Notes under the pieces: generated by a model | What the model saw: the letters and a program-made list of their open reading frames with translations, nothing else | Databases searched by the model: none | What the model was told of the DNA's origin: nothing | DNA from: Chloroflexota bacterium | GTDB lineage: Bacteria > Chloroflexota > Dehalococcoidia > Dehalococcoidales > RBG-16-60-22 | Reading direction: 5' to 3' | Assembly (NCBI GenBank): GCA_016190695.1 | Contig: JACPQC010000006.1 | Coordinates: forward strand, 1-37,657 | Length of the DNA: 37,657 bases | Part shown: positions 1-37,657 of the stretch, piece after piece | Position numbering within the stretch: the stretch's first letter is position 1 | Layout of the letters: the number at the start of each line of letters is the position of its first letter | Position numbers and translations under genes: made by a program

Positions 1-2
1 AG

Positions 3-758
3 GCCGTAAAAGAGTGTGCCGAGCATCAGCCAAAGGTAGGGGATACCTGGGTAGCTGATGAGACTTATGTACGGGTAGATAGGCATTCTAAGGCCGTTCA
101 AGTGGATAATCCCTACTCCAAGTCCAAAAAAGCCAAGTGGATAGTGTTCTGGGACATCATAGACGCTGACACACGATTCCTGTTGGCTTCTCATATCACC
201 ACTACTAGAGACAAGAAGGATGCTCAGGCTCTTATGGAGAAAGCTGCTAAACGTGCTGGCAAAGTTCCGAAGGTAGTAGTAACGGATAAACTCAGGGCTT
301 ATCTGGACGGGGTAGAATTTGCTTTCGGTGCAGACGCTAGGCACAAACAAGGCTCGCCTTTCGAGATTGCTAATGATAACAATCTGATTGAAAGACTACA
401 TGGGACAATCAAAGAACGGACTAAGGTCATGCGTGGATTACGAAATGCGGAGACTGCCGAGCGTTTCTTGAATGGCTGGGCAGTCTATTATAACTACATG
501 AAACCACACGAATCGCTGGACAGTAAGACCCCTGCGGAATCTGCCAAGTGCGATTACACATTCCGGGATTGGGTAGACCTCTCTCGTCTGGTAGACCCGC
601 ACGTGCGTGTATTGGTTACTCCTGCTAAGGTAGAAGTGATTCCTGAAACGCCTGTTGTGAAGTATCGGACACCTACACGTAGACTGCGAGTGAAGCGCAA
701 ATGGAAAGACCGTAGGGCAGGGGATAGTCCTACAACAATGGGTGGGATAAGGCTATGA
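3..758 (+). CDS. DDE transposase, 5'-truncated by window edge (IS6/IS240-like)
   Basis: This is the catalytic part of a transposase that cuts and joins insertion-sequence ends. The frame is open from base 3, so the N-terminus lies outside the window; the GTG at 102 is internal because the first catalytic Asp is encoded upstream of it. The DDE triad is visible: Asp at 57-59 (context WVADETYV), Asp at 285-287 (VVVTDKLRAY) and Glu at 390-392 (NLIERLHGTIKER). The second Asp and the Glu are 34 residues apart, as in classic DDE enzymes. The C-terminal YYNYMKPHESL stretch is typical of the rve-like IS6/IS240 and IS481 groups. The basic C-terminal tail ends at a TGA. Codon use is less GC-rich than in the neighbouring genes, consistent with a mobile gene. 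Family assignment is moderate; transposase identity is strong. Confidence 0.88.
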   Translation, partial: AVKECAEHQPKVGDTWVADETYVRVDRHSKAVQVDNPYSKSKKAKWIVFWDIIDADTRFLLASHITTTRDKKDAQALMEKAAKRAGKVPKVVVTDKLRAYLDGVEFAFGADARHKQGSPFEIANDNNLIERLHGTIKERTKVMRGLRNAETAERFLNGWAVYYNYMKPHESLDSKTPAESAKCDYTFRDWVDLSRLVDPHVRVLVTPAKVEVIPETPVVKYRTPTRRLRVKRKWKDRRAGDSPTTMGGIRL

Positions 759-957
759 GTATGGTGCAACTAAAACAGAAGAGAACCCTCAATGGGGTCA
801 ACTTGACAATCTTTGCGCCAGATGGTAGCGTAAATGGTAGTTTTTCGGGTTCGCTTACCGGCACCGGCTGTGTAGAAGTGTTCCCGCTATCAATCACTAT
901 AGTACCCCGGTCCAGCAGCCGCCGGGGGCAAGAGTTATTTTAGGAGGGGTCATCAAT
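759..957. other. Non-coding right flank of the transposase gene with GC hairpin before AOR
   Basis: No convincing gene is seen here. The stretch presumably holds the right end of the insertion sequence, but the left end is outside the window so the terminal repeat cannot be matched. A perfect -35 box (TTGACA, 803-808) sits 17 bp from a poor -10 (TAGCGT, 826-831), so it could be an outward promoter. A hairpin pairs 905-910 (CCCCGG) with 922-927 (CCGGGG) just before the AOR ribosome-binding site. It is followed by GTTATTTT, which could make it a weak terminator. Confidence 0.4.
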
Positions 958-2859
958 ATGCCAGAATCAGGTGGATGGGGCGGCACCGTCCTTCACGTAG
1001 ACCTTACCACGGGCAAGATCGAAAAGGAAAGACCGTCACTGGACTGGTCTCGGAAATTCCTGGGGGGGCGGGGGTTCAATTCAATAAGACTGTTCAACAT
1101 GGTCCAGCCCGATGTGGACGCATTAAGCCCGGAAAATGTCCTCCTCTTCAGTTCCGGACCTCTGGTGGGCACCAAATCACCGGCCTGTTCCCGGCTCACC
1201 GTCTCGGCAAAATCACCGCTGACCGATATCCACGGTGATGCCAACATGGGCGGCTTTTTCGGGGCGGAGATGAAGTTTGCCGGCTATGACCAGATAGTGG
1301 TCACCGGCAAGTCAGAGCGCCCGGTCTGCATCTTCATCAAGGGAGAGGATGTCAAGGTAACTGACGCCTCTCATGTCTGGGGCCGCCAGCGCATCGAGGC
1401 CGAAGAAATAATCACGAAGGATTTCGGCGACCCCAAGGCGAGGGCGGTGAGCATCGGCCCCGCCGGTGAAAAGCTGGTGCGCATCGCCAACGTGATGAGC
1501 GGCCCCAAACGAGCCGCCGGCCGCTGCGGCATGGGCGCGGTCATGGGTTCCAAGAACCTCAAGGCCATCGTGGTGCGGGGCAACAACAAGGTCGCCATCG
1601 CCCGGCCCGACGCCTTCGAGAAGGCCCGCAAAGAGGCTATGGAGATAATGCCCACCACCTGGCAGTACCAGCGCATGCACAAGCATGGCACCCTGGTCAT
1701 CCTTGATTCCACTCATGCCGCCGGCATTGACGGGGTGAGAAACTATTCCACCACCGTGTTCGACCAGGCCCAGAACATCGGCGCAGAGGCCTTTGAAAAG
1801 GACTACATAATCGGCAAGAGGCCCTGCTTTGGCTGCCCTGTCGCCTGCACCCACGCCTACAAGGTCGAATCGGGCGAGTTCGCCGGCACCTGGGGGGAAG
1901 GCCCTGAGTTCGGCATGACCGGCCTGGGGCTCAAATGCGAGATAGGCGACGCCGGCGCCCTGCTCAAGATGAACCAGCTTCTCAACGAGTACGGCATAGA
2001 CTGTGTCAGCGTGCAGCAGATGATCGCCTGGGTTATGGACTGCTATACCCAGGGGCTGCTCGACCGGGAAGACCTGGACGGGCTGACGCCCAATTTCGGC
2101 GATTACCACGCCGCCATCGAACTGATCCACCGGATAGGCAAGCGCGAGGGCATCGGCGATATCCTGGCCGAGGGTGAAAAGCGCGCCCCGGCAATCATGA
2201 AGAAGGGTACCGAGAAGTACATGCACCACGTGAAGGGCATGTCCCCGGTAATCGAGGACCCCCGCGCCGGCAAGCCCTTCGGTCTGGGCTATTACACCTC
2301 CAGCCGCGGCGCCGACCACCTGAGGTCGCTGGGGATGAGCCTCAGCGTGCAGCTCTACCTGAAAGAGACCGGCCAGGAAATGCGCGATGATATCAAGGAC
2401 CCCACCAGCGAGGTGGGCAAAGGCGCGGCCATCAAATGGCTGGAGGACCAGTACGGAGCCGTTGATTCGTTCGGCGGCTGCAAGTTCGTCTACCCCCGCT
2501 GCGGCATAACCGTAGAGCACATGGCCCGGCTCATCTCCGCCGCCACCGGCCTCGATATCAGCAAAGAAGAGCTGTTGCAGATAGGCGAGCGTGTTTATAA
2601 CGTGGAGAAGGCATTTAACTCCAGGCAGGGACTTACCCGTCGGGACGATAACTTCTCTGTGCCGGATAAGTTCACCAAGGAGCCGATCAAAGAAGGCCCG
2701 TTCAAGGACTGCGTGGTTGACCTTGATACTTTCCTGGATGATTACTATACGGCCCGCGGCTGGGACCTGAAATCAGGACTGCCCACCACCGGAAAACTGG
2801 CGGAGCTTGGTCTGCAGGACATAGCCGCGGAACTGGCCAGGTTCCAGGCGGTCGTATAA
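958..2859 (+). CDS. Aldehyde:ferredoxin oxidoreductase (AOR family, tungstopterin)
   Basis: Cytoplasmic tungsten- or molybdenum-pterin enzyme that oxidises aldehydes to carboxylates with ferredoxin as acceptor; the actual substrate cannot be read from sequence. The 633-residue length matches the family (about 600-630). The N-terminal domain opens with [15 protein letters not shown] and continues with KFLGGRGFN, both characteristic. The [4Fe-4S] ligands are C290, C293 and C297 (CFGCPVAC) with the distant fourth at C508 (DSFGGCKF). The pterin/substrate region [13 protein letters not shown] lies at about 310-322. There is no signal peptide. A strong ribosome-binding site (AGGAGGGG, 943-950) fixes the ATG. 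It is the first gene after the transposase and is followed 86 bp later by remA on the same strand. No ferredoxin partner is adjacent. Confidence 0.93.
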
Positions 2860-2945
2860 TGATAACATTCCCCTCCCCAGCCAATGGCCGGCCCGCAGAG
2901 GGCCGTTCCGACGAGGCTGCGGGACAATATGGACGAGGTGCCACA

Positions 2946-3230
2946 ATGTCTATAGAGCTGGTCCACGTTGGATTCGGCAATATGCTTGCCATGAGCAGGG
3001 TCATCGCCATGGCATCACCAAACTCAGCGCCAACCAAGCGCACTATCCAGGAGGGCCGGAACAAGGGACTGCTCATCGATATGACCAGCGGCAGGAGGAC
3101 CAAGGCGGTTATCTTCACCGATAGCGGCCATGTCATCCTGGCTGCCCTGGCCCCGGAGACCATAGCCGGCAGGCTTCAGGTGGGCCGCATACCCCTCAAG
3201 GTCCACGGCGATGACCGGGATGAGCCTTAA
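2946..3230 (+). CDS. remA: RemA/DUF370 family regulatory protein
   Basis: Small DNA-binding regulator family; in Bacillus subtilis RemA activates biofilm matrix and osmoprotection genes, but the role in other phyla is unknown. The 94-residue protein starts at the internal ATG ([15 protein letters not shown]), because family members begin at this point and a GAGGTG precedes it; the 29 upstream in-frame codons are not conserved in character. The typical block with [20 protein letters not shown] and then [18 protein letters not shown] is present. It overlaps the gmk start by 20 bp, the usual remA-gmk pairing. In many bacteria yicC precedes and rpoZ follows this pair; neither is here. Confidence 0.9.
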
Positions 3231-3840
3231 GCCCTTTCTTGAGCCTGGGCCGCTGCTGGTCGTCCTCTCCGGCCCGTCCGGCGCCGGCAAAGATGCGCTG
3301 TTGACCCGGATACGCCAGAGGGGGTTCCCTGTCGAATTCATCACCACCGTGACCACCAGGCAGCAGCGACCGGCGGAGCAGGACTATGTGGACTACCACT
3401 TCACCACCGAAGCAGCCTTCCAGCGCATGCTCGAAAAAAGCGAGCTTCTGGAGTGGGCTAACGTCTACGGCAACTGGTACGGCGTGCCCAAAGGGCCTAT
3501 CAAACAGGCACTGAAACAGGGGCGAGACGCCATCGTCAAGGTGGACGTGCAGGGCGCTGCCACCATAAAGAAACTGGTCCCGGAGGCAGTGTTCATCTTC
3601 CTGACGCCTCCCTCCCTTGAGGAGCTGGCCAGGCGGATAGAAGGACGCCGCACTGAATCGGCGCCGGAACTGGCCCTGCGCTCCCGCACCGCCGAGGCCG
3701 AACTGAAACAGATATACCTGTTCGACTACGTGGTCATCAGCCGCCAGGACCAGGTAGACCGCGCCGCCGCCGAGACCGAGGCCATCATCACCGCCGAGAA
3801 ATGCCGAGTCCACCCCAGGCACATCGTGGTGGATGACTGA
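3211..3840 (+). CDS. gmk: Guanylate kinase
   Basis: Phosphorylates GMP to GDP with ATP, an essential step of guanine nucleotide supply in the cytoplasm. The 209-residue protein has the P-loop GPSGAGKD at 21-28. The GMP-binding region [17 protein letters not shown] spans about 48-64, with both arginines and the DY pair. VYGNWYGVP is at 85-93 and the Walker B-like DVQGA at 112-116. A second in-frame ATG lies nine bases downstream and could be used instead. The gene overlaps remA, so the two are translationally coupled. Its stop lies 11 bp from the stop of a convergent nuclease gene, and rpoZ, the usual next gene, is missing. Confidence 0.95.
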
Positions 3841-3851
3841 TGAAATCTCGG

Positions 3852-4802
3852 TCACACCTCTTCCATGCCGTATTTGAGTTTGAACTTGCCTATCCAATCA
3901 TCGTGACGCCCTGATTCTTCAATGGCTTTGACCACATCCTGGATATCGGCCTGGCCGATCCGGGCCTTGTGCTTTTCAGGAAGAAAACTGAGCAAAAATG
4001 GCATGAGTCCACGTCCTGCCCCCGAAAACGTTGGACTTCTGTTATCGCTCAGCAGGACAAAAGCGCCATCTTTCTTTATGGCGAACAGGACTTCCCTGAA
4101 GAATTGATAGTAGTTGGCCAGTATACAAGTGGAATCGGTCGTTAGCGCCGGCTGCAAGAATCCATATTCTTCTAGAAGGTTCCAGTACTTCCTCCCGATA
4201 TGGTGAAGATAGCATCTGGACAGATTTCCTGCGGGATTGGCCCCCTCGCAGTTCCCCTGCCCAAAGACCGAGCAACCACCAAAACCGTTTTCGGTGAACT
4301 TGCATTCAATGAAGAGGGCACCTAGTTTTTCCGGATTTCCAACCACAAGGTCAATGGAGGTGGGTTGACCTGAATCTTCGTTGAATACGCTACGGTCTTC
4401 GTATTCAAGTACCGCCTGTGTACTTGAGCCTGGCCAGTTCAGTTCTCTTGTAAGCAAGGCACTCTGCAGAGGCTCCAAATCTTCTCTCACGATCAATGGG
4501 CCGACCAAATTAAACAACAGCGCCTGGCTGCTCAAGCCATGATGTACATAATCATGTAAAGCGAAGGTTTTGTCACTTGCAAGACGCTCCTGCTGCTTAT
4601 TCTCGACATAGCGGGCCACTTCCGGCAGGATAATATTGTTGGGCCAATACTTCAGTTCAGCCAGACAGTACTTGTATTTGGGATGAACCTCGCACTGCCG
4701 GTCACTGAACCACCGTTCTGCAGCTATCTTCATTTGTCCTACAAAATGATCTCGTCTCCTAAATGGCCAGGTGCGGGCAAGCTGTCGGCTATTAAACATC
4801 AT
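3852..4802 (-). CDS. Orphan PD-(D/E)XK nuclease, PGN_0703-like putative restriction endonuclease
   Basis: The 316-residue protein resembles the PGN_0703 group of putative restriction endonucleases; this is recognition by eye. The nuclease core is visible: an acidic residue at D151 in SIDLVVGNPEKL and the E-x-K pair at E166/K168 in ALFIECKFTENG, the spacing of a PD-(D/E)XK fold. Upstream are conserved-looking segments such as CEVHPKYKYCLAELKYWPNN and SSQALLFNLVGPL. There is no methyltransferase or specificity subunit nearby, so it may act alone, on modified DNA, or be a remnant of a defence island. The AT content is higher than its neighbours, suggesting transfer. GGAGG sits 3 bp before the first ATG and 6 bp before a second ATG at 4799, which may be the real start. 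A repair role is an alternative. Confidence 0.6.
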   Translation of the reverse strand: MMFNSRQLARTWPFRRRDHFVGQMKIAAERWFSDRQCEVHPKYKYCLAELKYWPNNIILPEVARYVENKQQERLASDKTFALHDYVHHGLSSQALLFNLVGPLIVREDLEPLQSALLTRELNWPGSSTQAVLEYEDRSVFNEDSGQPTSIDLVVGNPEKLGALFIECKFTENGFGGCSVFGQGNCEGANPAGNLSRCYLHHIGRKYWNLLEEYGFLQPALTTDSTCILANYYQFFREVLFAIKKDGAFVLLSDNRSPTFSGAGRGLMPFLLSFLPEKHKARIGQADIQDVVKAIEESGRHDDWIGKFKLKYGMEEV

Positions 4803-5125
4803 AAACCTCCACTACTCAAAGGCTAACATTATCAAATAGACGCCACGACTTTACTCTTTTGTCCGCAATTAGTCAAGAACATACGAACGAGGGCGTTTAA
4901 CAACAACCCGTCATTCCCCGCGAAGGCGGGGAATCCACACAAGCCAGGCTCGTGGATTGCCCGGTCAAGCCGGGCAATGACAATTCTTAAACGCCCTCTA
5001 CGAACCGCTCAAAATCTGTGGAGAGGTTTCGCACTGTAGCAGAATGCTTGAATGAGAAGAGCAATAGTGCCTCGCAGAGGGTTAAATGACGTCTCGACGG
5101 GGACTGCGGGCATTCCCATCAGGCT
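4803..5125. other. Spacer containing a MITE and the upstream region of the nuclease gene
   Basis: No gene is seen. The only clear structure is the inverted-repeat element described at 4882-5005. The part nearest the nuclease gene is AT-rich and probably carries its promoter (TTGACT on the minus strand at 4871-4876), but no convincing -10 at 17 bp could be assigned. Confidence 0.5.
4882..5005. repeat. MITE-like element with 12-bp terminal inverted repeats and 7-bp target duplication
   Basis: The element runs from 4889 to 4998 (110 bp). Its ends are perfect inverted repeats, GAGGGCGTTTAA at 4889-4900 and TTAAACGCCCTC at 4987-4998. It is flanked by the direct repeat TACGAAC at 4882-4888 and 4999-5005, as left by transposition. 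Inside are two further nested hairpins: GTCATTCCCCGC...GCGGGGAATCCAC on the left and GTGGATTGCCCGG...CCGGGCAATGAC on the right. These two also pair with each other, so the whole element can fold into a cruciform. It encodes nothing. It lies upstream of the nuclease gene. Confidence 0.8.
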
Positions 5126-6490
5126 TCAGGACTGGCTGCTCCCCTTATCCGGCGACTCTGTCCCGTCATTATGCTTTCGGTCTTTCCACCAGGCCCTGAG
5201 GCGGGCTGAGATCTCTCGCTCGTATCCCTGGTCACCGGGGACGTAGAAGCGCTTGCCCGCCACCGAATCCGGCGCGTGCTGCTGCTGGACGAAGTGGCCG
5301 GGATAGTCATGGGCATACTTGTAGCCCTCCCCGTAGCCCAGGCCTTTCATCAGCGGGGTCACCGGGTTGCGCAAATGCAGCGGCACCGCCTCCGTGGAGC
5401 CGCGCCTTATCTCTTCCTGGACACGCGAGTATGCCTGGTACAGGGAGTTGCTCTTGGGCGCTGTCGCCAGGTAGACCACCGCTTCGGCCAGGGCCAGGTT
5501 CCCCTCCGGCATGCCGATAAAGTGCACCGCCTGCTGCGCCGCCATGGCCACCACCAGGGCCTGCGGGTCAGCCATGCCCACATCTTCCGAGGCGAAGCGC
5601 ACCAGCCTGCGGGCGATAAACAGGGGGTCCTCGCCACCCTCCAGCATCATCGCCAGCCAGTACAGGGCGGCATCAGGGTCAGAGCCGCGCATTGACTTGT
5701 GCAGCGCCGAAATCAGATCGTAATGCTGGTCTCCGGCTCGGTCATAGCGCACCACCCGCCGCTGCAAGGCGTCCTCGATGGTTGCCAGGTTGACAAGTCG
5801 CCTGCCCTCGCTATCGGGCGGGGTGTTCAGGGCGGCCAGTTCCAGGGTATTCAGTGCCACCCGGGCGTCCCCGTTGGACACCGCCACCAGGTGGTTCATG
5901 GCGTCATGTGCCAGCTCCACGTTCAGGTCTCCCAGGCCGTACAGCTTGTCTTTAAGCGCCCGCAGGATTATCACCTGCATCTCGGCGCTGGAGAGGGAGT
6001 TCATGGGCAACACGCGGCAGCGGGACAAAAGGGGAGAAGTGACCTCGAAGGAAGGGTTCTCGGTGGTGGCCCCGATGAGGATGATGGTGCCATCCTCGAC
6101 GTAAGGCAGCGCGGCGTCCTGCTGGGTCTTGTTGAAACGGTGGATCTCGTCAATGAACAGGATGGTCTTCCCCATCTTCACGTTGCGGCGTTCTTTGGCC
6201 TGCTCTATTATCCGGCGCAGGTCTGCCACCGTGGCGCTGACGGCGCTGACCGCGCTGAAGTGGGCGCCGGTCACGTTGGCGATTATCCAGGCCAGCGTGG
6301 TCTTGCCACAGCCGGGAGGCCCCCACAGGATCATGGAAGGTATCCGGTCAGAATCAATGGCCTTGCGCAGCACCCGGCCCTTGCCGATGAGGTGCTCCTG
6401 GCCGACAAAGGTGTGCAGGCTGGTCGGCCTCATCCGGGTCGCCAGCGGTTCCTGGACTATTTTCTCTTCGGACTTTCCTTCGATATTCAT
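5126..6490 (-). CDS. rarA: Replication-associated recombination protein A (AAA+ ATPase)
   Basis: RarA/MgsA is a clamp-loader-like AAA+ ATPase that acts at stalled replication forks and gaps. From the ATG at 6490 the protein has 454 residues. Walker A GPPGCGKTT is at 57-65, Walker B ILFIDEIH at 109-116, sensor 1 GATTENPSF at 139-147 and the arginine finger SRCR at 155-158. The C-terminal tetramerisation region includes SMRGSDPDAALYWLA and KGLGYGEGYKYAHDYP, typical of the family. I chose this start because AGAAGG precedes it by five bases; 24 in-frame codons upstream give a non-conserved extension. A promoter is readable upstream (6550-6578). It stands alone on the minus strand. Confidence 0.94.
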   Translation of the reverse strand: MNIEGKSEEKIVQEPLATRMRPTSLHTFVGQEHLIGKGRVLRKAIDSDRIPSMILWGPPGCGKTTLAWIIANVTGAHFSAVSAVSATVADLRRIIEQAKERRNVKMGKTILFIDEIHRFNKTQQDAALPYVEDGTIILIGATTENPSFEVTSPLLSRCRVLPMNSLSSAEMQVIILRALKDKLYGLGDLNVELAHDAMNHLVAVSNGDARVALNTLELAALNTPPDSEGRRLVNLATIEDALQRRVVRYDRAGDQHYDLISALHKSMRGSDPDAALYWLAMMLEGGEDPLFIARRLVRFASEDVGMADPQALVVAMAAQQAVHFIGMPEGNLALAEAVVYLATAPKSNSLYQAYSRVQEEIRRGSTEAVPLHLRNPVTPLMKGLGYGEGYKYAHDYPGHFVQQQHAPDSVAGKRFYVPGDQGYEREISARLRAWWKDRKHNDGTESPDKGSSQS

Positions 6491-6549
6491 GATTACCTTC
6501 TCTCTGTTTCTCGATGGGCGATTTCCGGACAAGTCCTGTTCTTCATGAA

Positions 6550-6578
6550 ATGTTATCACCAATGGGCGGTGACATCAA
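6550..6578 (-). promoter_or_regulatory. Promoter of rarA
   Basis: On the minus strand, -35 TTGATG (6573-6578) and -10 TAACAT (6550-6555) are separated by 17 bp. This gives a leader of about 50-60 bases before the rarA ATG at 6490 and supports that start. Confidence 0.5.
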
Positions 6579-6762
6579 CTACCAGCCGACAATTGTTTGA
6601 CGTGCTAATCCCATTAACTCCCAATATTAGCTGGTGTGTAGTACTAATGAAAATTAGTGAAAGACGTTTCGTCTCCCTTTCGTAAAGGGCCTGCCCTGGT
6701 TCCACCGAGTCACCACGAGGTGAGCCTGTCGAAGGGGAGATAGAGAGGGATTTTGGGTTACG

Positions 6763-6797
6763 AAATCCCCCTTAATCCCCCTTTTTCAAAGGGGGAG
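6763..6797. repeat. Palindromic C-rich/G-rich hairpin repeat
   Basis: A perfect 9-bp stem pairs TCCCCCTTT (6776-6784) with AAAGGGGGA (6788-6796) around a 3-base loop. A second CCCCCTT copy precedes it at 6767-6773. This looks like a widespread intergenic hairpin repeat. Confidence 0.6.
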
Positions 6798-6857
6798 ACC
6801 AATCCAGACGCTTTCAACATACTGCTATTACGATGGAGCCAGAGATTTTCCGAACAC

Positions 6858-6989
6858 TGTCATGCTGGAGAGAGCGACTCACCCCCGCTAAGGCTTTGGT
6901 GGACAAGCGCGACTGAAGCGTCTCAGAGCTTGCCCTGAGCGACTTGTCCCGAACGCAGTTGAGGGAAGCCGAATGGGGGGGGGGGGGGG
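6858..6989. repeat. TGTCATGCTG-family repeat ending in a 15-G tract
   Basis: The first ~120 bp match the reverse complement of 24222-24344 with roughly eight differences by eye. The repeat begins TGTCATGCTGGA and includes GACTTGTCCCGAACGCAG. Where the other copy ends in GGGGTG, this one runs into 15 consecutive G (6975-6989). Confidence 0.75.
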
Positions 6990-7129
6990 AGACAAAGTGT
7001 GTTAGTTCGGGAAGAATCAGGTTTGACACTAAGCGGTGCTGCAAAGATTGAGTGTAACCTCAAAACCCAATTTGGACAAGAGCGGTGTTCAGCGTGGTAA
7101 GTCCGAAAGGCTCCAACCGGGAGGAGCAA

Positions 7130-8020
7130 CTACACCGGCAGGTCTATGTGGTAGTCCTTCAGCAGCTCCCTGATAAAGGCGGCCGATTTGTCATCAGGCC
7201 CGGTGAGCGGCAGCCGGGGCTTGCCCACTTTCATGCCAGCCAGGTCGAGGGCGTATTTTATCGGTATCGGATTTGACAGGACGAATATCCCGTTGAACAG
7301 GGGCAGCAAGCGCCGGTGGATGCCGGCAGCCCCGACCATATCTCCAGCCGCAGCCTTTTGGATCATCTCCTTTATCTGTTTGCCCACCAGATGAGAGGCC
7401 ACGCTGATGACCCCGTAGCCGCCCAGTGCCATGATGGGAAAGGTATCGCCATCGTTGCCGCTCCAGACAAGGAACCCTTCCCTGGCCTCACTGACGACTC
7501 TGGCCACCTGGTCCATGCTGCCGCTGGCTTCCTTCACCCCGATGATATTTTCTATCTGGCTCAGCCTGACAATGGTCTCGGCTGAAAGGCTGGTGATGGT
7601 CCGCGAGGGCACGTTGTACAGGATGCAGGGGAGGCTGGTACTGCCGGCGATGGCCTTGAAATGCTGATAAAGTCCCTCCTGGGTGGGCTTGTTGTAATAG
7701 GGCACCACCAGCAGGCAAGCGTCCACACCGACTGACTCGGCCTGCCTGGTGGCAGAAATGGCCTCGGCGGTGCTGTTGCTGCCGGTGCCGGCTACCACCG
7801 CCCCCCGCCCGTCCAGGGCCGCTTTTATCCCGGCGAACAGGCGCACTTCCTCTTCCCTGACCAGGGTGGGCGATTCCCCGGTGGTCCCGGCCACTACCAC
7901 TCCATCGCTACCTGACTTGACCAGGGCCAGGGCCAGCTTTTTGGCCTGGTCATAGTCTACCTGGCCATCCTCGTTGAAAGGGGTCACCATGGCGGTGAGC
8001 AAACGTCCCAGCTCTTTCAT
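7130..8020 (-). CDS. dapA: 4-Hydroxy-tetrahydrodipicolinate synthase
   Basis: Condenses pyruvate with aspartate-4-semialdehyde, the first step committed to diaminopimelate/lysine synthesis. The 296-residue TIM barrel has the substrate loop AGTTGESPT (44-52), Tyr135 and Arg140 in LYNVPSRT and the Schiff-base Lys163 in GVKEASGS. The start MKELGRLLTAMVTPF matches family N-termini. It overlaps the asd stop by four bases (ATGA), so translation is coupled. It is the last gene of rpsO-pnp-dapB-asd-dapA, and its substrate is the product of the gene before it. Confidence 0.96.
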   Translation of the reverse strand: MKELGRLLTAMVTPFNEDGQVDYDQAKKLALALVKSGSDGVVVAGTTGESPTLVREEEVRLFAGIKAALDGRGAVVAGTGSNSTAEAISATRQAESVGVDACLLVVPYYNKPTQEGLYQHFKAIAGSTSLPCILYNVPSRTITSLSAETIVRLSQIENIIGVKEASGSMDQVARVVSEAREGFLVWSGNDGDTFPIMALGGYGVISVASHLVGKQIKEMIQKAAAGDMVGAAGIHRRLLPLFNGIFVLSNPIPIKYALDLAGMKVGKPRLPLTGPDDKSAAFIRELLKDYHIDLPV

Positions 8021-9048
8021 CTCCTGCCCCCGGTCGGTACCAGTCCTCGCCTGGCCACCTCTTCGGCTATCTGGATGGCGTTCAGCGCCGCCCCCTTACG
8101 CAGGTTATCGGCCACCACCCACATGGCCAGCCCGTTGGGATGAGAGTTGTCCCGGCGAATTCGCCCCACCAGGACGTCATCACGCCCGGCCGCGTCCCAC
8201 GGCTGCGGGTACAGCCGCCTTGACGGATCATCCACCACCTTCACCCCCGGCGCCCCGGACAGGATTTGGCGTGCTTCCTCCGGGGACATGGGATGGGCGA
8301 ACTCCACGTGGACCGCCTCGCTGTGCGCCACCAACACCGGGACGCGCACGCAGGTGGCCGATATGGCCATTTCCGGGGCGTGCATTATCTTCCGGGTCTC
8401 CTCGATCATCTTCCATTCTTCTTTGGTGTAGCCGCTATCGAGAAAGACATCTATCTCCGGCAAAAGATTAAAGGCTATCTGGTAGGGAAAGGCCTGGCTC
8501 CGCGCCGGTCTTCCATCCAGCACATCCCTGGCCTGTGTCCGCATTTCCTCGATGGCGGCCAGTCCCGCCCCGGACACGGACTGGTAGGTATCCACCACTA
8601 TTCGCCGGATGGGGTTGACCTTGTGCAGAGGATAAAGGGCCACCACCATCTGTATGGTGGAACAGTTGGGATTGGCGATGATGCCCTTGTTCCGCCCGAT
8701 ATCTTCGGGGTTGACCTCCGGCACCACCAGCGGCACCTCCGGGTCCATCCTGAAGGCGGAGCTATTGTCCACCACTACCGCCCCACCCTGCGCCGCCATG
8801 GGGGAGAAGCGGCGGCTGACATCGTTCCCCCCGGAGACAAGGACTATCTCCGTCCCCTGGAATTCCTCGGGAACGGCCTCCCTGACCTCGACCTCCTTGT
8901 GGTCTACTGAAATTCGCTTCCCCGCGGAGCGGTCCGAGGCGAGCAGGCGGAGGTTAGACATGGGGAAATTGCGCTCTACCAGCACCTTGATGAACTCCTG
9001 GCCGACAAGCCCGGTTGCGCCCAGGATGGTGACATCATATCGTTTCAT
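8017..9048 (-). CDS. asd: Aspartate-semialdehyde dehydrogenase
   Basis: Reduces aspartyl-4-phosphate to aspartate-4-semialdehyde with NADPH, at the branch to lysine, threonine and methionine. From ATG 9048 it is 343 residues, the usual length. The N-terminal Rossmann motif is GATGLVGQEF (10-19). The catalytic Cys129 lies in ANPNCSTIQ, the substrate-binding region is SVSGAGLAA at about 157-165, and the probable catalytic His242 follows RVPVLVAH. An upstream in-frame extension would overlap dapB and is not conserved in character, so I rejected it. It begins seven bases after the dapB stop and overlaps dapA. Confidence 0.96.
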   Translation of the reverse strand: MKRYDVTILGATGLVGQEFIKVLVERNFPMSNLRLLASDRSAGKRISVDHKEVEVREAVPEEFQGTEIVLVSGGNDVSRRFSPMAAQGGAVVVDNSSAFRMDPEVPLVVPEVNPEDIGRNKGIIANPNCSTIQMVVALYPLHKVNPIRRIVVDTYQSVSGAGLAAIEEMRTQARDVLDGRPARSQAFPYQIAFNLLPEIDVFLDSGYTKEEWKMIEETRKIMHAPEMAISATCVRVPVLVAHSEAVHVEFAHPMSPEEARQILSGAPGVKVVDDPSRRLYPQPWDAAGRDDVLVGRIRRDNSHPNGLAMWVVADNLRKGAALNAIQIAEEVARRGLVPTGGRR

Positions 9049-9055
9049 TGGTCCC

Positions 9056-9844
9056 TCATAGACCGAGCAAATTGTCCAGGCCGCAGACCAGGCCGGTGCG
9101 CTTGACCACTTCCTTGACGGCCATGATGACGCCCGGCATGTAGCACTCCCGGTTGATGGTATCATGCCTGATGCTGAGCGTCTGACCGGGGCCGCCCATG
9201 ATCACCTCTTGATGTGCCATCAGTCCCGGCAAACGTACACTGTGGATGGCTATGCCCTCTACTTGCTGCCCCCGGCTGTCAAGCTCCTCACCGGGCGAAT
9301 GTGAAAACGGCCCGCCCCTGGCTGCTGACATGCCCCGTGCGGTGGAAATGGCCGTCCCCGAAGGGGCATCAACCTTGCGGTGATGGTGCAGCTCTATAAT
9401 TTCACAGTGGTCGAAATACTTAGCCGCTATCCTGGCCAGGTGCATCATGAGGACCGCCCCCAGGGCGAAGTTGGACGCGGCCACCGCACCAATCTTGTGA
9501 GCTACTGCCAACTGGTCGATCTCGGCAATTTCATCGGCGGAGAGGCCGGTGGTGCCGATGACCACGTTCACGCCATGTTGCGCCGCGAGTTGCACCGCCG
9601 GAATGGTGGCCCTGGCAATGCTGAAATCCACCATCACTTGAGGATTGGCGCTGGCCAGTATCTCCTTCAGGTCAGAGGATAAAGGCGCCTTGCCCGGACC
9701 ATCAGGCAGAGCCAGCCAGCTATCAGAGACCTGGGAATCAACAGCCCCCACAAGCTGCAGGTCGGGATCGCTGGAGACTGCCTTGACCACCTCCTGGCCC
9801 ATGCGCCCCAGCGCGCCATGCACTATGACCCTTATTGGCTCCAT
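9056..9844 (-). CDS. dapB: 4-Hydroxy-tetrahydrodipicolinate reductase
   Basis: Reduces the DapA product with NAD(P)H in the second lysine/diaminopimelate step. The 262-residue protein has the nucleotide motif GALGRMG (10-16), GTTG (97-100) and ASNFALG (123-129). The catalytic signature ELHHHRKVDAPSGTA (151-165) includes the general acid/base His pair and Lys157. It lies 31 bp after pnp and seven before asd. The order dapB-asd-dapA therefore puts three steps in one transcript, with the two products in reverse pathway order. Confidence 0.96.
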   Translation of the reverse strand: MEPIRVIVHGALGRMGQEVVKAVSSDPDLQLVGAVDSQVSDSWLALPDGPGKAPLSSDLKEILASANPQVMVDFSIARATIPAVQLAAQHGVNVVIGTTGLSADEIAEIDQLAVAHKIGAVAASNFALGAVLMMHLARIAAKYFDHCEIIELHHHRKVDAPSGTAISTARGMSAARGGPFSHSPGEELDSRGQQVEGIAIHSVRLPGLMAHQEVIMGGPGQTLSIRHDTINRECYMPGVIMAVKEVVKRTGLVCGLDNLLGL

Positions 9845-9875
9845 ACTCCCCTCTCAAGGATGCCCGGCGAGCGGA

Positions 9876-12083
9876 CTAGCTGGGTCTTCCGCGCCCGGCC
9901 TGCTCTCGCCCGCCTTCGCGGGGAGGCCTACCCCCATAGCGCGGCCCGCCGCGTGGACGGCCCCTGTCAAAAGGGCGTCCTTCAGATGGCGCGCCGCCTG
10001 CTTCCGGGGCGAACAGTGCCCGGCGGGACAGGTTTATCCTGCCCAGGTTGTCAACGCCAACCACCTTCACCGTCACCTCATCTCCCACGGAGACCTCGTC
10101 TTCCACGCGGTTCACCCTCTGAGCAGCCAGTTCGCTAATGTGCACCAGGCCTTCCTTGCCGGGGAGTATTTCCACCATGGCGCCGAAGTCCAGTATGCGA
10201 GTCACCTTGCCGGTATAGATACTGCCAACCTCGACTTCCCTGGTCAGCCCCTGGATGATATCGACGGCTTTCTTCGCCGAGGCCTCGTCGGTAGCGCCTA
10301 TTATCACCGTGCCGTCGTCCTGGACATCGATGGTGGTCTTGGTCTGCTCGATAATAGACCGGATGGTCTTGCCGCCGGTCCCGATGACAGCCCCTATCTT
10401 GCCCTGATCAATCTTTATCTTGTACATCCGCGGCGCGTAACGGCTTGGCTCCGGCCTGGCGGCGCTGATGATCATGTCCATATGGTCCAGGATGTAGAGG
10501 CGGGCATCCCGGCTCTGTCTCAACGTCTTCTCGACAACCTCCATGCTGAGGCCCTTGAGCTTGGTGTCCATCTGCACGGCAGTTACGCCGCTCCTGGTAC
10601 CGGCCACCTTGAAGTCCATGTCCCCGTAGGCGTCCTCCAGGCCGGCAATGTCGGTCAGGATTGCGAATTCGCCACCCTCGCCGGTGACCAGGCCCATGGC
10701 AATTCCGGAAACGGCCGCCTTGATCGGAATCCCGGCATCCATGAGAGACAGGCTGCTGGCGCAGACGCTGGCCATAGAAGTGCTCCCGCTGGAGCTAAGC
10801 ACCTCGGATACCAGGCGGATAGTGTAGGGGAAGTCCTCGTCCCGGGGTATCACCGGCAGCAAGGCGCGTTCGGCCAGGGCGCCGTGCCCTATCTCACGCC
10901 GGCCGGGCGAACCCATACGCTTCACCTCGCCGCTGGAAAATGGCGGGAAATTATAGTGATGCATAAAGCGCTTGCTTTCCAGCAGGCCGAGGCCGTCGAG
11001 CAACTGCTCCTGCCTGGTAGAACCCAGTGTGGCGATGGTGAGCACCTGGGTCTCGCCCCTGGTAAACATCCCTGAGCCATGTGTCCGGGGCAGCAACCCC
11101 ACTTCGCAGTGCAGTTCACGGACCTCGTTCAGGCCCCGCCCACCGGTCCGCTCGCCCCGCTCAAGTATGGCAGTCCTTATCGCCGCCTTGACCCGTTCAT
11201 CGAAGGCGGCCAGGATATCTCCTTCCGAGAAAGCCTCCCCCAGGCGTTCCACCGCCTCTTTGCCCAGTTCATCAAGCATCTGCTCGCGGAGTACCTTGCC
11301 CGGCTGGAGCACTATCTTCCCCAACCGCTCATCCACCACTCCGCCGACAGCCTGGATAATCTCTGTGTTAAGCCTGCCAGGAGGCGCCTCAAGTTTCGGC
11401 TTGCCGCAGCACTCCCGGAGCCTGTCCTGTAATTTAATAAGCTCCTGGTTGGCCTCGTGCCCGAACTTTATGGCCTCGATGAGCAGGTCTTCGGAGACCT
11501 CTTTAGCCCCGGTCTCCAGCATGACCACAGCGTCCCTGGTGCTGGCCACAATCAGGTCAAGCTCGCTTTCCTCGTACTGGGGAAGGGGGGGGTTCAGCAC
11601 CAGTTCCCCGTTGATGTAGCCGACATGCACCGCCCCTACCGGGCCGTAGAAGGGCAACTCGGACATATTAAGCGCCGCCGAAGCGCCCACCAGCGCCAGG
11701 ACGTCCGGCTCGTTCACCTGGTCAACAGATAGTACGGTGGCTATTATCTGGATGTCGTTGCGCCAGGTCTTGGGCAGCAGCGGGCGGATAGGCCGGTCGG
11801 TCAAACGGCAGGCCAGGACCGCCTCTTCGCTGGGCCGGCCCTCGCGCCTGATGAAGCCGCCTGGAATTTTGCCGGCAGCATAAAGCCTTTCCTCGTAGTC
11901 TACGGTCAGGGGCAAAAAATCAATGCCTTCCCGCGGATATTTGCTGGCGCAAACGGTGACCAACACCAGGGTATCGCCATAGCGGACGGTGACGGCGGCG
12001 TTCGCCTGTCCTGCCAGCTTACCGGTCTCGATGCTGAAGGTCCGGCCGGCAATGCTGGCCTCAAAAGTCTCTGATTTAAACAA
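9876..12083 (-). CDS. pnp: Polyribonucleotide nucleotidyltransferase (PNPase)
   Basis: Phosphorolytic 3'-5' exoribonuclease of mRNA turnover. The 735-residue protein shows two RNase PH domains (about 10-145 and 320-540). The second contains the AYGDMDFKVAGTRSGVTA active-site region. A KH domain follows with GKIGAVIGTGGKTIRSI, then an S1 domain (VGSIYTGKVTRILDFGAMVEI). The last ~40 residues form an Arg/Gly-rich tail (for example RGRPRGGPRYGGRPP), longer and more basic than in many PNPases and probably an RNA-contact extension. The start is TTG, with GAGGAAG seven bases upstream. It is 24 bp after rpsO, the standard rpsO-pnp pair. Confidence 0.97.
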   Translation of the reverse strand: MFKSETFEASIAGRTFSIETGKLAGQANAAVTVRYGDTLVLVTVCASKYPREGIDFLPLTVDYEERLYAAGKIPGGFIRREGRPSEEAVLACRLTDRPIRPLLPKTWRNDIQIIATVLSVDQVNEPDVLALVGASAALNMSELPFYGPVGAVHVGYINGELVLNPPLPQYEESELDLIVASTRDAVVMLETGAKEVSEDLLIEAIKFGHEANQELIKLQDRLRECCGKPKLEAPPGRLNTEIIQAVGGVVDERLGKIVLQPGKVLREQMLDELGKEAVERLGEAFSEGDILAAFDERVKAAIRTAILERGERTGGRGLNEVRELHCEVGLLPRTHGSGMFTRGETQVLTIATLGSTRQEQLLDGLGLLESKRFMHHYNFPPFSSGEVKRMGSPGRREIGHGALAERALLPVIPRDEDFPYTIRLVSEVLSSSGSTSMASVCASSLSLMDAGIPIKAAVSGIAMGLVTGEGGEFAILTDIAGLEDAYGDMDFKVAGTRSGVTAVQMDTKLKGLSMEVVEKTLRQSRDARLYILDHMDMIISAARPEPSRYAPRMYKIKIDQGKIGAVIGTGGKTIRSIIEQTKTTIDVQDDGTVIIGATDEASAKKAVDIIQGLTREVEVGSIYTGKVTRILDFGAMVEILPGKEGLVHISELAAQRVNRVEDEVSVGDEVTVKVVGVDNLGRINLSRRALFAPEAGGAPSEGRPFDRGRPRGGPRYGGRPPREGGREQAGRGRPS

Positions 12084-12107
12084 AAGAACACTTCCTCATT
12101 ATATTAG

Positions 12108-12371
12108 CTACTTGCGCAGTCCCAGCCGCTTTATGAGAGTATTATATCTCCCCACATCCTCGCGGCTCAGATAGCTCAGCAAGCGCCTTCTCTGGCCGAC
12201 AAGTTTGAGCAGCCCTCGCTGGGTATGGTAATCGTGACGGTTACTGGTCATATGCCTGGTCAACTGCTTGATACGGTTGGTAAGCAGCGCCACCTGCACT
12301 TCGGTCGAACCGGTATCACCCTCGCGAGTCTGGAACTCGCTTATAATTGCTGATTTTATTGCTTTGTCCAA
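12108..12371 (-). CDS. rpsO: 30S ribosomal protein S15
   Basis: Binds 16S rRNA early in assembly of the small-subunit platform. The 87-residue protein has the typical [19 protein letters not shown] and [23 protein letters not shown] segments. The start codon is TTG at 12371, with GAGGT five bases upstream. It is the first gene of the pnp-dap operon and has a clear promoter (12414-12442). The leader is only about 35-40 bases, leaving little room for an extended autoregulatory structure such as the E. coli S15 pseudoknot. Confidence 0.97.
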
Positions 12372-12413
12372 TTAATACCTCGCCAAAATATTCTATGCAT
12401 ATATTAACGAACG

Positions 12414-12442
12414 ATTATAACACAAGCGGCAGTACCTGTAAA
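12414..12442 (-). promoter_or_regulatory. Promoter of the rpsO-pnp-dapB-asd-dapA operon
   Basis: On the minus strand, -35 TTTACA (12437-12442) and a perfect -10 TATAAT (12414-12419) are separated by 17 bp. This is the strongest promoter in the window. Confidence 0.8.
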
Positions 12443-12567
12443 ATCCACCCGCTCTCCCGCTGTTCTTTCTGCAATTGTATCATCTTGACAGCCAAATTCC
12501 AATATCTGGAGAGACAAAGACCTCGAAGAATTTGTCCCGGGGCCGCCGCTGTACAGGCAACTGAAAT

Positions 12568-12596
12568 TTGACAAACCGGCCCTGTCGTAGTTGAAT
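12568..12596 (+). promoter_or_regulatory. Promoter of the molybdopterin oxidoreductase operon
   Basis: A perfect -35 TTGACA (12568-12573) and a -10 TTGAAT (12591-12596) are 17 bp apart. Transcription would start near 12603, about 55 bases before the ATG at 12658. It diverges from the rpsO promoter across about 125 bp. Confidence 0.6.
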
Positions 12597-12657
12597 AGAG
12601 ATTATTACAACCCGTCCCGCCGCTATTCTCACCTTGTTCACATGGAGGTTTCGGATT

Positions 12658-14859
12658 ATGGCAATCGAGCTAGACGCCTTGCTCAGGCAGCAGATGGAAC
12701 CAACCGGCCTATACGGTCAGGCTGAAGCAGAAGTGGTCAGGACGGTGTGCCAGAGCTGTCACTGTGGCTGCGGCGTACTGGTGCACCTGAGAGAAGGCCG
12801 GATCATCAAGATAGAAGGCAACCCGGAGCACCCGCTTAACGAGGGGATCATCTGCCCCAAAGGGATGACCTCCTGGCAGGTAGTCTATCATCCCGACCGG
12901 CTCAAGTACCCGCTAAAGCGCGCCGGGGCAAGGGGCGAGAACCGCTGGCAGCGCATCTCCTGGGATGAAGCCCTCGACACCATCGCCGAGAAGCTGAAGG
13001 ATATCCTGAAAACGGATGGGCCGATGGCCATCGCCGGCACCTTCGGGGGCAAGCCGACCCGCATCAGGAACGCCATGCACAGCCTGATAAACTCTCTGGG
13101 CAGCCCCAACTCGGGCTACAGCGACGCCAGCTTCTGCTGGGGGCCTTATCCCGTAGCCGAGGTAAACACCTACGGCGGCTATACCTTCACCGAGATGAAC
13201 GCCGACGCCAGGAACAGCAACTGCATCATCGTCTGGGGCGGCAATCCAACGCAGAGTCACCCCACCTACGGGAGGCTGATATCCAACGCCAGGGCCAGGG
13301 GCGCTAAACTGGTGGTGGTTGACCCCCGTTTTACCGCTATCGCCTCAAAGGCAGACGTCTGGCTGCAGGTCAGGCCGGGTACGGACGCCGCCCTGGCGCT
13401 GGGCATGCTCAACGTAATAATAAACGAAGGGCTGTACGACAAGGAGTTCGTTGACCGGTGGTGCCTGGGCTTTGAAGAGCTAAAGGAGAGAGTGCAGCAA
13501 TACCCGGTGGAAAAGGTGGCCGAGATAACCTGGGTGCCAGCAGAGGACATCGTCAGGGTGGCACGGATGTACGCCAGCACCAGGCCAGCAACTATTTATG
13601 CCAGGGTGGCCGTTGAGACCCACCTGGACTCCACGCAGGGGATGCGGGCGCTGGCCTGCCTGGTGGCGGTCACCGGCAACATCGACGTCAAGGGCGGCAA
13701 CGTCTTCTCGGTATACCCGCGCGGCTTTTACTCCTTTCACGGCCAGCGCCGAAAGTGGTGGCGGGAAAAGGCCAATGGCGACGCCGAGCAAGAGCAGAGG
13801 CTGGGCGCCAGGGAATTCCCTTTACTCTGCGGGCCAAACTCGCCCATCGGCTCGCCCCACCCCACCACCATGGTCAGATCGGTGCTGACCGGAAAGCCCT
13901 ACCCGATAAAGGCCTGGTTCGTGGCCAACAACCTGCTGTTGTGCCTGCCCAACTCCAGCGAGGTCTACCAGGCACTGAAGAAAGTGGACTTCCTGGTGGT
14001 CTGGGAGCTTTTCATGACACCCACCGCCCAGCTCGCCGATATCATACTGCCGGCGGCCCACTGGCTGGAAACCAATAACATTATGGACGCCTACTCCAAC
14101 TACATCGCCGCCCGGCCCAGGGCGATCGAGCCGGTGGGAGAGGCCTGGGACGAGATGAAGATCGTCTTCGAGATACTGGACCGGGTGGGCAAGGAGTTCT
14201 GCTACTTCCCGGCCAGGAACGCCGATGAATATGACGACAACCGTCTGAAGGGGCTGGGCATGACCTTCAACGACCTGAAGGAAATGACCGTCCTGTCCGC
14301 GCCCATCCCTTACAAGAGGTACGAGCAGGAAGGGTTCCAGACGCCATCGGGCAAGGTCGAGCTTTACTCCGGCACCTTTGAGAAGTACGGCTACGACCCC
14401 CTGCCGCACTATGTCGAGCCGAAACCGGGGCCGGTGAGCACCCCGGAACTGGCCAGGGACTACCCCCTGGTGCTGACCACGGGGGCGATCAGGGTGTCGT
14501 ATATGCACTCCGAAGGGCGGGCGATACCCTGGCTGCGCGAGCTTGCCCCTGACCCTGAGATAGAGATCCACCCGGATACCGCCGCCCAGTTGGGCATCAG
14601 GCAGGGAGACTGGGTCTGGATAGAGACGCCCAATGTCGACGGCCGCATCAAGCAAAAGGCCAGGCTGACCAGCGGCATAGACAGCCGTGTGGTCTGTTGC
14701 GAGGCCCACTGGTGGTTTCCCGAAAAACCGGCCCCGGACTACGGGCACTGGGAGGTCAATATCAACAAGATGCTCTCTGGAGACCCCACCCCCACCGAGA
14801 CCGGCACCATCGTCCTACGGGGGCTGCTCTGCAGAATCTACAAGGCGGAGGAGAACTGA
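12658..14859 (+). CDS. Molybdopterin oxidoreductase, catalytic subunit (DMSO reductase superfamily)
   Basis: Mo/W-bisPGD enzyme of unknown substrate. From the ATG at 12658 (GGAGG nine bases upstream) it has 733 residues; an eight-codon longer form is less likely. The N-terminal [4Fe-4S] motif is C31-x2-C34-x3-C38 with C66 in GIICPKG, and one extra Cys36 inside. Cys160 in DASFCWGPYPV is at the position of the metal ligand in the cysteine-ligated branch (polysulfide/thiosulfate reductases). IIVWGGNPTQSHP (190-202) and the C-terminal molydop-binding domain from about 600 (YPLVLTTGAIR...) complete the fold. There is no Tat signal, so it should be cytoplasmic. The ferredoxin subunit begins four bases after its stop. 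No membrane anchor gene follows. Confidence 0.92.
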   Translation: MAIELDALLRQQMEPTGLYGQAEAEVVRTVCQSCHCGCGVLVHLREGRIIKIEGNPEHPLNEGIICPKGMTSWQVVYHPDRLKYPLKRAGARGENRWQRISWDEALDTIAEKLKDILKTDGPMAIAGTFGGKPTRIRNAMHSLINSLGSPNSGYSDASFCWGPYPVAEVNTYGGYTFTEMNADARNSNCIIVWGGNPTQSHPTYGRLISNARARGAKLVVVDPRFTAIASKADVWLQVRPGTDAALALGMLNVIINEGLYDKEFVDRWCLGFEELKERVQQYPVEKVAEITWVPAEDIVRVARMYASTRPATIYARVAVETHLDSTQGMRALACLVAVTGNIDVKGGNVFSVYPRGFYSFHGQRRKWWREKANGDAEQEQRLGAREFPLLCGPNSPIGSPHPTTMVRSVLTGKPYPIKAWFVANNLLLCLPNSSEVYQALKKVDFLVVWELFMTPTAQLADIILPAAHWLETNNIMDAYSNYIAARPRAIEPVGEAWDEMKIVFEILDRVGKEFCYFPARNADEYDDNRLKGLGMTFNDLKEMTVLSAPIPYKRYEQEGFQTPSGKVELYSGTFEKYGYDPLPHYVEPKPGPVSTPELARDYPLVLTTGAIRVSYMHSEGRAIPWLRELAPDPEIEIHPDTAAQLGIRQGDWVWIETPNVDGRIKQKARLTSGIDSRVVCCEAHWWFPEKPAPDYGHWEVNINKMLSGDPTPTETGTIVLRGLLCRIYKAEEN

Positions 14860-14862
14860 GCC

Positions 14863-15363
14863 ATGACCCAGCGCAACCTGCTGATCGATTCCGAGCTATG
14901 CGTGGGCTGCCAGGCCTGCGAGATAGCCTGCAAACAGGAGCACAACCTGCCCGTTGGGCCGCGCTGGATAAGGGTGGTACAGGTCGGCCCCCGCCCCGCC
15001 GGCGGCAGGCTGGTCATGAGCTTTCACCCCACCCGCTGCATGAACTGCGGCAAGCCCCCCTGCGTGGACGCCTGCCCCGAAGGGGCGATAACCAAGCGCG
15101 CCGACGGCAACGTGCTGATAAACGAGGCGCTCTGCACCGGCTGCATGGCCTGCATCGAGGCCTGCCCCTTCGATGCCCCCCAGTTCAACCAGGAGACGAA
15201 CACTGTGGGCATGTGCACATTGTGCGCCCACCGCACAGACTACGGCCTGATGCCCGCCTGTTCGCTGGCCTGCCCCACCGGCGCCATACAGTTCGGCGAG
15301 ATAAACAGCCTCATCGAAAAGAAACGGGCGGAGCGCGCCGCCAGGACTTTGTCGCGTATCTAG
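14863..15363 (+). CDS. Four-cluster ferredoxin-type electron-transfer subunit (DmsB/PsrB-like)
   Basis: This 166-residue subunit carries electrons to or from the molybdo-enzyme encoded just upstream. Sixteen cysteines form four [4Fe-4S] motifs. C13-C16-C19-C23 is CVGCQACEIAC; C59-C62-C67-C71 is CMNCGKPPCVDAC; C91-C94-C97-C101 is CTGCMACIEAC; and C118-C121-C133-C137 forms the last. The spacing is that of the DMSO/polysulfide reductase B subunits. There is no signal peptide or membrane segment, matching a soluble cytoplasmic pair. The four-base spacing implies co-translation with the catalytic subunit. The electron partner is not encoded here. Confidence 0.92.
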   Translation: MTQRNLLIDSELCVGCQACEIACKQEHNLPVGPRWIRVVQVGPRPAGGRLVMSFHPTRCMNCGKPPCVDACPEGAITKRADGNVLINEALCTGCMACIEACPFDAPQFNQETNTVGMCTLCAHRTDYGLMPACSLACPTGAIQFGEINSLIEKKRAERAARTLSRI

Positions 15364-15556
15364 CACCGGCATTTCTGACCGGTTGCCCGCAAAGGTAGGG
15401 CCACTCTCACACCTCTTCCAAACCGGGAGAGGAAAGGAGGCATGGAACTGCCGGACAATGACCGCATTCGGCCCCGGCCCCTGAACATCCCAGGTATTTT
15501 GGGAATCCCCTTTCATTTTGTCCTCTAGCAGCAAAAATTCAGACAGGAGCAGTAAG

Positions 15557-16210
15557 ATGAATGACCTTTCTCTGCAACTGGCCAAAAGAACGGCGCTCAG
15601 AAAGAAGACAAACCGGTTGCGACGCCAAGGCATCACCCCGGCCCACCTGTTCGGGCATGACATTGCCTCGCTGGCGCTGCAGGCCGATACCGCAAAGCTG
15701 GAACAGATCATACCCCGCGCGGGCACCTCGCGCCTGATAAGCCTGCACATAAGCCGCGAAAAACAGCCCAGGAGCGCCATCATCCGAGAGATACAGCGCC
15801 ATCCCATCACCGGTCAGTTGCTTCACGTCGATTTCTACGCGGTGAAGCGAGGGGAGAAGATAGAGGCCGATGTGCCCATCGTGCTTGTCGGCGAGTCCCC
15901 GCTGGTAAAACAGAAGGCCTGCATCCTAACGCACGGCCTCACCAGTCTGAGAGTGGAAGGCCTGCCCGAGAACATACCGCCCCACTTTGAAGTAGATGTT
16001 TGCTCCCTTGAGGAGCCGGACCAGGTCATTTATGTAAAGGACATCTCCCCCGTCCCGGGCGTGACCCTTATCAGCGACCCGGACCAGATGGTAGTCAAAG
16101 CCAAGATCATATCCGTTGTCAGGGAAGAAGTTGAAGCGAGACCGGCAGCGGTGAGACCGGCGGAAGAGGCAGCCACCGGGGATACGCCCAGCGAGGAGGG
16201 GGCCAGCTAA
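15557..16210 (+). CDS. rplY: 50S ribosomal protein L25 (general stress protein Ctc/TL5 type)
   Basis: Binds 5S rRNA in the large subunit. From the ATG at 15557 (AGGAGC upstream) it has 217 residues, the long Ctc/TL5 form. The N-terminal L25 domain has RTALRKKTNRLRRQGITPAHLFG and the IIREIQRHPITGQLLHVDFYAV signature. The C-terminal TL5 domain has GVTLISDPDQMVVK and an acidic tail. A TTG 13 codons upstream is rejected because it lacks a binding site. It lies six bases before the amidohydrolase gene. Confidence 0.95.
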   Translation: MNDLSLQLAKRTALRKKTNRLRRQGITPAHLFGHDIASLALQADTAKLEQIIPRAGTSRLISLHISREKQPRSAIIREIQRHPITGQLLHVDFYAVKRGEKIEADVPIVLVGESPLVKQKACILTHGLTSLRVEGLPENIPPHFEVDVCSLEEPDQVIYVKDISPVPGVTLISDPDQMVVKAKIISVVREEVEARPAAVRPAEEAATGDTPSEEGAS

Positions 16211-16216
16211 GGAGCA

Positions 16217-17068
16217 ATGATCATTGACTTCCATACCCATATATTTCCTCCCGCGATAAAGGAAGACCGCAGCGACTATGTGCGCCGGGACCCCGGCTTC
16301 GCCGCCCTTTATTCCAGCAACAAGGCCAGGGTCATCACTGCCGAGGAACTGGTCGAGAGCATGGACCAGGCCGGCATCGATATCTCCGTGATCGCCAACT
16401 TCGCCTGGGCCAGCCCCGGACTCTGCGCTGAGACCAATGATTATATCCTGGAATCGGTGGTGCGCTACCCGAAGAGGCTGGCCGGATTCTGCGCCATCCC
16501 GCCGGGGCGATTCGAGCTTGCCATCGCTGAGATCGAGCGCTGCGCCCACGGCGGGGCCAGGGGCATGGGCGAGCTCAGACCGGAAAACGACCTCCTCGCC
16601 GCCGGGCGTGAAGACCTGGCCGCCCTCTCCGGTGTACTCCAGAGGCACGGCCTTGCCCTGATGACCCACTCCACTGAGCCGATGGGCCATCTCTATCCCG
16701 GCAAGGGGAACATGACCCCTGACCTGTTACACCTGTTTATCACCCGCTTCCCCGGTATCGCCGTTATCTGCGCCCACTGGGGCGGCGGCCTCCCCTTCTA
16801 CGCACTCATGCCCGAGGTCAAACAGACCCTGGGTAATGTCTACTTCGACACCGCCGCCTCACCTTTCCTGTATAGTCCTGAGGTATACGCCTGCGTCAGC
16901 CGGCTGGTCGGGCCCGAGAAGGTGCTCTTCGGCAGTGATTACCCGCTGCTGCCGCAGAGGCGCATAATAGATGAGATCTCCGCCGCCGACCTGCCCGGTG
17001 AGGCGAAAGACCTTATCCTATCAGGCAACGCCAGGAAGTTGCTTCATCTCGACGAGGTCGTCCCTTGA
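16217..17068 (+). CDS. Amidohydrolase family protein (ACMSD-like TIM barrel)
   Basis: Metal-dependent hydrolase or decarboxylase of the amidohydrolase-2 group; the substrate is not known. The 283-residue barrel begins with the metal motif DFHTH (His6, His8). Other likely ligands are His151 in LMTHSTEP, His187 in VICAHWGGGLPFY and Asp241 in LFGSDYPLLP. These are the hallmarks of the ACMSD/2-hydroxymuconate decarboxylase branch. The start follows AAGGAGCA. Its stop overlaps the TTG start of thpR by four bases. No pathway partner is adjacent, so its job cannot be inferred from context. Confidence 0.88.
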   Translation: MIIDFHTHIFPPAIKEDRSDYVRRDPGFAALYSSNKARVITAEELVESMDQAGIDISVIANFAWASPGLCAETNDYILESVVRYPKRLAGFCAIPPGRFELAIAEIERCAHGGARGMGELRPENDLLAAGREDLAALSGVLQRHGLALMTHSTEPMGHLYPGKGNMTPDLLHLFITRFPGIAVICAHWGGGLPFYALMPEVKQTLGNVYFDTAASPFLYSPEVYACVSRLVGPEKVLFGSDYPLLPQRRIIDEISAADLPGEAKDLILSGNARKLLHLDEVVP

Positions 17069-17658
17069 AAACAGAGGCGGTACGCTGTTTCATCGCCATA
17101 GAACTGCCTGCCGGGGTGAAGGCGGTGCTGGCGCGGCTGCAGCACAGGCTCATGTCGGCGGCATCAGCCCCGGCCAAATGGGTGGACCCGGACAGCATTC
17201 ACCTGACGCTCAAGTTCCTGGGCGATGTATCCGCAGACCGGATCGACAACATTTCGGCGGCGATGGCGGAGGCCGCCTCGGGGATAGCCCCTTTAACCCT
17301 GCAACTGGATAAACCGGGCGCCTTCCCCAGCCTGAAACGGGTACAGATCGTCTGGGTGGGCCTGTCCGGGGATACCGGCCCGCTCAGCCAGTTGCAGCAG
17401 CGCCTGGAATCCAACCTGGCCCGCCTCGGCTTCGCCCCGGAGTCCCGGCCCTTCTCGCCCCACCTCACCCTCGCCCGCCTGCGGGAACAGGCCTCGCCGC
17501 AGGAGCGCGAAAGGCTCGGCCAGGTCATCGCCGCCGGCGGCATTGAAGAGATGAGCGACTTCACCGCCGATGCCGTCCTGCTGATGAGGAGCCAGTTGAC
17601 CGGGGCAGGGGCCATCTATAGTCAAATCGCTAAAATATTCTTGAAACAGCCCTTGTAA
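17065..17658 (+). CDS. thpR: RNA 2',3'-cyclic phosphodiesterase (2'-5' RNA ligase family)
   Basis: Two-histidine phosphoesterase that opens 2',3'-cyclic RNA ends; in vitro members also join 2'-5' tRNA halves. The 197-residue protein has both HxTx motifs, H46-L-T in SIHLTLKFLG and H133-L-T in FSPHLTLARL, at the normal spacing. The N-terminus VRCFIAIELP is family-typical. The start codon is TTG inside the four-base overlap TTGA with the amidohydrolase gene, so translation is probably coupled. Confidence 0.93.
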   Translation: MKTEAVRCFIAIELPAGVKAVLARLQHRLMSAASAPAKWVDPDSIHLTLKFLGDVSADRIDNISAAMAEAASGIAPLTLQLDKPGAFPSLKRVQIVWVGLSGDTGPLSQLQQRLESNLARLGFAPESRPFSPHLTLARLREQASPQERERLGQVIAAGGIEEMSDFTADAVLLMRSQLTGAGAIYSQIAKIFLKQPL

Positions 17659-17681
17659 CGGTCAGGTATTTGATGTATACT
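17653..17681 (+). promoter_or_regulatory. Promoter before the zinc-ribbon gene
   Basis: -35 TTGTAA (17653-17658, overlapping the thpR stop) and -10 TATACT (17676-17681) are 17 bp apart. It gives a leader of about 45 bases. Confidence 0.6.
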
Positions 17682-17732
17682 AGAGCGGCCTTAAGAAGGG
17701 CTCATATTTACCTAGGATGGGAGGAGGCACGC

Positions 17733-17954
17733 ATGGAACCGCAGGATACCAAGTTCCCCAGGTGTCAGAGGTGTAATTCCGGAGATCTGGTACCACTTTC
17801 CGATTTTGGGAGCCAGGGGGCAACTATCCAGTACAAGGCATGGGTCTGCACCAATCCCGAATGTGGTTTCAACCTTAAGATCCGAAACGGCGATGTCTAT
17901 GTAAATGAGCCTATAATGAGCGGGGCGATGCACAACGCCAGGACGCGTGTTTAG
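17733..17954 (+). CDS. Small zinc-ribbon protein, function unknown
   Basis: I do not recognise a named family. The 73-residue protein starts at the ATG after GGGAGGAGG; 21 upstream codons would overlap the promoter. Two CxxC-type pairs make a zinc ribbon: C11-x2-C14 (CQRC) and C39-x4-C44 (CTNPEC). A hydrophilic middle (SDFGSQGATIQYKAWV) separates them, and the second pair is followed by GFNLKIRNGDVYV. Such ribbons bind nucleic acid or protein. It has its own promoter and lies 20 bp before comF. Confidence 0.7.
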   Translation: MEPQDTKFPRCQRCNSGDLVPLSDFGSQGATIQYKAWVCTNPECGFNLKIRNGDVYVNEPIMSGAMHNARTRV

Positions 17955-17974
17955 CTGACACCAGGATAAATAGC

Positions 17975-18673
17975 GTGCTTCCTCAGGTAGCCAGGGTCAA
18001 GGGACTGCTCCTTGATTTCTTTTTCCCTGAGTGGTGCGTTGGTTGCGGGCGGGGAGGGGGCTTCCTCTGCAATCGTTGCCAGCAACATCTTCCCCGGATT
18101 GCATCTCCTGTGTGCATTAGATGTGGAAGGCCACAGCCAGGGGGGACGGCATGCATCGACTGCATGGAAGACCATGTGGCGATCGATGGCATCCGTTCCC
18201 CCTTGAAATTCGAGGGTTCTGTTCGCCAGGCCATCCACCATTTGAAATACCGTAATCTCAGGGCGCTGGCAGCACCGCTGGCCGGTCTGCTCCACGAATA
18301 CCTGTTGACCCAGGCGGTGCCCGCCGATGTGCTGGCGCCGGTGCCTTTGCACCCGAAGCGACTGCGTGAGCGAGGCTATAATCAATCAGAATTGCTCGCC
18401 AGGGAGTTGGGCAAGCTGACCGGTCTACCGGTGGTCAGCGATTGCCTTGTCCGGCGGCGGCAGACGCTTCCCCAGGCCCGCACCCCGGCCCGGGAGCAGC
18501 GCCTGGCCAACGTAGCCGACGCCTTCGCCTGCCGCCGAGATGTGAAAGGTCTCCGGGTACTTTTGATAGATGATGTCTGCACTTCGGGCGCTACCTTCAG
18601 CGCTTGCGCTGCGCCACTCAAAGCCAGCGGCGCCATATCAGTGTGGGGACTGGCAGCGGCAAGGGAAATCTAG
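17975..18673 (+). CDS. comF: ComF family protein (phosphoribosyltransferase fold)
   Basis: ComF-family proteins are linked to natural transformation in Firmicutes and Gram-negatives, but they occur widely without a known competence system. The 232-residue protein has an N-terminal double zinc ribbon (C21, C24, C32, C35; then C47, C50, C60, C63). The PRTase domain includes LAPVPLHPKRLRERGYNQSELLA (about 120-142), QTLPQARTPAREQR, and the PRPP loop VLLIDDVCTSGAT (195-207). The start is GTG with CCAGGA upstream. It follows the zinc-ribbon gene closely and probably shares its promoter. No other competence gene is in the window. Confidence 0.92.
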   Translation: MLPQVARVKGLLLDFFFPEWCVGCGRGGGFLCNRCQQHLPRIASPVCIRCGRPQPGGTACIDCMEDHVAIDGIRSPLKFEGSVRQAIHHLKYRNLRALAAPLAGLLHEYLLTQAVPADVLAPVPLHPKRLRERGYNQSELLARELGKLTGLPVVSDCLVRRRQTLPQARTPAREQRLANVADAFACRRDVKGLRVLLIDDVCTSGATFSACAAPLKASGAISVWGLAAAREI

Positions 18674-18718
18674 TGTGGCGTCCCGCAAATAAGTTGAAAA
18701 ACTCCGACTTGCTCAAGC

Positions 18719-18787
18719 TGTCATTCCAGCGCAGGCTGGAATCTACTGCCCCTTCACCACTGGATACCGGCTTTCGCTGGTATGACG
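18719..18787. repeat. GTCATTCC-type inverted-repeat element
   Basis: The ends are TGTCATTCCAGCG (18719-18731) and CGCTGGTATGACG (18775-18787), imperfect inverted repeats. An inner hairpin CCAGCGCAGGCTGG is next to the left end. It has the same plan as the elements at 4911-4981 and 21601-21671. Confidence 0.65.
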
Positions 18788-18800
18788 TTATACTCAAATG

Positions 18801-18938
18801 GTCATTGCGAGCCAATGAGCACCCCTGTCCTTCATGCGAATCGGGAGGCTTCAGCCCAAGCTCAGCCGAGGGCGTGGCAATTTCTATCAATGCACAAAAG
18901 GAGAGATCGCCACGTCGCTGCGCTCCTCGCGATGACAG
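18801..18938. repeat. GTCATTGCGAG-type inverted-repeat element
   Basis: GTCATTGCGAG at the left (18801) mirrors CTCGCGATGAC at the right (ending 18937). The right half carries GCCACGTCGCTGCGCTCCTC, the usual core of this widespread intergenic family. Confidence 0.65.
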
Positions 18939-19078
18939 TAAGGGCTTATCTTTCATAACAAATGCTTATGGTCTCACAATTGAGTTCCCGGATTAGGGAA
19001 TATGTTTCTCACTAAAGCCGCCGCGTGATATAAGGAGTGTTGCGGCAAGACCGCCTCGTGTAGAATGATATCAGGGGC

Positions 19079-19107
19079 TTGGGACAAGACCCCATTGGTA
19101 GTATCAT
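19079..19107 (+). promoter_or_regulatory. Possible promoter of hpf
   Basis: -35 TTGGGA (19079-19084) and -10 TATCAT (19102-19107) are 17 bp apart. The leader would be only about 15 bases, just enough for the GGAGGGA ribosome-binding site. Confidence 0.4.
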
Positions 19108-19127
19108 ATAGCCGAACGGAGGGAACT

Positions 19128-19682
19128 ATGGAAGTACAGTTAGCCGGCACTAATATCGAAGTAAACCCGGCAGTGCAGGAATACGCCCAGCGCAAGTTGG
19201 GGAAGCTGGGCCGTCACCTCTCCAGCATCATGGAAACCAGGATAGAAATGTCCGAAGAGAAGACCAAGGCGGCTGAGCAGCGCTGCCTGGTGCGCGTTAC
19301 CGTATCCGCCAAGGGAACGACATTTCATGGCGAGGAGAGGGGAATCGACTTCTTCGAGGCTATCGATAAAGTATCCGCGATCATGATACGCCAGTTGAAC
19401 GACTTCAAGGGCAAAGCTTATGAGCGGGGGCGCCGCACCCCACCCCTAAAAGAGATAGCAGCAGAGAAGGTCGTGGCCGCACCGGCACCGCAACCGCCGA
19501 GAGAAATTGCCAGGGTCAAACGCTTCGTCATGAAGCCCATGACCTTTGCCGAGGCTGTGGAGCAGATGGAAACGCTCGGTCACAGCTTCTTCCTTTATCT
19601 TGACGCTAAGACTGACATGCTCAAGCTTATCTATCGCCGCAAAGATGGCGATTACGGCCTAATTGAACCCATCCTGGAATAA
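19128..19682 (+). CDS. hpf: Long-form ribosome hibernation promoting factor
   Basis: Binds the 30S decoding centre and, in the long form, pairs ribosomes into inactive 100S dimers. From the ATG at 19128 (CGGAGGGA upstream) it has 184 residues. The N-terminal domain starts MEVQLAGTNIEVNPAVQEYA and contains GTTFHGEERGIDFFEAID. A Pro/Ala-rich linker (about 105-125) leads to the C-terminal dimerisation domain with KRFVMKPMTFAEAVEQME and FFLYLDAKTDMLKLIYRR. A 21-codon upstream extension is rejected. It is followed 18 bases later by the racemase-like gene. Confidence 0.95.
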   Translation: MEVQLAGTNIEVNPAVQEYAQRKLGKLGRHLSSIMETRIEMSEEKTKAAEQRCLVRVTVSAKGTTFHGEERGIDFFEAIDKVSAIMIRQLNDFKGKAYERGRRTPPLKEIAAEKVVAAPAPQPPREIARVKRFVMKPMTFAEAVEQMETLGHSFFLYLDAKTDMLKLIYRRKDGDYGLIEPILE

Positions 19683-19700
19683 ACTGGAAAGGGGGTTGTC

Positions 19701-20441
19701 ATGCGCACGGAAAGGTTTGGCTGGAGGGCCAAGATCGGGGTGATCTCTCCCGGCGGGTTCACGCTGCAGCGCGAGTGGGAAAGCCGGTTGCCGGAAGGGA
19801 TAATCACTCACCAGAGCCTCATGGAGCTGGCCGACAACACGCCGGAAGCGCTGCGCCAGCTCAAGGGAAAGGCTGTCATTGAAGCCACGAAACTGGCCCG
19901 CAGCGAGGCGATAGACATGCTCCTGTTCGCCTGCACCTCTGGCTCTTTTATCGGCGGGCCGGGCTATGACCAGGAGATAATCTCCGAGCTTGAAGCCGTG
20001 AGCGGCCTGCCGGCGACCACCACCGCCACCTCGGTGCTCACCGCCTTCAAGGATATGGGGGTCAAGACGATGGTCATGATCGGCCCGTACCTGGACGAGG
20101 TGATGGACATCGAGAAACGCTTCTTCCAGGACCACGGCGTTGAGACGCTGTATATCAAGGGCATGGGCTACCGCCATACCGCCCAGTATGCCAGGCTGTC
20201 CGAAGAGCGCTATATCTACTACCGCATGGCCATGCAGGCCTGCCAGGCCGCCCCGGAAGCGGATGTAATCTTCGTCACCTGCATGGCCTCGGCCATCGGC
20301 AGCATCGTCGATATGCTGGAGCAGGAGACTGGCAAGCCGGTGGTATCAAGCTGCTCGGCATCGCTCTACGGGGTGTTGAAGAAGCTCGGAGTGCGTGAAC
20401 CAGTCGAAGGCTACGGGCGGCTCCTGAAGATGCCACGCTGA
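19701..20441 (+). CDS. Maleate isomerase / arylmalonate decarboxylase family (Asp/Glu racemase superfamily)
   Basis: The 246-residue protein belongs to the group using two cysteines for isomerisation, racemisation or decarboxylation. The first is Cys78 in LLFACTSGSFIGG and the second Cys194 in IFVTCMASAIGS, in the pseudo-symmetric positions of the fold. TATSVLTAFKDMG (109-120) and the GYxHT-like GYRHT segment also fit maleate cis-trans isomerases. Substrate is not determinable. The start follows AAAGGGGGT. It is downstream of hpf on the same strand, though a functional link is not apparent. Confidence 0.83.
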   Translation: MRTERFGWRAKIGVISPGGFTLQREWESRLPEGIITHQSLMELADNTPEALRQLKGKAVIEATKLARSEAIDMLLFACTSGSFIGGPGYDQEIISELEAVSGLPATTTATSVLTAFKDMGVKTMVMIGPYLDEVMDIEKRFFQDHGVETLYIKGMGYRHTAQYARLSEERYIYYRMAMQACQAAPEADVIFVTCMASAIGSIVDMLEQETGKPVVSSCSASLYGVLKKLGVREPVEGYGRLLKMPR

Positions 20442-20448
20442 GGGCATA

Positions 20449-20477
20449 TTGCCTTTTAAACCTGATGGTGTTATTAT
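20449..20477 (+). promoter_or_regulatory. Possible promoter of the small membrane-protein cluster
   Basis: -35 TTGCCT (20449-20454) and -10 TATTAT (20472-20477) are 17 bp apart, 30 bases before the GTG start at 20508. Confidence 0.45.
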
Positions 20478-20507
20478 CGAGTTAGACCTCTCAAGCGGAG
20501 GATAGCC

Positions 20508-21041
20508 GTGGCAACCAGGCGTCGCAATCTCTTCCTCTACCTGACCATCGTCTGCTTTTTCGGCCTTGTCGTCATATTCATCGTCGATGGCTACATGGGC
20601 GTGTACGAGACCATCCACATCACCACCGGGGAGCGCGAGCAGGCCATAGAGCCTGACTTCTGGGTGCAGCAGGGCCGCTTCTTCGAACCGACCGGTTCGG
20701 CAAGCGTGAACCGGGATGAAAAGGCGTTCTTCCGCTACGTGGTGGACAACCGGCGGCTGTCAGGCTATTCCGACCAGGTCCAGGTCTCCGTGTTCCGCAG
20801 CCAGCGCAAGATCGCCGACCTGCTTGCGGAGCCGGTATCCGTCCCCGCCTTCGGCAAACAGGAGTTGACCTGGACGGTGGACAGCTCGGAGGTGGTCCCG
20901 GCAGACTGGCCGCCGGAGCAGAACTTCGAGTTTACCGTGGTAATACGGCGGGGAGGAATCGAGCGGAAAATAATCATCTTCTTAAGTCCCCGGCCGTTCG
21001 TCCCAAAGCCGCCGGGTTCCGTTCCCCTGCCTTTATCCTGA
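20508..21041 (+). CDS. Membrane-anchored protein with extracytoplasmic domain, unknown function
   Basis: I do not recognise this family with confidence. The 177-residue protein has basic residues at the N-terminus (ATRRRN), then one membrane segment (about 8-27, LFLYLTIVCFFGLVVIFIVD). The remainder, about 150 residues, should lie outside. It is rich in alternating strand-like patterns (QVQVSVFRS, FEFTVVIRR, KIIIFLS), suggesting a beta-sandwich. It ends in a Pro-rich tail (SPRPFVPKPPGSVPLPLS). The start is GTG with GGAGGA upstream. It is the first of three consecutive genes for small membrane proteins, 12 bases before the next. Confidence 0.7.
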   Translation: MATRRRNLFLYLTIVCFFGLVVIFIVDGYMGVYETIHITTGEREQAIEPDFWVQQGRFFEPTGSASVNRDEKAFFRYVVDNRRLSGYSDQVQVSVFRSQRKIADLLAEPVSVPAFGKQELTWTVDSSEVVPADWPPEQNFEFTVVIRRGGIERKIIIFLSPRPFVPKPPGSVPLPLS

Positions 21042-21053
21042 CAGGAGACGCAT

Positions 21054-21230
21054 ATGAAGCTGGACTATATACTATATGGTTTTGGCATCCTGTTCTGCCT
21101 GGCCGGGCTGGCCTACCTGGCGGCGCAGTATGTCCGCTTCCTCTCCGAGCCGGGCAAGCTGGTGTCACTGCTGCTGACGGTGGCCCTGTTCGCTTTCCTG
21201 GGCAAATACTTTGAGGACCTGGGGTGGTAG
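21054..21230 (+). CDS. 58-residue two-helix membrane protein, unknown function
   Basis: A short gene starting MKLDYILYGFG, after the ribosome-binding site CAGGAG. Two hydrophobic segments are visible, about residues 5-26 and 36-50 (LVSLLLTVALFAFLG), separated by a short charged turn (SEPGK). It ends KYFEDLGW. Its stop codon TAG is directly followed by the ATG of the next gene with no intervening base, and it follows the previous gene by 12 bases, so it sits within an operon. No known family is recognised. Confidence 0.72.
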   Translation: MKLDYILYGFGILFCLAGLAYLAAQYVRFLSEPGKLVSLLLTVALFAFLGKYFEDLGW

Positions 21231-21482
21231 ATGGCGACAGCAGTTGCAGTACTGGGTTCGCTGGCCCTGATAGGGTGGCTTATTTACCGGGCGTTCAAAG
21301 GCAAGCCTTTCAAGGCCCACACCATCGCCTACATCATCGCCTGCGCCGCCGGCGTCTTCACCTTTGCCTTCTTCCTGAACATGAACATCTCCCAGTTGCT
21401 CAAGATATTCATAAGCATCCTGGTGGGAATAATCCTCATAATCATCGCCGCTCTGCTGCAGCGCCGGCAGGCCGGGGCCTAG
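21231..21482 (+). CDS. 83-residue three-helix membrane protein, unknown function
   Basis: Three hydrophobic segments are seen: about 4-20 (AVAVLGSLALIGWLIY), 31-49 and 57-76 (KIFISILVGIILIIIAALL). A basic turn (RAFKGKPFK) follows the first and a basic tail (QRRQAGA) ends the protein. The ATG abuts the preceding stop, so translation is likely coupled. No family is recognised. It is the last gene of the cluster and is followed at once by a probable terminator. Confidence 0.72.
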   Translation: MATAVAVLGSLALIGWLIYRAFKGKPFKAHTIAYIIACAAGVFTFAFFLNMNISQLLKIFISILVGIILIIIAALLQRRQAGA

Positions 21483-21496
21483 TATAGCGGAGGAAT

Positions 21497-21550
21497 GGAT
21501 GTCACCACCCAAACCCGAAACCCTCCGCTGCTCAGGGTGACATCCTTTTT
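21497..21550 (+). terminator. Intrinsic terminator of the small membrane-protein cluster
   Basis: A perfect 10-bp stem pairs GGATGTCACC (21497-21506) with GGTGACATCC (21536-21545), followed at once by TTTTT (21546-21550). The loop is 29 bases. The GGTGACA core is shared with the TGTCACC repeat family, so the terminator may derive from such an element. Confidence 0.6.
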
Positions 21551-21600
21551 GAAGAAACACGCTCCTTGTGTCATTGTCACTAAAATAGATTTCTCGACTT

Positions 21601-21671
21601 CTGTCACCCCCGCGTAGGCGGGGGTCTACTCACCGCATAGATGGATTCCCCGCCTGCGCGGGGAATGACAG
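21601..21671. repeat. GTCATTCC-type inverted-repeat element
   Basis: Left end CTGTCACCCCCGCG and right end CGCGGGGAATGACAG are imperfect inverted repeats. Each is also part of its own inner hairpin. The right half, reverse-complemented, matches the left half of the element at 4910-4937 with one difference over 28 bases by eye. Flanks TCTCG/CGAGA extend the symmetry. Confidence 0.7.
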
Positions 21672-21769
21672 GGGCGAGATGATGGTCATTTTCATATATC
21701 GTGGTGCTTATGGCAAAAAGCATGGTAGATTCTTCGGGCTGACGCCCTCAGAATCTCGGGGCGGAGAGG

Positions 21770-22300
21770 CTGACTATCCGAGTTTATTATGTCGTTTTCG
21801 ATACCGGCCAGTGGTGGCTGGGACTGGTCGCCTCAGAGCTGGGACTGGTCCAGGGCACCCTCCCCTGCGTCTCCGAAGAGGAGGCTCGCCTTTCCCTGGG
21901 TGACAGCACCGCCCGCGCCCTGTGGCAGCCCGGCCGCTTCCAGCATCTCGTGGAGCAGTTGACGGCATACTTCATCGGCTGTCCGGTTTACTTCCCTGAC
22001 GAACTTGACCTGTCACGGGCTACCCCCTTCCAGCGGCGGGTCTGGCAGGCCGCCCGGCTCATCCCCTATGGCCAGACCCGGAGCTACGCCTGGGTGGCCG
22101 GGCAGGCAGGCGCTCCCCTGGCGGCGCGGGCGGTGGGACAGGCCCTGGGCATGAACCCCCTGCCCGTCATCATCCCCTGTCACCGCGTCCTGGCCAGCGA
22201 CGGCGCAATGGGCGGGTTCACCGGCGGCCTGGAGATGAAACAGCGGTTGCTGGCCCTGGAGCGAGAGGGCATCAGCAAGGCTGGCAGTTGCAGGCATTGA
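21770..22300 (+). CDS. ogt: Methylated-DNA-[protein]-cysteine S-methyltransferase, non-canonical start
   Basis: Suicide repair protein that transfers alkyl groups from O6-alkylguanine to its own cysteine. The C-terminal domain is intact: TPFQRRVWQAARLIPYGQTRSYAWVAG, then the active-site IIPCHRV (Cys codon 22178-22180) and GGFTGGLEMKQRLL. The N-terminal domain (IRVYYVVFDTGQWWLGLVASE...) is encoded upstream of the GTG at 21950. However, no ATG, GTG or TTG lies in frame between the stop at 21740-21742 and 21950. The best start I can offer is CTG at 21770, preceded by GGAGAGG, giving 176 residues. Otherwise the original start has been lost. It converges with radC and overlaps its 3' end by 29 bases. 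Confidence 0.8.
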   Translation: MTIRVYYVVFDTGQWWLGLVASELGLVQGTLPCVSEEEARLSLGDSTARALWQPGRFQHLVEQLTAYFIGCPVYFPDELDLSRATPFQRRVWQAARLIPYGQTRSYAWVAGQAGAPLAARAVGQALGMNPLPVIIPCHRVLASDGAMGGFTGGLEMKQRLLALEREGISKAGSCRH

Positions 22301-23084
22301 ACTGGCAGGCGACGCCATAGGCCGACCTGTCCTCGGAGACCATTGCAACAGCCCTTATCCGCAGGTTGAGGAAACTGTCCTCGTATTTCTCTATCAGCCC
22401 GGCATCGGCAAAGCTGAAATAGCCGTCCCCGCCGATGATGATGTGGTCCAGCACCTTTATCTTCAAGATCATGCCCACATACACCATGTCCCGGGTCTGT
22501 TGCTTGTCGCTGCGGCTGGCGGTTGGGTCGCCGGAAGGGTGGTTGTGCACCAAGATCATCGCCGAGACATCGCGCTTCATGGCGTTGTCAACCACCTCGC
22601 GCGGGTCGACCACGGTGCTGCGCCGGTTGCCCTCGGACAGGTCAGTGGTATCTATGATATGGTTGCGGTGGTCCAGGTAAATGACCTTCAACACCTCCCG
22701 CTTCAGGTCCCGCATGGAGTAATTGAGATAGTCAAATATCTCCCTGGACGACTGGTAAACGGGCCTGGCCACGATCTTCTGTTTGAGCACCTCCATAGGC
22801 AATGCGTGCAGCACCTTGATATGTACGATGGCGGCCGGGTCCACGCTGGCCCGCTGCAGTTCTTCAGGCGACGCCGACAGGAAATCGCTCAGGCTTCCGA
22901 AATGGTCGAGGTATTCCACCGCCAGCCCCCGGGCCCTCCGGGCGGACATGGTCAGGCCAAGCAAAAGCTCGATCACCTCACGGTCAGCGAACCCGTCAAA
23001 CCCCGACCTTATGAACTTCTCCTGGAGCGGAAGGACTCGCCCCGCAGTTTTCTTTTCCTGACGCTGGTTATCACGTTTGTTCAA
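22272..23084 (-). CDS. radC: RadC family JAMM-domain protein, paralogue 1 (downstream copy)
   Basis: RadC-family proteins carry a JAMM metalloprotease-like domain; their molecular role remains unclear. I chose TTG at 23084 (270 residues) because GGAGGAGG stands six bases before it; an ATG at 23156 adds 24 unconserved residues. The MPN/JAMM motif VHNHPSGDPTASRSD (His180, His182, Asp193) is complete. The N-terminal helix-hairpin-helix position reads SVDPAAIVHIKVLHAL and has lost the GxG hairpin seen in the upstream copy. It follows its paralogue by 191 bp and has an extended -10 promoter of its own. It ends with a Cys-rich tail (CQFNACNCQPC). Confidence 0.88.
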   Translation of the reverse strand: MNKRDNQRQEKKTAGRVLPLQEKFIRSGFDGFADREVIELLLGLTMSARRARGLAVEYLDHFGSLSDFLSASPEELQRASVDPAAIVHIKVLHALPMEVLKQKIVARPVYQSSREIFDYLNYSMRDLKREVLKVIYLDHRNHIIDTTDLSEGNRRSTVVDPREVVDNAMKRDVSAMILVHNHPSGDPTASRSDKQQTRDMVYVGMILKIKVLDHIIIGGDGYFSFADAGLIEKYEDSFLNLRIRAVAMVSEDRSAYGVACQFNACNCQPC

Positions 23085-23177
23085 GCGAGGCCTCCTCCGG
23101 CGAGGAAAATCATTAAGAATACCGGTATGATGCCCAGCCCAGCCAGCACTTCCCATTTCCCCGGAGCAATTACGAAC

Positions 23178-23199
23178 ACAGCCATTATAGCATGGCTGT
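23178..23199 (-). promoter_or_regulatory. Extended -10 promoter overlaid by an 8-bp palindrome upstream of radC paralogue 1
   Basis: On the minus strand TGCTATAAT (-10 at 23184-23189, TG at 23191-23192) is an extended -10. It is embedded in the inverted repeat ACAGCCAT (23178-23185) / ATGGCTGT (23192-23199). TTGACA lies too close upstream to act as its -35. The layout is that of a repressor operator. Confidence 0.5.
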
Positions 23200-23275
23200 C
23201 AACTGCGCCGCACGAATTGGGATGGACGGACTTGTTGATGTGGCCGCTCTCCAGAAAGGGGAGGGGGCCGGAGGG

Positions 23276-24115
23276 TCACTGCGACGGGCCTGGTGATTGC
23301 CTGGCCCGGTATAGCCTGCGCTTTGCCTCGGCGGTGCCCCGCACTTTCATGTTCAGGTAATCGATCTCGTACTCCTCGATGAGGCCTTCACCGGCAAAGC
23401 TGAAGAACCGGTTATCGCCAATGACGATGTGGTCCAGCACCTTTATCCTCATCACCTTGCCGGCATAGACCAACTCCCTGGTAAGCTCCCTGTCCTGGGA
23501 ACTTGGCTCAGGGCTGCCCGAGGGATGATTGTGCACGCCGACCACGGCAACGGCGCTGTTGCTGATAGCCCTGGAAACGACATCGCGGATGGATACCGAG
23601 CTGCTGTTGACCGAGCCCTGGAACAGGTCTTCCACGTCGATTATCTGGTTCTGGGCGTCAAGGTAGATGACCTTGAAGACCTCTCGTTTCAGGTCGCGCA
23701 TGGAATGGTACAGATAGTCGAAGACCTCCTGAGAGGACTGGAGCACCGGCCTGTCCAGTATCCTGGACTTCAGGAATTCCCTGGCCACCTCGTGCACCAG
23801 CTTGATGCCGAAGGCGTTGTGCGGGCCGATGCCGTCTATCTCCTGGAGTTCCCGGGGGCTGGCCTCCATGACCCCCCGCAGGGTCTTGAAGCGCCTGATG
23901 GCCTCTTTAGCCGCCGCCTTGCAATCGCGGCGCGGCGTCCCCAGGCTAAGCAGCAGCTCCACTATCTCGTAGTCATGGAAGGAGGCCAGACCGGACTTGA
24001 GGAACTTCTCACGCAACCTGCGGCGGTGCCCTGTTTGCAGGCCGGCGCTACTCCTGGCTTCTCCTGCGGCGCTCGTCTCGGCAGCGTCAGGTTGTTGACC
24101 GGGAACCTGGCTCAT
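23276..24115 (-). CDS. radC: RadC family JAMM-domain protein, paralogue 2 (upstream copy)
   Basis: The 279-residue protein has a variable, Ala/Gln-rich N-terminus (1-28) before RRRLREKFLKSGLASFHDYEIVELLL. An intact helix-hairpin-helix IDGIGPHNAFGIKL is at 93-106, and the JAMM motif is VHNHPSGSPEPSSQD (194-208). The start ATG follows GGGAGAG. The two copies align through most of their length (for example SMRDLKREV, IKVLDHI(V/I)IG, GLIE(E/K)YE), so they arose by duplication. This copy has the more complete set of family motifs and a strong promoter. Confidence 0.92.
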   Translation of the reverse strand: MSQVPGQQPDAAETSAAGEARSSAGLQTGHRRRLREKFLKSGLASFHDYEIVELLLSLGTPRRDCKAAAKEAIRRFKTLRGVMEASPRELQEIDGIGPHNAFGIKLVHEVAREFLKSRILDRPVLQSSQEVFDYLYHSMRDLKREVFKVIYLDAQNQIIDVEDLFQGSVNSSSVSIRDVVSRAISNSAVAVVGVHNHPSGSPEPSSQDRELTRELVYAGKVMRIKVLDHIVIGDNRFFSFAGEGLIEEYEIDYLNMKVRGTAEAKRRLYRARQSPGPSQ

Positions 24116-24141
24116 AAACTCTCCCGCAAAAGTGATACCGT

Positions 24142-24170
24142 ACTATATCACCACTGCGGAAACCATGCAA
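24142..24170 (-). promoter_or_regulatory. Promoter of radC paralogue 2
   Basis: On the minus strand, -35 TTGCAT (24165-24170) and -10 TATAGT (24142-24147) are 17 bp apart. The leader is only about 20 bases. Confidence 0.65.
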
Positions 24171-24221
24171 TCGGCGGAGTCTATCTGCAAATGATAGAGT
24201 TGTAGGGCAAACCCTCGCTTT

Positions 24222-24344
24222 CCACCCCATTCGGCTTCCCTCAACTGCGTTCGGGACAAGTCGCTCAGGGCAAGCCTGAGATGCTTCAGTCGCGCTTGTG
24301 CACCAAAGCCTCAGCGGAGGTGGGTCGCTCCTTCCAGCATGACA
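24222..24344. repeat. TGTCATGCTG-family repeat, inverted copy of 6858-6979
   Basis: The segment ends CCTTCCAGCATGACA and reads, on the minus strand, almost base for base like 6858-6979. It includes GACTTGTCCCGAACGCAGTT. The match continues for a few bases beyond TGTCATG (CCGAA). Confidence 0.75.
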
Positions 24345-24405
24345 ATGTTTCGGACAGCCTCAACGAATGCTTCTTTGTATTACCCCGAAAATAGATGCCG
24401 TGAAT

Positions 24406-24526
24406 TGTCACCCTGAGCCGCAGCCCTGAGCGAAGCGAAGGGGCAGCGAAGGGTCTGGGGAGGGGAGCTATCTGTCTTCCACCCACCCCCGAGATTCTTC
24501 AGTCGCTACGCTCCTTCAGAATGACA
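24406..24526. repeat. TGTCACCCTG...CAGAATGACA inverted-repeat element
   Basis: Left end TGTCACCCTGAG and right end CTCCTTCAGAATGACA are imperfect inverted repeats. The interior contains CCTGAGCGAAGCGAAGG and AGATTCTTCAGTCGCTACGC, the standard core of this family. TTTTT follows the right end. Confidence 0.7.
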
Positions 24527-24629
24527 TTTTTATATTTCGTGGCACCCGCCGCAAGCGGGCATGGATGATTGCTACTGAATAGGGCCGGGGTGGGTCCTGG
24601 AAGACAACACGATAGACCCATAGCGAAAC

Positions 24630-25367
24630 TCAGGTAGATTCGGATGAATCAGGTTGCAGCCGCTGAGAGGGGACAACTTTGGGAATGAACTTGTAGCCGA
24701 CGCCGTACACGCTGGAGATGTACCGGGGGCTGTCCACGGGGTCGCCCAGTTTCTGGCGGAGGTGCTGCAGGTGCACCTTCACCGTTTGCAGGCCGAAGAC
24801 ACGGTTGTCATCGATGCCCCAGATCGCCGCCCCCAGTGACTGGTGGGTGACCACCCGTCCGGCATTGTACATCAGCCGCGCCAGCAGGCGTAGTTCGCTC
24901 CCGGTCAACTGGACCAGGCTTCCGCTCACCAGTACTTCCGCGGCCTCGAAGTCCACCCAGAGGTCCCCGGCAGAAAGCGGCACTTCCCGCACGTTACCCT
25001 GCCCCGAAGCGCGCCGGAGGACCGCCTCCATCCGGGCCAGGAACTCGATGTGGCTGAAGGGCTTGGTCACGTAGTCGTCGGCGCCCAGTTGAAGCGCCCT
25101 GGCGATATCGGTATCCTGGTCACGCACGGTGAGCATGATGACCGGTACCTGGGAGAACTGGCGTATCCGCTGGAGCACCTGGAAACCGTCCATGTCCGGC
25201 AGGCCGATGTCCAGCAGCGCCAGGTCTGGGGACTCCGCCTCCACCATTTCCAGGGCGGAAGACCCGTCACAGGCAACAATCGTTTCGGCGACCGGCCAGC
25301 GCATATTGATACAGAGCCTGATGATTTCCACGATATCGGGAGAATCATCCACAATGAGAACTTTCAT
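24630..25367 (-). CDS. OmpR/PhoB-family response regulator (orphan)
   Basis: Two-component transcription regulator of 245 residues. The receiver domain (1-115) has the acidic pair D7/D8, phospho-acceptor D53 in LALLDIGLPDMDG, Thr80 and Lys102 in DDYVTKPFS. The C-terminal winged helix (about 130-230) has LTGSELRLLARLMYNAGRVVTHQ and TVKVHLQHLRQKLGD, ending YISSVYGVGYKFIP. No histidine kinase lies on either side, so its partner is elsewhere. The ATG follows GGGAG. A strong promoter (25506-25534) leaves a leader of about 130 bases. Confidence 0.94.
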   Translation of the reverse strand: MKVLIVDDSPDIVEIIRLCINMRWPVAETIVACDGSSALEMVEAESPDLALLDIGLPDMDGFQVLQRIRQFSQVPVIMLTVRDQDTDIARALQLGADDYVTKPFSHIEFLARMEAVLRRASGQGNVREVPLSAGDLWVDFEAAEVLVSGSLVQLTGSELRLLARLMYNAGRVVTHQSLGAAIWGIDDNRVFGLQTVKVHLQHLRQKLGDPVDSPRYISSVYGVGYKFIPKVVPSQRLQPDSSEST

Positions 25368-25505
25368 TTCCGCTCCCGGGCTATCTCGCCGGCGCCGCCT
25401 CTACAACTGTCGCGCACTGCGCATTCAGACACAGCCACAGGACTCTTTCGTGATTCCCCACGGCAGAGTCCAGACCATTAGCAGTAGTTCAAGGCGTTCG
25501 AACCA

Positions 25506-25534
25506 ATTATAACCCAAAGTTTGACACATGGCAA
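25506..25534 (-). promoter_or_regulatory. Promoter of the orphan response regulator
   Basis: On the minus strand, -35 TTGCCA (25529-25534) and a perfect -10 TATAAT (25506-25511) are 17 bp apart. Confidence 0.75.
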
Positions 25535-25684
25535 TTAATCCTGGAGAGTAACAGGCAAATAAGCTTCCATAGTAATACGAACTACTATCACCGGGTCGCA
25601 TATGTTAATCACTTATTGCTGCTTTCTGCCTCTCTTTACCATCATACTTAATCCAGAACATTTTTCTTGATTTTGTTTGTACCA

Positions 25685-25713
25685 TTGACTGTTGTTTCTT
25701 GTTCAGTTAGCAT
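25685..25713 (+). promoter_or_regulatory. Promoter of the DUF1538-DUF1538-PII operon
   Basis: -35 TTGACT (25685-25690) and -10 TAGCAT (25708-25713) are 17 bp apart, giving a leader of about 45 bases to the TTG start. Confidence 0.5.
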
Positions 25714-25763
25714 ATGGCTAAGTCCTTTTTGAACAGCCATCCCCGAAAGACCCGGAGAGCCGT

Positions 25764-26456
25764 TTGGACGAGATAAAGCAAACTCTAAAGGAAGTGGTCC
25801 AGGCTATGGCGCCGGTGATACTGGCTGTCCTGGCGCTGCAAATTTTCATCGTCAGGATGCCGCTGCCGGAAATCATCAAGTTCCTTACCGGCGCGGCCAT
25901 GGCTACCGTGGGCATGATGCTCTTCCTGCTTGGCACCCGCATCGGCTTGCTGCCGGTGGGTGAAGCGGTTGGCGCCGAGTTGCCCCGCCGGGGATCTGTA
26001 GTATATATTATGGCTATTTCATTTCTGGTCGGGTTCGCTGTGACCATCGCCGAGCCGGACGTGATCGTGCTCACCAGCCAGGTGGATGCCGTTTCCCAGG
26101 GGGCGGTCGGGAGGGGACTGCTGGTCTATATCATCGCCGTAGGCGTTGCCTTCTTCGTAGCGATGGCCATGCTGCGCGTTGTCTCCGGGTTACCCATAAC
26201 TTACCTGCTGGCCGGCGGATATGTCTGTGTACTGGTGCTCTCGTTTTTCACCCCTTCCCGGTTCGTCGCCGTTGCCTTTGACGCTGGCGGCGTCACCACG
26301 GGGCCGATGACGGTGCCGGTCATCCTGGCGCTGGGGATTGGCTTCAGTTCGGTCCTGGCGGGAAAATCAGCGCTGTCCGATGGCTTCGGTCTCATCGGGC
26401 TGGCCTCTATCGGCCCCATAATCGGCGTGATGCTCATGGGGATGGTGCTGGGGTGA
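25764..26456 (+). CDS. DUF1538 membrane protein, first half
   Basis: Polytopic inner-membrane protein of 230 residues, resembling DUF1538; a transport role is suspected in the family but unproven. About six to seven hydrophobic segments are visible. Motifs shared with the next gene are LLPVGEAVG (62-70), the intramembrane acidic pair at E97-P-D99 (AEPDV), FDAGGVTTGPM (172-182) and SDGFGLIGL (205-213). These probably form the active site or pore. No ATG or GTG is available; the TTG at 25764 has GGAG six bases upstream. Its stop overlaps the next start (GTGA), so the two are made together. Confidence 0.85.
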   Translation: MDEIKQTLKEVVQAMAPVILAVLALQIFIVRMPLPEIIKFLTGAAMATVGMMLFLLGTRIGLLPVGEAVGAELPRRGSVVYIMAISFLVGFAVTIAEPDVIVLTSQVDAVSQGAVGRGLLVYIIAVGVAFFVAMAMLRVVSGLPITYLLAGGYVCVLVLSFFTPSRFVAVAFDAGGVTTGPMTVPVILALGIGFSSVLAGKSALSDGFGLIGLASIGPIIGVMLMGMVLG

Positions 26457-27256
26457 ACGATATCGCCGTGCTGGACGGGGCAGGCCAGGTCTTCCTCCAT
26501 GTATTGAGGTCGCTGCTGCCATTGCTTCTCCTGTTCCTGGTATTCCAGATAGTGTTCTTGAGGCTGCCCGCCGGCTATGTGTTTGCCCTGCTCAAGGGCA
26601 TGCTGCTGGCCTTCATCGGGCTGGCCCTCTTTCTGCAGGGAGTACGGGTGGGTTTTCTGCCTGTGGGCACGGCGATGGGCGAAATGCTGGGGGCTATTGA
26701 GCACAAGTGGTCGCTGGTGCCTCTGGGCCTTTTCATGGGGTTCCTGTCCACCTTCAGCGAGCCGGCGGTGCGGATACTGTGCCGGCAGGTAGAAGAGTCC
26801 TCCAGCGGCTTTATTCGCAAATCGCTGGTGCTGTACACCATATCGCTGGGAGTAGCCATGCTGGTGGGACTGAGTGTGGTCAAGATTATCTACGGGTTCC
26901 CGTTCCTCTGGATCATCATACCCGGTTACGTGGCTGCGATGGCGCTGTTATGGTTCAGCGACCGCACCTTCGCCTCTATCGCTTTCGATGCCGGGGGCGT
27001 CGCTACCGGGCCGATGGCGGTAACGTTCTTGCTGGCGATGGTGCTGGGAATAGCATCCTCGATAGAAGGCAGAAGCCCTATCACTGACGGCTTTGGCCTG
27101 ATTGCGCTGATAGCACTGGCCCCGATACTCTCGGTAATGCTGCTGGGGCTGGTATTCCGCATAAAACTCAAACAAATGGAGGTGCGCGAAGATGGGGGAC
27201 AACAAGGCGCTGATAGTGACCATAGTGAGGAAGGGCTGGGGCAACCAGGTAATTGA
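26453..27256 (+). CDS. DUF1538 membrane protein, second half
   Basis: A 267-residue paralogue of the preceding protein, with the same pattern of hydrophobic segments. Its motifs are FLPVGTAMG (68-76), SEPAV (102-106), FDAGGVATGPM (178-188) and TDGFGLIAL (211-219). DUF1538 also occurs as two repeats in one chain, so the two genes probably encode the halves of a heterodimer. The start is GTG within GTGA. The last ~21 residues (EDGGQQGADSDHSEEG...) are hydrophilic and are encoded in the region overlapping the PII gene in another frame. This tail faces the cytoplasm if the membrane core ends at about residue 236. Confidence 0.85.
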   Translation: MNDIAVLDGAGQVFLHVLRSLLPLLLLFLVFQIVFLRLPAGYVFALLKGMLLAFIGLALFLQGVRVGFLPVGTAMGEMLGAIEHKWSLVPLGLFMGFLSTFSEPAVRILCRQVEESSSGFIRKSLVLYTISLGVAMLVGLSVVKIIYGFPFLWIIIPGYVAAMALLWFSDRTFASIAFDAGGVATGPMAVTFLLAMVLGIASSIEGRSPITDGFGLIALIALAPILSVMLLGLVFRIKLKQMEVREDGGQQGADSDHSEEGLGQPGN

Positions 27257-27545
27257 GGCCTCCCTCAAGGCCGGGGCTGAAGGCGGGACCATCATCTTTG
27301 GCCGGGGCGTAGGCATTCATGAACAGCAGAAGCTGATGGGGATCCCGATTGAGCCGGAGAAAGAGATCATACTGTCGGTGATATCGCGCGACAAGGAAGA
27401 CAATGTCCTTTCCGGGATTATCAAGGCAGCTTGCCTGGACAAACCCGGGGCAGGCATCACCTTCGTCATCCCGGTAGAAAAGGTGGCAGGGATAGTCCAT
27501 GCCCTGGTCAGCGGGCAGTGTGAGACCGAAGGCACCGCGCTATAG
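27192..27545 (+). CDS. PII-family (GlnB/GlnK-like) signalling protein
   Basis: A 117-residue trimeric-type PII protein that should bind nucleotides and regulate a partner. The start MGDNKALIVTIVRKGWGNQVIEA and GAEGGTIIFGRGVG fit the first strand-helix unit. The T-loop is short (GIHEQQKLMGIPIEP) and has no uridylylatable Tyr as in GlnB. EKEIILSVISRDKEDNVLSGI and GAGITFVIPVEKVAGIV form the second unit. GGAGGTG about eight bases upstream sets the ATG. The gene overlaps the upstream membrane gene by 65 bp in another frame. The context indicates it senses a metabolite and gates the DUF1538 pair rather than AmtB, which is absent. Confidence 0.85.
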   Translation: MGDNKALIVTIVRKGWGNQVIEASLKAGAEGGTIIFGRGVGIHEQQKLMGIPIEPEKEIILSVISRDKEDNVLSGIIKAACLDKPGAGITFVIPVEKVAGIVHALVSGQCETEGTAL

Positions 27546-27576
27546 CCCTGGATTCGGAAAAGTGCCGGGCTTTCAC

Positions 27577-27605
27577 TTGCGCTTTGCTCGCAGTTACGAT
27601 AGACT
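27577..27605 (+). promoter_or_regulatory. Possible promoter of the DUF1015 gene
   Basis: -35 TTGCGC (27577-27582) and -10 TAGACT (27600-27605) are 17 bp apart, with a short leader before the ATG at 27627. Confidence 0.35.
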
Positions 27606-27626
27606 ATTTAAGACTATCAGGATAGG

Positions 27627-28928
27627 ATGTTCTCACCTTTGGCCGTAATTCGCCCCTTTCGCGGTGTGCGCTACAACCAGTCTCTGGGTGACTTATCCGC
27701 CGTCATCTGCCCCCCTTATGACATTATCACCCCTGTGATGCAGTCCCGTTTATACCAGCGCAGCCAGAACAACTTCGTGCGCCTCGAGTTCGGCCAGGAA
27801 TCGCCCACAGACACGCCCGATGACAACCGCTATACCCGCTCCCGGTCATACCTGGAGAAATGGCTGGCGCAGGGCGTTCTTGAGATCGACGGCAAGCCGG
27901 CCCTGTACGTCCATGACCACCATTTCGCCCATAAAGGTAAGCGATACTGCCGCCGCAGCCTCATCGCCCTGGTCAAGCTCGCCGACTGGAGCGAGAAGGT
28001 GGTCCGCCCCCACGAAGGCACCCTTTCCCGCCCCAAGAGCGACCGCCTGGCGCTCCTCAGAACGCTCCGGGCCAATACCAGCCCGATAATGGCCCTGTAC
28101 GAAGACGCCGGAGGACAAGTATCAGCCGCATTAAGGGAACATTGCCAGCGCCCCGCGCTGCATCTGAGCGTAGATGACGAGGAACATGACCTATGGGCGG
28201 TCGCCGCTCCTGATTTCATCAAACACGTCTGTGAAAGCCTGGCTGGACAGCCGCTCTACATCGCTGACGGGCACCATCGCTATGAAAGCGCCCTGGTCTA
28301 CCGTAACGAGATGCGATCTGCCGGTGGGCCGGGAGACGGCTCTTGCGATTTCGTGATGATGTCCCTGGTGGATTTCGCCGACCCCGGCCTGGTCATCCTG
28401 CCGGCGCACAGGCTGGTCCGCTGCCAGGCCAGGGCAACCCTGGACAAGATGCGCTCCGGCCTGCAGGCGTTCTTCGACATAGAGGAACTGCCGGCATCGA
28501 GACCGGGCCTCTGGCCGGAGATAGACGCCATGCTCGCCGGAGATGACCCGGCCATCGTCATGTTCGGCCCGGACAGTGAGCGCCTGACCCTGTTGAGACC
28601 GCGCCATCCGGCCATCGCCTCCAGGAATATGCCCGGCCACCATACCGAGCTTTACCGCAGGCTGAACGTAAGCATTGCCGACCACGTTATCCTGGAGCAC
28701 CTGCTCGGGCTGGACTGCGACGGCGACGCCGCCCTTGATTACACCTATGCCCGCGCTGACGCGGTGAACAAGGTGCTCAGCCAGGAGTTCCAGTTGGCAC
28801 TGCTGCTCAACCCGGTCAGGGCGGCCACGATAAAGGCCATCGCTGACGCTGATGACAGGCTGCCCCGCAAGTCCACCTATTTCTACCCCAAGTCGCCGGC
28901 GGGACTGGTCTTTTACCGGATGATGTAG
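27627..28928 (+). CDS. DUF1015 family protein
   Basis: A 433-residue member of DUF1015, of unproven biochemical function. The N-terminus LAVIRPFRGVRYN (5-17) and AVICPPYDIITP (25-36) are family hallmarks. So are VVRPHEGTL (125-133) and the ADGHHRYESA motif (213-222), which resembles a phosphotransfer or nucleotide-handling active site. I infer a possible place in serine metabolism only from the nearby aminotransferase-serA pair. No phosphoserine phosphatase gene is in the window. The ATG follows AGGATAGG. It stands alone between the PII operon and ribF. Confidence 0.9.
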   Translation: MFSPLAVIRPFRGVRYNQSLGDLSAVICPPYDIITPVMQSRLYQRSQNNFVRLEFGQESPTDTPDDNRYTRSRSYLEKWLAQGVLEIDGKPALYVHDHHFAHKGKRYCRRSLIALVKLADWSEKVVRPHEGTLSRPKSDRLALLRTLRANTSPIMALYEDAGGQVSAALREHCQRPALHLSVDDEEHDLWAVAAPDFIKHVCESLAGQPLYIADGHHRYESALVYRNEMRSAGGPGDGSCDFVMMSLVDFADPGLVILPAHRLVRCQARATLDKMRSGLQAFFDIEELPASRPGLWPEIDAMLAGDDPAIVMFGPDSERLTLLRPRHPAIASRNMPGHHTELYRRLNVSIADHVILEHLLGLDCDGDAALDYTYARADAVNKVLSQEFQLALLLNPVRAATIKAIADADDRLPRKSTYFYPKSPAGLVFYRMM

Positions 28929-28942
28929 CTTTCCGCGACAGT

Positions 28943-28971
28943 TTGACGCTCATTCCCGGTTATGATAGTAT
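28943..28971 (+). promoter_or_regulatory. Promoter of ribF-tyrS
   Basis: -35 TTGACG (28943-28948) and -10 TAGTAT (28966-28971) are 17 bp apart, and TG precedes the -10 by one base (extended -10). It rules out a ribF start at 28943 because that codon lies inside the -35. Confidence 0.7.
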
Positions 28972-29083
28972 TAATACACCCCGGTCAGAGATGGGTCCCC
29001 TTCACCCCTATGCGGAGTGCTTATTTTTCATCCAAGCCAACCGACATGGTGATAACAAGCATTCACCAGGAGACGTCCAGAAC

Positions 29084-30013
29084 GTGCTGCTAGAGGAAGA
29101 ACTGGCCCGGTTCAAGCCGGATAAAGATACCGTGCTGACCATCGGCGTCTTCGATGGCGTGCACCTGGGCCACCAGCGGCTTATCTCAGAACTGACCGGG
29201 CAGGCCCGGCAACGCGGTATGCTTTCCGCCGTAGTGACCTTCCGCCAGCATCCCCAGCAGGTGCTCGGCCAGGAGGCATTGCCTTTCCTGACCGATACTG
29301 TCACCAGGGAGGAACTCCTCACAGAAGAGGGTGTTGACATCATAGCGATGCTCTCTTTTACCGAAGAGCTATCCCACCTCGACGCCCGCCAGTTCATGTG
29401 CCTGCTGCAGAAGCATCTCCGGATGCGCGCCCTGGTGGTCGGCCCTGATTCCGCCCTGGGCAGGCACAGAGAAGGCGATATCGACGCCCTGCACCGGCTG
29501 GGAGAGGAGATGGGCTTTAGCCTGACCGTCGTGCCCCAGATGACCCTGAACGGAGAGACGGTGAGCAGCACAGCTATCAGGCGCGCCCTGGCCGAGGGCG
29601 ATATGCAGAAAGTGCACCGGCTGTACGGACGTCTCTTCAGCCTTCGCGGCAAAGTAGTGGCCGGGGCCGGGCGGGGGGCTGGCCTGGGTTTCCCCACTGC
29701 TAACCTCCAGATAGAGCCGTCACAGGCGCTGCCGCCCGACGGTGTCTATGCCAGTTGGGCCTATGTCGGCGGCAAAAGATACCCCTCTATGACCAACGTG
29801 GGCACCTGCCCCACCTTCGGCCCCTGTGACCGTACCGTGGAGGTCTATATCATCGGCTATCAGGAAGACATCTACGGCCGGGAGTTAAAGATAGAGCTTG
29901 TAGAGCGTGTCCGCGATGAGAAGAAGTTTGACACCGTGGACGAGCTCAAGAAGCAGATGGCCGAGGACGTGAGGCTGGGAGAAGCCATTCTGGGGAGCGC
30001 ACATGACCATTGA
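29084..30013 (+). CDS. ribF: Bifunctional riboflavin kinase / FAD synthetase
   Basis: Converts riboflavin to FMN and then FAD. From GTG 29084 it has 309 residues, the normal length, with AGGAG about ten bases upstream. The N-terminal FAD synthetase domain has TIGVFDGVHLGHQRL (19-33), the nucleotidyltransferase HxGH-like motif, and SSTAIRRAL (161-169). The C-terminal flavokinase domain has GRGAGLGFPTANL (196-208), then GVYASWAYVGGKRYPSMTNVGTCPTF. A longer 356-residue reading from 28943 is rejected because of the promoter. It overlaps tyrS by 11 bases. Confidence 0.94.
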   Translation: MLLEEELARFKPDKDTVLTIGVFDGVHLGHQRLISELTGQARQRGMLSAVVTFRQHPQQVLGQEALPFLTDTVTREELLTEEGVDIIAMLSFTEELSHLDARQFMCLLQKHLRMRALVVGPDSALGRHREGDIDALHRLGEEMGFSLTVVPQMTLNGETVSSTAIRRALAEGDMQKVHRLYGRLFSLRGKVVAGAGRGAGLGFPTANLQIEPSQALPPDGVYASWAYVGGKRYPSMTNVGTCPTFGPCDRTVEVYIIGYQEDIYGRELKIELVERVRDEKKFDTVDELKKQMAEDVRLGEAILGSAHDH

Positions 30014-31226
30014 CCGTGCCTTGATCGAACGAGATGTCAGCCGCCTGCTCAAACGCGGCGTGGCTGAGATTATCGTCGAAGAAGAAATGCTGGAGCTGCT
30101 TCGCTCCGGTCGCAAGCTGCGGCTGAAGGAGGGCTTCGACCCCTCTTTCCCCGATATCCACCTGGGGCACATGGTGGCCCTGCGCAAGCTGCGCCAGTTC
30201 CAGGAGATGGGGCATCAGGTAGTGCTCATCGTCGGCGACTGGACGGCGCAGATCGGCGACCCCTCCGGCGTCTCGGTGACGCGGCCCATGCTCACCGCCG
30301 AACAGGTGCGCTCCAACGCCGAGACCTATATGCAGCAGTTCTTCAAGGTGGTCGACCGGGGCATGACCGAGGTGCGCTGGCAGAGCGAATGGTACGGAAA
30401 GTTCACCCTGGCCGATGTCATCCAGTTGACCAGCAAGTTCACCGTAGCCCAAATGCTGGCCAGGGAGGACTTCAGCGCCCGGTACAGCGCCGGGAGGCCC
30501 ATCGCCATCACCGAGTTGCTCTACCCGCTGCTGCAGGCCTACGATTCAGTGGTGGTCAAGTCGGACGTGGAGTTCGGCGGCACCGACCAGAAATTCAACT
30601 TCCTGCTGGGCAGGGAGCTACAGACCATGCTCGGCCAGCGCCCCCAGCAGTGTTTCATGACGCCCCTGCTCGTGGGCACCGATGGCAAGCACAAGATGAG
30701 CAAGAGCCTGGGCAACTACATCGGAGTGGCCGAGCCTCCTGATGTCATGTACGGCAAGGTCATGTCCATCCCCGATGAGCTTGTTATGCAGTACTTCGAG
30801 CTGGTGACCGACCTGCCTGAAGAAGAGCTGGAAGAGTTCCGGCAGCAGCTTGCCGGCGAGGCCAACCCGATGAACATGAAGAAGCGGCTGGCCAGGGAGA
30901 TAGTCGCACAGCTTCATAGCAAGGCGGACGCGGTTGAGGCAGAGGCGCATTTCGCCAGGGTGGTGCAGCGCGGCGAGGCCCCGGCGGACATCCCGGTGGC
31001 ATACGCCCCCAGTGACACGCCGGACATCAGGCGGCTGCTCAAGTCCTGCGGCATGGTCGGCAGCATCAGCGAGGCCGTCCGCCTGATAAACCAGGGGGCG
31101 GTGGAGATTGACGGCCAGAAGGTCATCGGCTACCAGCTTCCAGTGAAAGAGGGCAGCATCGTACGTGTCGGCAAGCTGCGCTGGTGCAGAGTGAAGATCG
31201 ACCCGGAGAAGGCGGAAAAGGCATAA
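30003..31226 (+). CDS. tyrS: Tyrosyl-tRNA synthetase
   Basis: Charges tRNA-Tyr. The 407-residue class I enzyme has the HIGH motif as HLGH (53-56) within GFDPSFPDIHLGH. The KMSKS loop is at 231-235 and FGGTDQKFNFLLGRE at 191-205. A C-terminal S4 RNA-binding domain (about 335-400) includes VGSISEAVRLINQGAVEIDGQK. The first segment and HLGH context fit the TyrZ-like subgroup rather than the E. coli TyrS type. GGGGAG precedes the ATG. It is co-transcribed with ribF, and the repeat at 31302-31444 lies just downstream. Confidence 0.96.
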   Translation: MTIDRALIERDVSRLLKRGVAEIIVEEEMLELLRSGRKLRLKEGFDPSFPDIHLGHMVALRKLRQFQEMGHQVVLIVGDWTAQIGDPSGVSVTRPMLTAEQVRSNAETYMQQFFKVVDRGMTEVRWQSEWYGKFTLADVIQLTSKFTVAQMLAREDFSARYSAGRPIAITELLYPLLQAYDSVVVKSDVEFGGTDQKFNFLLGRELQTMLGQRPQQCFMTPLLVGTDGKHKMSKSLGNYIGVAEPPDVMYGKVMSIPDELVMQYFELVTDLPEEELEEFRQQLAGEANPMNMKKRLAREIVAQLHSKADAVEAEAHFARVVQRGEAPADIPVAYAPSDTPDIRRLLKSCGMVGSISEAVRLINQGAVEIDGQKVIGYQLPVKEGSIVRVGKLRWCRVKIDPEKAEKA

Positions 31227-31500
31227 GGCCAATGTCTGGTACGATACTGGCAAGGTGATGAAACTGAAGATGGTTCTAAGGCTGCCCAAGAATGATAGGG
31301 TTGTCATGCTGAAGGCCCGACAAGTCTGGGCGAGGCATCTCACGGTGGTGGGGAAACCCTGGTCGCCTCCCCGCCCTGAGATGCTTCAGTCGCTCTCGCC
31401 CGCCATAGCCTCGGCGTAGGCGGGTCGCTCCTTCCAGCATGACATTTTTGGACTGGAACTCAATTAGCAGCAAAGGGTAGGAGAACACAAGGAGTACAAT
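31227..31500. other. Spacer between tyrS and the aminotransferase gene
   Basis: Apart from the inverted-repeat element at 31302-31444, the only feature is the ribosome-binding site AAGGAG before 31501. No convincing promoter with 17-bp spacing was found. Confidence 0.5.
31302..31444. repeat. TGTCATGCTG-family inverted-repeat element downstream of tyrS
   Basis: Ends TGTCATGCTGAAGG and CCTTCCAGCATGACA are near-perfect inverted repeats, followed by TTTTT (31445-31449). The long stem plus T run could also end ribF-tyrS transcription. The interior has GAGATGCTTCAGTCGCTCTCG. Confidence 0.75.
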
Positions 31501-32607
31501 ATGAGCATGAAGCAGTTGCGCATCCCGGGGCCAACCCCCTGCCCGGACAAGGTCCTTCAGGCCATGTCCCGCCAGATGGTGAACCACCGCGGCGTCGAGT
31601 TCGCCCGGACCATCGAGAACACTACCGCCAAGCTGAAACAGGTGTTCCAGACGGCCAACGATGTGCTGCTGCTCACCGGCTCAGGCACCGGCGGCATGGA
31701 GGCGGCAATCGTCAACACCCTGTCCCCCGGCGATAAAGTGCTGGCAGTAACCATCGGCGTATTCGGCGACCGCTTCGCCAACATTGCCAGGCAGTTCGGG
31801 GCAGAAGTGACGCCGCTCAGCTTCGAATGGGGCCGCCCCGCCGACCCCGATGCCGTGCGCTCCGCCCTCAACGCCGACCCTGGCATCAAGGCGGTGCTGG
31901 TCACCCATAACGAGACATCTACCGGCGTCACCAATGACCTGGCCGCTATCAGCGCGGTGGTCAAGGAATTTGACAAGCTGCTCCTGGTGGACGCCATCAG
32001 CAGCCTGAGTTCTATCGACCTGCCGGTAGACGACTGGCACTGCGATGTTGTCGTCAGCGGCTCGCAAAAGGGGTGGATGGTGCCCCCCGGACTGGCGATG
32101 GTGAGCGTCAGCCCGGAGGCGTGGAAAGCCCATGCCGCCGCCAGGATGCCCCGCTTCTACTGGGACTTCACCCGGGCCAAGAAGTTCCTGGAGAAGAAGC
32201 AGACGCCCTGGACGCCGGCGGTATCATTGGTATTCGCCCTGGATGTCGCCCTGGATATGATGCTGGAGGAAGGGCTGGCCAGCATAATCGAGCGCCACGC
32301 CCGTGTGGGCAGGGCCGCCCGGGAAGGGGCCAAGGGATTGGGGTTGTCCCTCTTCGCCGATGAGAAATACGCATCGAACACGGTCACGGCGATATCAGCA
32401 GCCAACGGCCTGGACGCCAAGAAGCTGGTGAGGACGCTGAGAGAGGAACATAAAGTAGAGTTGTCCGGCGGGCAGCAGAGCCTGGAAGGGAAGATATTCC
32501 GTATTGGACACCTGGGCTGGGTAACTGAAAAGGACATTGCCGAAGTGATATCGGCGCTCGAGATCACGCTACCCAGGCTGGGCTTTGTGCCAGCAGGCCT
32601 TAGGTAG
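31501..32607 (+). CDS. Class V aminotransferase (alanine-glyoxylate / serine-pyruvate type)
   Basis: PLP enzyme of 368 residues. It opens with RIPGPTPCPDKVLQAM, then TGSGTGGMEAAIVN (59-72) at the phosphate cup. Asp164 in LLVDAISSLSS contacts the PLP ring nitrogen, and the Schiff-base Lys190 is in VSGSQKGWMVPPGLA. The C-terminal domain has SGGQQSLEGKIFRIGHLGW. Its place 35 bp before serA suggests it makes serine or phosphoserine, perhaps from 3-phosphohydroxypyruvate in place of SerC. The reaction with glyoxylate or pyruvate cannot be excluded. The ATG follows AAGGAG. Confidence 0.9.
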   Translation: MSMKQLRIPGPTPCPDKVLQAMSRQMVNHRGVEFARTIENTTAKLKQVFQTANDVLLLTGSGTGGMEAAIVNTLSPGDKVLAVTIGVFGDRFANIARQFGAEVTPLSFEWGRPADPDAVRSALNADPGIKAVLVTHNETSTGVTNDLAAISAVVKEFDKLLLVDAISSLSSIDLPVDDWHCDVVVSGSQKGWMVPPGLAMVSVSPEAWKAHAAARMPRFYWDFTRAKKFLEKKQTPWTPAVSLVFALDVALDMMLEEGLASIIERHARVGRAAREGAKGLGLSLFADEKYASNTVTAISAANGLDAKKLVRTLREEHKVELSGGQQSLEGKIFRIGHLGWVTEKDIAEVISALEITLPRLGFVPAGLR

Positions 32608-32642
32608 TTTGGAGGCCCGCGAGGCTTCCTGGAGGATAAACT

Positions 32643-34232
32643 GTGGCTAATACGGCCTGGAAAGTACTGGTGGCTGACCCGATGTCCGAGGAGGGCCTGG
32701 GCATTCTGCGCGAACAGGCCCAGGTGGATATCCGCACCGGACTGAAGGCGGAGGAGATCATTGCCATCATCGGTGACTACGATGCCCTGATGGTGCGCAG
32801 CCAGACCAGGGTCACCGCCGATATCATTAAAGCGGGCAAAAAGCTGCAGGTCATCGCCCGCGCCGGCGTGGGCATCGACAACATTGAAGTGGAAGAGGCG
32901 ACCCGCCGGGGCATAATAGTGGTAAACGCCCCCACCGGCAATACCATCTCCGCCGCCGAGCACACCATCGCCCTCATGCTGGCCCTGGCCCGCCATATCC
33001 CCCAGGCCAACGCCGTGCTCAAGTCCGGGGTGTGGCGCCGGAACGAATTCATGGGCACCGAGCTCAGGGGCAAGACGCTGGGCATCGTCGGTCTGGGCAA
33101 TGTCGGCTCCGAGGTGGCCCGGCGCGCCAGGAGCTTCCAGATGAGGCTCTTCGGCCATGACCCCTTTGTCTCCGTCGATTACGCCAACAAGCTCCAGGTA
33201 GAGCTGGTGCCGATGGAGCAACTGCTCCGCGAATCAGACTTTATTACCCTGCACATACCACTGACCGCCCAGACCAAATCCCTTATCGGGGCCAGGGAAC
33301 TGGACATGGTCAAGCGCGGCGTAAGGATAGTCAACTGCGCGCGTGGCGGACTGGTAGAGGAAACGGCGCTGACAGAGGCGGTGAAAGAAGGCAGAGTAGC
33401 GGCGGCGGCCATAGACGTCTTTGAGACGGAGCCGCTCACCAGGAGCGCCCTCTTCGAAGTCAACAATATCATTGTCACTCCACACCTGGGCGCTTCCACC
33501 GCTGAAGCCCAGATATTGGCCGCCAAAGACGTCGCCGAGCAGATCGTGGACGTCTTCCAGGGGAGGCCGCCCCGCTATGCCGTAAACGCCCCCTTTGTCC
33601 CTTTAGAAGCGATGTCCGTGCTGCAGCCTTTCATGAGCATCGCATCAACACTGGGCAAACTGGGCAGGCAACTGGCCGAAGGACAGGTAAACGCCATCCA
33701 GATAAAATACGATGGCGAGATATCCAACCACGATACCAATGTGCTCAAGGCAATGGTGATCGGCGGCCTCCTAGAGCAGGTGAGCGAAGACAGGGTCAAC
33801 ATTGTCAACGCCAACATGGTGGCAGCCAGGCGCGGGCTAAGCGTAGTCGAGCAAAAAGAGGCGGGCTGCAGGAACTATGCCAGCCTGATAACGGTGCAGG
33901 TAGCCACCAGCGCCGGCGCGACCACCGTGGCCGGGACGGTGATGCAGGGGCGGCCCCATGTAGTGAGGATCGATGACTACTGGCTCGATATCGAGCCTAC
34001 CGGGGCCTATTTCCTGTTCAGCGACCACCGGGACCAGCCCGGCATGATCGGCGCGGTGGGCAAGATAACCGGCGATGCGGATATCAATATCAGTTCCATG
34101 CACCTGGGACGGCTGAAGCCCCGGGGCAAGGCGCTGATGGTGCTGGCGCTGGACGAGCCGCTGCCAGAAGCCCAGCAGCAGCAAATTCTCAGCCTGCCGG
34201 ATGTCTACAGCGTCAAGCTGGTCAAACTGTAA
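32643..34232 (+). CDS. serA: D-3-phosphoglycerate dehydrogenase (long form)
   Basis: Oxidises 3-phosphoglycerate to 3-phosphohydroxypyruvate with NAD, the first step of serine synthesis. The 529-residue protein has the substrate/cofactor domains with ARAGVGIDNI, GIVGLGNVG (147-155), the catalytic Arg234 in NCARGG, Glu263 in ETEPL and His281 in TPHLGAS. An intervening allosteric domain (about 320-445) and a C-terminal ACT domain (about 457-529, DQPGMIGAVGKITGDADINISSM) mark the long, potentially serine-inhibited form. The start is GTG with GGAGG seven bases upstream. It is co-transcribed with the aminotransferase. Confidence 0.97.
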   Translation: MANTAWKVLVADPMSEEGLGILREQAQVDIRTGLKAEEIIAIIGDYDALMVRSQTRVTADIIKAGKKLQVIARAGVGIDNIEVEEATRRGIIVVNAPTGNTISAAEHTIALMLALARHIPQANAVLKSGVWRRNEFMGTELRGKTLGIVGLGNVGSEVARRARSFQMRLFGHDPFVSVDYANKLQVELVPMEQLLRESDFITLHIPLTAQTKSLIGARELDMVKRGVRIVNCARGGLVEETALTEAVKEGRVAAAAIDVFETEPLTRSALFEVNNIIVTPHLGASTAEAQILAAKDVAEQIVDVFQGRPPRYAVNAPFVPLEAMSVLQPFMSIASTLGKLGRQLAEGQVNAIQIKYDGEISNHDTNVLKAMVIGGLLEQVSEDRVNIVNANMVAARRGLSVVEQKEAGCRNYASLITVQVATSAGATTVAGTVMQGRPHVVRIDDYWLDIEPTGAYFLFSDHRDQPGMIGAVGKITGDADINISSMHLGRLKPRGKALMVLALDEPLPEAQQQQILSLPDVYSVKLVKL

Positions 34233-34267
34233 TAACGGCCTCTTTTGACAATCAAGCGGAAGTGGGG

Positions 34268-34708
34268 ATGAAGATGAGAATACCAAAGTGGATGATGCTA
34301 TTCTTGCTGGTGCTGCTGGCATCCCTGGCGGCAGGATGCGCCGGCAAGGTAGAAAGCACGGGCGGCGTCACCGGGCAGCAGATCCAGAACATAGGCACAG
34401 AAGAAACGCTGGCGCTCATCCAGCAGAACAGGAATAACAACGATTTCGTCGTACTCGATGTGCGGACCCCTGAAGAGTTCAACAGCGGACGGCTGAGCGG
34501 GGCGGTCAATATCGACTTCTATTCCAGCACCTTCGCCGATGAGCTTGACAGGCTGGACAAGGACAAGGTCTACCTGGTCTACTGCCGGACGGGACAGCGA
34601 AGCGCCAAGGCGGTCAACCTGATGAAGGAACTTGGCTTCACCCGCGTCTACAACATGCTGGGCGGCATCGTCCAGTGGCAGTCACAGGGTTTCCCCACCT
34701 CCAAATAG
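34268..34708 (+). CDS. Rhodanese-domain lipoprotein
   Basis: A sulfurtransferase-like protein exported and lipid-anchored. From the ATG at 34268 it has 146 residues. A signal segment (1-20) ends in the lipobox LAAGC with Cys24. The rhodanese domain includes VVLDVRTPEEFNSGRLSGAVNI and the active loop CRTGQR at 106-111, whose Cys106 is the persulfide carrier. An in-frame GTG lies two codons upstream. It follows serA by about 30 bases, so it is probably in the same transcript, though its function is unrelated on paper. Confidence 0.9.
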   Translation: MKMRIPKWMMLFLLVLLASLAAGCAGKVESTGGVTGQQIQNIGTEETLALIQQNRNNNDFVVLDVRTPEEFNSGRLSGAVNIDFYSSTFADELDRLDKDKVYLVYCRTGQRSAKAVNLMKELGFTRVYNMLGGIVQWQSQGFPTSK

Positions 34709-34740
34709 CGGACAGGATTGAGGTATCTGCGCAATGCGCA

Positions 34741-34766
34741 AATAGCTTTAAGGCCTTGAAGCTATT
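34741..34766 (+). other. Hairpin downstream of the serA-rhodanese operon
   Basis: Perfect 8-bp arms AATAGCTT (34741-34748) and AAGCTATT (34759-34766) surround a loop that is itself palindromic (AAGGCCTT). No T run follows, so it is only a weak terminator candidate. Confidence 0.35.
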
Positions 34767-34778
34767 GCCCCTCCCCAC

Positions 34779-34889
34779 CAGATGCTTCGCTTCGCCTGTC
34801 CTGGTTCCACGCTCGACTGAGCTCGCCGAAGTCCGAGTCACGCCGAGGCGAGCCACGAAGTGAGAGCAGCGAAGGGCTCCAGCATGACA
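34779..34889. repeat. Degenerate TGTCATGCTG-family fragment
   Basis: The segment ends GGGCTCCAGCATGACA like the other family members. It contains CTGGTTCCACGCTCGACTGA, similar to 6698-6711. The left end is not intact. Confidence 0.5.
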
Positions 34890-34906
34890 GCTCCGGAAAG
34901 CCAAAA

Positions 34907-34935
34907 TTGACTTGCCCCATTCACCATGTTATGAT
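34907..34935 (+). promoter_or_regulatory. Promoter of the uracil-DNA glycosylase-RNase J pair
   Basis: -35 TTGACT (34907-34912) and -10 TATGAT (34930-34935) are 17 bp apart, about 35-40 bases before the ATG at 34974. Confidence 0.7.
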
Positions 34936-34973
34936 TCCATCAGGTTGCAGATTCTAGAATCTCCAGGTACCGG

Positions 34974-35582
34974 ATGTCAGCACTGGGCCAACTATGCGAG
35001 CAGATTGCGCTGTGCCGACAGTGCGATATAGCCAAAAGCAGAAACAAGGTGGTCCCCGGCGAGGGCGCTGAGAACGCCGAGATAATGTTCATCGGCGAAG
35101 CGCCCGGATGGCACGAAGACCAGCAGGGACGCCCCTTCGTCGGCGCTGCGGGACAGTTCCTGGACAAACTGCTGGCCTCGATAGGACTCGACCGCCGGCA
35201 GGTGTACATCGCCAACGTCATCAAGTGCCGTCCTCCCAACAACCGTGACCCCCTGCCGATAGAGATACGGAACTGCCGCGGCTGGCTGGACCGCCAGATA
35301 GAGATCATCAGTCCCCGGATGATCGTGACCCTGGGCCGGTTTTCAATGGCGATGTTCTTCCCCGGCAAGAGCATCAGCAAGGTCCACGGCACTGCCAGCA
35401 GGCAGGGAGACGTCATCTACTACGCCATGTACCACCCCGCCGCCGCCCTGCACCAGCAAAGCCTGCGCCAGGATATCGAGGCGGACATGCTCAAAATTCC
35501 GTCCCTTTTGGCCCAGGCCAGGCCGGCCCCGGAGATCAAAGCGCCGCCGCAACCGCAGCAACTTAATATGTTCGAGGTATAG
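34974..35582 (+). CDS. Uracil-DNA glycosylase, family 4 (iron-sulfur)
   Basis: Removes uracil from DNA at the start of base-excision repair. The 202-residue protein has four [4Fe-4S] cysteines: C14 and C17 (CRQC), C85 (KCRPPNNRDP) and C101. The active-site motif GEAPGWHEDQQGRPFVG starts at 41, and HPAAAL (154-159) gives the catalytic-loop His. The cluster marks family 4, common in thermophiles and anaerobes. A Pro-rich tail precedes a terminal LNMFEV, resembling a sliding-clamp-binding motif. It ends three bases before rnj. Confidence 0.94.
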   Translation: MSALGQLCEQIALCRQCDIAKSRNKVVPGEGAENAEIMFIGEAPGWHEDQQGRPFVGAAGQFLDKLLASIGLDRRQVYIANVIKCRPPNNRDPLPIEIRNCRGWLDRQIEIISPRMIVTLGRFSMAMFFPGKSISKVHGTASRQGDVIYYAMYHPAAALHQQSLRQDIEADMLKIPSLLAQARPAPEIKAPPQPQQLNMFEV

Positions 35583-35585
35583 ATA

Positions 35586-37244
35586 GTGACCAGACCCAGG
35601 CTAAAGATAATCCCCCTTGGCGGGCTGAGCGAGATAGGCAAGAACATGCTCGTAATGGAATACGAGGATGACATTTTGGTCATCGATGCCGGGCTCATGT
35701 TCCCCGAAGAGGAGATGCTGGGCATAGACCTGGTGATACCCGATATCAGCTATCTGCTGGAAAGGCGAGACAAGCTCAGGGGCATCGTCATCACCCACGG
35801 CCATGAAGACCACATCGGCGCCCTGCCTTACGTACTGCCCCAGTTGAACGTGCCGGTGTACTCCACCAGGCTCACCCAGGGACTCATCAGGGTCAAGCTC
35901 AAGGAGACCAGGGCCCTCCAGGACGCCGACCTCAGGCTCTTTTCCCCCGGGGAGCAAGTAGAGCTGGGGAAGTTCAAAGTCGAGCCTTACCCCGTCTGTC
36001 ACAGCATACCGGACGCCGTCGGCCTCATCATACAGACGCCCATCGGCACGGTGGTCCACAGCGGTGATTTCAAGCTGGACTATACCCCTGTCTGCGGCAA
36101 GCCTACTGACCTTTCGCGGCTGGCGCACCTGGGGGCACAGGGTAGCCTGCTGCTGATGTCGGACTCCACCTATGCCGAGTTGCCCGGCTACACCCCCTCG
36201 GAGCAGGTTGTCGGCGAATCGCTGGACCATATCATGGCCAATGCGCCGGGGCGCGTGATCGTGACCACGTTCTCATCGCTGATATCCCGGATACAGCAGG
36301 TCATCGACGCCGCCGCCAAGCACCAGCGTCATGTCTTTGTGGTGGGGCGCAGCATGAATGATACAACGAACATGGCCCTGGAACTGGGCTATCTGAAGGC
36401 CCCCAACGGTATTCTGGGCCAGATCCAGAACGTCCGCAACTTCCCGGCCAACAAGATAGTCCTGGTGACCACCGGCAGCCAGGGCGAACCTACCTCGGCG
36501 CTGGTGCGCATAGCCAACCGGGACCACCGCCATGTCCACATCCAGAGGGGCGATACCATAGTGCTCTCAGCCACCCCCATCCCGGGCAACGAGTCGCTGG
36601 TCAACAAGACGCTGGACACCTTGTTCAAGCAGGGGGCTCACGTCTTCTATGACAAGCTGGCCCGGGTCCATGTCCACGGCCACGGCAGCCAGGAGGAGTT
36701 GAAGCTGCTGCTGAACCTGGTCAAACCCAGGTTCTTCGTGCCCGTTCACGGCGAGTACCGCCACCTGAGCCTTCACGGTCAACTGGCGGAATCGGTGGGC
36801 ATCACAAAGGAGAATATCTTCGTCCTGGAAGACGGCGACGTCCTCGAGATTGGCGCGCAGTCAGGGAAAGTCACCGGCAAGGTAGGCTCCGGCCACGTTT
36901 ATGTGGACGGCCTCAGCGTGGGCGATATCGGCGGCGTGGTGCTCCGCAACCGCCGGATGCTGTCCAAAGACGGCATAGTAGTGGTCATCATCGCGGTCAA
37001 CCGGCAGACCGGAAAACTGGTGGGCAGGCCGGACATCGTCACCAGGGGTTTTGTCGACACCCGCGAATTCAAGGACATGCTGGACAAGAGCCGGGACATT
37101 TTGTCCGAAGCGCTGGACCACGCCAGCGACCGCGCCATTGAATGGAGTTTCGTCAACACCAAGGTCAAGGATATCCTGGAAAAGTTCTACTATGAACAGA
37201 CGAAGCGCCGCCCCATGATCTTGCCCTTCATGGTCAAGGTGTAA
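35586..37244 (+). CDS. rnj: Ribonuclease J
   Basis: Metallo-beta-lactamase/beta-CASP RNase with 5'-3' exonuclease and endonuclease activity. The 552-residue protein has the zinc motif HGHEDHIG (71-78), further ligands at HSGDFKLD and the beta-CASP region with GRSMNDTTNMALELGY. GSQGEPTSALVRIA, PVHGEYRHL and a C-terminal domain of the RNase J type follow. The start is GTG; GAGGT, seven bases upstream, lies inside the last codons of the glycosylase gene. Together with PNPase it provides exoribonucleases in both directions in this window. Confidence 0.96.
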   Translation: MTRPRLKIIPLGGLSEIGKNMLVMEYEDDILVIDAGLMFPEEEMLGIDLVIPDISYLLERRDKLRGIVITHGHEDHIGALPYVLPQLNVPVYSTRLTQGLIRVKLKETRALQDADLRLFSPGEQVELGKFKVEPYPVCHSIPDAVGLIIQTPIGTVVHSGDFKLDYTPVCGKPTDLSRLAHLGAQGSLLLMSDSTYAELPGYTPSEQVVGESLDHIMANAPGRVIVTTFSSLISRIQQVIDAAAKHQRHVFVVGRSMNDTTNMALELGYLKAPNGILGQIQNVRNFPANKIVLVTTGSQGEPTSALVRIANRDHRHVHIQRGDTIVLSATPIPGNESLVNKTLDTLFKQGAHVFYDKLARVHVHGHGSQEELKLLLNLVKPRFFVPVHGEYRHLSLHGQLAESVGITKENIFVLEDGDVLEIGAQSGKVTGKVGSGHVYVDGLSVGDIGGVVLRNRRMLSKDGIVVVIIAVNRQTGKLVGRPDIVTRGFVDTREFKDMLDKSRDILSEALDHASDRAIEWSFVNTKVKDILEKFYYEQTKRRPMILPFMVKV

Positions 37245-37657
37245 GACGAGTACGTTCGCAGACGATCTTTCATTTCAGACTTAACCTGGACTCCAGGCAA
37301 ACGGAAAACGCTGGATTCCAGCCCTCGGGCTGAACTCGGGCCTCGGCCTGAAGGCTGAAGCCTGCGCTGGAATAACAACTTCTGTTTGGTGTCATTATGA
37401 TTGCGAGTTAGACCAAGCGCTATTTTGTTGTTAAGGTATATTTGTTTTTAAGTGTGCCTTAAGGAAAAAAGGGTATACGAAGGCAATCTCATAACAGGCG
37501 ATAATGAGAGGCAGCCGGTCTCCCAAGGACCGAATCCGGCTAATCACCCGGTCAAAGTTCAATGTACCGGGGATTATACGCCATATAAATCCCTTACTGG
37601 ACTCTCTGGGGCTGGATTCTACGTCAATGTTTCTGCTCCTTAAGGGTGGTCATAAAG
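37245..37657. other. Terminal spacer without a supported gene
   Basis: A degenerate inverted-repeat element lies at about 37310-37375 (GCTGGATTCCAGCC ... GCCTGCGCTGGAATAAC). The rest is AT-richer and contains CTTAAGG motifs near 37458 and 37639. A 63-codon frame (37452-37643) lacks a ribosome-binding site and was not accepted. No terminator for rnj was seen. Confidence 0.5.

Follow-up and report, generated by a model that had tools for sequence, protein, structure and literature searches.

UmpAB of Halomonas zhaodongensis is a pair of DUF1538 proteins described in 2017 as a heteromeric Na+(Li+, K+)/H+ antiporter with an optimum at pH 9 (PMC5484666). It was reported as a heterodimer, a clone carrying only umpA and umpB restored the growth of E. 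coli, and a PII gene is nowhere mentioned in that paper (PMC5484666). Control of transporters by PII proteins is known from other families, with precedents in T-loop insertion (GlnK-AmtB) and conformational locking (SbtB-SbtA) (PMC10710835, PMC8352866). A 2023 review names ammonium, nitrate/nitrite, urea, and bicarbonate transporters as PII-controlled, and the PII-regulated transporters are so far said to act as trimers (PMC10710835). Among open-access journal papers, our searches met none that gives DUF1538 or UmpAB a PII partner. Gene pairs of a PII protein and a transporter are a known kind; the UmpAB-linked PII subfamily, paired with this transporter, appears to be new.

The window, by which we mean the whole stretch of 37,657 nucleotides analyzed here, contains three overlapping genes on the forward strand. 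The first encodes a UmpA-like DUF1538 protein, A (25764-26456, TTG start, 230 aa). The second, in the UmpB position, encodes DUF1538 protein B, with a hydrophilic C terminus (26453-27256, GTG start, 267 aa; overlap with A of 4 nt). The third is the UmpAB-linked PII-family gene (27192-27545, ATG start, 117 aa), which overlaps B by 65 nt, so that the stop of B at 27256 falls within it. Just 5′ of its ATG, inside the end of gene B, we read from the sequence a ribosome-binding-like motif, GGAGGT (27178-27183, forward strand). In Pfam, A and B each match the full DUF1538 domain (PF07556; 7e-72 and 241.6 bits for A, 7.9e-68 and 228.3 bits for B), and the third protein matches P-II (PF00543; 1.6e-7, 32 bits against a gathering cut-off of 25). 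Open reading frames and Pfam thus agree with the preliminary description, which had placed two homologous DUF1538 membrane proteins and a PII-family gene here; the motifs that it had pointed out (FDAGG(V)xTGPM, DGFGLI, and an acidic-Pro pair) are all present, the pair being Glu97-Pro98 of A. A divergent response regulator gene lies 5′ of the operon and a DUF1015 gene and ribF lie 3′, with no amt or gln neighbor seen within the window. The genome itself (a 1.34-Mb draft, 70% complete) gave no DUF1538 or PII matches beyond this trio.

Elsewhere in the window, we note a RemA-like gene that overlaps a guanylate kinase gene (2859-3840, forward strand), a REase-ARP type PD-(D/E)XK restriction endonuclease gene (3852-4802, reverse strand; Pfam PF22558, 3.7e-50), and a gene for an arylmalonate decarboxylase-family protein (19701-20441, forward strand; Pfam Amdase). 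Two adjacent RadC-like genes (22272-23156 and 23276-24115, reverse strand) were also seen, the first with a Pfam RadC-like JAB domain and the second homologous by eye.

Like Halomonas UmpAB, the window has two homologous DUF1538 proteins whose genes overlap; the two systems share conserved acidic, glycine, and proline residues, and in both the B protein is the longer one and has a hydrophilic C terminus. Unlike the Halomonas pair, the window proteins score only ∼100-155 bits on the NCBIfam UmpA and UmpB equivalogs (NF041627 and NF041628), whose cut-offs are 490 and 500: A has 154.3 bits on UmpA, and B has 116.7 bits on UmpA and 101.2 bits on UmpB. A closer branch (loci L006, L008, and L114), which also has a PII gene, has A proteins with 352-376 bits on UmpA, again below the cut-off, and the identity between the two branches is ∼37%. 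Sequence comparison places the window pair on a distant branch within the UmpAB (DUF1538) family, and antiport would be the best guess for this pair. The transporter had initially been called uncharacterized and its substrate unknown; this is outdated, as the Halomonas DUF1538 pair is an antiporter of Na+, Li+, or K+ against H+ (PMC5484666).

An alignment of 13 sequences shows residues Glu97, Pro98, Asp173, Gly175, and Gly209 of A to be invariant; Glu97-Pro98 and Asp173 fall within its two conserved motifs. For a naturally fused A-B protein (L064, of a Balneolia draft genome), a confident structural model was obtained (pLDDT 91.5, pTM 0.90). It has predicted helix breaks at Glu100-Pro101 and shortly after Asp178-Ser-Gly-Gly; these residues are mostly invariant in 41 fusions. 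A structure search with this model returned no PDB match with E < 0.001 that would indicate a known transporter fold (best E = 0.03, TM ∼0.15), and no convincing sequence relatives of DUF1538 were found in the PDB.

Since the window proteins fall well below the equivalog cut-offs, the transported ion could differ. Because the window pair is a distant branch, PII might be a true partner of a pair that moves something other than Na+/K+ and H+, an anion for example, or that forms a channel. The gap in UmpA scores, the low identity between the branches, and a fold matching no known transporter in the PDB all leave room for such a substrate, as does the fact that, as far as we found, only one DUF1538 pair has been assayed. 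Against it, both DUF1538 branches keep the acidic and glycine motifs without variation, and some loci, including some of the window branch, adjoin Na_H_Exchanger, TrkA_N, or TrkH genes, neighbors that fit a role in cation homeostasis. We regard a different substrate as unlikely.

To what extent the PII gene accompanies DUF1538 was assessed in loci from 400 Chloroflexota genomes and near relatives, in the best 80 loci from the contigs of ∼85,000 species (ranked by similarity to the window protein), in plasmid records, and in 198 genomes from the phylum to which a Pseudodesulfovibrio belongs, all from outside the Gammaproteobacteria, the group of Halomonas. Counting as assessable the loci with enough DNA downstream of DUF1538, a PII gene is adjacent in 124 of 126 (by source, 34/34, 75/77, 7/7, 7/7, and 1/1), a count that includes the best-80 scan, which is not an unbiased sample of the DUF1538 family. 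Such a conserved gene pairing is what is expected of a PII-gated transporter pair, and it runs counter to the possibility, raised beforehand as a refutation, that DUF1538 pairs mostly occur without PII. The linked loci span Chloroflexota, Bacillota, Desulfobacterota, archaea, spirochaetes, Balneolota, proteobacteria, and plasmids. The two exceptions are the bacilli Metabacillus lacus and Sutcliffiella deserti, where we found no linked-type PII anywhere in the genome, only canonical PII. A further locus, not among the 126 (L124, genome G393), has a broken DUF1538 frame and lacks a neighboring PII, which would fit a loss of both together. The plasmid records with the operon (L131, L132, L133, and L178-L181) come from Methylocystis, Chelativorans, Paraclostridium, Peptoclostridium, Acetoanaerobium, Vescimonas, and Subdoligranulum.

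The association also holds in the reverse direction. We searched the 400 Chloroflexota genomes used above with a profile of the linked PIIs. Its 36 strong subfamily matches (70-179 bits) are without exception neighbors of DUF1538, and PIIs away from DUF1538 scored ≤38 bits; two further weak matches are also linked, being fragments from a contig end or a broken gene. Among 12 genomes of other phyla, every strong match is DUF1538-linked, including a second locus in Breznakiella. Canonical PIIs are present separately in several carrier genomes and have low scores on this profile. As judged from gene neighborhoods, this two-way exclusivity of PII and DUF1538 is far beyond chance adjacency. Together, the adjacency and the confinement of the subfamily to DUF1538 give the dedicated regulatory link good genomic support, and of the original proposal of a dedicated sensor for an uncharacterized transporter, it is this first part that is supported and the second, given UmpAB (PMC5484666), that is not.

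The three proteins also appear to have diverged in concert. Over 109 loci, the correlation of identity distances is 0.96 for A-B and 0.725 for both A-PII and B-PII, against a permutation maximum of ∼0.08, these correlations taking no account of species relatedness. More telling are two operon subtypes, which cross phyla together and both of which are held by Chloroflexota: The window A protein is 54%-57% identical to proteins of Methanothrix and Pseudodesulfovibrio and 37% identical to the other Chloroflexota type. The PII sequences split in the same way as the A proteins of the two types, so the trio seems, at the level of sequence, to move as a unit.

The layout of the genes is variable. In most Clostridia, DUF1538-DUF1538 and PII-PII are both fusions; in many Bacilli, A and B are separate genes and occur with PII-PII; other carriers have single genes. 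In one draft Chloroflexota genome (L119), DUF1538-DUF1538-PII form one open frame of 745 aa, followed by a second PII gene; this Rosetta-type fusion is a single case from a 600-contig draft, in which an assembly error is possible and the PII part is not recognized by Pfam alone. Two genomes of the Desulfobacterota-type sample have DUF1538 fusions of 710-736 aa (L168:1456-3663 and L169:1432-3561, reverse strand) that have two additional segments, one separating the halves and one within the second DUF1538. The neighboring protein in these two (374-386 aa) may hold three PII-like domains, a weak reading in that two of the three domains score 6-27 bits and Pfam recognizes at most one, below its cut-off.

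Operon neighbors need not bind one another, and canonical PII proteins have several targets. The PII protein might be coexpressed with the transporter without touching it and have its target elsewhere, such as an enzyme or a regulator responding to the same stress. Against this, the gene layouts around the trio differ among the 13 loci inspected, and so no third conserved partner is seen. The exclusive association with DUF1538 across phyla, the fusions (including the one with a PII in the same open frame as DUF1538), and the match to the pattern of known PII-transporter pairs likewise speak against it. We consider action without contact improbable.

The PII protein itself is diverged. Its T-loop (GRGVGIHEQQKLMGIPIEPEKE) is ∼5 residues shorter than that of GlnB, and Ile54 aligns with the Tyr51 column, which bears out the earlier observation of a short T-loop lacking the uridylylation tyrosine. 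At the columns of Lys90, Arg101, Arg103, and Gln39, it has Ile, Gly, Val, and His, respectively. We take Lys90, Arg101, and Arg103 to be contacts of the ATP phosphates, Gln39 to be a 2-oxoglutarate/Mg residue, and Tyr51 to be the uridylylation site. In an alignment of 175 linked domains with seven canonical PIIs and E. coli GlnB, the Tyr51, Gln39, Lys90, and Arg101 positions are replaced across the linked family: Column 90 is I/V/L/F in ∼94%, and Gly occupies column 101 in 87%. Column 103 varies, with Arg kept in 13%. The Lys58 column is Lys in the window PII, and K (74%) or R (20%) in the linked family, whose T-loop motif is (G)RGxGxxE. The AlphaFold model of the window PII (pLDDT 84.5) has a PII fold, and its best Foldseek matches in the PDB are PII/GlnK proteins (E ∼1e-5, probability 1.00), with TM-scores of only 0.5-0.6 on the window PII as query. 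Given the PII-like predicted fold and the loss of canonical residues, the window PII is, on model and alignment, a member of the PII superfamily and not a canonical GlnB/GlnK.

An ordinary nitrogen-regulatory GlnB or GlnK that lies beside a membrane gene by chance, as the Pfam P-II assignment, the GlnB/GlnK fold relatives in the PDB, and the public annotation of linked PIIs as "P-II family nitrogen regulator" might suggest, is very hard to reconcile with the residues lost across the linked family (Lys90, Arg101, Gln39, and Tyr51, on which we rejected it), with the separate, low-scoring canonical PIIs in several of the same genomes, and with a window in which neither amt nor gln adjoins the operon.

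The closest solved sequence to the linked-family profile is PDB 9p1x (E = 5e-8), which shares a GRG-type start of the T-loop and, unlike the linked PIIs, keeps the canonical GDGRIFV B-loop. The entry says only P-II family; from its sequence, we take it to be NifI-like. The arrangement in the window resembles that of GlnK-AmtB in that a PII-family gene adjoins a membrane transporter gene. It differs in that the transporter is of another family and in that the PII, unlike GlnK, has neither the uridylylation tyrosine nor Gln39, Lys90, Arg101, and Arg103, besides its shorter T-loop. It also resembles the cyanobacterial bicarbonate transporter system SbtB-SbtA, where a diverged PII is dedicated to one Na+-coupled transporter (PMC8352866), although here the partner is DUF1538. 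SbtB sequences match the linked-family profile weakly, over residues 10-46 only, and neither this match nor the DUF1538 partner identifies the window PII as an SbtB.

We think it likely that the operon codes for an UmpAB-family (DUF1538) antiporter of two subunits, which exchanges monovalent cations for protons, together with its own PII-family regulator. The best reading is that this dedicated PII would bind the cytoplasmic face of UmpAB and gate cation/H+ exchange. A and B would form the transport unit in the membrane; in either subunit, the acidic residues at the two helix breaks (the Glu-Pro and Asp-x-Gly-Gly motifs) are candidate ion or proton sites. In the cytoplasm, PII would be a trimer, or a pseudo-trimer where it is duplicated or fused; by analogy with GlnK-AmtB and SbtB-SbtA, its short T-loops may dock on the cytoplasmic face of A-B, and it would hold or release the antiporter according to an intracellular signal. 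As Halomonas UmpAB works in E. coli without a reported PII gene, PII would modulate transport without belonging to the transport path; most likely, it would be a brake and not an essential subunit. The binding of PII, the sign of control, the ligand, and the stoichiometry are what we infer here. Counting against this reading, the known PII targets are said to be trimers (PMC10710835), as opposed to the reported UmpAB heterodimer, and the two bacilli lack an adjacent PII.

Since the ligand pocket of this PII differs from the canonical one, the signal is probably not MgATP and 2-oxoglutarate sensed as in canonical PII; a different nucleotide or a ligand linked to ions or pH is likelier. To our knowledge, some carriers (Campylobacterales and alphaproteobacteria) are not known to make c-di-AMP, and we therefore think it an unlikely universal ligand. 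Searching Rfam for a riboswitch as a clue to the signal, we found none upstream of the operon in the window or in 32 DUF1538 loci; nothing in the window scored above threshold, and an M-box at L059 lies downstream of the operon.

These results suggest that the UmpAB-linked PII is a widespread and apparently undescribed cytoplasmic regulator of the salt and pH balance of the cell. The broader proposition, which we hold with slightly more confidence than doubt, is that a whole PII subfamily with a remodeled pocket, repeatedly duplicated or fused, solely controls a cation/proton antiporter whose fold has no match in the PDB. The linked PII is the sole PII found in Enterococcus lactis and in the window's own draft genome. 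A PII dedicated to a Na+/K+-H+ antiporter would explain a large set of genes annotated as "P-II family nitrogen regulator." It would predict that UmpAB is arranged as a trimer or else that PII docks in a new geometry, and it would go against the view that only trimeric transporters come under PII control (PMC10710835). If true, it would tie the PII family to salt and pH homeostasis, and PII signaling in bacteria and archaea would then reach beyond nitrogen and carbon to the homeostasis of sodium, potassium, and pH.
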